A DNA stretch of 64,000 bases from Halobacteriales archaeon YIM A00010 (lineage in GTDB: Archaea; Halobacteriota; Halobacteria; Halobacteriales; Haloarculaceae): the NCBI GenBank assembly GCA_025041175.1, contig JAKCFJ010000004.1:434001-498000 (forward strand). The letters are read 5' to 3'. The translations under genes and the position numbers were made by a program. Of this stretch, positions 1-64,000 are shown piece after piece. Below the pieces are notes generated by a model, which saw nothing but the letters and a program-made list of their open reading frames with translations, was not told the DNA's origin and made no database searches. Each line of letters starts with the position of its first letter. Position 1 is the stretch's first letter.

Positions 1-1
1 C

Positions 2-310
2 ACTTCCCCCGAAGAGAACGGCCACCAACGATCAGGAGGAGATAGGGTCGACTGGTCGGATATCGATCCCTATCGTGGTCGGATACCACCGGGTCACGAT
101 TCAGAGTGGACGATTGCCTCGATCTCCCGGCGCTTCAAGCACGGCCAACATGCCGGCGATGCAGTTGACAGTCCGACTGGAGAGCCAGTCAGGCTCGGTG
201 ATCCCCATTGGTACGTAACAATCAGGCGTGATCAGTTTCCGGACACCAGAGGGGTAACAAGCCAGTACAACCACTACGTCTTTCCGGATACGGACGCGCT
301 TGCGGCGTGA
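2..310 (+). CDS. C-terminal part of a hypothetical protein cut by the left edge
   Basis: An open frame runs from the left edge of the window for 102 codons to a TGA at 308-310, with no ATG, so the start lies outside the window. The product is charged and soluble, has a stretch reading GDPHWYVTIRRDQFPDT and ends FPDTDALAA, with composition typical of a real haloarchaeal protein. I do not recognise the family. It ends about 170 bp before the first origin box. The opposite-strand frame over the same bases is basic and low-quality, so I prefer this one. Confidence 0.5.
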   Translation, partial: TSPEENGHQRSGGDRVDWSDIDPYRGRIPPGHDSEWTIASISRRFKHGQHAGDAVDSPTGEPVRLGDPHWYVTIRRDQFPDTRGVTSQYNHYVFPDTDALAA

Positions 311-481
311 TTTGGAGACGAACCGGAGACCGAGTGATGTCATCTCTCTCTGGCACCAATCCTCAGCTCGGTGGTCTCGTTGACGTTGTAGGATCTTTTA
401 TTGGTCTTTTCACGTCTACCGAGACTCAGCCGGTTCGAATCCACCTCTGCTACCACCGCTGTGCAACAGGTCGAATCAGCA

Positions 482-547
482 GGGGGGGGATCAGAGTGTA
501 ACATCCAACAAGTATGGTCAGCAGGGGAGGGGGGATCGGAGTGTAAG
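482..547 (+). repeat. Two origin recognition boxes downstream of orc1
   Basis: Two direct copies of a G-string followed by ATCRGAGTGTAA lie at 482-502 and 523-547. They have the same orientation as the copies at 1881-1904 and 1961-1987. G-strings attached to an inverted-repeat core are the known haloarchaeal form of ORB elements bound by Orc1/Cdc6. These two lie just beyond the 3' end of the initiator gene. Confidence 0.7.
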
Positions 548-555
548 TAGCCGTC

Positions 556-1806
556 CTATTCGAACTGTTCAACGATCTCGCTCAGCCGATCCTCACCAAC
601 CTTATCGATCACGAGGGCCGGATCAACTGCGAGACTATACATATTCGTCATGCCACGTCCTCGGCCACGTCCGTGACGGTCCCCCTCGAGAATGTTTCCA
701 TGCACCAAGTCATTGAGCTTCTCTCGGAACGTCCCCTGTTGGTACGTCTCTGCCCCAACCAGCTTCGTCAATCGTTTGTATCGACGGTAGAGCTGTGTTG
801 TCCCTTCGGGAGTCTCCCCAGCCCGATCTGCTTCGAGGACTGTTAACAGCGCGATCTTCCGTTGTGTTGTCTCACCGCGGATTCCCTTTCCGATCGTCTC
901 CTCCTGAATCTCTTCACGAGCGTTCCGGACGTGGGCCTCCTCAACAGTCTCACATCCATCGTCCAGGGCGAGATCGCACGCCGTCGACAGGAGGTGAATC
1001 GCTTGCCGGGCGTCACCGGTATCTTGCCCAGCGAGGGCTGCACAGAGTGGAATGACATCACCTGTGAGGACCCCACTCCGAAGATGCTGTGAATTCTTGA
1101 TTCCGTCCTCGAAATACGTCTCCCGGAGAGCATGAGCGGCTCGTCGAGCAAGAATATCTCGGAGCTGATTCGCGTCGTATGGACTGAATACTACCTCTCG
1201 ACTCCCGAGCGAGGATCGGATATCAGCATCGAGATTCTCGTGGAACTGATAGTCATTCGTAATGCCGATCACCCCGATCGAAACCTCCTCGATCGAGGCT
1301 CGGGGGAGTTCATAGAGAACGTAATTGTCTTCTTGAATTCCGTCGATCTCGTCGAGCACGATAATCACCATGCCCCCAATCGCCTGAAGATCCTCCGAGA
1401 GCATCTCAAATAGCTCGACTTTGGTTGGACCACGTGGCTTCTCAACGGTTTTGTTGTACCGAACCTCACGTGCTTTTTTGACGAGCTCGGCGAGCACATT
1501 CCATGATTTACCGGCCCCTTTGCAACTGACACGCAGCACCGTGAGCGTGATGTCATCCTCGCCTGCCGCCCACTGCTGGAGTTGCTCTGTTTTGAGGTTC
1601 ACCCCGACTGTCTTCCCTTGCCCTGTTGGCCCATACACGAGGATATTCCGCGGTGAGCCACCAAGAGTAATCGGTCGCAATGCCGAGTGAACCCTTGATA
1701 GCTCGTCCTCACGTTCCGGAAGTTCCGTTGGCTTGTACGTATCCGGTTCCGGATCGAGGATGTCGACATTTTCATAAATTCCCTGTTCGCCACCGAAGGA
1801 TTCCAT
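556..1806 (-). CDS. orc1/cdc6: Orc1/Cdc6 family replication initiator
   Basis: AAA+ origin-binding initiator that recognises ORB repeats and helps load MCM helicase. Numbering from the upstream ATG at 1845, Walker A (GPTGQGKT) is at residues 72-79 and Walker B (IIVLDEID) at 161-168. A sensor-1 stretch follows (GVIGITND), and the C-terminal third should be the winged helix that contacts DNA. The longer frame starts at 1845. I prefer the ATG at 1804-1806 because the sequence TTTATATG at 1834-1842 is placed as a TATA box for that start, and family members begin close to the FGGEQGIYEN segment. Without the extension the protein is 416 residues, normal for the family. The gene is read away from the AT-rich region and is flanked on both sides by ORB-like boxes, so it is probably the initiator of this origin. 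Confidence 0.95.
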   Translation of the reverse strand: MESFGGEQGIYENVDILDPEPDTYKPTELPEREDELSRVHSALRPITLGGSPRNILVYGPTGQGKTVGVNLKTEQLQQWAAGEDDITLTVLRVSCKGAGKSWNVLAELVKKAREVRYNKTVEKPRGPTKVELFEMLSEDLQAIGGMVIIVLDEIDGIQEDNYVLYELPRASIEEVSIGVIGITNDYQFHENLDADIRSSLGSREVVFSPYDANQLRDILARRAAHALRETYFEDGIKNSQHLRSGVLTGDVIPLCAALAGQDTGDARQAIHLLSTACDLALDDGCETVEEAHVRNAREEIQEETIGKGIRGETTQRKIALLTVLEADRAGETPEGTTQLYRRYKRLTKLVGAETYQQGTFREKLNDLVHGNILEGDRHGRGRGRGMTNMYSLAVDPALVIDKVGEDRLSEIVEQFE

Positions 1807-1833
1807 GAGTAAGCGACTCCATACACTCTGCCC

Positions 1834-1842
1834 ATATAAATC
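1834..1842 (-). promoter_or_regulatory. TATA-like box for orc1/cdc6
   Basis: The minus-strand sequence ATTTATATG lies about 30 bp before the ATG at 1806. This is the spacing expected for a leaderless or short-leader haloarchaeal transcript. It overlaps the longer alternative coding start. Confidence 0.4.
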
Positions 1843-1880
1843 CATGGGAGTGAAGAGAGTGAAATGAGTGAAGAGAGTGA

Positions 1881-1987
1881 CGGGGGAGGAGGACAGAGTG
1901 TAACTACAGACATATTATTATCTATGAAAAAGAGCGAGACCAAAGGGGATCACGTCCACTGAGGGGGTGGGGGGATCGGAGTGTAAC
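1881..1987 (+). repeat. Two origin recognition boxes upstream of orc1
   Basis: Copies at 1881-1904 (CGGGGGAGGAGGACAGAGTG then TAA) and 1961-1987 (G-string, ATCGGAGTGTAAC). Both face the AT-rich region with the same polarity as the boxes at 482-547. The second is nearly identical to the box at 523-547 and to the inverted box at 2309-2335. Confidence 0.75.
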
Positions 1988-2308
1988 TCTCCACAGCGGT
2001 ACCCCCACTACTTCCACGTCAACGATGGGCAACCACCATAATACCGGGTGAAGCTACGCCTACACTAGGGCCCTATCGGAAGGATAATTGCAGCGGTTCC
2101 ACTGGACGCCACGTAGAGATACTCGCGTTATTATAACGTTTTCCATTACGCTAGGTAAGTAAGTAAGCGTAATAGTGGAAGAAATGGACTAAGAATGTAT
2201 TTAACAGGGAAATCATTCCGTCGCCTCTATCCTTCGAATGCTTCATTTTGGCCATCCTTTATATCTTCTTCCAAGCGGTGAACTCCCCGCCCTTCCCCCT
2301 CTCCTTCA
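1988..2308. other. AT-rich unwinding region of the putative replication origin
   Basis: This gene-free stretch is bracketed by oppositely oriented origin boxes (1961-1987 and 2309-2335). From about 2120 it is AT-rich, with TTATTATAACG and an inverted repeat, ATTACGCT at 2145-2152 paired with AGCGTAAT at 2166-2173, whose loop holds three GTAA tandem units. Inverted boxes around an AT-rich segment next to orc1/cdc6 match the known layout of haloarchaeal origins. Function is inferred. Confidence 0.7.
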
Positions 2309-2335
2309 TTTACACTCCGATCCCCCCTCCCCCCG
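2309..2335 (-). repeat. Inverted origin recognition box
   Basis: TTTACACTCCGATCCCCCCT followed by more C residues, the exact reverse complement of the GGGGGGATCGGAGTGTAA core. It closes the origin on the right and abuts the 3' end of the neighbouring kinase frame. Confidence 0.75.
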
Positions 2336-2337
2336 CG

Positions 2338-3600
2338 TCATATCGCCTGTTTCCTCAGCGGCCGCGGCAGCCGCGTTCTCTTCTGATGATTGAAGGAAGG
2401 AGTTCCTCTCGTTTTCGCAGTGGGAATATTCTGGTGGTCCGATACTCTCCGAGAGTCCGACCGCCAACACGGGACTGTACATTCTCGGGCGGATCGTTCT
2501 TTTGGCGGCGCTAGCGACACTGCTTGGCCTTGACGGGCTGCTCTAGCAAGGGGTTCCAACGATCTCCTCGACGCGGTTCGTGCATGTCGTTCGACGGCCG
2601 CTCCCCGCCCGTCAGCGGTGTCGAGATCGGGCTGAAGGTTGCCGAAGGTCCGGAGCCACTGTCTGAATTCATACAGCGCGCTGCGCTGTTCATAGCCCGC
2701 TGGGAGGTCCCGGACGGATCGATAGCCACTCACAAACCGGTCTTGGATCGTGGGTGTATCGTGGTCCGCGAGCTGCCGCTCGAGCAGAGTGACGGCGATC
2801 GTGACTTGCAGCTCGGGCGGGCCAGCCATCACGTCTTCCCAGTCGACGATGGCACTGATTGCTGGCGTTGAATCGGTCGTCACGAGGACGTTCAGTGGAT
2901 TGAGGTCCTCGTGGATTACCGTTGACTCAAACGAACGGGCTAACGTTCCCTGTCGATCGTGATACCAGTCTCGTGCTGGATGCGCGAGATCTGCGAGCGG
3001 TGTTTGCTCAAGACACTCGATCGCTTGCTCAATCTCGACATCGAACTGGTCCTGCCAACGCCGAGTATCGTCCAAGACCCGCAGTTCGTCATCGATCACT
3101 TCCAACTCACCGAACCGATCGAAGGAGAACGTCTCGTGAACGAGCGCGAGATAGCGGCCCAGCTGCTCGATCATGTTTCCCTGCTGTGCCGTCGATAGCG
3201 AGTCATCGGTCTCCGACAACACGGTGCCGTCAATGTGCTCTATCAGTATGTAGGGCGGAAGCTTGCCACCTGACTCAGTGACGCGACTACTCACGGCCGG
3301 AACAGGAACGGCCGTCTCCGCAAGTCGCGTGAGCACCGTCGCTTCGACCGCGAGATTCCGAAGAGCAGTCGCTTCGGGTGGGAGGGCCGTTCGGTAGATC
3401 TCACTGGCGTCGGGATCGTCCTCGTCGATTTTTGCGAGTTTGACTACATACTCTGGCCGATCGTCATCGTCAGTGGACTCAGACATCACAAAGAACGCGA
3501 ACCCGCGTGACGACTGCGAGGCTGGCGTGAGCTGTGCACGTGAGCTGATGGCGTCACAGGCGGTAGTGAGGGTATCAAGTCGTTCGTCACGGGTAGTCAT
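2338..3600 (-). CDS. Aminoglycoside-phosphotransferase-like kinase (APH family) with atypical C-terminus
   Basis: Predicted small-molecule kinase of the APH/choline-kinase fold. The catalytic loop VIHEDLNPLNVL and the metal-binding IVDWEDVMAGPPE are clear, as is the hinge region PPYILIEHIDGTVL. It shares layout and motifs with the kinase at 11149-12174, so the two are paralogues in one window. After about residue 330 the sequence becomes basic and rich in Arg and Ser, running some 70 residues beyond the usual family end to stop just before the inverted origin box. This suggests the original stop was lost by frameshift. ATG at 3598-3600 is preferred to the one two codons upstream. Substrate unknown. 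Confidence 0.75.
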   Translation of the reverse strand: MTTRDERLDTLTTACDAISSRAQLTPASQSSRGFAFFVMSESTDDDDRPEYVVKLAKIDEDDPDASEIYRTALPPEATALRNLAVEATVLTRLAETAVPVPAVSSRVTESGGKLPPYILIEHIDGTVLSETDDSLSTAQQGNMIEQLGRYLALVHETFSFDRFGELEVIDDELRVLDDTRRWQDQFDVEIEQAIECLEQTPLADLAHPARDWYHDRQGTLARSFESTVIHEDLNPLNVLVTTDSTPAISAIVDWEDVMAGPPELQVTIAVTLLERQLADHDTPTIQDRFVSGYRSVRDLPAGYEQRSALYEFRQWLRTFGNLQPDLDTADGRGAAVERHARTASRRSLEPLARAARQGQAVSLAPPKERSARECTVPCWRSDSRRVSDHQNIPTAKTRGTPSFNHQKRTRLPRPLRKQAI

Positions 3601-3800
3601 ACACAATTATAAGATGAATGGGGTGAAAAATACTGACGGATTCTCAAATACTATCATGTTCATTCAAAGAGCGCAACGGATGGGTGCGGTTCAGGCCACC
3701 GCTCGCAGCAGCATGTAACCAACAGTGATACCCGTGAGCAGGGCTGTTGGGAGCAGATCAGGCCAGTCACGGAAGACAAGGAGAAAACACCACAGTTTCT
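3601..3800. other. Gap with a possible membrane-protein remnant
   Basis: No complete gene. On the minus strand a frame ending at 3691 encodes a hydrophobic tail (LWCFLLVFRDW then ALLTGITVGYMLLRAVA) without any start codon. It may be the last transmembrane segment of a lost membrane protein. Confidence 0.25.
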
Positions 3801-4130
3801 TTACATTTCTTCGGAGAGATACGTCTCAAGCATATCGGTGATAAGCGCCCAGAAGTGGGCTTTGTCCTGAATGACGTGGCCTTCCCCATCGATGATTTCG
3901 AGTCGGAACTGGTCACCCGCTGTCCAGCCCCGGTCTCTTAGCCCATCAGCGAACGCCAGGGCTTGGTCAGTGGCGTCATCCTCGCCTTGGATGATACAGA
4001 CTGGACAGCCGACATCGGCTGTTCGGTGAACCGGGCTGATTGCCTGGAGCTGTTCCTCGGTCGTTTCTCGGGCTGGATCAGCGATGATGCGCCGCTGTGC
4101 ATAGCGATTGGGCTCGCTGAATACTGACAC
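3801..4130 (-). pseudogene. C-terminal fragment of an alpha/beta hydrolase
   Basis: About 109 residues resembling the end of an S9-type or dienelactone-type hydrolase. It keeps the region around the catalytic Asp (CIIQGEDDATD) and the catalytic His (IDGEGHVIQDK), but the nucleophile elbow and N-terminal half are missing. Homology stops at the IS-like terminal inverted repeat at 4124-4148, so the gene was probably cut by insertion followed by rearrangement. The missing part is not found on the far side of the element at 6421. Confidence 0.65.
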
Positions 4131-4148
4131 AGGTCCTTGTTTAGACGC
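4124..4148 (+). repeat. IS-type terminal inverted repeat (left copy)
   Basis: CTGACACAGGTCCTTGTTTAGACGC is an almost exact inverted match to 6397-6421, with 23 to 24 of 25 positions matching allowing one gap. It marks either a remnant end of a related IS or the left end of a larger mobile unit spanning 4124-6421. Confidence 0.6.
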
Positions 4149-4261
4149 GGAGCAACAGCCCGTTCCTTTCGTTAATGACGCTATAAATCAGCCGCTCAGT
4201 TAAACTGCGGATGTAACCTCCTACAAAAGGATACAAGTGGCTGATGGTGCTACAGAATGGC

Positions 4262-5491
4262 ATGATTTCTGAGCAATTCGACGCGTTCTTGCTTGACCTT
4301 GACGGGGTAGTGTATCTCGGGGACGAGGCCCTACCGGAGGCGGTCGAGTCGGTGAATCGCCTCAATGAGCGGGACAAGGAACTACGATTCCTGACGAACG
4401 ACCCACGCCCTCAGCGTCAGACGATCGCGAACAATCTTCGCAAACTGGGGATCGACGCGGAAGAAGACGAGATCATCACGTCGGGCTGGGCGACCGCCCA
4501 CTACCTCTCCCAACAGGATGTGACCACCGCTGCTGTCGTCGGTAGCGAAGGGCTGGAAATCGAACTCCAAGAGGAGGGCATCGAGGTCACGGACGACGAT
4601 CCCAATGCGATGGTCGTCGGCGCGGACGAGAAGACGTCGTATCAAGACATCCAGCGGGCGGCGAGACACATCCAGCGGGGAGCGACGTTCGTGGGGACGA
4701 ACCCGGATGGGTCGTTCCCGACCCCAGACGGGCCCGCACCCGGGGCCGGGGCCATTGTCCGAGCAGTCGAAGCTGCGGCGGGGACAGAGCCGACGGTCGT
4801 TGGCAAACCCGAGCCGCTTATGTTCGAGATGGCTCTCGACGGGCTGGCCGACGACGTGCAAGCGGTCGTGATTGGCGATAATCCTGCCACGGACGTTCTC
4901 GGCGCCCACCGTGCGGGGCTCACCGGGATTCTGGTGGCCGAGGACGAACCGACTGCCGCATCTGCTCGTGATCTTCAGCAACCAGATTTGACGATCTCGA
5001 CGCTTGCAAACCTCTTCACGGACACAACCGACACGTGGGAGGCACCTCCCTATTCGTGGCCGGACGAGATACGTCCGGGTGTCGCTGCTGTCGTAGTGAA
5101 TGACGCAGATGAGGTGCTGTTGCTGAAACGCGCCGACAAAGAGCAGTGGGCGCTCCCGACGGGCACGGTCGAACGGTGCGAACCAGTCGGGGACGCTATC
5201 ACACGGGAGGTTGAGGAGGAAACGGGACTGCAAATAGCGGTTGAGCGGTTGATGGGCGTCTATTCACACCCGGAACAGCAGGTGTTTTCGTATCCCTCAG
5301 GCAAGGCAGTTCACTTCGTCACGAATTGCTTTCGGTGTACCATCGAGGGGGGGACACCCGAGGCCGACGAAGAGGAAGCCCTCAAAGTCGGATTCTTCGA
5401 CATGAACGATTTGCCGTCGGACATCCTCCCGATGCAACCGCAGTGGATAGCCGATGCAAATGATACGGATGGTTCTCCTGCAATTCGATAA
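4262..5491 (+). CDS. HAD-superfamily (NagD-type) phosphatase fused to a NUDIX hydrolase
   Basis: Two-domain protein. Counting from the upstream ATG at 4244, the N-terminal class IIA HAD domain shows motif I LLDLDGVVYLG (residues 16-26), motif II TND (51-53), a GKP lysine (187-189) and the metal-binding GDNPATD (211-217). A linker at about 255-275 leads to a NUDIX domain whose box fits GX5EX7REUXEEXGU at 307-330. HAD-IIA enzymes dephosphorylate small sugar or nucleotide phosphates, and NUDIX enzymes cleave nucleoside diphosphates linked to another group. A fusion suggests sequential hydrolysis of one metabolite, which is inference. The ATG at 4262 fits the family start. It sits between matching IS-type inverted repeats, with an IS5-type element directly downstream. 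Confidence 0.88.
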   Translation: MISEQFDAFLLDLDGVVYLGDEALPEAVESVNRLNERDKELRFLTNDPRPQRQTIANNLRKLGIDAEEDEIITSGWATAHYLSQQDVTTAAVVGSEGLEIELQEEGIEVTDDDPNAMVVGADEKTSYQDIQRAARHIQRGATFVGTNPDGSFPTPDGPAPGAGAIVRAVEAAAGTEPTVVGKPEPLMFEMALDGLADDVQAVVIGDNPATDVLGAHRAGLTGILVAEDEPTAASARDLQQPDLTISTLANLFTDTTDTWEAPPYSWPDEIRPGVAAVVVNDADEVLLLKRADKEQWALPTGTVERCEPVGDAITREVEEETGLQIAVERLMGVYSHPEQQVFSYPSGKAVHFVTNCFRCTIEGGTPEADEEEALKVGFFDMNDLPSDILPMQPQWIADANDTDGSPAIR

Positions 5492-5500
5492 ATACACATG

Positions 5501-6421
5501 CTGTACTGACCGAAGTTAGGGAGCACGTTCGACATTTCTCACAGCTGCTTTCAGTACGAGCTCACGGAATTGCCCGAACCACTCCGTGCCCGGAGTGTGT
5601 CGCCGTACCGCTGCTTGAGCGCGAAGAACACTGCCTCGACGAGTAGACTGTCGATGATAGGTGCCCTCGTCATGGCGAGCGTTATGCGCCATATCCAGCG
5701 GGTAGAACTCTCGGTGTTTGATTGCTGACCGAACGTTAGCTTCCCGAAGTTCCTCGCGGAGGTCGTCCCAATCATAGCCCTTGTCAGCGGTCACGGTCTG
5801 TAGCCGGTCGAGGTTCCGTGTGAGTACCTGCCGCCCAACGCGGGTGTCATGTGGCTGCTTCATCGAACAATGAATGTCTAACACGGTGCTGGTTTCGCAG
5901 TCGACCAACGCTGTCGCCTTTACCGATCTGAAGGTGTAGTCTGTCCGATTTGCGTAGTGGCGACTAGCAGAGTATCGGTCGAAGCCAGTCGCGTCGATAG
6001 CCTGTACGTCACCGGTATCGTGGAGATCAGCGGAGAGTCGAAGGAGGGTTCGCCAGACTGCCATCTTGAGCTGCTGCTTCCGTGCGCAGACGGTCGTAAC
6101 GTCTGGCAGCTCGCTCATTTCGAGATTCAGTTTCTCGACGATGCCATGCATCTCGTGAAGGACATTGAGGAGCCGTCGATATGGCAGATCAAGGTATTCG
6201 CGGAGACCGTGGATCACAACGATCACCCAGTCAGCGTAGCCACCGTCGCCCTTCTTGACCGGTGGTGAAGCATCGCCAGAGACAGCGCGTTTTGCCAACG
6301 TTACGAGGCGATCCGTAAATTGAGAGAGACGAGAGGGCACACTGCTCAGTTCTGGCTTTGAAATAGGTTAGTTTGCCGAAGTGAGTCGTCTCTCTGGCGT
6401 CTAAACAAGGCCCCTGTTCAG
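5501..6421 (-). mobile_element. IS5-type insertion sequence, decayed
   Basis: About 920 bp enclosing a single transposase gene. The right end is 6397-6421 (CTGAACAGGGGCCTTGTTTA on the minus strand). The left end at 5501 begins CTGTACTGACCGAAGTTAGG, a weaker inverted match. No clear target duplication is seen. The transposase is frameshifted, so the copy is unlikely to move on its own. Confidence 0.65.
5516..6340 (-). pseudogene. IS5-family transposase, frameshifted
   Basis: The frame reads through 274 residues with recognisable IS5-type features: the first acidic residue in VQAIDATGFDRY and the second in VTADKGYDWDDL. Around 5590-5660 the natural continuation (VEAVFFALKQRYGDTLRAR) lies in another frame, and the original frame returns for EWFGQFRELVLKAAVRNVE. 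Two compensating shifts have therefore changed the segment carrying the catalytic Glu. Probably inactive. Confidence 0.8.
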
Positions 6422-7602
6422 TTATCTGCCGGGAATTGACCGCTTTCCGCGAACTGAACGCTCGGCCCAATCCAGTTACCGTCTTCATCGTAGTGGAGGT
6501 TGATGTCCCATCCAAGCTCTTGCCAGATCTCAGTAAGTGGATTCCGTAACGAATCAACTACGTCGGCTTCCTCTAGTGGAATTTCAGTCAAGTCAGTCGT
6601 GTACTGTCCCGTCCGCAACGGTTTCCGCTTGGGCGGACCAGATATCCGAGTTTCATAGGAAACCGTCGCTCCTTTTGCATCCAGCAGGCTGATGAAACAG
6701 AACACGGTCCCGGTCACACCCATATTCCTCAAAGCCCGAATTCCGGCTTGGACAGTGATACCTATCTTACAGTCGAGCGATTCCTTAGACCTCCGAGCAT
6801 TATTCAGCAGGAGTCCGTCCGCTTCATCTTCTCGGAACACCCACGTATCCACGGCCTCAAACAGGCCGTCTTTCCGAAGGTATGTGTAGGATTTGTAGGA
6901 CTCCCCCAGCTGATCGCCTGCATTCAACTTTCCCTTCCCTACCGACTCAGTTCCAGGGTGGATATTCAACTTGCCTACCCTCGGGAGGCCGGAGAGATCG
7001 TCGGATCGTTCAACATAATTACCACTGAATACACCATTAGGAATCAAGTGGATGACCGCTGCTGGCCCTTTCTCAAGGTCGCTAGCGACATCTTTTCGGT
7101 TAGAAATCAGATCCAACCGTTCGTCCCGCAACCCGATGATTTGATCTATATGGTCATCATTCCGCTTCGGGTTGAACCCGAAGTGTCGTTCAGCAAGATC
7201 TGGTCGTTCGTGACCGGTGATACCGATGATGTGTCGTCGATGCATGATTTTCAGGTCCCAGCCGTACTTCTCTTCGATCTCTTCCTCCATATCCAGTTCC
7301 TGCTGGCCGGTCACACGTTGGTTCGTTACGAAGACTAAGAGGTCAAATGACTCGTCCTGTTCTTCCTCAAGTTCTCCGACACTTTCTGCATCATCCCGCA
7401 GTTTTCCCCGCCAATTATTGTCGACGCTCGCGTGCCCGATCCCTTTCCGGCCGTTAATCGCGATCCGTGCGTCCCACCCGCCGTCAGTGCCGATGACGCC
7501 GCTTTCGTGAACGTCATAGCCTTCGTTCCGTAGAACCTCTCCCGTGATCTTCTCGAAGGTCGTGCCATCGACCGTATCAACGGCCCATTCGAGTTTATCC
7601 AT
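6418..7602 (-). CDS. Restriction-endonuclease-like (Mrr-type fold) protein with an unknown C-terminal domain
   Basis: The N-terminal 70 residues resemble Mrr-like nucleases: TTFEKITGEVLRNEGYDV, then GGWDARI with the metal-binding Asp at about 44, then GIGHASVDNNWRGKLRDD. Related proteins usually have Glu or Gln where His57 lies here, so the PD-(D/E)XK site may be altered or non-cutting. Residues 90-150 continue as an alpha/beta segment (LLVFVTNQRVTG, KIMHRRHIIGITG). The C-terminal half (from about 175, AAVIHLIPNGVFSGNYV) is a separate domain that I do not recognise. The stop overlaps the end of the neighbouring IS. Role unknown, possibly defence against foreign DNA. No methyltransferase partner is adjacent. 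Confidence 0.65.
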   Translation of the reverse strand: MDKLEWAVDTVDGTTFEKITGEVLRNEGYDVHESGVIGTDGGWDARIAINGRKGIGHASVDNNWRGKLRDDAESVGELEEEQDESFDLLVFVTNQRVTGQQELDMEEEIEEKYGWDLKIMHRRHIIGITGHERPDLAERHFGFNPKRNDDHIDQIIGLRDERLDLISNRKDVASDLEKGPAAVIHLIPNGVFSGNYVERSDDLSGLPRVGKLNIHPGTESVGKGKLNAGDQLGESYKSYTYLRKDGLFEAVDTWVFREDEADGLLLNNARRSKESLDCKIGITVQAGIRALRNMGVTGTVFCFISLLDAKGATVSYETRISGPPKRKPLRTGQYTTDLTEIPLEEADVVDSLRNPLTEIWQELGWDINLHYDEDGNWIGPSVQFAESGQFPADN

Positions 7603-7871
7603 AGTTCCTTTTCATTAGCGTTGATGAATAACAGTTTGCTTCATCTCTATCGCTGGTCGTATACTGGTATTTGCTGCATCCCATAATTTAGAAGAATGAT
7701 CTTGTGAATATTGAATTATTAACATACTTGCTCCAAACTAGGGTGGGACACATGCATCGAGAGCACAACTGGTTCATCATTCTCATCGAGCCAGAGCGTT
7801 GAGTGGTCGGCATGGGGTGGCTTGTGTGGGGGATCGTTACCCTCTCCGACGGTTTTGAGTTCTTGATCAAC

Positions 7872-8111
7872 TCACGACCGATCGCAGTTGCACCTCTCTT
7901 CCCCGGTGATCAGCCGCCGGAGGCACGCGGTGTCGGCTGTCTCGTCAACCTTCCAGTAGTCATTAAACCGCTCTCTCAAATTGTGGGAGAGCGCGTCGGC
8001 AAGTGCTCGACGGACACCCTCCCCCGGCTCCTGATCGTCGTCAGCGTGCTCCTGCACGGTGGAAACGAATGCTCGGTACGCAGAATTCGGATGACGATTG
8101 AAGCGGCTCAT
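7872..8111 (-). CDS. Small hypothetical protein
   Basis: 79 residues, acidic and soluble, with haloarchaeal composition (STVQEHADDDQEPGEGVRRA) and two Cys near the C-terminus (EERCNCDRS). No recognised domain. It lies in a 970-bp interval between the nuclease gene and the HNH operon. The overlapping plus-strand frame is hydrophobic and less convincing. Confidence 0.45.
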   Translation of the reverse strand: MSRFNRHPNSAYRAFVSTVQEHADDDQEPGEGVRRALADALSHNLRERFNDYWKVDETADTACLRRLITGEERCNCDRS

Positions 8112-8213
8112 GCTCGTCTCTCGCTTTTTCGACGGTCTAGTTGATTATAGTCGTTGTGACGATTCAAAAACATCGGAAGTAAGGGGTGTGGTCGTTGTGT
8201 CCTCGGGTGATCT

Positions 8214-8546
8214 TCATTTTGCAGATGGGGTGTCGTCGGTGCGATCGGTTGTTACTCTCTCAGGAAACACTGGAACCGGTGGTGTGGTATCGACGCGTTG
8301 TCCGCCGATTTTACACTCGAAATTCGGTGTGTGCTCACTTGATGGGAGCAATTGGGTATTGAAGCCTCCCGAACAGCTGTTGAGCAGCCACTGATAGCGG
8401 GATATGTCGGCTAGATAGCGATGATCTGTCGGGTTGGAGCCGGAGCCGATCGGCTCCACACATGAATTCATTCCCCGCCGGCCGTGGCCCGTTCCATTCG
8501 AGAGGGGTGTGTTTCCGTTATGGTCGGTTCGTTGTTCATCTATCAT
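8214..8546 (-). CDS. Hypothetical protein downstream of the HNH gene
   Basis: 110 residues, polar, no recognised domain. It starts 22 bp after the HNH endonuclease stop on the same strand, so co-transcription is possible. A 16-bp perfect palindrome (GGAGCCGATCGGCTCC, 8442-8457) falls inside it. The internal ATG at residue 26 is an alternative start. Coding status is uncertain because the composition is rich in Ser, Thr and Pro with low complexity. Confidence 0.35.
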   Translation of the reverse strand: MIDEQRTDHNGNTPLSNGTGHGRRGMNSCVEPIGSGSNPTDHRYLADISRYQWLLNSCSGGFNTQLLPSSEHTPNFECKIGGQRVDTTPPVPVFPERVTTDRTDDTPSAK

Positions 8547-8567
8547 CTGGGGGCGTGTTTCTCACAT

Positions 8568-9098
8568 TCAGAATGCCTCAAAGTCATCGAATGTCAGCTG
8601 ATCCGCGTCTCGATGGCCGTTCCCCTCGGGATGGCTCAGCTCGTCGGTCGTCGGGTACTTGTCGAGTGAGCGTTGGGTATCGTCTGCCCTCGGTCGGTGG
8701 TGCTCGCGGGCGTGCTTCGCGCGAGTCTCGCAGGGCAGGAGATTCGTGGGGCGGTTGTCCCATTTGTGGGTGTTCCGGTGATGAATCGCCTCTGCATTTG
8801 CGACGGTCTCAACCCCCCATTCTGCGACTGCAACGAGTCTATGCACCCGGACGGTGTGGCCATCAACGATCCAGCAGTCATATCCATCTGGTCGGGAGGT
8901 GTAGTAGGCGGGGGAATCAAGCGGATCAAGCATGCCAAACCGTCGCAAGTAGTTCCGCACAGTGGTATCGGAACAGTCCAGCTCCTCGGCAATTTCCGGG
9001 ACCGATTTCTCTTGTTTCTTGTAGAGGTCGTGGAGCAGTGCTCGATCCCGATAGGGTTCCGTGAGTTCGCCCGCCAGCGTCGTCTGCTGGTCTCTCAT
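8568..9098 (-). CDS. HNH endonuclease with N-terminal helix-turn-helix
   Basis: 176 residues. Residues about 20-55 form an HTH (LYKKQEKSVPEIAEELDCSD followed by TTVRNYLRRFGM), and the central part is an HNH module (VRVHRLVAVAEWG, then IHHRNTHKWDNRPTNL with the catalytic His pair and Asn). This pattern is common in haloarchaeal free-standing or homing-type HNH proteins. The tail is acidic (DQLTFDDFEAF). It follows the asparagine-synthetase-like gene by 58 bp on the same strand, so it could be in its transcript. Whether it is a selfish nuclease or helps that locus is not clear. Confidence 0.85.
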   Translation of the reverse strand: MRDQQTTLAGELTEPYRDRALLHDLYKKQEKSVPEIAEELDCSDTTVRNYLRRFGMLDPLDSPAYYTSRPDGYDCWIVDGHTVRVHRLVAVAEWGVETVANAEAIHHRNTHKWDNRPTNLLPCETRAKHAREHHRPRADDTQRSLDKYPTTDELSHPEGNGHRDADQLTFDDFEAF

Positions 9099-9156
9099 CT
9101 ACTATTTTATTGCTGACGTTATCATAGAATAAATATTTGGTGTCTACAGAGATATT

Positions 9157-11040
9157 TCACTCGAAATCCGGTGTGCTCGATCGTAGCCAATGTTCCAGTT
9201 GAATCAGCGGCCACACGCTCGGAGCCTCAACATCATACCCGACCGTATCTTCATCGTTGAGTTGGGAATAGATCCGTTCGATGGTCTCCGTTATTGCGTG
9301 CTGATCGAGAGAAAGATGCGTTTTGGCTCGTAGGTCATTCATCACAGATCGGATGCTATCCTCGTTGTAGAGCAATCCCTCATGCCTCATTGGCCCAAAC
9401 GACATCGTTGATTCAGGTGGATCCTGTGAGAGGATTGTCAGTGGAAGAACCGTCTCAAGTACTCGATTGTATAAATGGTACGGTTCTCCTCCTTGTAGCA
9501 GTTCTCCTGCAGGGGTAGCGACGATGAATTCGAAGATTCGAGCATCAGAAAATGGGTATCGAAGTTCCACTCCGTTCTTCAATGCGACTCGTCGTGCTGC
9601 ATATTTCGCATATCGATTGATATCTGTGTCGAACAACTCTGCAAATCGTGTATTCTTGAGGGTTTCAAAGCTGAATCGATGAGTAGTCGGCGGACGAAGC
9701 TCCCTGGGTAGAGTATACTCATCACCGATTATTTTGGGAATCGCTGTCTGATCCGGGAAGGCTGGGCTGTAGGTCGCATCAAGCCGATCTGCGATAAGTG
9801 GATAACATCCTAAATTCAGTAGATTTGTTGTGATAGTGGCGTCATCACTGGCTACCTCCTTAATCAACTTGCGGATCGAGCCGTGGCGCAGTAAATCCGC
9901 GATTCGAAGATACGTTCCCCGTAAATATTCGGCATCGTGACCGGTGAGGAGTATCCGGCACGAATCAGCAGCAGCTCGCTGAAACACGACATTGTTCACA
10001 GCTTGTGTTGTCGTGTGACAGGGATTGTCTGCAAACGTGAACTCATGGACTTCTTCATTACTGAACGGACAGATCCTGTTTCCCGTTATTTCCACAGTAT
10101 TAATTCCGAAAGTCTGGGCGGCCTTGTTAATCCGTTCTATTTCCTCTGTTGCTACAGACGGGTTATCAAACCCGATTCCTGCCGGATACTCATCGAACAC
10201 CACGGAGTATCCACGGAGATCGTCACACATCGTTGCGGCAATGCCAGCGACAGTTGTCGAATCGACGCCTCCACTAAGCATTATACCGGACGGATTCACC
10301 CCACGTAGCCGACATTTGATTGCTTCCTGAAGCACATCGTATAATATCTCCTCCAACGAATCAGTAGTGTGCAGTCTGTGCTCGTGTTGTTCTAACTCCC
10401 AATATCGATGGGTACTGATGTCGTCTGAAGAGATACTGACGTATTCGCCCGGCAACACGGCTCGAATATCCGTATAGAACGTCTCACCTGGGATCTGACG
10501 CCGCAGAAGGTAACTCACTGCAACATCAGAATTGACTGCTGCACGCACGTCAGGATGGATCGTAAGCGGATGCATATCGGAGCAGATAACAGCACCGTGG
10601 TCTGTTCTTGCATAGAATAGATGGTGGATGCCCGTTTTATCCCGAGCGAGTAGCACCCTATTCTCTTTCTCATCCCAGATGCAGACAGCAAACGGCCCAA
10701 TAATCTTCGAGAAACACTCGCCGTATTCAATATACAACTGTAGAACTATCTCAGTGTCAGTTATCCCCTCCTTCTCTATGGATAGCAGCGCTAGTAGATC
10801 GGTTCGATTATCGATCCGCCCATCGAGGGCCACAACGATACTGTCATTGACGAGTGGCTGATTCTCCCCACGTTCTTCTGGTGTCGTATACAGATGCTGA
10901 TGCCCGATGAGAATTGTATCACGCCGCAATACCCCCACCCCATCGGTAGCTCGGTATGATATCCTTTCCAACATTTCCTCAAACACATGCTGCGGCGGAG
11001 CATCTGAGTGGTCCCCATAAACAGCTGCCAATCCTGACAT
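9157..11040 (-). CDS. Asparagine-synthetase-like ATP-dependent amide ligase lacking the glutaminase cysteine
   Basis: 627 residues. The N-terminal 200 match a class II glutamine amidotransferase fold (DGRIDN in place of NGEIYN, GPFAVCIWDEKEN), but position 2 is Ser where active enzymes have the nucleophilic Cys, and the RGPD motif is YRATDG. Glutamine hydrolysis is therefore unlikely. The synthetase half keeps a perfect PP-loop, SGGVDS at residues 256-261, so ATP-dependent adenylation is expected. Such Cys-less AsnB homologues include lasso-peptide cyclases and other amide or ester ligases. It is divergent from an APH-like kinase with a 108-bp gap. I see no lasso B protein nearby. The substrate is unknown. 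Confidence 0.88.
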   Translation of the reverse strand: MSGLAAVYGDHSDAPPQHVFEEMLERISYRATDGVGVLRRDTILIGHQHLYTTPEERGENQPLVNDSIVVALDGRIDNRTDLLALLSIEKEGITDTEIVLQLYIEYGECFSKIIGPFAVCIWDEKENRVLLARDKTGIHHLFYARTDHGAVICSDMHPLTIHPDVRAAVNSDVAVSYLLRRQIPGETFYTDIRAVLPGEYVSISSDDISTHRYWELEQHEHRLHTTDSLEEILYDVLQEAIKCRLRGVNPSGIMLSGGVDSTTVAGIAATMCDDLRGYSVVFDEYPAGIGFDNPSVATEEIERINKAAQTFGINTVEITGNRICPFSNEEVHEFTFADNPCHTTTQAVNNVVFQRAAADSCRILLTGHDAEYLRGTYLRIADLLRHGSIRKLIKEVASDDATITTNLLNLGCYPLIADRLDATYSPAFPDQTAIPKIIGDEYTLPRELRPPTTHRFSFETLKNTRFAELFDTDINRYAKYAARRVALKNGVELRYPFSDARIFEFIVATPAGELLQGGEPYHLYNRVLETVLPLTILSQDPPESTMSFGPMRHEGLLYNEDSIRSVMNDLRAKTHLSLDQHAITETIERIYSQLNDEDTVGYDVEAPSVWPLIQLEHWLRSSTPDFE

Positions 11041-11148
11041 CTCGTTCGTCTCAATTAATCCAAATCATATATGGTTTATGTGGGATTGACCAGCACCTGA
11101 TGACAGCTATTATGGTGTGTGATGAACTATCAATTTATAGGGCTGATA

Positions 11149-12174
11149 ATGACTGTTCCAACGGATTTTGGATCTTATCTCCATCAACAATTTGATCGTG
11201 ATGATCCATCCTCATCTGAGTTAGGCAGCAAAGGGACTGTGCATATCATCGATGACGATACCGATAGCGAGGAATTCGTTGTCAAATTCTGCAAACGGAA
11301 TTCTCCGCATGTGCTAAAATACTTCGACGCCACTTCATCTAACGACTTTGCGGTTGACGCTCTCGCCGTTGAATCTCACGTGCTGACCGCGGTTGCTGAG
11401 CGAACGTCGATCCCAGTTCCAGGGGTTCTCGCAGTTGATCTATCTCCATCTAAGTTACCGCCGTATTTCGTCATGGAGAAGTCCACTGGTGATGGTCTGC
11501 ATGGGCAGTTTCACGATCTCGTCCTGAACAAACAGAGACACCTCATGGCCGAGATTGGGACAACCCTGGCTGTTCTCCACGAATCGTTTCCGTTCAGCAC
11601 GTGTGGGTCGCTCCGGGTCGTTGACGATACTCTCGAGCCAGTCGATAAGTATCAATGGACAGAGTGGTGTGACACCCAGTGGACCACCTGTCTCGAACGA
11701 CTTCGGGAGACACGCTTTGCCGATCTCGTTCCCGAATTGAAGTCGTGGTATGAGACGCACCGACAGTACCTTCCCGAGGCTCCGCAGGCAGTATTGGTTC
11801 ACGATGATTTCCGCCCGGCGAACCTCCTCGTTGACGATGCGATGGAATCCATGACAGCGATCATCGATTGGGAAGACGTTCTAGCTGCTCCTCCCGAGTA
11901 TCAGCTTGCGCGCCTCGAATTTCTGTTCATCGATGTGTATGAATTCCCGACAGAGAAGCAATCACAATTACGAACCGCTCTCTACGACAGCTACGGACGG
12001 TTCCAGCCAACTGACGCGTACCGAGAACGACGTACACTCTACCAGCTCCTCTCCATTCTCTGGAAAACGGGGAATTTCCGAGCCACTCACCAGGGAACGG
12101 ATGAAGAGCTTCGAACGTCTCTTGCGCAGCAGCGCCGTCACCGAATCCAGCAGATGATGTCAGCTGGTAGCTGA
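11149..12174 (+). CDS. APH-family phosphotransferase next to the asparagine-synthetase-like gene
   Basis: Predicted kinase of the aminoglycoside phosphotransferase superfamily. The catalytic loop LVHDDFRPANLLVDD and the metal site IIDWEDVLAAPPEYQ are intact, as is the hinge YFVMEKSTGDGL. About 341 residues, normal family length. The ATG at 11149 fits the family start better than the one at 11119. It is divergent from the gene at 9157-11040, so the two may share a regulatory region. Its paralogue is at 2338-3600. The acceptor is not predictable; modification of a product made by the neighbour is only a hypothesis. Confidence 0.85.
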   Translation: MTVPTDFGSYLHQQFDRDDPSSSELGSKGTVHIIDDDTDSEEFVVKFCKRNSPHVLKYFDATSSNDFAVDALAVESHVLTAVAERTSIPVPGVLAVDLSPSKLPPYFVMEKSTGDGLHGQFHDLVLNKQRHLMAEIGTTLAVLHESFPFSTCGSLRVVDDTLEPVDKYQWTEWCDTQWTTCLERLRETRFADLVPELKSWYETHRQYLPEAPQAVLVHDDFRPANLLVDDAMESMTAIIDWEDVLAAPPEYQLARLEFLFIDVYEFPTEKQSQLRTALYDSYGRFQPTDAYRERRTLYQLLSILWKTGNFRATHQGTDEELRTSLAQQRRHRIQQMMSAGS

Positions 12175-12333
12175 ATCGCGTTTGCGATCAAGGACTGATG
12201 TAGCCCGTCTGATCACAGTTCGTTTCAATACACGGAAATCGACTGTTTCAGCTGCTTTCGCGTTATTATCACTATCTGGATCAGCGCTAGTCATCTCTAT
12301 CGAATCAGGTGGCGTCGACATTTTCTGTCCCAT
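12160..12333 (-). CDS. Small hypothetical protein (57 aa)
   Basis: A short ATG frame from 12333 to a TGA at 12160-12162. It is preceded by GGTGAGG about 4 bp before the ATG, a good haloarchaeal ribosome binding site, and by AT-rich DNA with TATA-like ATATAATACC. The product is acidic in its first half (SADPDSDNNAKAAET) and basic in its second (LKRTVIRRATSVLDRKR). The stop overlaps the 3' end of the convergent kinase by 15 bp. A structural protein, a regulator or a peptide precursor are all possible. Confidence 0.4.
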   Translation of the reverse strand: MGQKMSTPPDSIEMTSADPDSDNNAKAAETVDFRVLKRTVIRRATSVLDRKRDSATS

Positions 12334-12423
12334 TTGACCTCACCAGTTTATCTTTCGCAATAATGGTATTAAAAATTGTTGGTTGTGTGGTATTATATGT
12401 CATGATTGTACCGACGGTGTATA

Positions 12424-12615
12424 TCTAGAACCGGTACGTCGGAAGCCCTCGTTCAGTCCGAGTCATTCCTTTCCTCGAACCATAATGATCTTCCCGTTTT
12501 CGACGAGTTCCTTTACGGAGACATCCGACGCTTCCCGTTCAGCAAGATATTCTTTCATTTCTGGACCTAGTTTGTCTGGCAGCTCTGGGTTGGTGTCGCT
12601 TATTGTGTTCACCAT
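12424..12615 (-). CDS. Small hypothetical protein (63 aa)
   Basis: ATG at 12613-12615 to TAG at 12424-12426. The first 45 residues are acidic and helical-looking (GPEMKEYLAEREASDVSVKE), and the last 18 are basic and Gly-containing (GSRKGMTRTERGLPTYRF), a leader-plus-tail split. A one-base slip would end the protein at MVRGKE, so a frameshift cannot be excluded. It lies on the same strand as the 57-residue frame, 90 bp upstream of it. Confidence 0.4.
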
Positions 12616-12665
12616 TCATTAGTTTGTTATTTTACTGTTTCTATGCACTGTCTCCACTTCTCCTC

Positions 12666-13246
12666 TCAGCGTTCGATGGGATTGAGCGCTGCATCGACCC
12701 GCTCATCGGGAGCCTCGGCGTCGAGATACCACTGTCGTCGGTCGTCGTTCTTGTGGATACTCATGAGGGTCGTCCGAGCGAGGTTGGGCACGTCACGGGC
12801 CACACTTCGATACGACGCCTCGTTGTCGACCCGTTCGAGCGCCCGGCGCACATCGAGGTAGCCGACCTCCCCAGCGTCCCGGTCGGGATCGAGCAGGACT
12901 TGGAGATACCCATCATCGTCACGCTCGAACCCCACCGGGACAGCGCCGAGCCACTTGCCTTGGTCTTGTGCGCGTGCAACACCGGCTTCGACCCGTTTGA
13001 TGAGCCGGTGTCGTTCCTCTTCGGCCACCGCCGCCGAGATGTCGGCAATCAGCTTTCCAGTCCCATCTGGTCGAACCTCCTCGACCCAGCCGTCGGTGAT
13101 CGCCATGGTCGTCCCAGCATCTTCGCATGTCTCGAAAAAGCGCTGGTAGATACTGCCGAGGCGAGCCAGTCGTCGATCGCTGCCCGTTGGTGGGTGGTCT
13201 CTTGATCATCAGTTGAGGCGCGAATGTAGGTCGCATAGCAAACCAT
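12666..13246 (-). pseudogene. Serine recombinase (resolvase/invertase family), internally deleted and frameshifted
   Basis: The start at 13246 gives MVCYATYIRASTDDQETTHQ, the resolvase N-terminus with the catalytic Ser in RAS. After DDWLAS the frame changes at about 13150 to LGSIYQRFFETCEDAGTT and then the intact C-terminal part (KLIADISAAVAEEERHRLIK, GKWLGAVPVGF, then an HTH-like tail). About 60 residues of the catalytic domain between these blocks are missing. A TATA-like TTTTTATATAG at about 13280-13290 still stands upstream. A dead gene of a mobile element or plasmid resolution system. Confidence 0.75.
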
Positions 13247-13359
13247 CTGAGTACGACTTACTGACCGGGTGCTAACTATATAAAAAGGTGAGGTTGCTGA
13301 CAGGCTGTCAGCAGTCATGGGTCTGTAGGCTGCAAAGAACGTGTAAGACAACCGATGAC

Positions 13360-13422
13360 GGCGCTGTATCCCCTCCCTACGTCCTCACTTCGTTCGGGCG
13401 TTGAGGAAGGAGGCTTAGCGCC
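13360..13422 (+). repeat. Long imperfect hairpin, resembling an IS200/IS605 right end
   Basis: GGCGCT (13360-13365) pairs with AGCGCC (13417-13422), and inside that CCTCC pairs with GGAGG and CCTCA with TTGAGG around a CTTCGTTCGGG loop. Hairpins of this form occur at the right ends of haloarchaeal IS1341/IS605 elements, where the TnpB guide RNA scaffold lies. No tnpB reading frame is next to it. Identification is from memory of family structure. Confidence 0.4.
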
Positions 13423-13605
13423 TGCATTCAGCTAAATTCGAGGATTGGGAAGCAACGATCCTGGCTTTCGCTCAGCTATACACGAATCATAATGCCCTCA
13501 CAGCATCTCTGCTATACGCGCTGTCGATATGGTTTGGCGGCTCCGTACGGATGCGCTGGCAAACTCCGGCAGTGAAGTCTTGTGTCGTGCCCGTGTCAAT
13601 CGGGT

Positions 13606-15186
13606 ATGCAAGCCGCAGACCTGCTCGTACAGTGTCTCGAAATTGAAGGGGTCGATCGGGTGTTCGGACTGCCGGGCGAGGAGTTGGAGGATGTGCTGTT
13701 CTCGCTCCGGGATTCGACGATTTCGTTCGTGCCGGTGCGTCACGAGCAGGGCGCAGCGTTCATGGCCGACGTTCACGGCCGACTCACCGGCGATGCCGGG
13801 GTGTGTCTCTCAACACTGGGTCCAGGCGCGACCAATCTCCTCACAGGGATCGCGGACGCTCACCTTGATAAGAGTCCCACGGTGGCAATCACGGGCCAAG
13901 GTGGACTCGAACGCCTCCACAAGGAGAGCCACCAGCGCCTCGATATAGTCGACATGTTCGAGCCGATCACGAAGTGGAACACCCAGATCTCTGAGCCGGA
14001 AATCGTTCACGAGTCGGTCCACAAGGCGTTCAAACTCGCCGAATACGAGAAGCCGGGCGCGACCCATCTCGAATTCCCTGAGGATATTGCGAGTGAGGAC
14101 ACCGAGGAACGCCCGCTGCCACGGCGCGATCGGGTGCGCCGACCCAGCCCCGATACAGATGCCGTAGAGCGGGCCGCCTCGCTGCTGGCTGACGCCGACC
14201 AGCCGATCATCCTTGCGGGCAACGGCGGCGTCCGCACTCGATCCTCTGAACGTCTCCGATCATTTGTCGACGAGACCGATATCCCCGTGGTTGCCACCTA
14301 TATGGGGAAGGGCGCGATCTCGGACACAGACGAACACTCACTACTGACGTTGGATTCGGGTCCTGAAGCGCAAGCTGGCCGCGCAATCGAGCGAAGTGAC
14401 GCGGTGCTCGCAGTTGGGTATGATATCGCCGAACACGATCCCGCGAACTGGAATCCCGAGGGCGATAAACGGATCATCCACCTCGACTTCGAGCCTGCTG
14501 AGGTGTACGAACACTACAACCCGAATGTCGAGATCGTCGCCGACGTCTCCGCAGGCCTGCGCGCGATCCAGGAGTACGGGACGGTCATCGAAACTGCCCC
14601 GGAGTGGTACGCCGACCTCCGCGAGGAACTCGTCGAGAACGTAACCCGCCGTCCTGACGCCGACGAATCCGTTACTGTTCGACGTACCCTTCCCCTGCTC
14701 CGCGACGCGATGGCCACTGACGATGTCCTGATTTCTGATACGGGTAACCACAAGATGGCGATCGCTCAGAACTACATAACCTGCGAACCCAACACCTGCA
14801 TTATCTCGAACGGACTCGCCACAATGGGCATCGCAGTACCGGGCGCAGTCGCTGCCGACCTCGCGGTCGAGGGGAATGTGGTGGCTGCTACTGGCGACGG
14901 CGGCTTTCTGATGAACGCCGCCGAGATCGAGACCGCGTCCCGTCTCGACTGTTCGTTCACGGTCCTGCTGTTCAACGACGACGACTACGGTCTGATCTCC
15001 GCTAAACAGACCGAGCATCGGGGCGAAAGCACCGGCACCCAGCTCACGAATCCGGATTTCGTCACCTTCGCTGAGAGCTTCGGGATCGAAGGCTACCGCC
15101 CCGAGGACTGGGACGAACTCGAAGACGTGCTTGAACGCGTCGTTCCTGCCGACGATATCACACTGATCGAAGTGCCGGTGGAGTGA
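13606..15186 (+). CDS. Acetolactate-synthase-type thiamine diphosphate enzyme
   Basis: Large subunit-like ThDP enzyme of about 526 residues from the ATG at 13606 (MQAADLLVQCLEIEGV); the earlier ATG adds eight residues with no family match. The N-terminal PYR domain has FGLPGEE and the activating Glu in PVRHEQGAAFMA, then a central Rossmann-like domain (PIILAGNGGVRTR). The C-terminal PP domain holds the ThDP/Mg motif GDGGFLMNAAEIETASRLDC ending FNDDDY. It resembles catabolic AlsS-like enzymes that condense two pyruvates to acetolactate. No ilvN-type regulatory subunit is near. Oxalyl-CoA or glyoxylate carboligase activity cannot be excluded. Confidence 0.9.
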   Translation: MQAADLLVQCLEIEGVDRVFGLPGEELEDVLFSLRDSTISFVPVRHEQGAAFMADVHGRLTGDAGVCLSTLGPGATNLLTGIADAHLDKSPTVAITGQGGLERLHKESHQRLDIVDMFEPITKWNTQISEPEIVHESVHKAFKLAEYEKPGATHLEFPEDIASEDTEERPLPRRDRVRRPSPDTDAVERAASLLADADQPIILAGNGGVRTRSSERLRSFVDETDIPVVATYMGKGAISDTDEHSLLTLDSGPEAQAGRAIERSDAVLAVGYDIAEHDPANWNPEGDKRIIHLDFEPAEVYEHYNPNVEIVADVSAGLRAIQEYGTVIETAPEWYADLREELVENVTRRPDADESVTVRRTLPLLRDAMATDDVLISDTGNHKMAIAQNYITCEPNTCIISNGLATMGIAVPGAVAADLAVEGNVVAATGDGGFLMNAAEIETASRLDCSFTVLLFNDDDYGLISAKQTEHRGESTGTQLTNPDFVTFAESFGIEGYRPEDWDELEDVLERVVPADDITLIEVPVE

Positions 15187-15247
15187 TTGGTCCGGCGCGC
15201 AGCTCGTTCGACTCGTTCAGTTACCCGCGCTCACTCAAGATACTAGC

Positions 15248-16093
15248 CTATGTCTTACATACAAATAAATTGGTAGTTTGTAGCAAGCTATCCTCCAAAG
15301 TAGGGGGATTCAGACATCCGCTCATCCCGACACATCGTAACACAGCAGTTTCTCGAACCAGTCGTTCGGTGAGTTGAGAGTCGGGGTCAGCGATCTTCTT
15401 CATCGTGCGATTGTGCGACGACCCGTGCGGGACCTCGTCACGGTCGCTGAGGCGTGCGAACCGGCGTCGGGGCGTGGTTGCACCGGCGTTTGCCATGTTC
15501 AGGTACGCTTGGCGTTCGAGGTACGACTCTAGTGCGTATTTTGCGTTGCTCGCCCGGTCAGCGGTGAAGCCGGAGAAGCCGAGTTCAGAAGCGTGTTCCA
15601 CGGATTCCATGATCTGTTCTTCCTCGATGTCGGTTCCCCGGATGTCTTCAGGGGCGAGGGCAGGTTCGGTCGTGGTGTCTGTGCTGACGAGGTCGTGTTC
15701 GGCACAGATGTCACGAATACAGTCAGCTGCCTCCCGTAACTTCTTCCGTGTGTCTTGCGAGAATCGTCGCTTCTTGGTGTAGTTGATAAGCTGTTTCGAC
15801 GGTGGGTGCGGTAATTCAAATCTGACGTAAATGAAGGCCGCACCTCTCATACGGCGAGCAGTCTCTGCTTCGTCGAACCCGCGGGCGTGCATGTAGAGGA
15901 AGGTTTTCGCCATCCCTTCGAACTCGTACTTTGCTTTCTCGGGGTAGTTGTAATCGGTGAACCAGTCGTCTTCAACGTCGAGGTTCGCTATGATCCGGGT
16001 GATGTGGTCGTGGATGTGGCAAAGGTCCTCAACCTGCTCCTGAACGGAGTCAAGGATGTCCTGCATCGGAGGGGTTGAGGGTGGTGACGACAC
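15248..16093 (-). pseudogene. N-terminal part of a haloarchaeal transposase
   Basis: The first 200 residues match the start of a common haloarchaeal DDE transposase (WFTDYNYPEKAKYEFEGMAK, then FLYMHARGFDEAETARRM and GAAFIYVRFELP). The catalytic core is absent. The frame runs on to VLRCVGMSGC and ends KT at 15248, apparently read-through after truncation. Upstream of its ATG lies hairpin-rich DNA. Confidence 0.7.
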
Positions 16094-16445
16094 GGATGAT
16101 CAGACGATTGCTGTTACGCGAGAACTGGCTCCGAGTCGGGTTATTCTCGTGCGTGTTATTTCCGAAATACAGGCGAGAGGCGATATATGGGGTAAGTAGA
16201 CCGATTCTGCCCGTTGCGTAGCCGCAGGACAGCGGAGTGTACCCAAGACGGAGACTTCGCAAAGCGGAATCTCCTCTTTACGGAAAGGTTGGGAAACTGC
16301 TTATAAATCGGCCTTCTGAACTCCTCAATAGAACCCAGAGATACCTCATTGAGGAAGCTCCGAATACAGGAGTTCCCCAAAGCGTAGACTACGCTTTGGG
16401 AACTGCCGGAACGACTCACCATGACCTCGTTACCGGTACTCTGCG
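16094..16445. other. Gene-free stretch with several strong hairpins
   Basis: Four inverted repeats lie in a row: GGAGA/TCTCC at about 16251-16276, CCTCAAT/ATTGAGG at 16322-16354, GGAAGCTCC/GGAGTTCC at about 16351-16376, and GTTCCCCAAAGCGTAG (16372-16387) with CTACGCTTTGGGAAC (16389-16403). The last forms a 15-pair stem with one bulge. They could be the 3' end of a lost IS element or a structured RNA. The long hairpin lies just past the stop of the flavodoxin gene and could also act in termination. Confidence 0.5.
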
Positions 16446-17129
16446 TCAAATCTGGAGGTTTTGCAACCAGTCAGTCACTCCGGTGTGGACTTCCTCCCGG
16501 CGTTCATCCTTTATGGCGAGATAGATCCCATCTCGCTCCAATCCACCTCTTGTGGAGAAGCTCTCCAGCACGTCGGCATTCGGACTGCGGTCTGCTACAG
16601 TTTGAAAACTACTTCCGACACCATATCCCCCATTCGTATTGAATGGCACTACCGTTTTTCCGCTTAAATCGTGTTCACTCAGAAAGGTCTTCATCGGTGG
16701 CGGCAGTTGCATATCCCACGTCGGGGCACCGAAAAACACGGTGTCATAAGTCCCGATATTCTCCACGTTACATTTGAGAGGCGGTGTATAGCCGGCTTCG
16801 TTTTCTTCGTCTACCTGGGATACGAGCGTGTCGTAATCTACGGGGTACGGTTCTGCCGGCAAAACTTCGAACAGCTCTCCACCCACTTCTTGCTGAATGA
16901 TTTCAGCTACAGCCTGGGTGTTTTCCGTACGAGAGAAAAACACGATCAGTACGCGGTTCTCATCCGCAGTTTGGGAGGAGGTATTCTGCTCTTCCGTCTC
17001 GGAGCTGCTCCCGTCTAAGCATCCCGCGAGTAAGCCACTTCCTGCCACTGCAGCTGCCCCTAGCAAATTACGCCGACTCGTTCTATCGCTCTCTGAATCG
17101 TCCGAGGTGAGTAGGGTATTCTCTCTCAT
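16446..17129 (-). CDS. Flavodoxin-like lipoprotein with Tat signal
   Basis: 227 residues. The N-terminus has a twin-arginine lipoprotein signal (SRRNLLGAAAVAGSGLLAGC), so the protein should be exported folded and lipid-anchored outside the membrane. A Ser/Thr/Glu-rich linker follows, then a flavodoxin domain with the FMN phosphate loop FFSRTENTQAVAE and later FFGAPTWDMQLPPPM and FNTNGGYGVGS contacts. It probably binds FMN and passes electrons at the cell surface. It lies 35 bp downstream of the aldo/keto reductase gene on the same strand. Confidence 0.9.
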   Translation of the reverse strand: MRENTLLTSDDSESDRTSRRNLLGAAAVAGSGLLAGCLDGSSSETEEQNTSSQTADENRVLIVFFSRTENTQAVAEIIQQEVGGELFEVLPAEPYPVDYDTLVSQVDEENEAGYTPPLKCNVENIGTYDTVFFGAPTWDMQLPPPMKTFLSEHDLSGKTVVPFNTNGGYGVGSSFQTVADRSPNADVLESFSTRGGLERDGIYLAIKDERREEVHTGVTDWLQNLQI

Positions 17130-17164
17130 TTTTGGGGTGACTGAGGCCTCATATCACCGAGGCT

Positions 17165-18178
17165 CTAGTTGGCCTGCGACCCGAGGGCGGGAGCCCCAGT
17201 AATCGGGAGGGGTTCGTAAGGCTCTTCGAGGTATTCAAGATCCGAATCCGACAGGTCGATTTCTAGCGCTTCGACAGCTTGTTCGAGATGTTCGACACTC
17301 GTGGTGCCGACAATCGGTGCATCGACGACATCCTGATGGAGCAGCCACGCCAGTGAGAGCTGCGCCATCGTCACGCCTTTCTCCGCAGCGAGTTCCTCGA
17401 CGCGCTCGTTGACGGCTGGGCCACCGCCCATCCGGTACTCCTCGTGCGTCTCGGTGAGCTCTTCACCGCGAGTCGTTGCCGTCATCTCCTCGTGGGGGCG
17501 GGTGAGATATCCTTGGGCCAGTGGACTCCACGGGATGACGCCGATGTCTTCTTCCTCGCAGAAGGGGAACATCTCACGTTCGCCTTCGCGGTAGACGAGG
17601 TTGTAGTGGTCCTGCATCGTCACGAACCGTTCGAGACCCAGGTGTTCGCTGGTGTAGAGCGCCTCGGCGAATTGGTGTGTCCACATCGACGACGCGCCAA
17701 TGTACCGCACCTCTCCGCGGCGGACTGCGTCGTCGAGTGCGCGAAGCGTCTGCTCGATGGGGGTGTCATAGTCCCACCGGTGGATCTGGTAGAGGTCGAT
17801 GGTATCCATTCCCAGTCGGTCCAGCGAGTTCTCCAGTTCCTGTTCGATCGTCTTCCGAGAGAGCCCGGACGCGTTCGGGTGAGGCTCGTCCTCGTCAGAG
17901 AAGAGGTTCGTGGGGAAGTAGCATTTCGTAGCGACGACGTGTTCGTCCCGGTCGTAGTCGTCGAGAACGTCCCCAATGATCTCCTCGGACTCCCCATTCG
18001 AGTACGCATTCGCGGTATCGAAGAAGTTGATTCCGAGTTCGATCGTGCGTTCAATAATTTCGCGCGACCCCTCCTCGTCAAGTGTCCAGTCGTGAAGGTC
18101 GCTCACACCGAAACTCATCCCGCCGAGACAGAGGCGGCTAACCTTCATTCCGGTCGAACCTAAGGTCGTATATTCCAT
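17165..18178 (-). CDS. Aldo/keto reductase
   Basis: 337 residues, the (beta/alpha)8 NADPH-dependent oxidoreductase family. The N-terminus YTTLGSTGMKVSRLCLGGMS and the FFDTANAYSNGESEEIIG segment (catalytic Asp and Tyr) are typical, with VVATKCYFP (Lys) and LDLYQIHRWD-type His region (IDLYQIHRW). The NADP-binding end SVEHLEQAVEAL is present. The start codon is 2 bp from the cupin stop, so the two are one transcript. Likely role: detoxifying or interconverting carbonyls. Confidence 0.92.
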   Translation of the reverse strand: MEYTTLGSTGMKVSRLCLGGMSFGVSDLHDWTLDEEGSREIIERTIELGINFFDTANAYSNGESEEIIGDVLDDYDRDEHVVATKCYFPTNLFSDEDEPHPNASGLSRKTIEQELENSLDRLGMDTIDLYQIHRWDYDTPIEQTLRALDDAVRRGEVRYIGASSMWTHQFAEALYTSEHLGLERFVTMQDHYNLVYREGEREMFPFCEEEDIGVIPWSPLAQGYLTRPHEEMTATTRGEELTETHEEYRMGGGPAVNERVEELAAEKGVTMAQLSLAWLLHQDVVDAPIVGTTSVEHLEQAVEALEIDLSDSDLEYLEEPYEPLPITGAPALGSQAN

Positions 18179-18180
18179 GG

Positions 18181-18561
18181 TTATGGTTCTTCGAGGACAG
18201 TCACTTCAGATCCTTCCGGTTCAGCCATGAAGGCAAGGTGACTGAACGGCGAATCGGCGTTCTGTGTGTTCCCGTGCCAGTGCTCTTCATCAGGCTCGAA
18301 GACGATCAGGTCGCCCTCCGAAACCTCACGTTCTCCGTCGCGGGTCGCCACGATTCCTTCCCCATTGGTGACGTACAAAACCTGTACGCCAGTATGCGTG
18401 TGGAATTTGGTTCGCTCTCCCGGTCGGAACGTGACTTCTACTGAGCGGACGGTGTTCCCGTCGAAATCACTCGAAACACCATCCGAAACGAGCGCCGTCG
18501 TCACTTGGCCTGGGTGATCAGATTCTTCTCTGTCAGCGGACGGAATGTTTGTCACATCCAT
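18181..18561 (-). CDS. Cupin-domain protein
   Basis: 126 residues, single small beta-barrel. The first metal-binding motif is seen as FHTHTGVQVLYVTNGEG and the second as EPDEEHWHGN. It could be a metal-dependent dioxygenase, isomerase or sensor of small molecules. First gene of the cupin/aldo-keto/flavodoxin operon. A 29-bp motif at 18604-18632, shared with the promoter of the other aldo/keto reductase, lies 43 bp before its ATG. Confidence 0.88.
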   Translation of the reverse strand: MDVTNIPSADREESDHPGQVTTALVSDGVSSDFDGNTVRSVEVTFRPGERTKFHTHTGVQVLYVTNGEGIVATRDGEREVSEGDLIVFEPDEEHWHGNTQNADSPFSHLAFMAEPEGSEVTVLEEP

Positions 18562-18603
18562 GTTTTTGTACGTATTTCAATTGGGACTTTTTATCCATGA
18601 CTT

Positions 18604-18632
18604 CGATGCTAGCTGGAAACCGTTTTTATGTG
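18604..18632 (-). promoter_or_regulatory. Shared promoter/operator motif upstream of the cupin operon
   Basis: On the minus strand it reads CACATAAAAACGGTTTCCAG followed by CTAGCATCG. The ATAAAAA part can serve as a TATA box, and the GGTTTCCA...TAGCATCG part is repeated at 19622-19650 with the same order and similar distance to the start codon (43 against 48 bp). Confidence 0.55.
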
Positions 18633-18722
18633 TCCTTGTCTCTGAAGTGGAGAAGAGGATACTGGGAAATCACGTCCAAAAGAATAGATAGATTCCAAGG
18701 AGAGATCGATTTCAGATTTCGC

Positions 18723-19574
18723 TCACGTGTCCCGTTCAGCTTCTCCTAGCCGTTTCACCATCTCCGGGTCTCGATGGTCGAAGAACTGGCTTTCGTCTTC
18801 GTCCAATTCCGAAATCGTCTCCATTTCGTCCGATGTGAGTTCGAAATCGAAGATGTCGAAGTTCTCGGCAATCCGCTCGTCGTGGACCGACTTCGGAATG
18901 GCGACGACCTCGCGCTGGATGAGCCATCGAAGCACCACCTGTGCAGCGGATTTGCCGTAGCGGTCTCCAATCGTGGTCAACACGTCGTGTTCAAAGATAT
19001 TGTTCTGCCCTTCGGCAAACGGCCCCCACGACTCGTGTTGGATGTCGTGTTCTTCGAGGAATGCTGCGTCGTCAGTTCGCTGGTAAAAGGGATGGGTCTC
19101 AATCTGATTGACGGCGGGGACGACATCTTTGTGAACGATGAGATCCATCACGCGGTCGGGGTGGAAGTTGCTGACCCCAATAGCCCTGATCTTGCCTTCC
19201 TCGTAGAGATCTTCCATGGCCTGCCACGAGCAGTGAACGTCTCCGTAGGGCTGATGAATCAAAAACAGGTCCAGGTAGTCGAGGCCCAGTCGGTCCAGTG
19301 ACCGCTCGAACGCGTCCAACGTGGCCTCATAGCCAGTATCCTGTATCCAGAGCTTCGACGTGACGAACACTTCGTCTCGCGGCACATCACTCTTCTCGAT
19401 TGCCCGACCGACCGCCTCCTCGTTCCCATACGCCGCCGCGGTATCGATGAGACGATACCCCGTATCGAGTGCTTCTGAGACGCTTCGTTCGCACTCGTCG
19501 AGGTCGTCGATTTGATACGTGCCAAAACCGAGAATCGGCATCTCCACGCCGTTGTTGAGTTCGACTGATCTCAT
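18723..19574 (-). CDS. Aldo/keto reductase (diketogulonate-reductase-like)
   Basis: 283 residues, the short AKR5-type form. It starts [20 protein letters not shown]; the tetrad residues are in [15 protein letters not shown] (Asp, Tyr), FVTSKLW (Lys) and [12 protein letters not shown] (His). The C-terminal cofactor loop [20 protein letters not shown] is complete. Expected activity: NADPH-dependent reduction of ketones or aldehydes such as 2,5-diketogluconate or methylglyoxal. Separately transcribed from the cupin operon but with the same upstream motif. Confidence 0.93.
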
Positions 19575-19621
19575 AGTAGGTCTCTGTCTACCAAATCCGA
19601 GGGACTACGGTCAGATAGCGA

Positions 19622-19650
19622 CGATGCTAATTGGAAACCGTGTTTAAGTG
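19622..19650 (-). promoter_or_regulatory. Shared promoter/operator motif upstream of the second aldo/keto reductase
   Basis: Minus-strand CACTTAAACACGGTTTCCAA followed by TTAGCATCG, matching 18604-18632 at most positions. It overlaps the stop codon of the upstream HTH_10 gene. Probable target of a common regulator. Confidence 0.55.
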
Positions 19651-20302
19651 CTCCTGTGACTGGAGCGCCGAAGAGAGAAGCTGACGCTCACCCCGCCTGA
19701 GAAGTCTCGATAGCGAGGGTTGTGAGATGTCGAGTTCCTCAGCAAGTTCCTCGGTCGATGTCTGGCGTGGGCTCTCGTAGTAGCCACGGGAGAGCGCGAG
19801 TGTCAACGCTTCGTATTGCCGGTCAGTCAATCCAAACGGGAGATCGTCGTCCGATGCAGCGGAAGTAGCGGTTATAGAGGTGAGGTCGAGCGAGATTCCG
19901 TAGTTCTCACAACGGGTCCGAGACTCCACGAACGCATCACGGTCTTTGTACACTTTCTTCTCGTACCACCTCCGGTGTGACGACGGTCGGTTCGAGCTTT
20001 GCGGCTACGGAACTGCCCCCGTTGAATACTTCCGAGATTGAGTCGTCAAGGTCTATGGTGAGGTTGTGGACTGTTTGCTCGCCCGCGTAGCCGATCGTTG
20101 TCGCCTCTGAGACCTCATCCAGAGCTTCCAAGTCGGCTTCTGAGACGTTGACTTCGGAATCAATTTTGACGATGAACATCCGGGCGTCCTGTTCGAAACA
20201 GAGTCCGTGAACGCACTCAATTTGGTCTGGTGGGAGTCTCTCAGTGATATTGACCAGTGGGAGAGAAGGTGAACTGAGGCAAAACTCAGTCGTAATTGTC
20301 AT
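19627..20302 (-). pseudogene. HTH_10 (bacterio-opsin activator-like) regulator split by a frameshift
   Basis: The N-terminal part (20302 down to about 19967) is the sensor-like beta domain seen in Bat-type regulators. The C-terminal part continues in another frame from WYEKKVYKDRDAF to the HTH_10 domain (LTDRQYEALTLALSRGYYES, then EELAEELDISQPSLSRLLRR). The break lies near CCGGAGGTGGTAC at about 19965-19975, where one or two bases seem to be missing. Either the gene is recently inactivated or there is a sequencing error. If active, it is the obvious candidate to control the two aldo/keto reductase promoters beside it. Confidence 0.75.
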
Positions 20303-20528
20303 GGGAGTAATTATGCATCGCAGGGAGTTAACGCTCAGGATTGCCCGGGTATATAAGTAGACTTCTGTGTGATTGGTAAAATCGCACAGGTGTCTAATGG
20401 GTTTTAGTTAGAAAGCGGCCGCTTGCCTGAAGTCAGGCAGCTGGTTTTCTCATGCACATCATATGCTGAATATATATCTGCAACTCAAATTTCACAGGGG
20501 ACCGCACATGACGAATTGACCTACCTAG
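20303..20528. other. Intergenic region between two HTH_10 genes
   Basis: Holds TATA-like GGTATATAAGT at about 20347-20357 (minus-strand use for the 20302 gene) and a short inverted repeat GCCTGA/TCAGGC near 20433-20448. No coding frame is convincing. Confidence 0.4.
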
Positions 20529-20555
20529 TTTCAGCTATCGAGACGATGGCGTGAG

Positions 20556-21176
20556 ATACCTCGCGTACAACTGAAGTTCGACGCTGCGGCCAGCGACGAT
20601 TGGCTGGCCGATCTGTCGACAGAGTTCCATCTGCTGGCGAGTCGTCTCACCAGCGATGGTTTGCTCGGGACCGCAGATATCGAGACGCCGGACACAGCCA
20701 TCATCGTCCGTCACTTCGACGACGCTCCGGAGGTGCGCTCGTCCGAGGCCGTACATACTGATGAGGAGACTGTGTTGATTCAGTACATAATCCCGAAACC
20801 GGAGTCGTACGACGCGCTTCGGGCGTCGGGAAACTTTCCACGATTTCCCGCGCTCATGCGGGACGGGGGGCTCCACACCGAACTGACGGCCTCACACGAG
20901 CGCTTGTCACAGTTCACCGACGAGCTAGCGACAGCCGACATTCCGTGTGAAATCCTGTCGCTGACGCAATCTCCCGATCCGGTGGAACTGCTCACGGAGC
21001 GCCAACGGCAGTTCGTCACCGAAGCAATCGAGCGCGGCTACTACGACAGTCCCCGCGGTTGTACGCTCACCGAGTTTGCAGGAGCGTTCGACGTCAACAA
21101 ATCTGCTGCGAGCGGGATTCTTCTCCGCGCCGAAGGCCGGATTATCAGGGAGTTTATGAAGGACTCGGCTGCATAA
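20556..21176 (+). CDS. HTH_10 (Bat-like) transcription regulator with a lost canonical start
   Basis: Homology to the paralogue at 31136-31795 begins at 20556, where PRVQLKFDAAASDDWLADLS matches the paralogue N-terminus, but the codon aligned with its ATG is ATA. The frame is closed upstream by TAG at 20526 and has no ATG, GTG or TTG until TTG at 20661. The rest is intact: sensor-like domain, then HTH_10 (LTERQRQFVTEAIERGYYDS, LTEFAGAFDVNKSAASGILL). It is therefore either translated from TTG without its first 35 residues, from a non-canonical ATA, or dead. It precedes the prolyl iminopeptidase gene. Confidence 0.6.
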   Translation: MPRVQLKFDAAASDDWLADLSTEFHLLASRLTSDGLLGTADIETPDTAIIVRHFDDAPEVRSSEAVHTDEETVLIQYIIPKPESYDALRASGNFPRFPALMRDGGLHTELTASHERLSQFTDELATADIPCEILSLTQSPDPVELLTERQRQFVTEAIERGYYDSPRGCTLTEFAGAFDVNKSAASGILLRAEGRIIREFMKDSAA

Positions 21177-21406
21177 ATAGATAGGAGAGTGAATCGGCCC
21201 AGTGGCTCCGACTTGGGTGAGGTGTTCATACCGTCTTCAGTCAGCCAGTTCCGATGAATCGACATCGGGAAGCGGATTTCGGTATCAAAGCCTGCTTGAT
21301 GGTGTGAACGGTACACAGCAGGACGAGTTCGCGGCACCCATCGTAACCAGAGTCACAACATCACGACCGATATATTTTAATCTTGCTATCTCAACGAATC
21401 TATGAC

Positions 21407-22363
21407 ATGGCTGAACTCTACCCACCGATAGAACCATACGACCAGGGAATGCTCGATGTCGGCGACGGAAACCGTGTGTATTGGGAGGTCTGTGGCAATC
21501 CGGACGGCAAGCCTGCCCTCGTCGTTCACGGTGGTCCGGGATCGGGATGCACACCACGCCACCGTCAAGACTTCGATCCAGACCGATATCAGATAATTCT
21601 CTTCGACCAGCGAGGGTGCGGGCGCAGCACACCACCCGCGAGCGATCCCGACACGGACATGGACTGTAACACCACGAACCATCTGCTCGCCGATATGGAA
21701 CAGCTACGCGAGCACCTCGACATCGAACGATGGTTGCTGTCCGGCGCTTCGTGGGGGTCCACGCTACTCCTTGCCTACGCCGAGCGATTCCCAGATCGGG
21801 TATCGGAAATCGTGATCTTCGGTGTCACCACCACTCGACAATCGGAGATTGACTGGCTCTACCGGGGCATGTCTCGATTCTTCCCAGAAGAGTGGGATCG
21901 GTTTCGATCCGGCGTACCTGATGCGGATAACGATGACATCGTTGCCGCCTACGCACGCCTCATGAACGATCCCGACCCAGAGGTACGGACCCGAGCTGCG
22001 AAGGAGTGGTGTGTATGGGAGGACACCATCATCTCTCAGGAGCCGAACGGGACGGCGAACGTCTACACCGGTCGTTCACTGGATGAGAAACTATCGCTCG
22101 TTCGTATCGCCTCACACTACTTTTCGAACGGTGCATGGCTGGAAGAGGGCGAACTGCTACGCAATGCCGACCGCCTAGCCGGTATCCCAGGTGTTCTCAT
22201 TCACGGTCGCCTTGACCTGGCCGCCCCGCTCGATACTGCGTGGGAGCTTGACCGCGCTTGGCTCGATGCGGAACTAGTCATTATCGATGACTCGGGTCAC
22301 ACCGGAAGCGACACGATGACCGAGCGCAAGCGCAGCGCGCTCGATACATTCGCTCGGCGGTAG
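21407..22363 (+). CDS. pip: Proline iminopeptidase, alpha/beta hydrolase
   Basis: About 318 residues from the ATG at 21407. Family S33 peptidase that removes N-terminal proline from peptides. It has the oxyanion-hole motif VVHGGPGSGCTPRHRQDFDP, the DQRGCGRSTP loop, the nucleophile elbow GASWGSTLLLAYAE, the catalytic Asp in HGRLDLAAP and the catalytic His in DSGHTGSD. Length and motif order match bacterial Pip enzymes. The upstream ATG at 21383 adds eight residues without family support. A TATA-like TATATTTTAAT lies at 21370-21380. Confidence 0.95.
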   Translation: MAELYPPIEPYDQGMLDVGDGNRVYWEVCGNPDGKPALVVHGGPGSGCTPRHRQDFDPDRYQIILFDQRGCGRSTPPASDPDTDMDCNTTNHLLADMEQLREHLDIERWLLSGASWGSTLLLAYAERFPDRVSEIVIFGVTTTRQSEIDWLYRGMSRFFPEEWDRFRSGVPDADNDDIVAAYARLMNDPDPEVRTRAAKEWCVWEDTIISQEPNGTANVYTGRSLDEKLSLVRIASHYFSNGAWLEEGELLRNADRLAGIPGVLIHGRLDLAAPLDTAWELDRAWLDAELVIIDDSGHTGSDTMTERKRSALDTFARR

Positions 22364-22626
22364 TCGATAGCGGGTCCGGCGAGCTTGAAACTGAACAGTA
22401 AGTCCTTCTAACGAGTTCTGTACTGTCCGTCACTACTCGTATGGCCACTGATACAGGCCTAGATCGTTTTCCGACCCAGCGACTCAAAAACAGCAACGGT
22501 CGTGCTCCCAATAGGATAGAACGTGTCTGGAGCCACTAGGTGGGATTCTTAATATATCAAGGATCGGTACTGATGCTATGACAGCCTGCCCCATCCACAG
22601 CGCGGACTCGAAGGAGCAATTAACCA

Positions 22627-23625
22627 TCAATCATTTATGAGAAGGAGTTTCCCACGGAAGTCCCCGTCTTCTGCTAGACGATGTGCGTCGGCAACCTCCT
22701 CAAAGCTGAAACGTCCATCGATGTGTGGTTCGACGACTCCATCATCGACGAGTGCAGCGATATCCGCGAGTTCCGCGCCGATACGTTCTTGCCGCTCGCC
22801 GAGGAGCACGGGAAGAATGACGAGCACGACCCCAAGTGAAAGCGAGTTGGCGTGCATGGGGGAGAGATCCTGCGTCGAGCTTGACTCGGTTGTCACCACA
22901 GTACCGTACGAGCGGACCGCATCGAAGGCTGTTTCAAGGTGATCGTCGCCGATGGGATCGAACACGACATCGAATCCGTCGCCGCTGGCGTGTTCGTCGA
23001 CGTATGTCTCCACATCCGTTGCAGTGTAGTCGACGGTGGCGTCGGCCCCGAGGCTCGCGGCGAGCTCTCTCTTTTCCTCCGAAGAGGCTGTTGCAGTCAC
23101 GTCCGCGCCGAACCAGTCCGCAAGTTGCACCCCGATATGGCCCACGCCACCGCTCGCTCCGTAGACAAGCACCCCGTCGCCGATGTTGACCGTTGTCTTG
23201 TCGGCAAGCATCTCCCATGCTGTGAGCGCAACGACCGGCAGCGCGGCGGCGTGTTCGAGCGGAAGTGACTCGGGAGCATGAGCGAACGTGCCGGCGTGGC
23301 CGACCACGGAGTCCGCGAGCGCGCCTTGGTGGCCCGCTCCGCCGGGCATCCCATATACCTCGTCGCCTACATCGAACTGGTCTACGTTCTCCCCGACGGC
23401 GTCGACGACACCCGAGACGTCACAGTGAAGGATCGCAGGAAAGTCGGGGGTAAAGCCGGATAGGCGTCCCTGACGGATCTTGTAGTCGACGGGATTTACA
23501 CTGGAGGCAGTAACGTTAATACGGATCTCGTTCGCTTCAAGAGCGGGTATTTCGACAGTCGTTCGTGTGAAAACGTCCGGATCGCCGTACTCTTCGATCA
23601 CGTGAGCGGTCGTTTCTGCCGGCAT
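22627..23625 (-). CDS. NADPH:quinone reductase, zinc-independent MDR family
   Basis: 332 residues from the ATG at 23625; the longer frame to 23715 adds a 30-residue tail not seen in the family. The N-terminal GroES-like domain (NVTASSVNPVDYKIRQGRLS) lacks structural zinc cysteines, as expected for quinone oxidoreductases. The Rossmann motif is YGASGGVGHIGVQLADWFGA with AATA-type specificity for NADPH likely. It should reduce quinones or enones and protect against oxidative or electrophile stress. Confidence 0.92.
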   Translation of the reverse strand: MPAETTAHVIEEYGDPDVFTRTTVEIPALEANEIRINVTASSVNPVDYKIRQGRLSGFTPDFPAILHCDVSGVVDAVGENVDQFDVGDEVYGMPGGAGHQGALADSVVGHAGTFAHAPESLPLEHAAALPVVALTAWEMLADKTTVNIGDGVLVYGASGGVGHIGVQLADWFGADVTATASSEEKRELAASLGADATVDYTATDVETYVDEHASGDGFDVVFDPIGDDHLETAFDAVRSYGTVVTTESSSTQDLSPMHANSLSLGVVLVILPVLLGERQERIGAELADIAALVDDGVVEPHIDGRFSFEEVADAHRLAEDGDFRGKLLLIND

Positions 23626-24032
23626 GCTGGGCCATAGTTTGGCCGCCAGTCTGGAATATGCAACGTTGTCGGCGAACGATGAATACCCCGTGTTGAAGGT
23701 CCCAGCATGATTCAAGGTGGAGCCCCCGGCCGCACGGAGCGACCGGCGGGAGCGAGTAGGCCGGAGCGGATACCAACATGGGATTACGCAACCGCATGAC
23801 GGTGCAACTCCACTCCCGAACGTTTACGTAACGTTGGGTAGCGATGCGGCGTAGTCGGTGACCTCCGAATGTTATGTCTAATATATCAAAAATAATAAGA
23901 TATGCGTGACGAGGCACTGTCCATACGACCTCCGCAGGAGTTCGTTCGTCGAGCGCTTGATCGGTCGTTGCCGGTTGTAATAGCGTCCCCTCAGCGTCCG
24001 ACCGGGATGCCCGCGAGGCAGCGCTCGCCGCG

Positions 24033-24590
24033 TTGTCGGTCGTTCCTGACAAGAGCGAGGCGTCGGGGCCGAAACTCACCTACGAGGAGCACCAGCCTCT
24101 CCTCTGGGGTCTTCGACTTCCGGTTCAGCGGGTCCATCGCCAGCTGGACGAGCGGTACCTCCGCCCTGCACTGGCGACCCACCCGGCGACCGACGCGCTC
24201 CGCCAGGAGGTCTCGCAGTTCGGGGTCGACGCGGTGGTGATCGAGCCCGGCGTCGTCGCTACCGAGTTCTACGACCGCGTGCTTTCGGATCGACGCCATC
24301 GACCACATGGGGGCAGACGCCGATCTCTATCGCGCGCTGGGCACCGTCGACACGATCGAGAAGGGGGGCCGGGGATCGATAGCCCGGATCGGGTAACCGA
24401 CGTGATCCTGTGGGCAGCGACGGCCGACCGTCCGAATCCGGCCTACCGGGTCGGTCCCCTCGCCACGCTCAGTACCGCCGTCTCAAGCGTGGTGCGGGGT
24501 CGAGTGCGAGACCGAGCGTCCCGCGCCGGCGTCCGGATCATCAGCAACGACCTAGTGCAGCGCTTCCTGAATCAAGGTTCCCCGTCGTGA
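24033..24590 (+). pseudogene. Degraded short-chain dehydrogenase/reductase
   Basis: The recognisable part is DALRQEVSQFGVDAVVIEPG then VVATEFYDRVLS, the conserved C-terminal half of SDR enzymes. The Rossmann TGxxxGIG motif and the YxxxK site are absent. Several shifts and basic stretches (RRHRPHGGRRRSLS) interrupt the rest before DVILWAATADRPNPAYRVGP. Its end abuts the truncated 3' end of glpA, so a rearrangement has probably joined the two. Confidence 0.6.
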
Positions 24591-24601
24591 GTGTGGTTCG
24601 T

Positions 24602-25831
24602 TCAGGTGTCGATAACGTCCGCATCGGACGGGGCTGTGGCCCCAAACTCCCGGACGAACCCGTCGAGCACGGACGGATCGTCGCTCCCGGGCAAGGGTTC
24701 CGTGGCCGTGCGACAATCGGCGGTGACGCCGAGTCGATCGCAGACGTGATCGGCAACGATCTCAGCCATCCGTCGGTGAGTCGTGAGCTTCCCGCCGACG
24801 ATGCTGGTGAACCCGGCAGTATCGTCTCGTTCTGCGTGATCGAGCAGCGTGAGCCCCCGTGAGATGGCGCGCTCGTCGTCCGTTTCTGCCGATGGGCCGT
24901 AGAGCGGTCTGACACCCCAGTAGGTTCGCAGTATCTGGACCGAGTCGATATCCGGAAGCATGGTTGCGCACTCTTCGAACACGAGATCGACCTCCCAGTC
25001 CGCCTTCGGGTAGTCGTCCGGGTCGGTGACCCCCTCGCTGGTTGTGCCGAGGATCACCCGCTCGTCGTGTGGAACGATGATGTCACCGTCCGCCGGGGGC
25101 CGACAGCGGTTCAACACCGTATCGAGTCCATCGTACTCTACCACAACCATCACACCCCGGCTCGGGCGCATATCGATGTCAACGCCAGCCAACCCGGCGA
25201 CTTTCCCGGCCCACGCGCCGGTCGCATTGACGACGTGAGCAGCGTCGATCGTCTCCGTACTGCCGTCTTCGGGGCTGATGATTCCTCCCGTGACTCGGCC
25301 ATCCGTGGTGCGGAGATCGGTGATGGGTGCTCGAGTAACGATTTCCGCACCGTGTTCACGGGCGCTCGCAGCGGTAGCCGCCGTGAGCCGCGAGGGATAG
25401 ATCACACCGTCGGGAACCCGGACAGCGCGCTCTGCATCCGGAGCGAGTACCGAGACCGTTTCCCGGGCTGTCTCGCTCGAGAGCACCTCGGTCTCGATGC
25501 CGTGTTCGCGGCACGCTTCGACTTTCTCCTCGAAGTACTCCCCGCTGTCGGCTGCGAGCTGGACGAACAATCCACCGGTGTCGGCAACGCAATCTCCGGC
25601 TATCTCCTTTAGGATTCGGTTCTCCCGGACACACGCCTCGGCACCAGCGGGATCGTCGGGCACGTAGCGCGCCCCGCTGTGAAGCAGACAGTGCGAGCGG
25701 CCCGTGGTGCCGCTCGAAAGCGCCCCCTCTTCGACGAGAGTCGTATCGAGTCCGCGCATTGCGAGATCGCGGGCGACGCCGGTCCCGGTTGCTCCACCGC
25801 CGATGACCAGTACGTCGGTCTCCAGTCCCAT
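24602..25831 (-). CDS. glpA: Anaerobic-type glycerol-3-phosphate dehydrogenase subunit A, C-terminally truncated
   Basis: FAD enzyme that oxidises sn-glycerol 3-phosphate to dihydroxyacetone phosphate and passes electrons to GlpB/GlpC and quinone. The N-terminal FAD fingerprint VLVIGGGATGTGVARDLAMRG and the GRSHCLLHSGARYV segment are intact, as is the late FAD contact TSIVGGKLTTHRRMAE. At 409 residues it lacks the C-terminal BFD-like Cys domain of usual GlpA proteins, about 540-580 residues long. glpB, glpC and glpK are not in the window. The end coincides with an SDR pseudogene, so truncation by rearrangement is likely and activity in a normal complex doubtful. Confidence 0.88.
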   Translation of the reverse strand: MGLETDVLVIGGGATGTGVARDLAMRGLDTTLVEEGALSSGTTGRSHCLLHSGARYVPDDPAGAEACVRENRILKEIAGDCVADTGGLFVQLAADSGEYFEEKVEACREHGIETEVLSSETARETVSVLAPDAERAVRVPDGVIYPSRLTAATAASAREHGAEIVTRAPITDLRTTDGRVTGGIISPEDGSTETIDAAHVVNATGAWAGKVAGLAGVDIDMRPSRGVMVVVEYDGLDTVLNRCRPPADGDIIVPHDERVILGTTSEGVTDPDDYPKADWEVDLVFEECATMLPDIDSVQILRTYWGVRPLYGPSAETDDERAISRGLTLLDHAERDDTAGFTSIVGGKLTTHRRMAEIVADHVCDRLGVTADCRTATEPLPGSDDPSVLDGFVREFGATAPSDADVIDT

Positions 25832-25856
25832 AACCGGTCTTCGGGCGGTGGCTGTA

Positions 25857-26000
25857 TCACTTCGTTGCCGATTCTACGACGCCCGTGAAGCGCCATCGAC
25901 AGTGACTACCACACATCATGTGCTCGTCGAGCACAATGTCGGTGTCGAGGTTTCGTGAGCAGTCCGAACATCGTCTTTCATTAGCAGGATCATCGTTCAC
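25857..26000 (-). CDS. Zinc-finger microprotein upstream of glpA
   Basis: 47 residues from a GTG at 25998-26000 to TGA at 25857. It carries CSDC and CGSHC, the paired-Cys pattern of small haloarchaeal zinc-finger proteins, with an acidic linker (SRNLDTDIVLDEHMM). Its stop is 25 bp before the glpA start, so it is probably the first gene of that transcript. Such proteins often act as regulators or protein-interaction modules; the exact function is unknown. Confidence 0.55.
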   Translation of the reverse strand: MNDDPANERRCSDCSRNLDTDIVLDEHMMCGSHCRWRFTGVVESATK

Positions 26001-26150
26001 GTTGCTCTCGAGCGATACGCCTCTGGCCGTCTACCGGGCGGCTATACGATCGCCTCTGGATCCTCTTAGTAGATCGGACCCGAAGCAGTGCTCCCCCCTC
26101 CCCGAATGCGGCGCTTCGGGAACACTGGTAACCAAAACACAAACCGATAG

Positions 26151-26306
26151 ATGCGTGCGATCCGTGAGACGTACGCAGGCCCCGAACAGGACACCGAGAT
26201 CGAGTGGTACTGCGACCTGGGCGAAAGCGGGATATTGACCTCGTGGCAGGAGTACCAATGCCTATGCGAGTACTCTGGAGTGAACCGAGTGTGGAAAATC
26301 GAGTAG
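26151..26306 (+). CDS. Small cysteine-containing hypothetical protein
   Basis: 51 residues, ATG at 26151 to TAG at 26304-26306. Acidic, with three Cys (WYCDLGESG, YQCLCEYSGVNRVW). Composition looks coding, but no family is recognised. It may be a remnant of a larger zinc-binding protein. It stands alone in the interval between the zinc-finger/glpA genes and the IS4-type element. Confidence 0.35.
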   Translation: MRAIRETYAGPEQDTEIEWYCDLGESGILTSWQEYQCLCEYSGVNRVWKIE

Positions 26307-26607
26307 CATGCCGAATGCGGCCCTCTATTGGCACCACACTACAAATTCCAGGCTAGTTCTAGTGAGAGGATTCATTTACAGAAATCCATCCTCCGAAACT
26401 GTTGGTGCCTAACTTCGGAGTGTAAACGCGCATAGTTCGCCTGCAACTTTGATTCTATTGTACTCTTTCGAAATCATCGCTCCCAGCTATACGCTTCAGG
26501 ATTGGAGCTGGTATACAAGTCGTACATTGTGATGATGGCCGATCTGGGCTCTGTTTGCAGAGAGCTGTTGCTCCATGCAATGCTTCAACCGAGTGAAGCC
26601 GGTCTGT
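26307..26607. other. Intergenic region, probably including the 3' end of the IS4-type element
   Basis: No coding frame convinces. The outer end of the transposable element must lie here, but I could not match inverted repeats with the DNA right of 28209. Confidence 0.3.
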
Positions 26608-28209
26608 CTAGCCAGGCCCGAGTTGGAGATGAATTGCCACCCAATCAGCGAGTTCTCCAGCAGTGAGGACTGGCGGAGCGGTCGTCAGCTCTTGTGAGAC
26701 GGTTGCTTTCAGCAGCATATCCGTGAGTCGCCAGACGTTGTACATGAGGATGCCAAACACGAAATAGTAGAAGCGCAGCGTGTGATCCGTGGAGGATGTT
26801 CGTGCGAGGAATTCCTGTTTGATCGAGCGGTATTCGGCTTCGATCCACCAGCGATACGCGTAGTGGGTGACCCATCGGTGGGCGTTTTCAGGTGTAATCC
26901 GCTCGTTCGTGATGAACACCTGTGTGTCGCCGTTTTCATTCGGGACGAACAGCCCTCGACACTCATGGCTCCCATTTCTGGCTCTGACTGTCACTGACTC
27001 AACACAGATGTCTTCTCCCTCCTGCTCCATCTGTTCGAGGCATCGTTGGACAGGAGCGGTCTCGACTTTGGGGAAGAGATAGGTGACACCGAGGTTGTCC
27101 AGGGTTTGATAGACCTGCAGTGATTCGAACCCACGGTCGGCAAGGACGAGATCGATCGACACGAACTGTTTGGCACGGCGCACGAGCCGTCTGACCGTGC
27201 GATGGTACTGATGTGGAACATTGTCGTCCCAGGCAGAACTCTCGATGACCGGCTCAACGGCGAGGACGATCGGCATGCTCTTGCCCACCAATGAGAGCGT
27301 GGCAAATTTGTAGGCCAGCTCCCCCGAGTCATCGGTCCCGCTGACCTCTCTGGGCGGCTCATTCTCAGCGTGGTAGGGCCATGTCGTAATGTCGATCGCC
27401 ACGGTGACGGGCGGTTGGAGGATCTGGAGACGATTCACCGCGTCAAGAAGATTGTCGATCGACTGCTTGAACCCCGTTTGAATCTGCTCTTGGGAGTATT
27501 GCTTGATCGTCCGGAGGTGAGTATCACCGTGGGGAGTGTAGTCTTCACCGAAAAACGTCTCCATGCGTGAGTGACCCTGGGGCGTGCCACAGCCACCCAG
27601 CGCCATCAGTGCTTGGAGTTCGTCGAATCGACTGTCGGGATATGTCGCGTTCTCCGCGCGCCCGGAGTCGAATGCCCCGAAGATAGTGTTCCGAGCGTGC
27701 CGGACGTGTCTCCGAATTTGCTCGTTCGAGAATTCGCCGACGTGACGGCCACGGAGATCAGACTCGGACTCGTCGACCTGCCGTGGTGGCCGGAGATCGA
27801 GTGCTGCATCGTTCTGATAGGCGGCAGCAACGAGTCGTTCACTTACCGCAAGAATCGTTCGTTTTGTCTCGCCTGAAAGGCTGTCATCCCATGTGGTCGT
27901 GAGCGTTTGGCGGGTTGGGGCCGTGTTGTAGGGGCCGAAGTTTGCTGGATCGAATCCGAGCCGTTCGGCTCGATGCTCTGTCGAGAGGAACTCGTAGAGG
28001 CCGTTCCACGAGAGACCAGCAAGCTCGCGGCAGAACAACGCCCGAACGAGTGGGGCTACATCGTACCGTCGTGTTTCGAAGTGCGTGAGATCCGCATCCC
28101 GGAGCACGACCGTTGTGGGGATCGCCTGTACGAGGGCGATAAGGGTGGGTGCTGTTTCGAGGAGGTCATGGACGTCACCGAAGAGACATGAAATGACTCC
28201 GTTACTCAT
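26608..28209 (-). mobile_element. IS4-type insertion sequence with intact transposase
   Basis: The 533-residue transposase is uninterrupted. The DDE residues can be placed in VAIDITTWPYHAEN (first Asp), DLVLADRGFESLQVY (second Asp) and YRWWIEAEYRSIKQE (Glu in the Y-(2)-R-(3)-E-(6)-K signature of the IS4 family). The C-terminus FYYFVFGILMYNVWRLTDML is typical of haloarchaeal members. It inserts near the truncated glpA and the aCPSF1 gene. Exact element ends were not resolved; the coordinates given are those of the coding frame. Confidence 0.85.
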
Positions 28210-28298
28210 TACTGGGGCAGGGATACCAGCCTGATTAACCAGGCGAGCGTGTATGTCTACTTTTCATCGAAACTATAGGTATGATATATCCTATAATG

Positions 28299-30209
28299 TT
28301 ACTCGAACCGGAACGTTTCAAGGTTCTTTGGGGCAAATGTTCGCATGTCGAACTTGTGGTACAGTGCAGAGGAAAGATCCTGTACTGAGGGCTCATCGCC
28401 ATGGACACAGAGCACTTTCTCCGGTCGGGGGTTCATCGTGCGAACGAAATTCATGAGCCCCTGTCTATCGGCGTGTCCCGAGAAGCCGTCGACGGCCTCG
28501 ACAGTAAGATTAAGAGAGAGCGTATCGGCTCGTCCCCGCCCATTGAGTGGAATTTCGTCCCAACCGTTCTTAATACGTCGACCGAGTGTGCCCTGCGCCT
28601 GATAGCTGACAAACGCTAGTGTTGAATCAGGGTCTGGACCAATATGTTCTATCCACGACATAACCGGCCCGCCAGTGATCATCCCCGAGGTGGAGAGGAC
28701 AATACAGGGTCCACCGTCGGTGACATCACGGCGTTCGTCCTCCCCACCGTCGATATGGTTGAACTGCTCGGCAAGGAACGGGTTCTCATCCTCGTGGAAA
28801 ATCCGGTCACGCAGCTCATCGCGCAGGTATTCAGGGTAGGTGGTGTGGATCGCCGTCGCTTCCCAGATCATCCCGTCGAGATGAATGGGCATCGTCGGGA
28901 TCGTTCCCTCGCGCATCGCCTGTTCAAGGACGAGCATGAGTTCCTGGGATCGGCCAACCGCGAACGCTGGAATGAGTACTTTGCCGTCTCGGTCGTAGGT
29001 GCGCTGGATGATATCTATCAGCTGTTTCTCCGCATCGATCTGGTCGATCTGGTAGTCGTTCCGGCCGCCGTAGGTCGATTCTAGGACGAGCGTTTCGACG
29101 CGAGGGAACTCGTTGACTGCGCCGTTGAACAGCCGGGTATCCTCGTAATGGATGTCGCCCGAAAATGCCACGTTGTACAGGCCGTCGCCGATGTGGAAGT
29201 GCGAGACCGCGCTCCCGAGGATGTGTCCGGCGTTGTGGAGCGTAAGCTTCACGTCTGGTGCAATGTCTGTCACGTCGCCGTATTCCAACGGGATTGTGTG
29301 TTTCAGCGCTTCGCGGACCATCTCGCTCTCGTACGGTGGTGTCCGACCCTCTTTCCCTGCGACATCAAGATAATCGAGCGTCAGCAGTCCCATCAGATCG
29401 CGGGTGGGTTCCGTACAGTAAATTGGCCCATCGTAGCCGTATTTGAACAACAGCGGGATGAGCGCGGAGTGATCGAGGTGAGCGTGAGTGAGCACCACCG
29501 CGTCGATGGAGTTGAGTGGATTCGCTTCCGGAACTTGCAGGTATGGGACCTCACCCTCAGCTCCTGGCTTGTCGCCACAATCGATGAGGATTCGGGTTTC
29601 GTCCGTCGAGAGAATGAAACTCGCGCGGCCGACCTCACGACAACAACCGAGCGTGCTGATCCGCACCGACTGCTCGTCAGCGAGTTCTTCGCGGTGGATC
29701 TGGCGGCCAACGCGCTCTAGGATCTCGCGGCGCTCCTCGCGCTCCTGTTTCAGGAAGTTGCGAACGTTCGAGACGGTTGCGGACTCGATCGGCGGCGTCC
29801 GAACGACCTCGGGGGTCCAGCCGATCTCCTGAGTGATCTCCCGTAATGTCGATCCGTGGCGACCGATCACCATTCCCGGCTTTTGGGCTTCGATGACGAC
29901 CTCGCCCGTGTCGGCGTGGAAATCGAGATCAGTGACGCCTGCCTCATCCGGAATGATGGCCCGAATCTGTGCCTCCGCGTCCGTGGGCCGTGCGAGCACG
30001 CCCGGATCCGGACGGACGGTAATTCGTTTTCGAAGCTTGCCCGCAAGCGTCCGAATCAGATCGCCGTTCTGTGCGAACTTCTTCGGATCCCGCGTGTAAA
30101 TGACGAGTTCGGGACCCTCGTACGTCACATCGGACACGGAGATGTCGTTCGGTATCTCGGCTGCAATCTCTGCTTTCAAATCGTCGAGTTGCTTCTCTAC
30201 CGTGCTCAT
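28299..30209 (-). CDS. aCPSF1, beta-CASP ribonuclease with KH domains
   Basis: 636 residues, the full length of archaeal CPSF1. It begins with two KH-type domains (GMVIGRHGSTLREI at about 112-125), followed by a metallo-beta-lactamase core with the zinc motif LTHAHLDHSALIP (about 240-252) and STYGGRNDY, and a beta-CASP cap ending with GFSGHADRQGL and the C-terminal VHGDEPS. The family is a 5'-3' exo- and endonuclease that cuts 3' ends of transcripts and drives transcription termination in archaea. All catalytic motifs are intact. It is normally a conserved chromosomal gene, so its presence among IS elements is notable. A divergent promoter region follows at 30210-30245. Confidence 0.95.
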   Translation of the reverse strand: MSTVEKQLDDLKAEIAAEIPNDISVSDVTYEGPELVIYTRDPKKFAQNGDLIRTLAGKLRKRITVRPDPGVLARPTDAEAQIRAIIPDEAGVTDLDFHADTGEVVIEAQKPGMVIGRHGSTLREITQEIGWTPEVVRTPPIESATVSNVRNFLKQEREERREILERVGRQIHREELADEQSVRISTLGCCREVGRASFILSTDETRILIDCGDKPGAEGEVPYLQVPEANPLNSIDAVVLTHAHLDHSALIPLLFKYGYDGPIYCTEPTRDLMGLLTLDYLDVAGKEGRTPPYESEMVREALKHTIPLEYGDVTDIAPDVKLTLHNAGHILGSAVSHFHIGDGLYNVAFSGDIHYEDTRLFNGAVNEFPRVETLVLESTYGGRNDYQIDQIDAEKQLIDIIQRTYDRDGKVLIPAFAVGRSQELMLVLEQAMREGTIPTMPIHLDGMIWEATAIHTTYPEYLRDELRDRIFHEDENPFLAEQFNHIDGGEDERRDVTDGGPCIVLSTSGMITGGPVMSWIEHIGPDPDSTLAFVSYQAQGTLGRRIKNGWDEIPLNGRGRADTLSLNLTVEAVDGFSGHADRQGLMNFVRTMNPRPEKVLCVHGDEPSVQDLSSALYHKFDMRTFAPKNLETFRFE

Positions 30210-30522
30210 AAATGTCTATCTGAGCGGGGTTCCTGGGGCGCTATCATGGTACACCATGTGAAGATTGGCGACCAAGAACTAGCGCTTGCAGCGACCATCG
30301 ACACTGGGACAGCACGACCGTCTGCGACGGCCCAGAAAAAGCCCGCGTTGCTTCCAATTATAGGATGGTGGATATAAAACGCTTACCCATTGGATAGAGG
30401 GCGGTACAGTAACAACAGGTCTGAAGTCGGTTAGATCAGTTCCTCATGCATAGCTGACTGCAAAATTTAGATTACTAGGTGATTTACTCTCCACAAATCA
30501 TGTGAAATCTACCTGCTTGCCT
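30210..30522. other. Intergenic region
   Basis: A 43-codon frame at 30246-30377 (MVHHVKIGDQELALAATIDT...) is possible but unsupported. Otherwise I see nothing beyond promoter-like AT runs. Confidence 0.25.
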
Positions 30523-30879
30523 TCAGATACTAGCTGAATCATTAGGAGGAACGAATTCCTGGCTGACGGAATAATGATTCATGTCAATCTCTTCGACTTC
30601 GACACCTTTGGCATCATTGACTCGTCTGCGGATTCGGTCATTTCGTGGATCGTTAATAAACTCCTCCCACGCTTCCTTCGACCGCCACTGTGCGTAATTG
30701 ACGACCCGTGTGCCATCAGCGCTCGTAAGAAATGTAGCCGAGCGAAATCCCGGCAACTGCCGTACCCAGTCCGTTATTTCCTCAGCAATCGTATCGATGA
30801 GATCCTGTTGATGTTCAGGAGTTGTTTTGAAGAGAATGACGACGATATGCGGCTCTGTTGGTTCGGAACGGTGTGTCAT
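30523..30879 (-). CDS. Antibiotic biosynthesis monooxygenase (ABM) domain protein
   Basis: 118 residues, one ferredoxin-like ABM barrel (IVVILFKTTPEHQQDLIDTI, LPGFRSATFLTSADGTRVVN, YAQWRSKEAWEEF). Family members are cofactor-free monooxygenases acting on polyketide-like aromatics, quinols or haem-like substrates. It opens the second redox cluster. A 14-bp palindrome shared with the regulator and FMN reductase promoters lies 130 bp before its start at 31009-31022. Confidence 0.88.
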   Translation of the reverse strand: MTHRSEPTEPHIVVILFKTTPEHQQDLIDTIAEEITDWVRQLPGFRSATFLTSADGTRVVNYAQWRSKEAWEEFINDPRNDRIRRRVNDAKGVEVEEIDMNHYSVSQEFVPPNDSASI

Positions 30880-31008
30880 TGTCGACTTATTCCGCCGGTT
30901 TCGGCAAGCGAGCGGTTGCTCTGGGTCTGTTCGTAATGATTGTCGTTTCGATAGGCCTTCGCTGGTGCCATGAGCTAGAGAACAGGGTGAAGATCAGTGA
31001 GCACTGGC

Positions 31009-31022
31009 GTGAATATATTCAC
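31009..31022. promoter_or_regulatory. GTGAATATATTCAC palindrome, site 1
   Basis: Perfect 14-bp palindrome, identical to 32854-32867 and similar to 31833-31846. It lies in the gap between the ABM gene and the HTH_10 gene. Probable operator of a dimeric regulator. Confidence 0.55.
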
Positions 31023-31135
31023 AACTATATCAACACCCAAGCAGGAGGATGATCAGATTTTGAGGTATAACTCCCCTTGGAAAGCACTATTAGACCAGAG
31101 ACCGATGTCGAAACAGGGGTTTCAAGCAGAAGCGC

Positions 31136-31795
31136 CTATTCTGGCGCTCCACTCTCATCTGCCTCGACTGCTGACTCGCCGATCGCTTCCTTGATAATGG
31201 TTTCTTCCGCACGGTGGAGTACGCCGCTCGCAGCCGATGGATTCACACCGAACCCTTCTGCCAGTTCCGTGAGGGTACACTCACGTGGACTATCGTAGTA
31301 TCCACGCTCGACCGCTTCGGTGATGAATTCGTGTTGTCGAGCCGTGAGCAATTCGGTCGGGTCGTACGCTTGTGTGATCGACTGGATTTGATACGGGATA
31401 CCAGCTGCATCCATCTCTGTCGGGAACTGGGATACCCGCTCGTGTGAGGCAGTATGCTCGGCTGTCAACCACCCATCTTGCAAGTGTGCGGGGAATCGCG
31501 GCAGGATTCCCGAGGCGCGAAGTGCTCGATTCGATTCCGTTTCCGGGATCAAATACTGAATTACCAGCGTCTGTCCATCGTTGTGCAGCACCTCGTACGA
31601 CATCTCTGGGGAGTCCTCGAAGTGTTGAGCGACCGTGTTCGGATCAGGCGTGTCGAGTTCTACAAGTCCGAGTACCCCATCGTCCGTGGGATGGCTCGAT
31701 AGTATGCTGAATTCTTCGTCGGGCAGCTCGGTCGAAATCGCAGCCAGTGGATCTTCGCGTGCTGCAGCGTCGAACGTGAGTTGTACGCGAGGCAT
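31136..31795 (-). CDS. HTH_10 (Bat-like) transcription regulator
   Basis: 219 residues. The N-terminal 130 residues form the Bat-type sensor-like domain, and the C-terminal HTH_10 is LLTARQHEFITEAVERGYYD then LTELAEGFGVNPSAASGVLH. It is a close paralogue of the damaged gene at 20556-21176. Divergent from the FAD oxidoreductase, with a palindrome GTGAAAATGTTCAC centred 44 bp from both start codons, suggesting autoregulation and control of the neighbouring redox genes. Confidence 0.9.
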   Translation of the reverse strand: MPRVQLTFDAAAREDPLAAISTELPDEEFSILSSHPTDDGVLGLVELDTPDPNTVAQHFEDSPEMSYEVLHNDGQTLVIQYLIPETESNRALRASGILPRFPAHLQDGWLTAEHTASHERVSQFPTEMDAAGIPYQIQSITQAYDPTELLTARQHEFITEAVERGYYDSPRECTLTELAEGFGVNPSAASGVLHRAEETIIKEAIGESAVEADESGAPE

Positions 31796-31832
31796 AACCG
31801 CCTAGTAGTTGCATGACGATCCTCTTAAGTAT

Positions 31833-31846
31833 GTGAAAATGTTCAC
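31833..31846. promoter_or_regulatory. GTGAAAATGTTCAC palindrome, site 2
   Basis: GTGAA-N4-TTCAC placed midway between the divergent HTH_10 (start 31795) and FAD oxidoreductase (start 31884) genes. It keeps the conserved arms of sites 1 and 3 with a different centre. Confidence 0.55.
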
Positions 31847-31883
31847 GCTCAAAATCACAACGATGCTCATCCACTAGTCGCTC

Positions 31884-32450
31884 ATGGCAGAAATGACCGA
31901 TGTCGCCATCGTTGGCGGTGGTCCTGCAGGACTGAGCGCCGCACTGTTCACCGCGAAAAACGATCTCGATACCGTTGTATTCGACGTTGATGAAACCTGG
32001 CTGCACAAGGCCCATCTCTTCAACTACCTCGGTATCGAGAGTGCGGACGGCACTGCATTCATGGAGACGGGACGCGCACAGGTGGACGAATTCGACGTGG
32101 ACAGAAAACAGGGCGAGCTCGTGACGGACGTCAAAAACGGCACATCCGGTTTCACCGTCACGTCCGACGAGAACGGATACGTGGCCGATTATGTCGTGCT
32201 GGCAACAGGGGCGAAGCGTAGGCTTGCCGAATCCCTCGGCTGTGCGTTCACGGATGAAGACATCGTAGACGTGGATGTGACGATGGAGACGAGCGTTGCG
32301 AACGCCTACGCGACGGGGGCGATGGTGCGTGCCGAGGAATGGGAGGCAATTATCTCTGCGGGAGACGGCGCTGCCGCCGCACTCAACATCCTCACGAAAG
32401 AAAAGGGTGAGCACTTCCACGACTTCGACACCCCCGCGGACGCAGAGTGA
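31884..32450 (+). CDS. Short FAD/NAD(P)-binding oxidoreductase, thioredoxin-reductase-like
   Basis: 188 residues, about 60% of a thioredoxin reductase. The N-terminal FAD fingerprint is VAIVGGGPAGLSAALFTAKN and a second motif YVVLATGAKRRLAES is present. The NAD(P) domain and CxxC are missing, and the C-terminal FAD motif is ANAYATGAMVRAEEW. Such single-dinucleotide proteins are common in haloarchaea. It is likely co-regulated with the divergent HTH_10 gene. Precise electron donor and acceptor are unknown. Confidence 0.88.
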   Translation: MAEMTDVAIVGGGPAGLSAALFTAKNDLDTVVFDVDETWLHKAHLFNYLGIESADGTAFMETGRAQVDEFDVDRKQGELVTDVKNGTSGFTVTSDENGYVADYVVLATGAKRRLAESLGCAFTDEDIVDVDVTMETSVANAYATGAMVRAEEWEAIISAGDGAAAALNILTKEKGEHFHDFDTPADAE

Positions 32451-32999
32451 ACATGCTTACGCTCGTCTAAACTCGCCAGTCGTCGTTTCGGAGTCACTCA
32501 CGCACGTTTATTCGCCTTTCAGCTTCGAAAAAGTAGGTGACAGTGAACGGACAAGATTAGTCATCTAGTGCTAACTCTATCTGAGCAAACCCTGCTTGGC
32601 TTCCTCACGACCCACAGGTCGAGGACGATATAGAGGAATTGCGATCGGAAAGAGGCCTATTATAGTGTCGGATGTACCTGTTGAAAGAGAGCACTCGTGG
32701 ACGCGTGGAATCCATCCATCCCTGTCGAGTGCACGCTGATGGGCCTGTCATACCGTACGTCCGGCACTATATTGTTCCCCTACTGAATCTGAGGTAAACC
32801 GGACGCTGATGAACTCTCAAAAAGACGCACAGGTATGACCGTCACCTCCGGAGGTGAATATATTCACGCGAATTTCCACAGTGCGCTCTCCCCTTCTCTC
32901 ACTCATGGTGCCATCAAGCTACCATCGAACCGGTAACCCTCACGAACAGACTGAGAAACACCAGTACAGAACGCAAATTCAAAGAGGAGCTGAAAGACG
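32451..32999. other. Intergenic region with operator-like palindrome
   Basis: 549 bp without a convincing gene. It holds the palindrome at 32854-32867 and, just before the next start, AAAGAGGAGCTG as a ribosome binding site. Confidence 0.4.
32854..32867. promoter_or_regulatory. GTGAATATATTCAC palindrome, site 3
   Basis: Identical to 31009-31022. It lies 133 bp upstream of the FMN reductase start, almost the same distance as site 1 from the ABM start (130 bp). Confidence 0.55.
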
Positions 33000-33659
33000 A
33001 TGACTGCTCCCTCGCTGCAAATTCTCGTCGTGCAGGGGACAATTCGAGACGGACGGAGTTCGATCCACCCTGCTCGGTATGTCACCGATCGGTTCCGCGA
33101 GAACGGATACGATGTCGAACTCTTCGATATGAAGGACCACGAGATTCCGTTGTTCAGGAATCGGCGTGATGCAGTCAGCGAGCCACACCCCGATGTGGAT
33201 GCGTTTGGCGAGAAAGTCGAGGCAGCGGATGCACTCGTCATCGTCGCGCCGGAGTACAACCACTCGATTCCCGGCACGCTGAAAAACCTGCTCGACCACC
33301 TCTATCCTGAATACGAAGACACAGCGTTTTCGTATATCACCGTATCGGCGGGTGGATTCGGTGGCGTCAGAGCGCTCAGCCATCTCCACGATATCACGCT
33401 GGAGTTCAACGCTTATCCTGGTCCCGATCTGCCCGTCTCGAACGTACGTGATGCCTTCGACGAGGACGGCAACCTCATCGACGAGACCTACGAGGACAGG
33501 TTCGAGATGTTCGTCGAAGAGGTCGTTGACCATGCCAACAGTTTGTCCCATCTGCTGTCGGCACTACCCCGGAGGCCGGCGTATGAATTCGATCGAATCT
33601 ACCGTCAGCGCGTGGTCTGGAGTGAAAGTCGACTCGCACGACCGTGGCGGTGGGCGTGA
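33000..33659 (+). CDS. NADPH-dependent FMN reductase family protein
   Basis: 219 residues, flavodoxin-like fold. The FMN phosphate loop is VVQGTIRDGRSSIHPARYV and the conserved VIVAPEYNHSIPGTLKNLLDH is the family signature (PEYN...P..LKN..D). Likely reduces FMN, quinones or nitro compounds with NAD(P)H. The 3' end overlaps the next gene by 77 bp in another frame, and the last residues (SRLARPWRWA) are atypical, so a small shift near the end is possible. First gene of a three-gene operon. Confidence 0.9.
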   Translation: MTAPSLQILVVQGTIRDGRSSIHPARYVTDRFRENGYDVELFDMKDHEIPLFRNRRDAVSEPHPDVDAFGEKVEAADALVIVAPEYNHSIPGTLKNLLDHLYPEYEDTAFSYITVSAGGFGGVRALSHLHDITLEFNAYPGPDLPVSNVRDAFDEDGNLIDETYEDRFEMFVEEVVDHANSLSHLLSALPRRPAYEFDRIYRQRVVWSESRLARPWRWA

Positions 33660-33999
33660 ATTCACTCTCGATGGACGGGAGATTGGCCACATCCACCGCG
33701 GCAAGCTCATTGACATCCCGTTCGCCAAGCGTGTCCGTGACGACCTCATCGCAGAGGAACGGGCCGAAAAACACCACGTCATGCCCGATTCCGGGTGGGT
33801 GTCCTATCGGGTTCAGTCGGACGAAGACATCGACGGAGCACTCTGGCTCCTCCGCGTCGCGTATCTCTACCATGTGATCACGATGCGAAAGCGTGAGGAA
33901 CACTCTCTGGAAGATGGAGTTGATATCGACGCAGCACTCACCGAGTTGAACATGAGCGACACGTTGGGAGACGTGTTCGATGAGGTGAGAGCCACATGA
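33583..33999 (+). CDS. DUF5519 (luciferase-domain) family protein
   Basis: 138 residues from the ATG at 33583. It matches DUF5519: WSGVKVDSHDRGGGREFTLD, EIGHIHRGKLIDIPFAKRVR, then HHVMPDSGWVSYRVQSDEDI. The family is annotated as luciferase-related, but its biochemical role is not established. It overlaps the FMN reductase by 77 bp and the MFS gene by ATGA, so translation is coupled. A flavin reductase next to this family suggests a flavin-linked function, which is inference. Confidence 0.8.
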   Translation: MNSIESTVSAWSGVKVDSHDRGGGREFTLDGREIGHIHRGKLIDIPFAKRVRDDLIAEERAEKHHVMPDSGWVSYRVQSDEDIDGALWLLRVAYLYHVITMRKREEHSLEDGVDIDAALTELNMSDTLGDVFDEVRAT

Positions 34000-35258
34000 G
34001 CGGCGAGTCGGAACTCCCACGCCCGCGGCTCGCCCAGGGAACATTGTTGCTCGCCAGCATGCTCACGATCATGGCAGGAGCGACGATTTCCCCGGCGCTG
34101 CCCGCGATTCAGTGGGAGTTTGCGACTGCGCCGAACGCGGGAGTCCTCGTCGGACTCGTCCTCACGATGCACGGGTTGTTCATCGCAGTCGGTTCACCCA
34201 TCATCGGGGCGCTTGCTGACCGATACGGCCGCCGATGGTTGCTCCTAGTTTCGACGGTCGTCTACGCACTCGCCGGCGGCTCTGGATTCGTGCTGGATTC
34301 GTTGATAGCGATCCTCGCCGGTCGAGCGGTGTTGGGACTGGCCGTTGCGGGCGTGATGGTGACGGTGACTGCACTGATCACTGACTACTACGAGGAGAAC
34401 CGCCGGGATACGATCCTCGGACGACAGGGTGCGTTCATGTCTATCGGCGGCGTCGTTCTGTTGCCGCTCGCGGGTATGCTCGCGGATATCGGCTGGCGGG
34501 TTCCGTTCCTCGTCTATACGGTGGCGCTGGTGCTCCTGCCGGCAATGGCGTTCGCGTTGCCAGAGCCGAGCCGCAGTGAACCCACAGGGGCCCGTCCGAC
34601 GAGTCTCGATGATCTCCGCCAAACGCTCGCTGAGTTCCCCCTCGGAACGCTCGGGCTTATCGCCGCGCTCGGGTTAGTCGGTCAGATCATCTTCTACATG
34701 ACTCCCGTCCAGATTCCGTTCTATCTCGAAACGAGGACTGGGGCAAGTGGCACAGTGATCGGCGCTGCGCTGGCGACGTCGACGGGAGCCGGTGGAGTCG
34801 CCTCGCTGCTGTATGGCCGCGTCCGTCGATCCCTGAGTGTGATCGGTATCGTTGCGCTCACATTTGGATTCATGAGTATCGGGTATGCTGTGATCGGCGT
34901 GAGTGGGACGGTTCCCGGTGTTGTCGTTGGTCTGGCGGTCGCGGGAGCCGGCAGTGGATTCCTTCTGACGAACCTCAACGCGTGGATCGCGGCGGTCACC
35001 CCGGAATCGGTTCGGGGACGGGCGCTCAGCGCCCTGACGAGCGCGTTCTTCCTCGGACAGTTTCTCTCACCGCTTGTGGTCCAGCCAGTAAGCGATACTC
35101 TGGGTCTTGGAACGACGTTTGTCGGGGCCGGGGTGTTGCTAGCGGGCGGAGCGATCTCGTTCGCGCTCGCAAGCGTGTTTGTCACGCCACCCTCGAAGTC
35201 GGAATCCGCCACGCAACAACAGTCGATGACCGAACAGCCGACGGACCAACTCGACTGA
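33996..35258 (+). CDS. Major facilitator superfamily exporter
   Basis: 420 residues with about 12 transmembrane segments. The motif A loop is GALADRYGRRWLLL after TM2, and TM4 carries GRAVLGLAVAGVMV. The half-symmetry loop is near residue 190-205. It resembles drug or small-molecule/H+ antiporters of the DHA1 group. Start ATG overlaps the stop of the DUF5519 gene. With the upstream enzymes it may export an aromatic or quinone-like compound handled by the cluster. Confidence 0.92.
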   Translation: MSGESELPRPRLAQGTLLLASMLTIMAGATISPALPAIQWEFATAPNAGVLVGLVLTMHGLFIAVGSPIIGALADRYGRRWLLLVSTVVYALAGGSGFVLDSLIAILAGRAVLGLAVAGVMVTVTALITDYYEENRRDTILGRQGAFMSIGGVVLLPLAGMLADIGWRVPFLVYTVALVLLPAMAFALPEPSRSEPTGARPTSLDDLRQTLAEFPLGTLGLIAALGLVGQIIFYMTPVQIPFYLETRTGASGTVIGAALATSTGAGGVASLLYGRVRRSLSVIGIVALTFGFMSIGYAVIGVSGTVPGVVVGLAVAGAGSGFLLTNLNAWIAAVTPESVRGRALSALTSAFFLGQFLSPLVVQPVSDTLGLGTTFVGAGVLLAGGAISFALASVFVTPPSKSESATQQQSMTEQPTDQLD

Positions 35259-35489
35259 TGGACGCATACAGCTACTGAAATTCATAGGTTGACCATGGAT
35301 CTGATGTCGGCTAGGTAGCCAATCAATGCACGGATCTAGTATTCGTTTCGGCCATTCTTTCATAGTGATAAATAACCACTGATCAGTCTCGGGTCAATAT
35401 CCCGGAATCAGTCGATCAGAGTACAAAATAAACACCCGCTGAACAGTGCCGCCGCTCCCAAGTCGGGCAACCACAGGGTTGTTCAGACC

Positions 35490-35947
35490 TCAATCAGGAG
35501 GATCGAGACCGTAGCACTGCTTTGCCACGGTCAGGAACTGGTTCGCGTCCACTCGCGGCGCATACGACTGATTCTCGCCGTCGATGGCGAGTTTTACCAG
35601 TAGATCGACGAGTCGCCAGACGTTGTACAGCACGCAGCGAACGCGAAATTGAAGAACCGATAGTCGCGCTCGGTTGAGGTGGTCCGCACCATGAAGTGTT
35701 TCTGCTTTGTAAACCCGTTCTCAATACCCCAACGACGGCGATACCACCGGATTAGCCGCTCGATCATGTGGATGAATTCCTTCCCATCCATCCGCTGTCC
35801 GTCGGCGTCACGCGCCGTCACGTAGGGGTGGTTCGTCTCGAAGACGACGGTTTCAGCGGTGTCTACGTCTCCATCCTGAGCTTTCTGCTTGCGCTCTTCG
35901 ACTTCCTCTTCGCGCTGAATGTCCGCGAGCAGCCGCGAAAATGACAC
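35490..35947 (-). pseudogene. C-terminal fragment of a DDE transposase
   Basis: A diverged copy of the transposase at 36170-38113. It keeps HMIERLIRWYRRRWGIENGF with the catalytic Glu, then RFFNFAFAC. A one-base loss near 35640 moves CVLYNVWRLVDLLVKLA to the PPD end into another frame. The first 500 residues are gone. It shows an earlier insertion of a related element at the same place. Confidence 0.7.
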
Positions 35948-36169
35948 CCTCTCGCTTGGTTCTCCCTCTACGAAGAGACAATGAGGTGGTCAAATAATCG
36001 CCTGGAATTGGCTGTGTTCGGCCTGTTTATGAGTTCATCGAGGCAACTTCCGGGGAGTTCTACACACCCCCTGTTCCGAATGTATTGATAACGCCAACAA
36101 CTTGGGCAGAATTATCTATCACAGAGAGGGCTACCACTCACCAAGCGCGATCCCGAAGAGAAGTCAGCG
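35948..36169. other. Spacer between two related transposase genes
   Basis: No gene seen. The outer ends of one or both elements should lie here, but no clear inverted repeat was matched. Confidence 0.3.
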
Positions 36170-38113
36170 TCAGACGGGCGGATCGAGACCGTAATACTGC
36201 TTCGCTATCGTCACGAATTGGTTGGCGTCGACACGCGGCGAGTATTCTGGGGACTCCTCCAGCGAGAGCTTCACGAGTAGGTCGACGAGTCGCCACGTGT
36301 TGTACAGCACACACGCGAACATGAAATTGAAAAACCGATACCGGGGACAGGTCGACGTCGTCCGGACCATGAACGTCTTGATCTTCTTATACCCATTCTC
36401 GATCCCCCATCGGTGGCGGTACCACCGAATCAGACGCGCTATCATGTGGATCTGCTCGCGTTCCGTATAGGGTTCGCCGTCCTCATCACGAGCCGAGACA
36501 AACGGGTGGTTGGTCTGGAACACCACGAATCCCGTCCCGTCACCATCGGCATCCTCCGTCCCCAGGTCCTCATCGTCCCCACGGAGATCGCTGAGCAAGC
36601 GAGCCAGCGGTGAGATCTCCTCACCAAGATCTACCTCGTCGATACCCAACTCCTCGCACATCTCCTGACGGTAGTTCGGTCGGTCGGGAACATCAGATTC
36701 GGACGGTTGATCCTTCTTATCATCATCGTCTGACGTCTCCGTTGTCGACGGCAGAAAGAGTTGCGTCCGATTCGGTCGGTCCTCATATCGCTCCTCGACA
36801 ATGCGGACGGTCTCGTCACGCTGTTTCATCTCGGCGATGGTGTCGTTCTGGGCAGCGAATTTTCGCTTCGGGTTGAGATTGTAGACGCCGTAGACCTCGC
36901 AGATATCCTTGACCGGATCGCTATCGAACTCGCGGTCCATCATCAGGAGGCTGATGTCATCGACCATGTCGGTCGCGTGATTCAGCAATTCATCCACGAT
37001 CTCATCCTTCGACATCCCGCGCTGTTTCGGCACCACGTCGAGGACGAGCGGGATATCGTGACCGACGATTTGGATACTCGCCCATTGATGGTAGTAGTTG
37101 CCGTCCCGATGGCCAAGGATGTACGGTTCGACCACGTTTCCTTCCTCATCGGTCTCCATCTCGCCGGTGAACGGCGCTCCCTTCGTCACGTCGATCGCTG
37201 CCCATAGCTTGCCAACGAGTTCACCGTCCCGCCGCGCGCGCTCGATGAGGCGCTGTGTGGTGCGGCGGTGTTGCTGGCGCATTTCTTCAATCGTGAGCGT
37301 ACGGATCTGCCAGCGGTGGGTTGATCCGGAGGGCGTTCTGTCGCGGGTTGAATCGACGTAGAAACTGTCCGCACCACTCTCGGCGAACATATTTTTCCGG
37401 ACGCCCATGAATGCGTGTTGTTCCCAGAACGCGTTTTCGTGAATCTGGGCGTTATCGCCACGTTTCAGGAAGAACTCATCGGTGACGAACGGTTTCGCGT
37501 GTTGCCAGACCTCTTTGGTTGTGTCCGCGATGAGCCGGGGTTCCGATCGCTCCGAGATCTCCTGTGTATCGTCGGGCTGAAAAACATCGTCAGGGGCAGG
37601 GATACCCTCCTCACGTGCCAGTGCGACGAGTTCCGTCGTAATCTCACGACAGATGGCTCGGAGGTCGTCACAGAACTCCTCGTGCCACATCTCCCAGAGT
37701 CGAGACTGGGTTGGTGGTTGCGGCTGCATCCGTTCCGACTCCCCCGTTGGATTACTGTCGATGAATCCGTATGCGACCGTTAGCTCCGGGTGCTCTTTGA
37801 AGTATTCGGCAAGCTGTTTCTCGCCGTTCCAGCCCATCGCCAGTTTGAGAACATGCGCTCTGATCCACGGCGCAAGCGGGGTGTAGTTACGATGCCACGT
37901 GGCCCGTGTATCGGGGAGGTTCGGATCGACCGTCAGGTCGCTGATCAGGTCCTCAACGGTTGGGTCGTCCGTAACTACCCCAACATAGCGGAGCGAGAAT
38001 CGGAATCGGTTATCATGGTCGCCGGCAGCAGAACGGAGAGAAAGGTCGTCGGAGGAGTCCCACTGGAGATCGAACGCTGGGTCCGAGCTTCGTGCTGGTG
38101 ACTGTGATTCCAT
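36170..38113 (-). mobile_element. Insertion sequence with a long (647 aa) DDE transposase
   Basis: Intact frame. First Asp in WAAIDVTKGAPFTG, second Asp in LLMMDREFDSDPV, and Glu in YRHRWGIENGYKKIKTFMVR, the Y-R-E-K order of the IS4-like superfamily. It has an acidic insert (about 470-560) between the second Asp and the Glu, rich in Asp and Glu (DDDDKKDQPSESD, DDEDLGTEDADGDG). Coordinates are those of the coding frame. It lies between the MFS operon and the tryptophanase locus. Confidence 0.85.
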
Positions 38114-38131
38114 TACTGATGAATCGTGTGA

Positions 38132-38236
38132 TTACTGTGGCGGCGCATCCGTCGCGTCATCCGTTGGTGCTGTTCCATCTGGAACCGACTGCTGGCGCTC
38201 ATCAGTCGCTGGAACGACCGTTAGTGAGGAGTTCAT
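38132..38236 (-). CDS. Possible 34-residue remnant or microprotein
   Basis: ATG at 38234-38236 to TAA at 38132. Polar and acidic (VVPATDERQQSVPDGTAPTD). It lies between the HxlR gene and the transposase on the same strand. It may be the start of a gene interrupted by the IS. Weak support. Confidence 0.2.
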   Translation of the reverse strand: MNSSLTVVPATDERQQSVPDGTAPTDDATDAPPQ

Positions 38237-38253
38237 GATCTCTCCGTGGCGGT

Positions 38254-38604
38254 CTACGTTTCGAAGATGAGCTGTGCTCCGTCTGGCGTTTCAGCGATTG
38301 CGGTGATCTGTTCCATCTCCTTCAGGAACGTGGCGACACGTTCACCAGCTGCCGTCAGCTGGTACAGCGTGCGGGGGGGAGTCGTCGGGAGCGTGGACTT
38401 CTCGATGAAGCCTTTCTCTGTGAGATCCGAGAGTCGTCGGGAGAGCATCGTCTCGGAGATCCCGTCGATTTCCTGTTCCAGCTCGCCGAACCCGTGAGAG
38501 TCCGCCGCGAGGACCTGGAGGACGTGCAACGCCCATTTGTTGCCGAGTCCCTGCTGAAGATAGTGCCAAGTATGCTGCCAGTCGTCCGTCGTCTTCTCAG
38601 GCAT
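38254..38604 (-). CDS. HxlR-family winged-helix regulator
   Basis: 116 residues. Typical HxlR/DUF24 layout: GLGNKWALHVLQVLAADSHG, FGELEQEIDGISETMLSRRL, SDLTEKGFIEKS and a wing with PPRTLYQLTAAGERV. Such regulators bind DNA as dimers and often sense redox or small electrophiles. No cysteine is visible, so cysteine-based sensing is unlikely. A 21-bp element 35 bp upstream is identical to one 35 bp upstream of tnaA, making tnaA its best candidate target. Confidence 0.92.
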   Translation of the reverse strand: MPEKTTDDWQHTWHYLQQGLGNKWALHVLQVLAADSHGFGELEQEIDGISETMLSRRLSDLTEKGFIEKSTLPTTPPRTLYQLTAAGERVATFLKEMEQITAIAETPDGAQLIFET

Positions 38605-38933
38605 GGTTCTATCTCAACGGGATAGAGAGATAAATAGTGAGGCCGACTCACACATCCGAAAGCCGATCAGCCAGCCATGGCAGGGGAGCCGTGGTTGTAC
38701 TGGGCGATGGATGCTAATGCCGCCCGTGAGCGGGTGTATCAGTTCGCACAACCACTACGCGTACCGCCGATCGAACTCGCTGAGCGATAGTAGCAACACA
38801 TAGGCATCAGCAACGGTATTCATAGAGGGATTTTCATCATTTGTCGTAGACTCCGGAGCCAGCGATCGATAGACGGCGGGAAGCCAGACACTTCCGAGCC
38901 GCCGAGTGGGGACCAGGACTTCTATATATCGGG
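38605..38933. other. Intergenic region between the HxlR and tnaA genes
   Basis: Contains the shared 21-bp element next to the HxlR start. The remaining 270 bp show no credible gene. Confidence 0.35.
38639..38659 (-). promoter_or_regulatory. 21-bp element upstream of the HxlR gene
   Basis: GAGGCCGACTCACACATCCGA with the near edge 35 bp before the ATG at 38604. It is identical to 40348-40368 and includes a CCGA direct repeat 13 bp apart (start to start). Confidence 0.65.
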
Positions 38934-40313
38934 TCACTTCTCGATCGGTTCGAGGTCCGCAGTGAAGTGGCGCAACTCCGGCATTGACGGCTCGCCAGCG
39001 ATCCGATACCCCGACACTGTCTCGCGGCGCTCGTAGACGGCTTCGACGGTCTCGATCACGTGCTGGCGGTGCTCGCGGTGGTAGGTCCGCCGGGGGACCG
39101 CCAGGCGTGTTAGTTCGGGTCGATCGGCGTCTGGAAACACGAGCGAGCCGAGTTCGATGCCCCGAATGCCACCCTCCCGGTAGAGTTCACAGACCAGCGC
39201 CTGGCCGGGGAATTCTGCGGATGGGATCTCCGGGAAGAACTTACCGGCATCGATGTAGACGGCGTGTCCGCCCGGCGGTTGGTAGACAGGGATGCCTGCC
39301 TCGGCGAGACCGTCGGCAAGTTCGCGCACGCTAGCGACCCGGCCAGCGACGTAGGAGTGCTCAACTGCTTCTCTGAGCCCCACCGCCATCGCGGCCATGT
39401 CCCGGCCAGCCATTCCGCCGTAGGTGAAAAAGCCTTCATAGAGGATTCCCCGCTGTTTGCAGGTCTCAAAGAGGTCGTCCAGACCGGGATCGTCGGCAAC
39501 TGCGACGAATCCCCCGGCATTGACGAGACCGTCTTTCTTCCCGCTCATCACGACAGCGTCGGCAAAGGCGAGTTGTTCGCGGGCGATCTCTGTGACTGTG
39601 GCTCCCGCATATCCTTCCTCGCATTGCTGGACGAAGTAGGCGTTCTCGGCGAACCGGCAGGCGTCAATCACCAGTACGGCACCAACTTCGTTGGCCAGCT
39701 CGCGGGCGCGACGGACGTTCTCGACGCTAACGGGCTGGCCCGCTGCCGAGTTGTTGGTGATCGTGACGACGATAGCCGGGACGTTCTCGGGACCGACCTC
39801 CGCGATTACCTCGAGGGCGCGATCAATATTGAGGTTTCCTTTGAATGGCACTGTCGAGTCCATCTCCCAGGCCTCTGGTGCCGGACAGTCAACGGGATCG
39901 GCGTCCTGGGTGGCGACGTGGGCCCGCGTCGTATCGAAGTGGGTGTTGTTGAGCACCACGTCACCCTCCTCTAAGAGAGCGCCGTACAGCACGTTCTCGG
40001 CTCCCCGTCCCTGGTGGGCCGGGACGATCTGCTCGAAGCCCATCACGTCCGCGACGGCGGCCCGGAGTTCGTGGAAGCTCTCTGATCCAGCGTAGGCCTC
40101 GTCGCCACGCAGCAAGGCAGCCCACTGGTCGTCGCTCATTGCGCCGGTACCCGAGTCAGTCAACAGATCGACGTACACGTTGCGCGCATCAATGTTGAAG
40201 ATGTTGTATCCCGCCGCTTCTAAGATCACGTCTCGCTCGGCGCGGTCCGGGAGTTCAATCCGAGTCGCCACCGTGGTCTTGTAGGCGAAATCGTCTGTCG
40301 TTGTCGTGGGCAT
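38934..40313 (-). CDS. tnaA: Tryptophanase
   Basis: PLP-dependent beta-eliminating lyase that turns L-tryptophan into indole, pyruvate and ammonia. The 459-residue protein has the full family length and motifs: NVYVDLLTDSGTGAMSDDQW, AHQGRGAENVLYG, ITNNSAAGQPVS, DACRFAENA and the PLP lysine in VMSGKKDGLVNAGG. Tyrosine phenol-lyase is close in sequence and cannot be fully excluded. The ATG at 40313 is preferred to the one at 40340 because the 21-bp element then has exactly the spacing found at the HxlR gene. Divergent from the B3/B4 protein gene. Confidence 0.93.
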   Translation of the reverse strand: MPTTTTDDFAYKTTVATRIELPDRAERDVILEAAGYNIFNIDARNVYVDLLTDSGTGAMSDDQWAALLRGDEAYAGSESFHELRAAVADVMGFEQIVPAHQGRGAENVLYGALLEEGDVVLNNTHFDTTRAHVATQDADPVDCPAPEAWEMDSTVPFKGNLNIDRALEVIAEVGPENVPAIVVTITNNSAAGQPVSVENVRRARELANEVGAVLVIDACRFAENAYFVQQCEEGYAGATVTEIAREQLAFADAVVMSGKKDGLVNAGGFVAVADDPGLDDLFETCKQRGILYEGFFTYGGMAGRDMAAMAVGLREAVEHSYVAGRVASVRELADGLAEAGIPVYQPPGGHAVYIDAGKFFPEIPSAEFPGQALVCELYREGGIRGIELGSLVFPDADRPELTRLAVPRRTYHREHRQHVIETVEAVYERRETVSGYRIAGEPSMPELRHFTADLEPIEK

Positions 40314-40347
40314 ACTGATGTGATCGGTGGTATTTGCCATAACTCAC

Positions 40348-40368
40348 GAGGCCGACTCACACATCCGA
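40348..40368 (-). promoter_or_regulatory. 21-bp element upstream of tnaA
   Basis: Identical to 38639-38659 and 35 bp from the preferred tnaA start. It is also 45 bp before the divergent B3/B4 gene start, so it could serve both. Confidence 0.65.
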
Positions 40369-40412
40369 TAGTACGCGCAACTGTTAATTGGCCTTTATGA
40401 GACCAGTGAGAT

Positions 40413-41087
40413 ATGGAACCGACGTTCACCATCACCGACCCCGTCTCCCAACGCTTCCCGGACTTGGATGTGCGGTCGTTCGTCGTTGAGGGGACGAGAA
40501 TCGATGCCGAGTCCGAGCAGTTTGAGACGTTCAAGGACGACATCCTCGAAGAATTCCGCTCGGCCCACGACAGGAACGACCTCGCAAAAGACCCGCTGTT
40601 CGAAGCGTATCGCGCGTTCTTCTGGGACCTGGACATCGACCCGACGAAGACCAGACCCGCCGCAGAGGCGCTCGCCCGCCGGGCGCTCCAAGACAAGCCG
40701 ATACCGACGATCAACACGTTCGTCGACGCGTACAACCTCGCGTCGCTGACATCGAAGGTCCCGCTGGCCGCGTTCGACCGCGATTTGCTGGGCGAAGAAC
40801 TTCGCCTCCGGTTCGCCGAGGACGGCGAGCCGTTCCGTGGCATTGGGATGGACGATCCGACGACGCTCGCGGGCGGGGAGCTCGTCATCGACGATGGCAA
40901 CTCATTGATCGCTGTCTACCCCTATCGCAATTCCGCCGCCACGAAGCTCACGCTGGACAGCACCGACGCATTCGTGCTGGTCTGTGGTGTTCCCGGTATG
41001 TCCGGTTCCGTGCTGGACCGGGCGAGCGAGACGGCCAAAGCGAACGTGACACGGTTCTGCGGCGGCGATGTCATTGAGACCTCCTGA
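40413..41087 (+). CDS. B3/B4 tRNA-binding-domain protein
   Basis: 224 residues with the B3/4 fold of the phenylalanyl-tRNA synthetase beta chain as a stand-alone protein. Conserved pieces include FFWDLDIDPTKTRPAAEALA, IPTINTFVDAYNLASL and the AGGELVIDD stretch. Stand-alone B3/B4 proteins are thought to edit mischarged tRNA or act on related aminoacyl compounds. Divergent from tnaA with 99 bp between preferred starts and sharing the 21-bp element, which suggests a link to aromatic amino acid supply. Confidence 0.85.
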   Translation: MEPTFTITDPVSQRFPDLDVRSFVVEGTRIDAESEQFETFKDDILEEFRSAHDRNDLAKDPLFEAYRAFFWDLDIDPTKTRPAAEALARRALQDKPIPTINTFVDAYNLASLTSKVPLAAFDRDLLGEELRLRFAEDGEPFRGIGMDDPTTLAGGELVIDDGNSLIAVYPYRNSAATKLTLDSTDAFVLVCGVPGMSGSVLDRASETAKANVTRFCGGDVIETS

Positions 41088-41508
41088 CATGCTACTCACG
41101 GTGCTCCACGAGGCAACGCTATCATCGGTCCTGTGGTGAGCACCCTGCATATCATTCTTCCTCTAGTGATGTTTTTACCACTCATTGTTGGGTATCGCCT
41201 GGATGCCTGCGAACTATCGATACGCATTCCTCCACTTCAGAGACATTTTCTGTGACTCTCAGAAATATATCTCTTTTATGATACTATTTGCTCTAGTTTG
41301 AGCCACTTCCGAGATATCTCTCTGATAGGTGGTTTCTACTCAGATCACAGCGACGGCGCGCTAAACGAAACGTATGATGCGTAGAGTACACTATCACAGC
41401 GACCTGATTGGCGGTGAGTGCTGATCCAAGCGATTATCTCTGACCTAATTGCCTACTGTCTCAGAGAGCTTCGACCCCACAAGGGTTCGGCTGAAACTCG
41501 AGTAATCG
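41088..41508. other. Intergenic region
   Basis: AT-rich with several TATA-like runs. No coding frame on either strand looks real. Confidence 0.35.
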
Positions 41509-41612
41509 CTAGTCGGCTGCCTCGTCCAACAGCCGGTTCACGACCGTATCGAACGACTCGTCTGCGTCCGTGCGCTCGCTGACCCGGTTCCAGGTCTCGG
41601 TGCTCAGATCGA
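41509..41612 (-). pseudogene. C-terminal remnant of a ribbon-helix-helix-type antitoxin
   Basis: The last 34 residues, VDLSTETWNRVSERTDADES followed by FDTVVNRLLDEAAD, match the short VapB-like/DUF7557 antitoxins of haloarchaea (LS-ETW-RL-R, ESFD-VI-RLL). Upstream the frame enters DNA that codes for TnpB on the other strand, so the start was removed by that insertion. No toxin gene remains. Confidence 0.4.
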
Positions 41613-42284
41613 CAGCGACGACTGGGAACTCACCGAAAGCACCCTCAGCAAACGCGACGGGACGTACTACATCCACCTCGGGTTTCGCCGCTTCGCCACC
41701 GACGCGGAGCGCGAAGCCGCAAAGGGCCACGCGAACGATACGACGACCGAGGACGGGACGGTTCTCGGTATCGATCTCGGCGTGGCAAACCTCGCGGTCA
41801 CATCCATGGGATGTTCATTTCAGGCGACGAACTCATCCACTGGCAAAACGAATACGGGCAGCGCCGCGCGTCCATGCAACAGACCGGCATGTGCTGGGCA
41901 CACATCGATATGCAGCGCGTCGGCCGGAAAGAAGAGGGCCGGTTCACGATCATGTTGCACGAAGCGGCGAACGCAATTGTAGCCGAAGCGGAAGCGAACG
42001 ACTGTACGCATATCGCGTTCGAGAAGTTAGACGGGATCCGCGACCGTCTCCCATTGGGCGACATGGGGCCACGTATGGGCCTTCCGCCAAGTGTCCGACT
42101 TCGTTTCGTACAAAGCGGTTGCTCGCGGGATAGCGGTTCGACAGGTAAATCCGAAGAACACATCGCGCCAGTGTTCACGGACGGACTGTGGGTTTACGCA
42201 CCCCGACAACCGACCGTGGACGGACGGGCAGGACGAGTTCTATTGTCTGAAATGCGGCTATGAGGTGCATGCCGACTACAATCG
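41593..42284 (+). pseudogene. TnpB (IS1341/IS605 OrfB) remnant, truncated and frameshifted
   Basis: Starts inside the protein (QIDSDDWELTESTLSKRDGT, YYIHLGFRRFATD), then GTVLGIDLGVANLAVTSMG with the first RuvC Asp. After a frame change it goes on with [36 protein letters not shown] (RuvC Glu), and after another with [20 protein letters not shown] and [14 protein letters not shown], the C4 zinc ribbon and final Asp. N- and C-termini are missing and at least two shifts are present. Inactive. No TnpA is present. Confidence 0.8.
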
Positions 42285-42909
42285 TGAGAATGTCCATCCC
42301 TCCCCCGAGCGGAGTCGCCGAGCCTCCGGCCGCTGCGCCCCACCCGATCGCTAGCAAGACGAGTGTGGGATAGGCCGACGTCTTGATCTCATCGGTCGTC
42401 TCGTAGCCCTGAAAGGCGAGGATCGTCGCCGCGATCGGAACAAGCATAGCGGCGACGACAGTGTCGGCGATCACGGCCGAGAACCCCGCTGATAAGCCGA
42501 ACTATACCATGAATTGGCGCTTCGCGCCGGTTCCCACGACAAGTAGCGACCTGAGGGCAATCCGCTTCGTGAATCCCCAGTACTGCTACCCCATCGCCAC
42601 ACCGACGGCACCCAGAATAAACAACACGAGCGGATCCCAGTACACCGACACCACCCGCCACCACGGGGCGATCGGAAGCACACTGACCACGAGCACCGGC
42701 AGTGAAAACGTCACTTCGAGCCGGACACACTGGGTCACGAGCCAGACGAAAATCCAGGCCAGCAGCCCGAGCATCCCACGAATCTGCCAGCTGACGTCTG
42801 CGGGGATCGCCAACGAGAACAGAAACAGTGCAGGATCCAGAACGATGAGACCGGGCGAGCCACGCGGCTTGATGATCTGATCGATGACTTGTCCGATCTC
42901 CGTACTCAT
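42280..42909 (-). pseudogene. SLC13-type anion permease, N-terminal part, frameshifted
   Basis: Begins MSTEIGQVIDQIIKPRGSPG then hydrophobic segments up to WDPLVLFILGAVGVAMG, where the frame changes at about 42590. The continuation (GLSAGFSAVIADTVVAAMLV then PIAATILAFQGY and [16 protein letters not shown]) is the SLC13/DASS signature region, including the SNT-like substrate loop. It is cut at about 42280 by the TnpB remnant. Probably once imported sulfate or dicarboxylates. Confidence 0.65.
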
Positions 42910-44106
42910 CGTTCACCGACGATGGGGAATCGTCGAAGTGTCGTTACGAATTGAACCGATGTCAGGCTGTCGTGTGTCGGCTGTGGTCCTGTATAACCCA
43001 TCCCCAAGTTCTTTTATGCCGTCAATAACTTATTCACTATCTACAGAGAATATTATGAAGATAATAGTATACTAGTATTTCGTTGGTAAGGAACACAGAA
43101 AACAGCAGCAGTGGACGGTACTGGTGCTGTCGGTCACTCCTCGTCTGCGAACCGGCGTTCGACACTCGCCGCGTACGATTCCAGTCCCTCCGTGTTTGCA
43201 AGGAGTGATCACAGATGGGACACTGGTACCGAGATCTTCCTATGAGCTTCTCTCTGGAACGACGCCTAAAACAGCCGAGTTTGAGCGATTATCTGGCTAT
43301 CCAATTGCCATCTGTCCACAAAGGATCCACCCAGACCATTCATCTTTAATTAATACCAATAGTAATATTTATATATAAAAATATGCTCTACAGTTGTATC
43401 CCTTGGTCTGACGGAGCATCAGCACCAGCGGAGTTGAATCGGAGTGGCCGTCAATTGCTGTCTGCTCCTGATCCACGTGCGTTGCCGTCTCAACATGCCG
43501 TTTTCGGCAGTAACCGGCTCAACAGAGTATTACTGAGAGTATTAGATAAAGACGAATGGCCACCCAGATTTACTTAGCCTCCAACAATCATCAGGATCAT
43601 GATCGATCCAATCCGACAAGAGCTGACTGAGGAGCTCTGTGCTGCGACCCCTCGGTGAAGGTGCCGCCTGCGACTACCACGCTCGCCCGAAGGTTATCGA
43701 AAGCGACAAATCAGTGCTGATTGAGGCAATCCGCGTCGTTGACCCTTCCAACTTGTCGTTCTCCCCGATGGCTGGCTGGTCGATGCTGCACGCTGCTCCG
43801 ATCATGCCGTCGACGAGATCGTGGAGCCAACATCGGCTTCGAGGAAGCGCTCGTCCGTACTCCCGTCGTCGTCTCGGCGGTGTGAGCGTCTCAACGTGCG
43901 AGGGCGATGATCCTCCCATGCTTGTCTCCTCTCCCGGGACTGAGGGCTGTCGTCCGATGGAGATCGATCAGCAAGTTGTTTGCCGAAGCTACGTCTTGCA
44001 GGGCGTTGGTACTGCTGAACACAGTGTCCTCCCCCTGCAGCCTCCTCTGTGAGACTTTCTATGACATGCTCCCAATCGTTTAGTGGTCTCCGCTGATACC
44101 TGACTC
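42910..44106. other. 1.2-kb stretch without a supported gene
   Basis: Frames at 43383-43577 and 43639-44052 have low-quality composition and no family match. The middle (43020-43080, 43340-43385) is very AT-rich. Probably decayed DNA plus the promoter of the next gene. Confidence 0.4.
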
Positions 44107-46806
44107 ATGGAAACCTCTGGTTCGTCTCCGGGTGTTACTCAAGAGGATGTTCGGAGCGTTTTCTCGTCGTTAGATGAGCTGTCTCCGCCACTTACTGTCG
44201 GTGAAGTCGCAGAGAAACTGGAGTGTACTAACCAAACTGCCCAGCACAACCTGGAAACACTCACCGAATGCGGTGAGTTACAGACCAAGCAGATCGACGG
44301 ACAGAGCCAGGTCTGGTGGCAGCCGGGAGACGGGAGCGGATCGGCTGGCCAGCAGCCCAACCAGAAGGAGTTCAACAGGTTTGTGAGTGCGGTTGAGGAC
44401 TACGCCATCTTCATGCTCGATCCCCAGGGCACCATCGTCAGTTGGAACGACGGAGCCGAGCAGATCAAGGGATATACCGAGACAGAGATTCTCGGAGAAC
44501 ATCTGTCCACCTTCTACACAGACACTGATATCGATAACGGAGTAGTCGAAACAAACCTCGAAACCGCGGCGGCTGAGGGCCGTCTCGAGGACAGAGGCTG
44601 GCGGCTCCGTAAGGACGGCTCGCGGTTCTGGGCGAACGTTGTTATCACAGCGGTCCGGGACGACGACGGCACGCTCCAGGGATTCACGAAGGTCACTCGC
44701 GATATGACCGAGCAGCAAGCGTACGAACAACAACTGCGCCAAGAACGTGACCTCACCGAGCAGATCCTCGAAACGAGTCCGACAGGCATTCTCGTGGTGG
44801 ATACTGCAGATGAGATCACGCGTGCTAACGACCGGGCAGAGGAACTCCTCGGTAGATGGGGCGAAAAATTCACCGACCACTTCTTTGATACTGGAGAGGG
44901 GAGGCGTAGTGCCCCGACCGGAAATCCGTTGCTAGAATCGGGATCGGTGGTCGAGCGGGTACGGACGACTGGTGACGCAGTCTTCGGCGTCGAAGGCAGT
45001 CTCGAACACCCCGACGGATACTCCGTCTGGCTCTCGATCAACGCAGCGCCGCTGGACACCGATGAATCCGATGAGCCAACCAAGATAGTAGTTACATTTG
45101 AAGATATTACAGATAGGAAAAAAACCGCCAATGCCCTCGAACGGCTCAATAATATAACTCAGACGCTGATGGCTGCCGACAGGCAAGAAATTGTCAATAA
45201 GACTGCCACCTTCATGCAGAGGGTGCTGGACGCCGAGTATGCCGGAATGTGGGGCTATGACAGTGACAGCGGAGAATTACGCTTGCATGCCGAGAATACT
45301 ACCCTGGCAGACCACGACAATAGTCGGTATCCCGATGGCTTCGACGAGCGGGCGTGGCAGGTGTTCATCAGCGGCGATAGTGACGTGAGCAGCGACCTGC
45401 CGCCCCCCGTCGACATCGCTCCCGCGGAGTCGCCGATTCGCAGTGGAGTTATCGTCTCGCTCGGCAGACACGGGGTCATCTATACCGGGGCCACCCAGCC
45501 GAATACGTTCGATGACGCAACCACTGACCTCGCGGAGATGGTGGCCGCGACCGTCGAAACGGCGCTTGACCGCGCCGATTACGACCAGCAACTCGAAGCC
45601 CAGAACACCGAGTTGATACACCTCAACCAGGTCAATGACATTATTCGAGCGATCGATCAGGGCCTCGTGCAAGCCGAGACCCGCGAGGATATCGATCAGC
45701 TCGTGTGTGAGCATCTCACTGCGTCCGATCTCTACGAATGCGCGTGGGTCGGGACGGCCGATCCGACCTCCGACACGGTCGAGCCGCGCGCATGGGCCGG
45801 TGTCACACCTGATTATCTGGACAGCCTACTGATTACGACCGATGAGTCCTCAACTGGGCAGCATCCGGTTGCCGCGGCACTACGAACGCGAGAGGTACAG
45901 GTTGTTGAGGATATTGTGACTGATGTCAGCATGGCGCCCTGGCGCGAGCAAGCATTGGACCTCGGCGTGCGCGCGTGCATCAGCGTCCCGCTGTGCTATA
46001 ACGGCGCGCTGTCTGGAGTCTTGACGGTCTACGCCGATACACCACAGCCTGACGACCGAGAGACTGTCGTCCTCGCCGAGCTCGGGGAGACGATTGGCCG
46101 CGCGATCACTGCTGTCGAGACCAAACGAACGCTCCAGACCGACAGTGTCATCGAACTCGGCCTGCAACTCTGCGAGCCGGACACTGTCTTGGGGCGACTC
46201 GCCCAGCAGACAGCCTGTACGATCGAGGTCGAGCATCTCGTCCCCCGCTCAGACGGCTCCCCTACGGTCTTCTTTACGTCTCACGGCATCTCAGCCGACG
46301 ATCTGCACCGGCTTGGGACCGACGCGGGTGCGATCGAGGACTTGATCTGTCTGACCGAGACCGATGACACCTGCCTGTGCAAAGCCCAGGTGAGCGGCGC
46401 GACGCTGGCAACATCGTTTATTGAGCAGAAGGCCGTGATTCGGTCACTCACGATCGAAGAGAGCACTGTCAGTGCTGTCGTCGATCTCGCACAGACGGCC
46501 GATGTTCGAACGTTCATCGACGCGATACAGGCCCAATTCCCGAGTACGGAGCTGCTGACTCGCCGTACACGAAACCGATCGCTCGCCCGCGAGCAGGCAG
46601 ACCAGACGGCCTTTGAAGAGGAGCTGACACCCCGCCAACAAGACGTCCTGCGCACAGCCTACATGAGTGGCTTTTTCGAGTCCCCCCGCGAGCACACTGG
46701 CCAAGAGATCGCCGACATATTGGATGTGTCCCAACCAACGTTCGTCGAGCATCTGCGTGCGAGCCAGCGGAATCTCCTGGCGACGCTTTTCGATGAGAGC
46801 AACTGA
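44107..46806 (+). CDS. PAS/GAF sensor with HTH_10 output (bacterio-opsin-activator type)
   Basis: 899 residues. Residues about 15-75 form a winged-helix-like domain (LTVGEVAEKLECTNQTAQHN). PAS 1 covers about 88-205 (FVSAVEDYAIFMLDPQGTIV, ending in the PAC-like RKDGSRFWANVVITAV), and PAS 2 about 215-338. Two GAF domains lie at about 350-480 and 500-660. A BAT domain at about 680-830 and a C-terminal HTH_10 (LTPRQQDVLRTAYMSGFFES, ADILDVSQPTFVEHLRA) complete it. There is no histidine kinase domain, so sensing and DNA binding are in one chain. The signals are probably redox, light or small ligands. First of three HTH_10 genes in a row on this strand. Confidence 0.93.
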   Translation: METSGSSPGVTQEDVRSVFSSLDELSPPLTVGEVAEKLECTNQTAQHNLETLTECGELQTKQIDGQSQVWWQPGDGSGSAGQQPNQKEFNRFVSAVEDYAIFMLDPQGTIVSWNDGAEQIKGYTETEILGEHLSTFYTDTDIDNGVVETNLETAAAEGRLEDRGWRLRKDGSRFWANVVITAVRDDDGTLQGFTKVTRDMTEQQAYEQQLRQERDLTEQILETSPTGILVVDTADEITRANDRAEELLGRWGEKFTDHFFDTGEGRRSAPTGNPLLESGSVVERVRTTGDAVFGVEGSLEHPDGYSVWLSINAAPLDTDESDEPTKIVVTFEDITDRKKTANALERLNNITQTLMAADRQEIVNKTATFMQRVLDAEYAGMWGYDSDSGELRLHAENTTLADHDNSRYPDGFDERAWQVFISGDSDVSSDLPPPVDIAPAESPIRSGVIVSLGRHGVIYTGATQPNTFDDATTDLAEMVAATVETALDRADYDQQLEAQNTELIHLNQVNDIIRAIDQGLVQAETREDIDQLVCEHLTASDLYECAWVGTADPTSDTVEPRAWAGVTPDYLDSLLITTDESSTGQHPVAAALRTREVQVVEDIVTDVSMAPWREQALDLGVRACISVPLCYNGALSGVLTVYADTPQPDDRETVVLAELGETIGRAITAVETKRTLQTDSVIELGLQLCEPDTVLGRLAQQTACTIEVEHLVPRSDGSPTVFFTSHGISADDLHRLGTDAGAIEDLICLTETDDTCLCKAQVSGATLATSFIEQKAVIRSLTIEESTVSAVVDLAQTADVRTFIDAIQAQFPSTELLTRRTRNRSLAREQADQTAFEEELTPRQQDVLRTAYMSGFFESPREHTGQEIADILDVSQPTFVEHLRASQRNLLATLFDESN

Positions 46807-46892
46807 ACAGAACCTATATAATTAACCAGTATGCGAAAGGGTATTCATAATATAGCCACTATCCTTTCCCTACATCGGACGCCAGTTGCTAT

Positions 46893-47672
46893 ATGGTCAG
46901 TGAGTCCGCCTACGACAGACCGACTGAGGTCGATGCAGCGACCGGTGACCAAGCAGCCCGAACGTCCCACGACGGCACTGCCTCCTCCCAGCCGACGGCC
47001 ACACGGGTCACAGCCCGCCTGCCACCCGAGGAATTCGCCCTTGAGGAGACGCTCACTACCATTCCAGATCTGACGGTCGCAGGTGCGTCAGTCGCCACTG
47101 CTGGAGTGACCGATCCCCTCCCATTGGTGTGGTTCCAGACGGCTGATACCGAGGCGCTAGCGGCCGCGCTCGACTCCGATCCAACTGTCACAGCCGCTGA
47201 GGCGCTCGTCCACGCCGACGAGCGCCATCTCTATCGCATGGACTGGGACCGTGACCTTCGCTGGCTGTGTCACCTCTTGCTCACCTCAGAGGGGATTCTC
47301 CTCGACGCCCAGGCGAGCGAGCGCCACTGGCAGGTTGAGCTCCTCTATCCCGGCCGAGAGGCACTGCGGGAGGTCGACAACGGCTGTACGCAATTCAATC
47401 TCTCGCTCGAGATCGACGCCATCCGGACGGTTGCTCCCGAGCAGACGACGCAGTATGGCCTGACGCCCGACCAGTATGAGGCGCTCACAGTGGCCTGCCA
47501 GATGGGCTACTTCACAGTACCACGGGAAGTCGCCCTCGAAGAGGTCGCCGACGAGGTTGGCATCTCCCATCAAGCCCTCTCCGAACGCTTGCGCCGGGGC
47601 CACGAGACCCTCATCGCCACCGTGCTTGGCGGGAAGGCACCGACACTGGCTGGCTCCTCGATCACTGAGTAA
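46893..47672 (+). CDS. HTH_10 transcription regulator
   Basis: 259 residues. An N-terminal disordered acidic tail is followed by a Bat-type sensor-like domain (about 38-185) and HTH_10 (LTPDQYEALTVACQMGYFTV, EEVADEVGISHQALSERLRR). It starts 86 bp after the large sensor-regulator and ends 17 bp before the next, broken, HTH_10 gene. Probably arose by tandem duplication. Confidence 0.88.
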   Translation: MVSESAYDRPTEVDAATGDQAARTSHDGTASSQPTATRVTARLPPEEFALEETLTTIPDLTVAGASVATAGVTDPLPLVWFQTADTEALAAALDSDPTVTAAEALVHADERHLYRMDWDRDLRWLCHLLLTSEGILLDAQASERHWQVELLYPGREALREVDNGCTQFNLSLEIDAIRTVAPEQTTQYGLTPDQYEALTVACQMGYFTVPREVALEEVADEVGISHQALSERLRRGHETLIATVLGGKAPTLAGSSITE

Positions 47673-47689
47673 CCGTTGGACAGGCCATA

Positions 47690-48336
47690 ATGACCGTTCT
47701 TGCAACGATCGCCATCGACGCGGCTGCCTTCGCCCTCGAGAAAGTGCTGTCGGGTTACAACACACGGATCGAACTCACGCAATTCGTCCCGATCGATGGC
47801 GACCTGCTCCCGTCCTTCTGGGCGGCCCACCCACGATTTCGACGTGGTCGAGACCGCCGTGCGCGACGACGTCCGTATTGCAGACCTGACCCATCTCGGC
47901 GGGACTGTCGAGCACCGGCTCTATCGTATCATGTGGACCACAGACATGGATGGGTTTCTGCGCGCGCTGGCTGAGCACGATCTCATCGTCGAGGAGGCGA
48001 TGGGGACCGATACCGAGTGGGCGTTTCAGCTGCGCGCCCCCGACCGCGAGCCACTCGTCGCCTTCCACACTGCTGTCACGACACCGGCATCCCGCTCGAC
48101 ATCCAGCGGGTCGAGCACAATTCCGACGATCTCGTCCACGGCTATGGCCTCACCGACAAACAACACGCGGCCCTCGTTGTCGCCGTGCTGGCTATTTTGC
48201 TGTGCCCCGTGAGGCGATCGTAACCGAGTTGGCCGAGAGGATGAAGATCAGCCGCCAGACGTATACCCGCCGCCTCCAGCGGGGGCTAGACACTGTCCAT
48301 GCACAGACTGCGCTCGCCGACACTGATCTCGGATAG
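47690..48336 (+). pseudogene. HTH_10 regulator with three frameshifts
   Basis: The protein can be followed through frame changes at about 47827, 48075 and 48195: start TVLATIAIDAAAFALEKVLS, then RIADLTHLGGTVEHRLYRIM, then YGLTDKQHAALVVAVLA and finally GYFAVPREAIVTELAERMKI followed by SRQTYTRRLQRGL, the HTH_10 end. It is therefore a dead copy of the upstream gene type. Confidence 0.75.
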
Positions 48337-48500
48337 GTTGCCCCCGTGCGTACTGTCGCTTAGTGATCCCCGCCCGAGTGGGGCGGTCTGCCGCTGGTCT
48401 CTGCGGAGCACGGTACTGGACGTTTCGGTCGCATATACTTCAACGGGGTGCATGTGCTCGTGCAATTAATGAGTGTGGGGCACACCTAGCCGATGTATCG

Positions 48501-48725
48501 ATGGTGGACTCATCTCACCGACCACACCGTGATCGTTCGTCTGCACCGACAGCGACGTGTCCATTTTGCGGGACACAGGTAGCCCAGCAGTATCCGCGCC
48601 ATCGCATCACGCTTGAAGACGAGGCTGACACCGTTTCGACCCGCATCGTCAACCGACGATTGTGCGCGGAGTGCTGGGACGCCCTGTATCCCGTCCTCGC
48701 GGAGACGGCTACCAGCCACCAGTGA
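48501..48725 (+). CDS. Small zinc-ribbon protein
   Basis: 74 residues from the ATG at 48501. Two Cys pairs, CPFCG at about 23-27 and CAEC near residue 58, bind one zinc. The region between reads QQYPRHRITLEDEADTVSTR. A longer frame starting at 48363 adds Cys-poor sequence and no family signal. Haloarchaeal proteins of this type often sit beside regulators; function unknown. Confidence 0.6.
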   Translation: MVDSSHRPHRDRSSAPTATCPFCGTQVAQQYPRHRITLEDEADTVSTRIVNRRLCAECWDALYPVLAETATSHQ

Positions 48726-50161
48726 GCATGAGCCGACGCTCCACACGGCACTGGACTGTCCGCCAGCCTGCTCGGAATGAGTCCCCTCCGGGGAGCGACC
48801 CACTGTGCGCGAGTGGACGAGCGCGGCAACGGCCCAGTCATGGGGCTGGTCACTGTGACGGTACTGCTTGAACTGGACCGGCCCACGGCCTACCGGAAGG
48901 AGCTATAGGCGTTCCTCCGGATGTGAGCAGGGAGCGTGGCGGATGGACGAGCAACGCAACGCTCGATGAGAGCCGCCCTCACTGTCGTTTCGGCCTTCCT
49001 GACATCCCCTATACGGAGGAAACGCCTATAGCACGGAGACAGCAACATCTCGCGCTATTGCCTGGAATACGAGTGGATGGCTAGGGCAGACCGGGTTGCT
49101 GACCGGAGCGCAGTAGCGATCGAGCACGCGGTCGAAACCGCCACGATATCGACAGCATTCGCATTCCCCCCGACGTAGAACCACCGCGCCCGCTCCAACG
49201 GAACTAAGACAGCCCATTCTCGAGCAGAGGACACCCTAGAGACATCCATGGCGTGGGTGGACAGAGCCACGCGTTCGGCGTGGTCCTCACCTGTCGTGTC
49301 TGGTTACAGATCGCCACCACTCGACGGCTTGAGAGGGGTTGCACCGCAATTCGCGACGATGACCGATGGCAATAGACGTGAGACGACGGACAGGGCCAAG
49401 CGAGCAGGACGGGGAGGACGTCATTCAACAGTAGTGAGGATGTCTGTAACGCTCTCAGCGCGTTTTTCGGCCGTGATATGCGAATACACGTCTGGGGCCA
49501 TCTGGAGCGAGCGGTGGGGTGAGCGTGTCGTCCGAGTCACGCTCGTCAGTTCAGTAGCGGAGGAGTATGAATCACCAGAGCGCTCTATGGAGGGAGAGAC
49601 AGTAGTACCGACCGCACCAGGCCGTCATGTGATACTACGACGCACAACACCGTCGAGATCGTGAGACGGTCCGTGACCACGCGGATCCGTCGGCTCCCCC
49701 TGCAGCCGTTGTGTTGCTGCCAGCGAAGACTGCTGCCGACTGACTCATAGATGGCGGGGGCATGCTGACGGCCCATGATTGCCTCGACCACGGGCGGCTG
49801 ATTGACGCTTCCATCGAGACCGTCAACCTGCTACTCCCGGACACGAGATGTACAGCGGCTGAACAATTAGCGGCAGGTTATGTCGGTCGCCACCACGAGC
49901 GTACGACAGCCCATCGCGATGACAGCCGCGGGATCAGGATTACTCACGGGCCCTGTGAACCCCTGCGACCATAACCACCCACGCCCCAGCGAGCACTCCG
50001 TCATGCACCCGAGATCGAGGACGGTCTCCCGGGAGAGCACGAACGTGCGAGAGGCGGCAACGTCGAGGTGCTCGATCAGACACTTATCGTGGTCGGCACG
50101 CAAATCGGCGGCCGCTGCCCAGCTCACATCGGTGGACTACGGATGGACACGTAAGCAATCT
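48726..50161. other. 1.4-kb stretch with no supported gene, containing a MITE-like unit
   Basis: Frames on both strands are short and of mixed quality. A minus frame at 49867-50127 (SRETVLDLGCMTECSLGRGW...) might be a remnant. The clearest structure is the inverted-repeat unit at 48902-49032. Confidence 0.4.
48902..49032. mobile_element. MITE-like element, 131 bp
   Basis: Left end GCTATAGGCGTTCCTCCG (48902-48919) and right end CGGAGGAAACGCCTATAGC (49014-49032) are inverted repeats with one base missing on the left. No coding capacity. This is the form of a miniature inverted-repeat element moved by a transposase elsewhere in the genome. Confidence 0.55.
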
Positions 50162-50317
50162 ATGAGGGTTACCGTACGACAGCCAGAATGGGACACACCA
50201 TCATGCCCGGTTTGTGACGCTGCGTTCCCGACAGATTCGTCATTCTTTTTTCGCTGGCGATTAAAGCGACTAGTAGGAATCAGTGAACCATTCACTCATG
50301 AGTCGGTACGCTTCTGA
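50162..50317 (+). CDS. Small hypothetical protein with one CPVC pair
   Basis: 51 residues, ATG at 50162 to TGA at 50315-50317 (VTVRQPEWDTPSCPVCDAAF...). One Cys pair only, basic C-terminal half. It ends 28 bp before the membrane protein gene and could be its operon partner. Coding status uncertain. Confidence 0.3.
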   Translation: MRVTVRQPEWDTPSCPVCDAAFPTDSSFFFRWRLKRLVGISEPFTHESVRF

Positions 50318-50344
50318 ACACATTATGATATTGAAATAAGTGCA

Positions 50345-51454
50345 ATGAATGGCAGTACTGACGAGTTACGTTCGGCCCTCACACGTCCCGGAGAGCATTC
50401 CGTGGTGCGATGGATCCTGCTTACAGGCCCACGGGCGGGCGTTATGTTCGCACTTATGTTCATCGTATTCATCGCTCTTCTCGGCTTGGCAGTAGTGAGG
50501 CCCGTCGGGATGAGTGATTTACTCAATGAAACAAACGCCGTAAAAACGTTATTCAGTAACCTTCTCAGCGGTGCCATTCTCCTCGTCTCCATCGTTGTTT
50601 CGATCAATTCAGTGGTTCTTTCACAAGAGATAACTGATCTTGAGAATCAACAGGATCGTATTGCTGCCTCACTCGAGTACCATGAGCATATTGAGAGTTT
50701 TATCGAAGCCGATATTACACCAGCACGGCCAGCGGATTTCTTAAATGCGGTACTATATGCGATTTCTCGCCATGTCCAATTGCTGGCCCAGCTCGCGACA
50801 GACAACACAAACGATGAGTTCCAGGAGGAGGTGGAAGCATTCGCCGATCAAGTAGCTGAAGACATCGAACAAGCACGCCACACGCTCACTACTGCCCAGT
50901 TCGGATCGATCCAAGTGCTCCTAGCCGGGCTGAACTACAATTACTCAGGCCAACTCCACACAGTCCGAGGCCTCCAGCGCAAATACGAGACCGAACTTCG
51001 TGACGAGGAAGAGGAGGTGATAACCACTATCATAGATATTCTTACATACGTTGGCTCCGGCCGTGAGTACTTCAAATCGCTGTATTATAAGCAGGAGCTG
51101 GCGCGGCTTTCGGGCCGGTTACTGATCGTCTCATTACCCGTTATCGTGTTCACGTCGTACGTGATGTTGGCTCTCGATGCCAATCTGTTACCCGATATTT
51201 CACTGTTCAGAGTGTCTCCTCTCCTGCTCTTCGTCTCATTCGCCTATACAATAGCTCTCGCCCCATATATTATCTTGACAGCGTACATTATGCGAGCGAC
51301 GACGATTACTCTCCGGACTCTCGCTGCAGGGCCGTTTATTCTGCAAGAAGGAAGCGATATCGACTCTCTTGCCGGACGCACATCCAAACCATCACGTGTG
51401 TGGGAGAAACCATCACGTGAGTGGGAACTAACAGAGCGTACTGATGACGATTGA
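50345..51454 (+). CDS. Haloarchaeal membrane protein of unknown function
   Basis: 369 residues with four predicted membrane segments: two near the N-terminus (about 28-52 and 70-92) and two near 258-280 and 288-318. Between them lies a long soluble, acidic and helical part (EITDLENQQDRIAASLEYHE, QEEVEAFADQVAEDIEQARH). This resembles haloarchaeal proteins often annotated only as membrane proteins. It precedes the antiporter gene by 108 bp on the same strand, so a role in ion transport or its control is possible. Confidence 0.75.
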   Translation: MNGSTDELRSALTRPGEHSVVRWILLTGPRAGVMFALMFIVFIALLGLAVVRPVGMSDLLNETNAVKTLFSNLLSGAILLVSIVVSINSVVLSQEITDLENQQDRIAASLEYHEHIESFIEADITPARPADFLNAVLYAISRHVQLLAQLATDNTNDEFQEEVEAFADQVAEDIEQARHTLTTAQFGSIQVLLAGLNYNYSGQLHTVRGLQRKYETELRDEEEEVITTIIDILTYVGSGREYFKSLYYKQELARLSGRLLIVSLPVIVFTSYVMLALDANLLPDISLFRVSPLLLFVSFAYTIALAPYIILTAYIMRATTITLRTLAAGPFILQEGSDIDSLAGRTSKPSRVWEKPSREWELTERTDDD

Positions 51455-51562
51455 CCCCTCGTAGCGTGCGACACCTTCGAGGGCAGCAGTTGCGTCCGCT
51501 ACTCCCAGTAGCGTGACGAGCTCGATCATCCACGATAGAGAGCGCAACCCCACAAATGGGAA

Positions 51563-53779
51563 ATGACAACCCGTCGCTCCCCATTCTTGGCGAGCAAACG
51601 TAATCGTCTTACCAGATGCGGGTGTATCGTCGTCCTGATGGTATTTTCGGGGGTCCTTGCGCCTGGTTTGCCATTCGAAGATCCGGTGACAGTGTTCGCG
51701 CTGGCAATGCTCGTTTTCCTCGTCTTTCCGCTCCTCTTCAAGCAGTTTGATCTCCCGGGGATCACGTCTGTACTGTTGATCGGTGTCATCATCGGTCCTC
51801 ATGTTCTTAACCTCCTCGAGCGAAGTGAGGCGATCATCCTGCTCGGCGAGGTGGGGTTGCTCTACCTTATGTTCATCTCAGGTCTCGAGATCGATCTCAA
51901 CGATTTTTTAGACAATCCGACGCGAAGCGGCGTATTTGCGCTAATAACGTTCTCGTTACCGATGCTCCTCGGTGCGATCAGTGGCGTCCTCGTTCTTGGG
52001 TTCTCCCTCACCGCAGCGATCCTCTTTGCCTCGCTGTTTTCCTCTCATACGATCCTCGGCTATCCAGTGGTGAATCGGTTGAATATCGTCAAAAACGAGG
52101 CGCTCACCACAGCGATCAGCGGCACAATCCTCACCGATACGGTTGCGCTGCTCATCCTCGTCGTTATTGAAACCCTCCACTCACAGAGTACCGTCGGGTT
52201 CTTGTTTTGGGGACAGTTTGTGCTCAAGCTGCTCGTGTTCTTTGGAGGGGTTTGGGTAGCAGTGCCGCGAATCGGTCGGTGGTTCTTCCGCAATATTGAC
52301 GAGGAGAGCTACTTCGAGTTCTTGTTTGCGATGGCAGTGCTCTTCGGGACGGCCTATCTCGCACAGGTCGTCGGGGCAGAGCCTATCATCGGTGCGTTTC
52401 TCGCTGGCCTCACGATGAACCGGCTTATTCCCTCCACGGGCACCCTTCAGAATCGAATCGACTTCATGGGTGATGCGCTGTTTATCCCGTTTTTCTTCCT
52501 CTCGACCGGTATGATCGTCCAACCGAGCCTCTTCTTACGGGGCATCCAGCCATGGTTGGTCGCTGGAACGATTCTGATCGTGATGTTCGGCATGAAATTG
52601 GTCGCAGCCTGGGGGACCGGCCGCATCTATGGATATGAGCGCGCCGAGTGGCTCACGATGTACGGACTGTCGACGGGACAAGCCGCTGCTGCTCTCGCGG
52701 TCGCCACTATCGGAGTCACTATCGGAGTATTCGACCAGGCCATCGTCAACGGCGTAGTATTGATGATCCTCGTCACAGGCATGGTGAGTCCATATCTCTC
52801 AGCGCGATACGGGCGAGCGATCGTCGAAATGGAAGAGCAAGCCGAGTACGAACCGAGCGAGGCCCCGGAACGTATCCTTATCCCGCTCACCGAGTACACG
52901 GATAACACGGACACACTTCTCGATCTTGCGATGCTATTACGCGGATCGAGCTCGGACGAACCGATTCGTGCGCTGACCGTCGTCGAGCGTGAAGGCCAGC
53001 AACTCGATATCGACGAGCGATACACCAGTACAGGACAACCGGAAGCGGATAGCGGGAGTCCAGATGATCAACAATCAGACAAGACAGAAGCCGAGGTGGC
53101 CGAGGCCGAGGAGACGCTCGAAGCGACCGAAGAACAGGCGGCGAGCGCTGAAGTGCCAATCGATACCCAGACGCGGATTGAGGAGAGCGTCGTCAGTGGC
53201 ATTGTCGGGGCCATTGAGGAAAACCGAATTACGACTGTCATCATGGGGCGGAATGACCAACGCCGATTCGGCCAGCGGCTGTTCGGTAACACGATCGAGC
53301 AGTTGCTCGACCGGACGACCGAACTCGTGGTCGTAGCGACCCTTACGCAGCCGGTCAACACAGCCGAACGGCTCGTTGTCGTGCTCCCGAGTCGTATCGC
53401 TGCGCATCCTGGTTTTTATGCTGGCGCACATATGGTGAAACAGATGGCGAACCAATTAGGGATCCCACTGCAATATCTGCTCATTGCTGGTGATCAGGAT
53501 CGTTATGAGCAATTGGTCGAGCCAGTTGAGCCAGAGACACCGTTTGAGATCGAATCGATTGGTGGATGGACCCAATTCTGGTCAGGCGGCGACAACCGAT
53601 TCAACGAAAGTGATCTCGTCGTGGCGCTGAGCCCGCGTAAGGGAGCGCGGGGCTGGCAATCGAGTCTTGATGATCTCCCTCAACAACTGGCCCAACAAGC
53701 GCCTGCCAACACAATCGTCATGTATCTCTCCGAGGATACGGATGCGTCGCGGAACCGACGCTTCATGCGAATGGAGTGA
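51563..53779 (+). CDS. Cation:proton antiporter (CPA2) with C-terminal USP-like domain
   Basis: 738 residues. The first 420 form a CPA2-type exchanger with about 12 membrane segments; the TM4 region VKNEALTTAISGTILTDTVA and TM5 AEPIIGAFLAGLTMNRLIP match the NapA/KefB group, where a conserved Asp is needed for exchange. The C-terminal part (about 430-738) is soluble with universal-stress-protein-like halves (RILIPLTEYTDNTDTLLDLA, VSGIVGAIEENRITTVIMGR, then VVVLPSRIAAHPGF). This suggests nucleotide or stress control of Na+/K+ extrusion. The ATG at 51638 is an alternative start. Confidence 0.9.
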   Translation: MTTRRSPFLASKRNRLTRCGCIVVLMVFSGVLAPGLPFEDPVTVFALAMLVFLVFPLLFKQFDLPGITSVLLIGVIIGPHVLNLLERSEAIILLGEVGLLYLMFISGLEIDLNDFLDNPTRSGVFALITFSLPMLLGAISGVLVLGFSLTAAILFASLFSSHTILGYPVVNRLNIVKNEALTTAISGTILTDTVALLILVVIETLHSQSTVGFLFWGQFVLKLLVFFGGVWVAVPRIGRWFFRNIDEESYFEFLFAMAVLFGTAYLAQVVGAEPIIGAFLAGLTMNRLIPSTGTLQNRIDFMGDALFIPFFFLSTGMIVQPSLFLRGIQPWLVAGTILIVMFGMKLVAAWGTGRIYGYERAEWLTMYGLSTGQAAAALAVATIGVTIGVFDQAIVNGVVLMILVTGMVSPYLSARYGRAIVEMEEQAEYEPSEAPERILIPLTEYTDNTDTLLDLAMLLRGSSSDEPIRALTVVEREGQQLDIDERYTSTGQPEADSGSPDDQQSDKTEAEVAEAEETLEATEEQAASAEVPIDTQTRIEESVVSGIVGAIEENRITTVIMGRNDQRRFGQRLFGNTIEQLLDRTTELVVVATLTQPVNTAERLVVVLPSRIAAHPGFYAGAHMVKQMANQLGIPLQYLLIAGDQDRYEQLVEPVEPETPFEIESIGGWTQFWSGGDNRFNESDLVVALSPRKGARGWQSSLDDLPQQLAQQAPANTIVMYLSEDTDASRNRRFMRME

Positions 53780-53796
53780 GCGATGGATAGATTCCA

Positions 53797-53985
53797 ATGA
53801 ATATCACTGATCTCCGTCCACATCGATTCGACGACCGCACTCGTCTCCTATCTCCCTGCGCTATCTGTGGAGAATCAGGCCAGCCAACTGCTGTATGCCA
53901 CGTTCTCCCGCGCTGTATTGACCTGATGAAACAGCGCAGTTTGATTCGTTTAGCGTTTTTCCGTTGTCATCTGGCGGGTGGCTAG
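53797..53985 (+). CDS. Small Cys-rich protein downstream of the antiporter
   Basis: 62 residues starting 17 bp after the antiporter stop. It has CAIC and two more Cys (VCHVLPRC) that could complete a zinc site. Composition is plausible but no family is recognised. Confidence 0.4.
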   Translation: MNITDLRPHRFDDRTRLLSPCAICGESGQPTAVCHVLPRCIDLMKQRSLIRLAFFRCHLAGG

Positions 53986-54152
53986 GCAGTGGTCAAGGCT
54001 CGTCATCTAGCGAGCCGACAGTGATCGCCGGAACAGTGGCAGCCATTCGGCCCGGCGGTGGAGGGGAAGGGAACGGCCGATGGTCGTTGCCCTATATCTT
54101 CGGTGGCCGTGTTCTAGCGGGAGTGAGCCGCTAACTGGGGATGAATACACTC

Positions 54153-54338
54153 TCAGATATTGGGATCGAGGCGTGGGCAGTCGTCGATATGAAAATCGTC
54201 TGGGATCGTTTGTACTGGGCCGTGCTCGGCATCGTCAGTTTGGGCGACGTGTTGTTGCATGCTTTGGCCGACAACTGGTATGCCACAGTACATGCATGCG
54301 TGTAGGGCGTCAGGATCGGCCGGGACATGGGCCCCCAT
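54153..54338 (-). CDS. Small zinc-finger protein (C2H2-like)
   Basis: 61 residues from the ATG at 54336-54338. The central CMYCGIPVVGQSMQQHVAQT has the C-x2-C ... H spacing of small haloarchaeal zinc fingers, and the acidic tail contains DDFHIDDCPRLD. A strong TATA-like CTTTTTTATATC at 54358-54369 lies about 20-30 bp upstream, giving a leaderless transcript. Stands alone. Confidence 0.6.
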   Translation of the reverse strand: MGAHVPADPDALHACMYCGIPVVGQSMQQHVAQTDDAEHGPVQTIPDDFHIDDCPRLDPNI

Positions 54339-55054
54339 GGATGATGATGAGTAGGATGATATAAAAAAGTAAGTACCGGAACCTACCTGTTGTCAGCCAT
54401 TTCTATGCTGTCCTATCGACTTTCATGGTGATAGACGAGCTGTTCGTGGCCTACTGAGAGCCCGTCGCTGCATCGACCAGTCTCCTGTCACCCACTGCTG
54501 CCGGGAATAGAGGGGCAGTCAGTACTGGTCGTGACTACACCACGCCGCGGGTGTTCACGGACGGCTGTGGCATCGAGCAGGGGTGGGGGTGTCGATCGGG
54601 GTCGGCGCGATCGTGGACCATTCCTCGGAATGTGATCACGACAGGAGGACTCCAGCCTCTTGCCCTTCTCGCGCTGGAAACTGCGTCTGTCACCCCTCTC
54701 GTATGACAACCGCATTGCCAACAACAGGTTGTTTGCGCTCGGCGTTTTCGCGGTCTTGCTCTCGCTCGCGTCTGTTCTTGGCGTTCTCTGATGCTCCTTA
54801 CAGCACCAGAAGCACGACAGCGAGCGCCGCGAGCATGAGCCCCACAGCAAGAGCGATCTGTACGCGGCGATCCGTAAGGGTAGCCCTGAACCGCTGTGAG
54901 TCCTCCTCTCCGACAGAGCGGACTTCCTCGACTATGATCGAGCAGCGACTTCGGGTGCGTGAAACGAAACACCGCCAGCGACGGCAACTCGTTGTCTTTC
55001 TCTGATGCTAGTAGTGATGTCCGCTCACCTGTCTTTGTAGATGATGCAGTGGAG
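54339..55054. other. Stretch with remnants only
   Basis: On the minus strand, VRSVGEEDSQRFRATLTDRR followed by a hydrophobic tail (LAVGLMLAALAVVLLVL) ends at about 54799. It looks like the end of a small single-pass membrane protein, but no intact start is found in that frame. Other frames are Arg-rich shadows. Confidence 0.35.
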
Positions 55055-55309
55055 CTAGTCATCCTTCTCGTTATCCTGCCCCTCCTTCCGATGGACGAGC
55101 TTGAAGTGCACATCTCCTCTTCCAGAGACCTTGTAGTCGGCCACTTCTCCGACGACATAGTCATGCTGATGCAGACTGCTTGTTCCGTTGATCAGGGTTT
55201 TAATCTCAGTCGTGCGTGAGTCAACGGAGGTGATCTCCGCGTCCAGGCCGACTGTGTCCCGTACGGCTTTCAGTTCTGTAAGGGCCTCCAGCTCTCTGTG
55301 ATTCGACAC
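55055..55309 (-). CDS. Small hypothetical protein
   Basis: 84 residues from a GTG at 55307-55309. Acidic, mixed alpha/beta prediction (ELKAVRDTVGLDAEITSVDS, then DYKVSGRGDVHFKLVHRKEG). A TATA-like TTTAATATATTG at about 55330-55342 supports the start. No recognised domain. Confidence 0.55.
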   Translation of the reverse strand: MSNHRELEALTELKAVRDTVGLDAEITSVDSRTTEIKTLINGTSSLHQHDYVVGEVADYKVSGRGDVHFKLVHRKEGQDNEKDD

Positions 55310-56434
55310 TCATTAATCCCATATGATTTCAATATATTAAAACTATAGATCAACTATCAGCTATTGGTACGGGACTATATCGTCCGAGTGCATGTCTACC
55401 CAACGAGAGCTCGCACAATCGGCATGGATGGAAATGAAGCTCCACGAGGGCGGGAGGTCCGTTGACTATTGGGAATGGAACGGGAGAGAGTGATTGCCGA
55501 TAGTCACCGCCCGGCCCGCCTTCATACAAATTTCATTCTCGCATAGATAAATATTTGGACTAGAAAGGATACTATATATCTGGAGCACACGAGAGGGACC
55601 ATGCCCCGACGTCTGCCATCGATCGTCAGGGGAACCGTGGCCCCAGTGCTTCGGAGGTGATCGATGGCGAGCGAATGGACACGAAACAGGAGTGGCTATC
55701 CGACCGGGAGAGGGCTATGGGCCTGGGAACGGATCAATGGTATGGGTATTGCCCCTGGTTCCCCGGCAGTAGATGGTCCAACAGGCTGAATAAAAGCCGT
55801 TTGGCAGGCGTATGCAAGATGCGTGACGAGCAAGAGAGCGGAAGCCTCCTATTAGGCGGGATACGACCCACCAGCAGGAACAACGGGAAGCGGAGCGTAG
55901 CGAGCATTGTCTCGATCGCTGCCCGAGCAGCCCCCGATAGCCACCGTCCGAACCCGGTTCGATAATTTGACTGCCGAAAGAGAGATTGATTGCCCCACCA
56001 CCGAAAGTGGAGAGACACTCGTGGTTGAACATGCGAGAGGTCCAGCCTTCGAGATATCAACTATGACTTCTTACATCGGTATTGAGCTGCTCCTAGAGAT
56101 TCTGTGATACGACCAAGTAGTTACTTTGGCGACCGAATTACGAGAAGAGACGGATTTCCAAAGTCAATACTTCCTCTCTTCGCTTTCTACCGAGATAACC
56201 CAGTCAGAGCGTCACTATCTAGCGAAACTATACCGAAGCTACAATTAGCTACCTTTCCATACACATAATATATTTGTTTGGTATATAAATTATGCCAACC
56301 GTTAATAAATTAGAAAATATTTTCTCTGTTTCGACTAAAATGGCGGCGTTAGGTTGTGCTAAACGTGGATCTATATCGCAAGCAACGATATTTTACGAAT
56401 AGGAGTATAATTAGTACTCAGTGAGACTACGGTT
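55310..56434. other. 1.1-kb stretch without a supported gene
   Basis: A 33-codon frame at 55392-55493 (MSTQRELAQSAWMEMKLHEG...) has fair composition but no other support. From 56240 to 56434 the DNA is AT-rich and holds the promoter of the NRAMP-like gene. Confidence 0.4.
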
Positions 56435-57673
56435 ATGGATGTTGCGCACTCGCTATCTTCACCGTTGATGCAACGAACCAAACAATTCCTCAAGTCATAT
56501 GGACTCGGGCTTTTGTTTACTGCTAACGTGTTTGGGGCTGGATCAATATATATCCTAGGTAATACTGGAGCGAAAGTTGGGTACGAGTTGTTATGGACGA
56601 TGCCGCTTACCCTGCTGCTCGGTCTCGGTATGCACGAGATGTCCGGTCGACTTGCGACCATCAACCAGCCGCTGATGGAGTACATTCGGGACACTATCGG
56701 CGAATCGTCGGCGAAGCTATTGGCGTCGTTCATAGCCTTCATCATGCACTTTTGGGCGATCTCGAACTACGCCATGGGCGGCGCAGCGCTGGTCTGGCTG
56801 ACCCCGCTGAAGAACGTGTACATCGGCATCGTTCTCGTCGCTGGTATCGGTGTTGCACTGCTTGAACTTCGACTATACTCGCGCATCGAAGCAGTTATCG
56901 CGGCATTCATCCTCACAGTCTTCGGGATATACATCGTGATTGCCACGGGATTAAAGCCACCTGTACAGCAGGTAGGGGCCGGGTTTGTCCCATCATTGGA
57001 GACCAATGTGACCTACCTGTCGATGGTTATCGCATTGCTTGGGACCACGATTTACTATCCGAATTTCTTCATCCAATCAAGCATCCAACAATCAAAGGGC
57101 TGGTCGAAGATGCGTCCATACCGGGTCGATCATTTTGTCGGTCTCTGCGTTGTTATCCTGCTTAGCACAGCCGTTTTGGTGGCTTCCGCACTGGTACTTG
57201 ATCCCCACACCCCCACTCTTGTGAGTCCTGCGGAGCCATTACGGTCGGAGCTTGGTGGCTGGGCGCCCACCATCTTCGTGGTGGCTGTCTTCTTGGCGTC
57301 GCTGTCGTCCGCGACGGGGACGCTGTTCGCCGCGGGCTTCATGGTTCCACAGTCATGGGGGCGAGAGACGGTATTCGGTGATCGGGTATTCCGCCGCGTT
57401 GTCGAGATCCTCATCGGTATGTCTGTCGTTTTTGCTGTCCTTCTACTAGAGTTTACAGGTGCGAGGCCGGTCCAACTGGGTATTCTTATGCCAGCAGTCA
57501 ATGGCGTCGTCGGTCTGCCAATCACGGCGGTGGCGCTCTACTTCGCCAATCAGCGATATTTCGATCATCCGCAATGGCTCCGAATCACCCTCGTAATCGT
57601 CGTAGTGGTGACGTTCATTCTTGCACTGACGACGGGGCAAGATCTCGTTAAACAGATTCTCCAATGGCTCTAA
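56435..57673 (+). CDS. NRAMP-like transporter lacking the metal-binding motifs
   Basis: 412 residues, about 11 membrane segments with the LeuT-like NRAMP fold. TM1 aligns to NRAMP (ANVFGAGSIYILGNTGAKVG then YELLW), but the metal-binding DPGN is GAGS at residues 34-37. In TM6 the MPHN motif is YPNF at 208-211 (LLGTTIYYPNFFIQSS). Without these residues it is unlikely to carry Mn2+ or Fe2+ as classical members do. It may transport another cation such as Mg2+ or an organic solute. It stands 98 bp upstream of the phosphate carrier. Confidence 0.82.
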   Translation: MDVAHSLSSPLMQRTKQFLKSYGLGLLFTANVFGAGSIYILGNTGAKVGYELLWTMPLTLLLGLGMHEMSGRLATINQPLMEYIRDTIGESSAKLLASFIAFIMHFWAISNYAMGGAALVWLTPLKNVYIGIVLVAGIGVALLELRLYSRIEAVIAAFILTVFGIYIVIATGLKPPVQQVGAGFVPSLETNVTYLSMVIALLGTTIYYPNFFIQSSIQQSKGWSKMRPYRVDHFVGLCVVILLSTAVLVASALVLDPHTPTLVSPAEPLRSELGGWAPTIFVVAVFLASLSSATGTLFAAGFMVPQSWGRETVFGDRVFRRVVEILIGMSVVFAVLLLEFTGARPVQLGILMPAVNGVVGLPITAVALYFANQRYFDHPQWLRITLVIVVVVTFILALTTGQDLVKQILQWL

Positions 57674-57771
57674 GACACCGATTAGTTACTGTGATTACAG
57701 TATATTCCTATTGGTTGAAGGTGAAAAGAATAGCCATGTAGTCACCCCGGCTCTACTATCAAAGAGAAAAT

Positions 57772-58965
57772 ATGGTTGACCCGGTGTTCGTCACGACCGT
57801 CCTGACCACACTCATTGCAGGGATGTTTATGGCATGGTCGATTGGTGCCGTAGCGATCGGTGGCGGCGCATTCGCACCCGCGGTCGGTGCAAAAGCTATC
57901 CCAGCACGGCGTGCCGCCTATCTACTCGGGATTGTCGGTTTCTTTGGTGCCGTTCTACAGGGAGCAAGCGTGACTGGAACTGTCGGTCAAGGATTGGTCC
58001 ATGGGGAACCGCTGGCGCCACTGGCCGCCAGCGTTGCCGTTCTATTTTCGGCGATGTTAATGGCGATCGGTGCGTTCGGCCGGTACCCGATTCCAGCGGC
58101 CTTCACCGTCACGGGTGCAATGGTTGGTGCCGGACTCGCCCTCGGCGGTGCACCCGCATGGGAGACGTACGGCCAATTTGCGGCTCTGTGGGTGGTCGCT
58201 CCAGTACTCATTGGCCTGTCTTCGTATGGGATCACTAAACTCCTCACTCGGGATGATTTGCCGGCACGATATAACACCTCGGTCATCGTCGCCATACTCT
58301 TCCTGCTACTCGCCCTGTTGGAATTTTCATTTTTCGCTCCTCCCGAAGAGAGCCAGTCCATCACGGGGATGGTCGCTGGGGAACTTCCTGGGCTGTCAAG
58401 CGTTGTCTGGATTGGGATACCACTTCTATTGACGGTTAGCGGTGCGTTTCTCGGGTATCGATCGGTACTACACCACGGCGAGCGTCAGACGAACCAGCAG
58501 TTGCTAATCTGGCTCGGATCATTCGTCGCGTTCTCCGGTGCTGGTAATCAGATCGGACTCGCAGTCGGACCACTGTTCCCCTTGATGGATTCACTGGAAC
58601 TCTCATCGGGAATTGTACTAGTCGCTGCATCAGGGGGAGTAGTGGTTGGCGCATGGACCGGTGCCCCACGGTTGATCGAAGCTGTCGCCAAGGAATACGC
58701 GACACTGTCTCACTCTCGATCGGTTGCTGCTTTGCTTCCAGCATTCATCGTAGCTCAGATCGGTATCCAGTATGGGATCCCCGTATCGTTCAATGAAATC
58801 ATCATAAGTGCGATCATTGGAAGTGGGCTGGTGGAAGAGGGCGTTGGCGATGTGAGTCCACAGAAACTGTATTTCACGATCGTTGCTTGGATTATGTCGT
58901 TGGTCAGCGCGTTTCTCGTCACGTATGGTGTTGTTCAGTATCTCGTCAACTGGGGTTTCATATGA
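57772..58965 (+). CDS. Inorganic phosphate transporter, Pit/PHO4 family
   Basis: 397 residues with about 10 membrane segments in two inverted halves. Halves are seen as MFMAWSIGAVAIGGGAFAPA then VGAKAIPARRAA, and SGAGNQIGLAVGPLFPLMDS. The C-terminal QYGIPVSFNEIIISAIIGSG is a strong PHO4 signature. In the first half the usual Asn residues near GANxxxN are replaced (GAVAIGGG), so affinity or ion coupling may differ. Expected role: phosphate uptake driven by cations. Its stop overlaps the next start by ATGA. Confidence 0.88.
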   Translation: MVDPVFVTTVLTTLIAGMFMAWSIGAVAIGGGAFAPAVGAKAIPARRAAYLLGIVGFFGAVLQGASVTGTVGQGLVHGEPLAPLAASVAVLFSAMLMAIGAFGRYPIPAAFTVTGAMVGAGLALGGAPAWETYGQFAALWVVAPVLIGLSSYGITKLLTRDDLPARYNTSVIVAILFLLLALLEFSFFAPPEESQSITGMVAGELPGLSSVVWIGIPLLLTVSGAFLGYRSVLHHGERQTNQQLLIWLGSFVAFSGAGNQIGLAVGPLFPLMDSLELSSGIVLVAASGGVVVGAWTGAPRLIEAVAKEYATLSHSRSVAALLPAFIVAQIGIQYGIPVSFNEIIISAIIGSGLVEEGVGDVSPQKLYFTIVAWIMSLVSAFLVTYGVVQYLVNWGFI

Positions 58966-59369
58966 AAAATTGGTTCCATTACCTAGTCATGATCGCTGAG
59001 TTGGGCGTTGACGGTGTGAGTCTGCCTTATCTGCTTTCGCCAGCCTTCGGGACGAGTGGACCACCGACCCCATCGTCTTCACTCTCACACTCGGTGGGGG
59101 AGGGTTGGATCGCCGTGACCACGGAGCTACCGGTGGCCGCACAGTGGTTCATGCCAATAATACTCGTTGCAGCCTTCGAACTTCGATTTCTTCGACAGCA
59201 TCTCGACACGAACTACACCAACGGTGGGAAGGGAGGATTGTATGACACCCTTGGCGTAGCGAACGTGGTGACGCTTGCCCGTGGCGAGGTCTTCGCGGCT
59301 GTCGCTGGCTTTGCCGCCGTCGAACCCCCAAGATGGCGATTGGATGTTGAGGATATCCTCCACGACTGA
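58962..59369 (+). CDS. N-terminal part of a CDP-alcohol phosphatidyltransferase-like membrane protein
   Basis: 135 residues translationally coupled to the Pit gene. Starts with a membrane-leaning segment (KNWFHYLVMIAELGVDGVSL), and near the end GLYDTLGVANVVTLARGEVF matches the segment just before the CDP-alcohol transferase signature. The DGx2AR...Gx3D motif that should follow is absent, and the frame ends with VEDILHD. Probably truncated and inactive. Confidence 0.5.
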   Translation: MKNWFHYLVMIAELGVDGVSLPYLLSPAFGTSGPPTPSSSLSHSVGEGWIAVTTELPVAAQWFMPIILVAAFELRFLRQHLDTNYTNGGKGGLYDTLGVANVVTLARGEVFAAVAGFAAVEPPRWRLDVEDILHD

Positions 59370-59615
59370 CGCGACTGGGACCCGAGAGGACGGCAGTGAC
59401 TCCTAACCCTGGGAGAATTCAGCGTAGTACTCTTGAACCGACGAAGACGAAGAGTCGCATCGATGACCGGCAAAAACAGCGTCTGATATACTATCAGTCA
59501 GAAGTCTTTGCACATATATTGTCACCGGATCCAGTGACAGCAGCCAACTCATATACAATATCGTGAACGGATTTCTGACCGACAGTATAGTTCTCGGCGA
59601 GGACAGTCGGGCGAT
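59370..59615. other. Intergenic region
   Basis: No gene seen. It contains possible remnants of the phosphatidyltransferase gene and the 3' flank of the lipoprotein gene. Confidence 0.3.
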
Positions 59616-60218
59616 TCAGATGCTTGGAACGGTCTCAACCGCTGGCGGGTCCCGCTTGGACATAATTGAACTCGCCACGAGTTCGCCGTACTCCATTGCC
59701 GAATACTCACTGGCGTTGTATCGTTCCGCGTCCTCCGCCGCAATCTCGGCGACGCCGTACGTCGAGGACCGCTCGTTGGCGATGGTGACTTCGAGCACCG
59801 TGGTGTGATATCTGGTCTCGACGAGTGCGGCGTACGCACCGGCAATCAGTCCGAGTTCGTGGAGAACTCCCTCGTTTGGGGACTGCCGGGTGCTGTATTC
59901 GAGTGTCAGCACGTCGTGGATCGTTTCGAGCGATTCGACCGCGATGCCCTCCGCTTCGAGTGCCGTCACGAACTCCTCTTCGGTGGCGATATCCGCGTCC
60001 GCGAGGGCGGTGATTCCCGCTTCGAGCACCGCGGTCCGCTCCTCGACCGGCAGGTCGGGGAGCTGTCCGGAGAGCGGAATCTTCTCGTTCGGCGGAAACT
60101 CCTGACCGATTTCTTTGGTACAGCCAGCGAGGGCCGACAGCCCGAGGACAGCCCCCCACCGAAGCATCACCCGCTGGGACAACCGGCGAGAGCGGTCCGG
60201 TGGTCGCGAGCGTGTCAT
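59616..60218 (-). CDS. Predicted lipoprotein of unknown function
   Basis: 200 residues. The N-terminus RRLSQRVMLRWGAVLGLSAL leads into the lipobox LAGC (Cys at about 33), with a twin Arg nearby, so Tat-type export and lipid anchoring are likely. The mature part is acidic and helical with no recognised domain (EERTAVLEAGITALADADIA, GLIAGAYAALVETRYHTTVL). It is divergent from the antiporter gene with 89 bp between starts. Confidence 0.75.
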   Translation of the reverse strand: MTRSRPPDRSRRLSQRVMLRWGAVLGLSALAGCTKEIGQEFPPNEKIPLSGQLPDLPVEERTAVLEAGITALADADIATEEEFVTALEAEGIAVESLETIHDVLTLEYSTRQSPNEGVLHELGLIAGAYAALVETRYHTTVLEVTIANERSSTYGVAEIAAEDAERYNASEYSAMEYGELVASSIMSKRDPPAVETVPSI

Positions 60219-60307
60219 GTCGACGCTGTGAATTCGATAGCTATGTGCGTTTCTCCTGTATATTCCGGGCTTGCCCTTTTGACGGTGGTCCGCATACGAG
60301 GAGCGAC

Positions 60308-61564
60308 ATGGTTGTCGAGTTGTATACTGCCGGACTGGTCGCTGTTGGAGTTGTGCTGCTCGGCGTCGGGGTACTTCCGCGGCTCATCGGGAACCGGCCG
60401 GTCTCACTACCAATCTTCTTCGTCGGGTTCGGCGTGGTCGTCTTCTCGCTCCCGTTCGTGCCGTTCGTCCCCGACCCACTCCAACAGGGCGAAACCGCCG
60501 AACGGCTCGCCGAACTCGGCGTCATCGTCGCGCTGATGGCTGTCGGCCTGAAAATCGACCGCCCGCCCGGTCTCGCCGAGTGGTCCGTGACGTGGCGGTT
60601 GCTCGCGGTCACGATGCCGCTCTCGATTGCCGGCGCTGCCGTTTTGGGCTGGTGGACCGTTGGATTGGTCGTTCCAACGGCGGTGTTGCTGGGGGCAGTC
60701 ATCGCGCCGACCGATCCAGTGCTGGCCTCGGAGGTACAGGTCGGGGACCCGGGCGAAGGGATGGCCGACGAAACCGAACTGGACGGAAACCGCGAAAAGG
60801 AGGTTCGCTTTGCGCTCTCCTCGGAGGCCGGGCTGAACGACGGGCTTGCCTTCCCGTTCACCAATCTGGCGGTTGCGCTCGCGCTGGTGGGTCTCGCTCC
60901 GGGTAACTGGGTGGGCGAGTGGCTGCTCGTTGACGTTGTCTACCGAATTGCCGTCGGCACGCTCGCCGGCGTCGCGCTCGGCTGGCTGTTGGCCCGTATC
61001 ATCTTCATCACCGTGCCCCAGACGGAGGTCGCACGGTCGGTGCAGGGGGTAGAGGCGCTCGCCGGCACGCTCCTCGTCTACGGGCTCACGGAACTCGCGG
61101 GCGGATACGGTTTCATCGCGGTGTTCGTCGCCGCAACGATGATCCGGAACTACGAACGCACCCACGAGTACAACGAGCCGCTCCACCGCATCACCGAACT
61201 CACCGAACAGATCGTGATGGCGCTCGTTATGGTGTTGTTCGGCGGCGCGCTCGCCGGCGGCCTGCTCGCACCACTGACACTCGACGCGATCCTCGCAGCC
61301 GTCGCAATCGTCTTCGTCGTCAGGCCGGCGGCCGGCCTCGTCGGCCTGCTCGGTTTCGAACGCGATTGGGCTGAGCGGGCGACGGTCGCCTTCTTCGGTA
61401 TTCGTGGCCTCGGTTCCTTTTATTACCTCTCGCACGGGCTAAACGAGGGCGTGTTCCCGGATGCCGACTTGCTGTGGGCAGTAGTCGGGCTGGTCGTGCT
61501 CATCTCAGTCGTCGTTCACGGTATCGCCGCCACGCCAATAGTCTCGATGGTCGAAGCCGAGTGA
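60308..61564 (+). CDS. Sodium/proton antiporter, CPA1-type
   Basis: 418 residues from the ATG at 60308, about 12 membrane segments. The ion-binding helix is LLGAVIAPTDPVLASEVQVG, and the SSEAGLNDGLAFPF segment is a CPA1 hallmark with the key Asp. GIRGLGSFYYLSHGLNEG lies near the C-terminus. There is no soluble tail. The role is Na+ or K+ extrusion in exchange for H+, needed for salt and pH balance. Confidence 0.93.
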   Translation: MVVELYTAGLVAVGVVLLGVGVLPRLIGNRPVSLPIFFVGFGVVVFSLPFVPFVPDPLQQGETAERLAELGVIVALMAVGLKIDRPPGLAEWSVTWRLLAVTMPLSIAGAAVLGWWTVGLVVPTAVLLGAVIAPTDPVLASEVQVGDPGEGMADETELDGNREKEVRFALSSEAGLNDGLAFPFTNLAVALALVGLAPGNWVGEWLLVDVVYRIAVGTLAGVALGWLLARIIFITVPQTEVARSVQGVEALAGTLLVYGLTELAGGYGFIAVFVAATMIRNYERTHEYNEPLHRITELTEQIVMALVMVLFGGALAGGLLAPLTLDAILAAVAIVFVVRPAAGLVGLLGFERDWAERATVAFFGIRGLGSFYYLSHGLNEGVFPDADLLWAVVGLVVLISVVVHGIAATPIVSMVEAE

Positions 61565-61656
61565 ACAGCGGCCGGACGCCGGTCAAACGACCGACGGTCA
61601 TCCATCGAAGATGTCGTAGACCCGCACTCGTCTTCGGTTTCTTCGACGCTATCTCG

Positions 61657-61990
61657 GAATCCGTCACGGCCTTCACTTCGCGGGCATCGACAGCATCGAG
61701 TTCTTCAGCCGTATCGAATCGCGCGCCGGCCCCGATTCGCAGAACGAGACGACGGCGGCAGCCGAGGCAACCCTGCGGGTCTTCGGCGAGCGGACCGCGT
61801 GCGGGCAAGCCAAATTGCTGACTGCCGCCCGGTAAACCTTGAGAGAGCCCTGACTGCTGGGGAAAACGAACAGGCGACTGAGTTTCCTCCAGAGGAGTTC
61901 GTCGAGCGGGTGCGCGAGTACGAACCGGAGCAGAAGGCCGGACTCGCCGTATCTACAAGCGGTGCTCTCGTTTTGTCAGTGAGAGAGTAA
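61657..61990 (+). pseudogene. DUF2267 protein, interrupted by a frameshift
   Basis: GIDSIEFFSRIESRAGPDSQ, then NETTAAAEATLRVFGERTAC and AKLLTAAR, matches the start of DUF2267 but stops there. The continuation LTAGENEQATEFPPEEFVER followed by VREYEPEQKAGLAV is in a different frame after about 61835. No clean start codon remains. The 3' end overlaps the convergent otsA stop. Confidence 0.55.
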
Positions 61991-63529
61991 TCGTTCAGTA
62001 CCATCGGGTAGGGACGTCGGCTCGGTGTCCTGCAGTGTCTGTGCAGTCTGGAAAATGGTGTTCATCCATGCATAGAGATCGGCTGATTCGACGTGCTCTC
62101 GGAGCTGTCGCATTCGCGTTCGCCGCTCGGCCGCTGGCATCGTCAAAGCGGTACTAATCATTTCGACAACGCCTTCTGTGTCATACGGATTGATCGTTAC
62201 CGCATGGGTTCCAAGTTGATCATGAGCACCGGTGAACTCGCTGAGCATCAGAACGCCCGGGTGGTCACCCTGCGCGGCGACATACTCTTTCGCCACGAGG
62301 TTCATCCCGTCGCGGAGTGAACTCACGAGGGCCACGTCGCTCTGATGGTAGAGACCAGCCATTGCCGCCCGTGAAAGCATGTCGTCTGTATAGATAATCG
62401 GTTGCCAGTCGGCAGTGCCAAATCGTCTGTTAATTCGCTCGATCGCGGTCGTCACCTCCTCCTGCACTGCTTGATATGCCGGGATTTTCGATCGGCTTTC
62501 GGAGGCTTTTTGGATGTATGTCATCTGCTCGCGCCACTCTGGATGTGTCTCCCAAAAGTATTCGAGCGCATCAAGGCGCTTGATGATACCTTTGGTGTAG
62601 TCAAGTCGATCGACCCCGAGGACGATGGCGGTGTCGCTGGCAATCCCGTGATCGTTTGTGAATCGTTGCCAGAACGTCCGCGCGTCCGGCGAGCCACTCA
62701 GTCGCGTAATCTGGGATGCGTCGACCCCCATTGGGAACGCGCGGACCACTGCCCACTGACCGTCATAGTGGATGCGACTCCGGGGCCAATCAACGGTAGC
62801 ATCGTCGAGCCCGGCCGCGGCACAGCTGAGAAACTGCGCACAGTCCCGCTCAGTGTGGAATCCGAGAAGATCGTTCGCAAGCAGGCCGTTAAGCAGAGTA
62901 TCGTAGTGGGGACAGACCCGAAAGGTGTCCCACGTCGGCCACGGGATGTGCCAGAACTGCATGAGGAACTGGTTCTCAGACACCTGTGAGCGGACTCGAC
63001 GCGGAGCCAGCGCAAGATGGTAGTCCTGAAACCAGATCAGCGAATCGTCTGCCGCTTGGTCGGCGACTGCATCGGCGAACGTGGTATTCACGTGGCAATA
63101 CTGCTCCCAGAACTGGTCGATGAGTCGCAAATTCGCCAGAAAGCCATGACAGAGTGGCCAGAGGACCTGATTGCTATAGCCATAATAATAGTTATCCACT
63201 TCATCGTCGCTCAACCAGAGCCGCTGGAGCGTGTATCCGGGATCACTCGGTGGCACGCGGACACGGCCGGCCTCATCCGTGACAGCTGCGTCGGCATCGC
63301 CGTCTCCCCACGCGATCCACGTGCCATCGGTCTGCTGTACTACTGGATCGAGTCCCGCTGTCAGCCCGCCAGCTGGTTCCTCAACGACGATCTGCCGCTG
63401 GCCATCGGTCTGTTCGTAGGTGTGGGCGTAGGGCTGGCGATTCGAAGCGACGATCAGGTCCTTGTCACTGAGGAGGGACGTGATGACATCACCTGATCGC
63501 TTAGTGGTAAGCTGATCGAATTGAGTCAT
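61976..63529 (-). CDS. otsA: Trehalose-6-phosphate synthase, GT20 family
   Basis: 517 residues. Makes trehalose 6-phosphate from a nucleotide-sugar glucose donor and glucose 6-phosphate for osmoprotection. The N-terminal VASNRQPYAHTYEQ and the GGLTAGLDPV loop, the WFQDYHLALAPRRVR and FWHIPWP motifs, the phosphate contact VLGVDRLDYTKGIIKRLDAL and the donor site SLRDGMNLVAKEYVAAQ are all present. Length and motif order match OtsA. The otsB phosphatase is not in the window. It is coupled to the upstream gene by a 4-bp ATGA overlap. Confidence 0.95.
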   Translation of the reverse strand: MTQFDQLTTKRSGDVITSLLSDKDLIVASNRQPYAHTYEQTDGQRQIVVEEPAGGLTAGLDPVVQQTDGTWIAWGDGDADAAVTDEAGRVRVPPSDPGYTLQRLWLSDDEVDNYYYGYSNQVLWPLCHGFLANLRLIDQFWEQYCHVNTTFADAVADQAADDSLIWFQDYHLALAPRRVRSQVSENQFLMQFWHIPWPTWDTFRVCPHYDTLLNGLLANDLLGFHTERDCAQFLSCAAAGLDDATVDWPRSRIHYDGQWAVVRAFPMGVDASQITRLSGSPDARTFWQRFTNDHGIASDTAIVLGVDRLDYTKGIIKRLDALEYFWETHPEWREQMTYIQKASESRSKIPAYQAVQEEVTTAIERINRRFGTADWQPIIYTDDMLSRAAMAGLYHQSDVALVSSLRDGMNLVAKEYVAAQGDHPGVLMLSEFTGAHDQLGTHAVTINPYDTEGVVEMISTALTMPAAERRTRMRQLREHVESADLYAWMNTIFQTAQTLQDTEPTSLPDGTERLLSH

Positions 63530-63933
63530 GGGCTTTCTGGGTGGTATCGATGTTCGGTGACGTTTGAGATCGGTGGGTCCTGCTGTCCGCCGCTCTCCTC
63601 GAACATCGTCGTGAGAGCGAGCCCCTCCGTCGATAGCGTCTCTTGTAAGGCATGATTAATTTGTTCCATGCCCGTTCGCAGCGCAGCACGCGCTGTTTCC
63701 TGTGTCGTGACACGAGCAATGAGGACATCACTCGTGAGTTCTCCACGGCGCTGGTGGGCTCTCACTTTCCAGTAATCGCCTGGCTGACGGCCCGTCTGAT
63801 TCGACCCGACCATGGCCGCTGTGGCTTCAACCTCAAACCGACCGTTATCGCGCCTGAATACGAGTTTGTTTGGCTCACATTGCGTGCATGTCCATCCCAC
63901 TGGCAGCTCGAAGTCAGCCGGAAGCGTGTTCAT
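63526..63933 (-). CDS. Hypothetical protein coupled to otsA
   Basis: 135 residues. Two Cys near the start (CTQCEP) and an alpha/beta body (GDYWKVRAHQRRGELTSDVL, ARAALRTGMEQINHALQETL). The overlap with otsA (ATGA, 63526-63529) implies one mRNA with this gene first. Family not recognised with confidence. Confidence 0.7.
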   Translation of the reverse strand: MNTLPADFELPVGWTCTQCEPNKLVFRRDNGRFEVEATAAMVGSNQTGRQPGDYWKVRAHQRRGELTSDVLIARVTTQETARAALRTGMEQINHALQETLSTEGLALTTMFEESGGQQDPPISNVTEHRYHPESP

Positions 63934-64000
63934 ATCTCAATGAACGCAAAGGCCGATCCAGAAGGTTATGCTTGCATCAGCCGATAATTTCTGATCACAC

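Follow-up and report, generated by a model that had tools for sequence, protein, structure and literature searches.

Closest described systems

The gas-vesicle promoters of haloarchaea carry the GvpE UAS, a 20-nt activator site adjoining the BRE, and its closeness to the BRE is essential (PMC4390858). In Bacillus subtilis, HxlR is summarized as a positive regulator of the catabolic operon hxlAB (Yurimoto 2005, cited in PMC4776306). CtdA is a stand-alone B3/4 protein acting as a canavanyl-tRNA deacylase, and its gene lies beside canavanine-degradation genes in Pseudomonas canavaninivorans and Rhizobium leguminosarum (PMC10018355). The regulator of the inducible tnaA promoters of haloarchaea, including that of Haloferax volcanii, was not named in the literature found.

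The window, i.e. the whole stretch of 64,000 nucleotides that was analysed, contains hxlR, tnaA and a B3/4 gene side by side, in the following called the cassette. Two copies of a 21-bp element lie at its promoters. Like the GvpE sites, they are about 20 nt long, adjoin the BRE/TATA on the upstream side and stand at what would be the own and the target promoter of a locally encoded circuit. GvpE is leucine-zipper-like with two 8-nt half-sites, whereas the cassette encodes a winged-helix HxlR and no half-sites were established. The cassette regulator and B. subtilis HxlR belong to the same protein family (PF01638, MarR/DUF24). The latter carries a conserved cysteine in its N-terminal part and is responsive to formaldehyde, while the former has no cysteine, other targets and another site. 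As with the tryptophan-inducible promoter of Haloferax volcanii, a haloarchaeal promoter is found upstream of a tryptophanase gene; in genus g60, inferred to be probably Haloferax, all 12 tnaA loci were without the element, however, and their tnaA is ~62% identical to that of the cassette. With CtdA, the locus shares a stand-alone B3/4 protein adjoining an amino-acid-degrading lyase. The differences are the tryptophanase-type lyase, the archaeal host, the neighbours tnaA and hxlR, and a similarity of only E 8.5e-8.

The repeated element in the window

The sequence GAGGCCGACTCACACATCCGA was found at 38639–38659 and at 40348–40368 on the plus strand, with 0 mismatches each. No other exact direct repeat in the window reaches 21 bp, and the base composition predicts ~0.0005 pairs of this length or more. 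Allowing up to three mismatches, neither a third copy in the window nor a further place in the whole 5.97-Mb genome was found. Unrelated promoters across the genome, where copies had been named in the first-pass annotation as a point against a regulatory role, were thus free of it.

Read on the minus strand, the element is TCGGATGTGTGAGTCGGCCTC and faces hxlR and tnaA. The gap to the start codon comprises 34 bases (an offset of 35) in both cases, with the ATG of hxlR at 38604 and that of tnaA at 40313. The tnaA-side copy also lies 44 bp before the ATG of the divergent B3/4 gene (40413). The DNA around the copies differs: 8/50 positions were identical in the upstream 50 bp and 11/34 in the spacers between element and start codon. 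The first-pass annotation had described the identical copies, their differing surroundings, the equal distance of 35 bp to both starts and the position before the B3/4 gene. All of this holds, and the observation is stronger than first claimed.

Dyad symmetry was not significant in the four aligned sites (two from the window and two from the second genome described below), as the best palindrome register was matched in 306 of 1000 shuffles. A palindromic operator was accordingly dropped.

Genes of the cassette

hxlR (38254–38604, minus strand) encodes an HxlR-family winged-helix regulator of 116 aa. Its HxlR domain (PF01638, residues 20–100) scored 68.6 bits, above the Pfam gathering score of 20.8 bits, and the protein matched the solved relatives YodB and HxlR. 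There are no cysteines in its 116 residues, nor in the homologue of the second genome, and hence no N-terminal redox/electrophile-sensing cysteine as in MarR/DUF24 sensors, a feature that defines a subgroup and not the entire HxlR family.

tnaA (38934–40313, minus strand) encodes a tryptophanase-type PLP lyase of 459 aa, as judged by alignment to solved tryptophanases and by the NCBIfam tryptophanase subfamily model (NF009709, PRK13238; 626 bits, cutoff 285). The lyase stayed below the equivalog cutoffs of the bacterial TnaA models (TIGR02617: 434 of 825.8; NF053783: 496 of 750) and below the cutoff for tyrosine phenol-lyase (TPL; TIGR02618: 438.8 of 720.7). In the alignments, it has ELRHFTADL and GIELGS where the solved TPL has LRFFTAR and SMERG. 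Tryptophanase is told apart from TPL by the C-terminal RHFT histidine and by the lack of the arginine that TPL has at position 381. By these residues, the lyase falls on the tryptophanase side.

The third gene (40413–41087, plus strand) encodes a stand-alone B3/4-domain protein (PF03483; 86 bits, cutoff 29.3). Its nearest solved relative is CtdA (PDB 9f7e), to which it is related by sequence. The protein is a probable aminoacyl-tRNA deacylase.

Promoter layout

The element lies upstream of a TATA-like stretch at both genes and not within a leader. At hxlR, it ends 2 bp before TATTTAT (38630–38636, minus strand), i.e. a site of about 20 nt directly adjoins the BRE/TATA, as in the GvpE geometry. 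The position of TATTTAT is consistent with a leaderless transcript. In the alignment, ACTATTTATC at the hxlR promoter is identical in the window and the second genome and placed for a leaderless start. At tnaA, a weak TATA-like GTTATGG (40337–40343, minus strand; ATTATGG in the second genome) has nearly the same offset as its counterpart at hxlR. For the B3/4 gene, the sequence suggests a TATA-like TTAATT (40384–40389, plus strand) 24–29 bp before the ATG.

A longer in-frame tnaA ORF start exists at 40340. In the second genome, the ATG at the matching place is not in the tnaA frame, whereas the counterpart of 40313 is conserved as a start, at an offset of 36 bp. A start at 40340 is therefore unlikely, and the start at 40313, which had been assumed for the distance of 35 bp, is supported by this comparison.

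A second cassette in G104

Relatives of the B3/4 protein at E 1e-30 were found only in this genome and in G104, among 392 genomes of the order. Judging by the tree, G104 belongs to another family, the Haloferacaceae. No further cassette carriers were found in viral contigs or in the remaining members of the genus and family of G104. Plasmids had no B3/4 carrier, and all their HxlR matches were below 50% identity.

The genes of G104 are arranged as tnaA-hxlR-B3/4, all in one direction. Between the two genomes, the cassette proteins are 81–89% identical (HxlR 89%, B3/4 81%), and the helix-turn-helix region of HxlR (residues 35–69) is identical. In G104, the tnaA of the cassette (L114:289–990) encodes only 233 aa: a clean in-frame deletion has removed residues ~206–421 from its interior, and the upstream element is intact. 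A separate full-length tnaA is found elsewhere in G104 and groups with the Haloferacaceae in the tree. The two cassette copies of tnaA pair with each other with 100/98 support, apart from this gene. Moreover, five genomes sampled from the genus to which the window belongs had no tnaA at the cutoff used. The cassette was probably transferred horizontally, as these comparisons suggest.

The element of G104 before tnaA is 20/21 identical to that of the window, with 35 intervening bases, and the element before hxlR is 16/21 identical, with 34 intervening bases. The adjacent 50-bp upstream flanks share only 15/50 (30%) at tnaA and 20/50 (40%) at hxlR. Position 10 of the element is G in both G104 copies and T in both window copies.

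The repeat could also be a scar of recombination or insertion, with 21 bp duplicated in direct orientation when tnaA came to lie next to hxlR, and would then have no regulatory role. The copies do flank tnaA as direct repeats. Remains of insertion sequences are nearby (an ISH3/IS4-like transposase at 36170–38113 and a TnpB fragment near 42091–42354), and the cassette appears horizontally acquired. In G104, however, the same two promoters carry both copies, which are only 17/21 identical to each other there, so the repeat is old. Sequence identity does not go beyond the element, yet the promoter offset is maintained, and the inner edges of the copies showed no terminal inverted repeats. The interval 38660–40347 thus does not look like an element bounded by a target-site duplication: it holds tnaA, and neither a transposase nor terminal inverted repeats were listed for it. 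Twenty-one base pairs is also long for a target duplication. We regard a scar as very unlikely.

In a special case of this, tnaA would have entered between adjoining hxlR and B3/4 genes and the junction would have been duplicated; relatives would then be of the form hxlR, element, B3/4. The one-direction order tnaA-hxlR-B3/4 of G104 rules this out.

The likeness between the two cassettes stops at the last hxlR codons (window 38254–38268, L114:1455–1492). The B3/4 gene is downstream of hxlR in G104 and divergently upstream of tnaA in the window.

Specificity of the element

The consensus CGGANNTGKGAGTCGGCMTC occurred exactly only at the four cassette promoter sites in the 392 genomes of the order. 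Matches with one mismatch to a looser consensus were commoner than those of the reversed-pattern control (57 vs 9 places), which on its own would fit a chance match or an ordinary repeated coding word. The excess arose probably because the word suits haloarchaeal codons. In 30 loci inspected from the CGGANNTGKGAGTCGGCMTC search, one was the window's own site and most one-mismatch sites were inside long open frames; a single repeated sequence context accounted for nine of the inspected one-mismatch matches. With ~0.0005 exact pairs expected in the window, the exact consensus confined to four cassette promoters, and the offset to both start codons conserved in two genomes, a chance origin is refuted, and we give it practically no weight.

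In haloarchaea, ~100 further tnaA loci, the 12 of genus g60 among them and some present in more than one collection, had no element. Matches with up to five mismatches were found in 15 of these upstream regions, where nine were expected from shuffled sequence, and they had no constant place. As the matches were not clearly above the shuffled level and their positions scattered, a general haloarchaeal tnaA motif was ruled out. Those of the other haloarchaeal tnaA loci whose surroundings were examined had no HxlR or B3/4 neighbours within the stretches fetched. The upstream regions of 25 HxlR homologues (~40–52% identity) also had no element, and a general HxlR-family site was ruled out on this basis. 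The search near tnaA in other haloarchaea, which the first-pass annotation had proposed, hence speaks against the element as a general control of haloarchaeal tnaA genes. Its role as a promoter-proximal regulatory site specific to the cassette is supported by these sequence comparisons.

In genus g60, the tnaA upstream regions (L185–L196) share a different conserved stretch, ctcgattttccgcct...attacttcac, which is a candidate for the site of their different regulator.

Proposed regulation

The 21-bp sequence is probably the operator of the cassette-encoded HxlR, which would control tnaA, hxlR and B3/4 together. Since the site is confined to two promoters, a local regulator is suggested. The cassette HxlR would be its natural binder, because it co-occurs exactly with the element and its helix-turn-helix is identical in both genomes; it is by far the likeliest candidate.

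HxlR would bind at about -55 to -35 of the putatively leaderless promoters, beside the BRE. The copy directly upstream of the hxlR BRE/TATA (38639–38659) would provide autoregulation. The copy directly upstream of tnaA (40348–40368) lies within the region shared with the divergent B3/4 gene and would bring tnaA under the control of HxlR. The B3/4 gene would be reached via this divergent intergenic region in the window (TTAATT) and via the operon in G104. Since hxlR and B3/4 overlap by 4 bp in G104, each of the three genes is connected with the element in either gene order. The link to the B3/4 gene that had been proposed from the window is thereby strengthened. Through the bound protein, an amino-acid signal would act on the tryptophanase, on the tRNA-deacylase-like B3/4 protein and on the synthesis of HxlR itself.

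Activation and repression by HxlR are nearly balanced. Activation fits somewhat better, because the element adjoins the BRE and the TATA of tnaA is poor. The ligand may be indole, tryptophan or an amino acid related to it, and the only thing that makes the first two plausible is the lyase. An indole or tryptophan circuit governed by HxlR had been predicted in the first-pass annotation. What stands of this is a cassette-specific site with HxlR as the likeliest binder, kept at both promoters in G104 and absent elsewhere in both genomes; its generality does not stand, given the ~100 tnaA loci that have no element.

Several points weigh against HxlR and its operator. A homodimeric winged-helix protein would often recognize a dyad, and no significant one was found. 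The cassette is present in two genomes only, so the conservation amounts to one comparison. Because the cassette tnaA of G104 has lost its middle, the conservation there cannot reflect present control of a working enzyme. Lastly, a different protein could be the binder. A regulator encoded elsewhere or a particular TFB/TBP pair might occupy the element, with HxlR a mere co-regulated neighbour. Haloarchaea have many TFBs and regulators, the element adjoins the BRE/TATA and the sites have no clear dyad, all of which suits such an outside factor. From a general factor, however, more would be expected than two sites in 6 Mb and two in G104, and the element is present exactly where this hxlR is and absent from the other sampled genomes. 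An outside binder is thus unlikely, and the cassette HxlR is kept as the probable one.

Possible function of the cassette

A local regulator with its operator is ordinary as a kind, but this one is well defined. It is a fully specified candidate regulator–operator pair for an archaeal tryptophanase, with a 116-aa protein and a 21-bp site at two promoters, and protein and site each have a second natural variant. Promoters of haloarchaeal tnaA genes serve as standard inducible tools; a compact, orthogonal switch would be a useful addition.

The more unusual lead is that one regulator may control both an amino-acid lyase and a tRNA-editing protein. Given the likeness of the B3/4 protein to CtdA, a tRNA-editing enzyme, the cassette may combine the breakdown of an amino acid with the proofreading of tRNA charged with that same amino acid. 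Possibly, the B3/4 protein is a trans-editing factor for an aromatic amino acid. By analogy with the bacterial canavanine/CtdA arrangement, the whole could be its archaeal counterpart, a horizontally mobile cassette that joins a PLP amino-acid lyase and a stand-alone B3/4 tRNA deacylase with a cysteine-free HxlR acting through one 21-bp site. An aromatic amino acid or analogue would be degraded, and tRNA that had been mischarged with it would be cleared. This wider proposal is doubtful at present. The link between lyase and tRNA editing suggests an unexplored quality-control function in archaea.

Neighbouring mobile-element traces

The ISH3/IS4-like transposase gene adjoins hxlR. A diverged partial second copy of its 3' part was found at 35500–36451 (74–83% identical, ~678 bp apart). 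On the other side, beside the B3/4 gene, a remnant of a TnpB-type gene with a Cas12f1-like TNB domain and broken frames extends over 41500–42354. Far from the cassette, a perfect inverted repeat of ~23 bp was observed at 524–546 and 2310–2332. Its arms, ~1.8 kb apart, are possible ends of a further mobile element.
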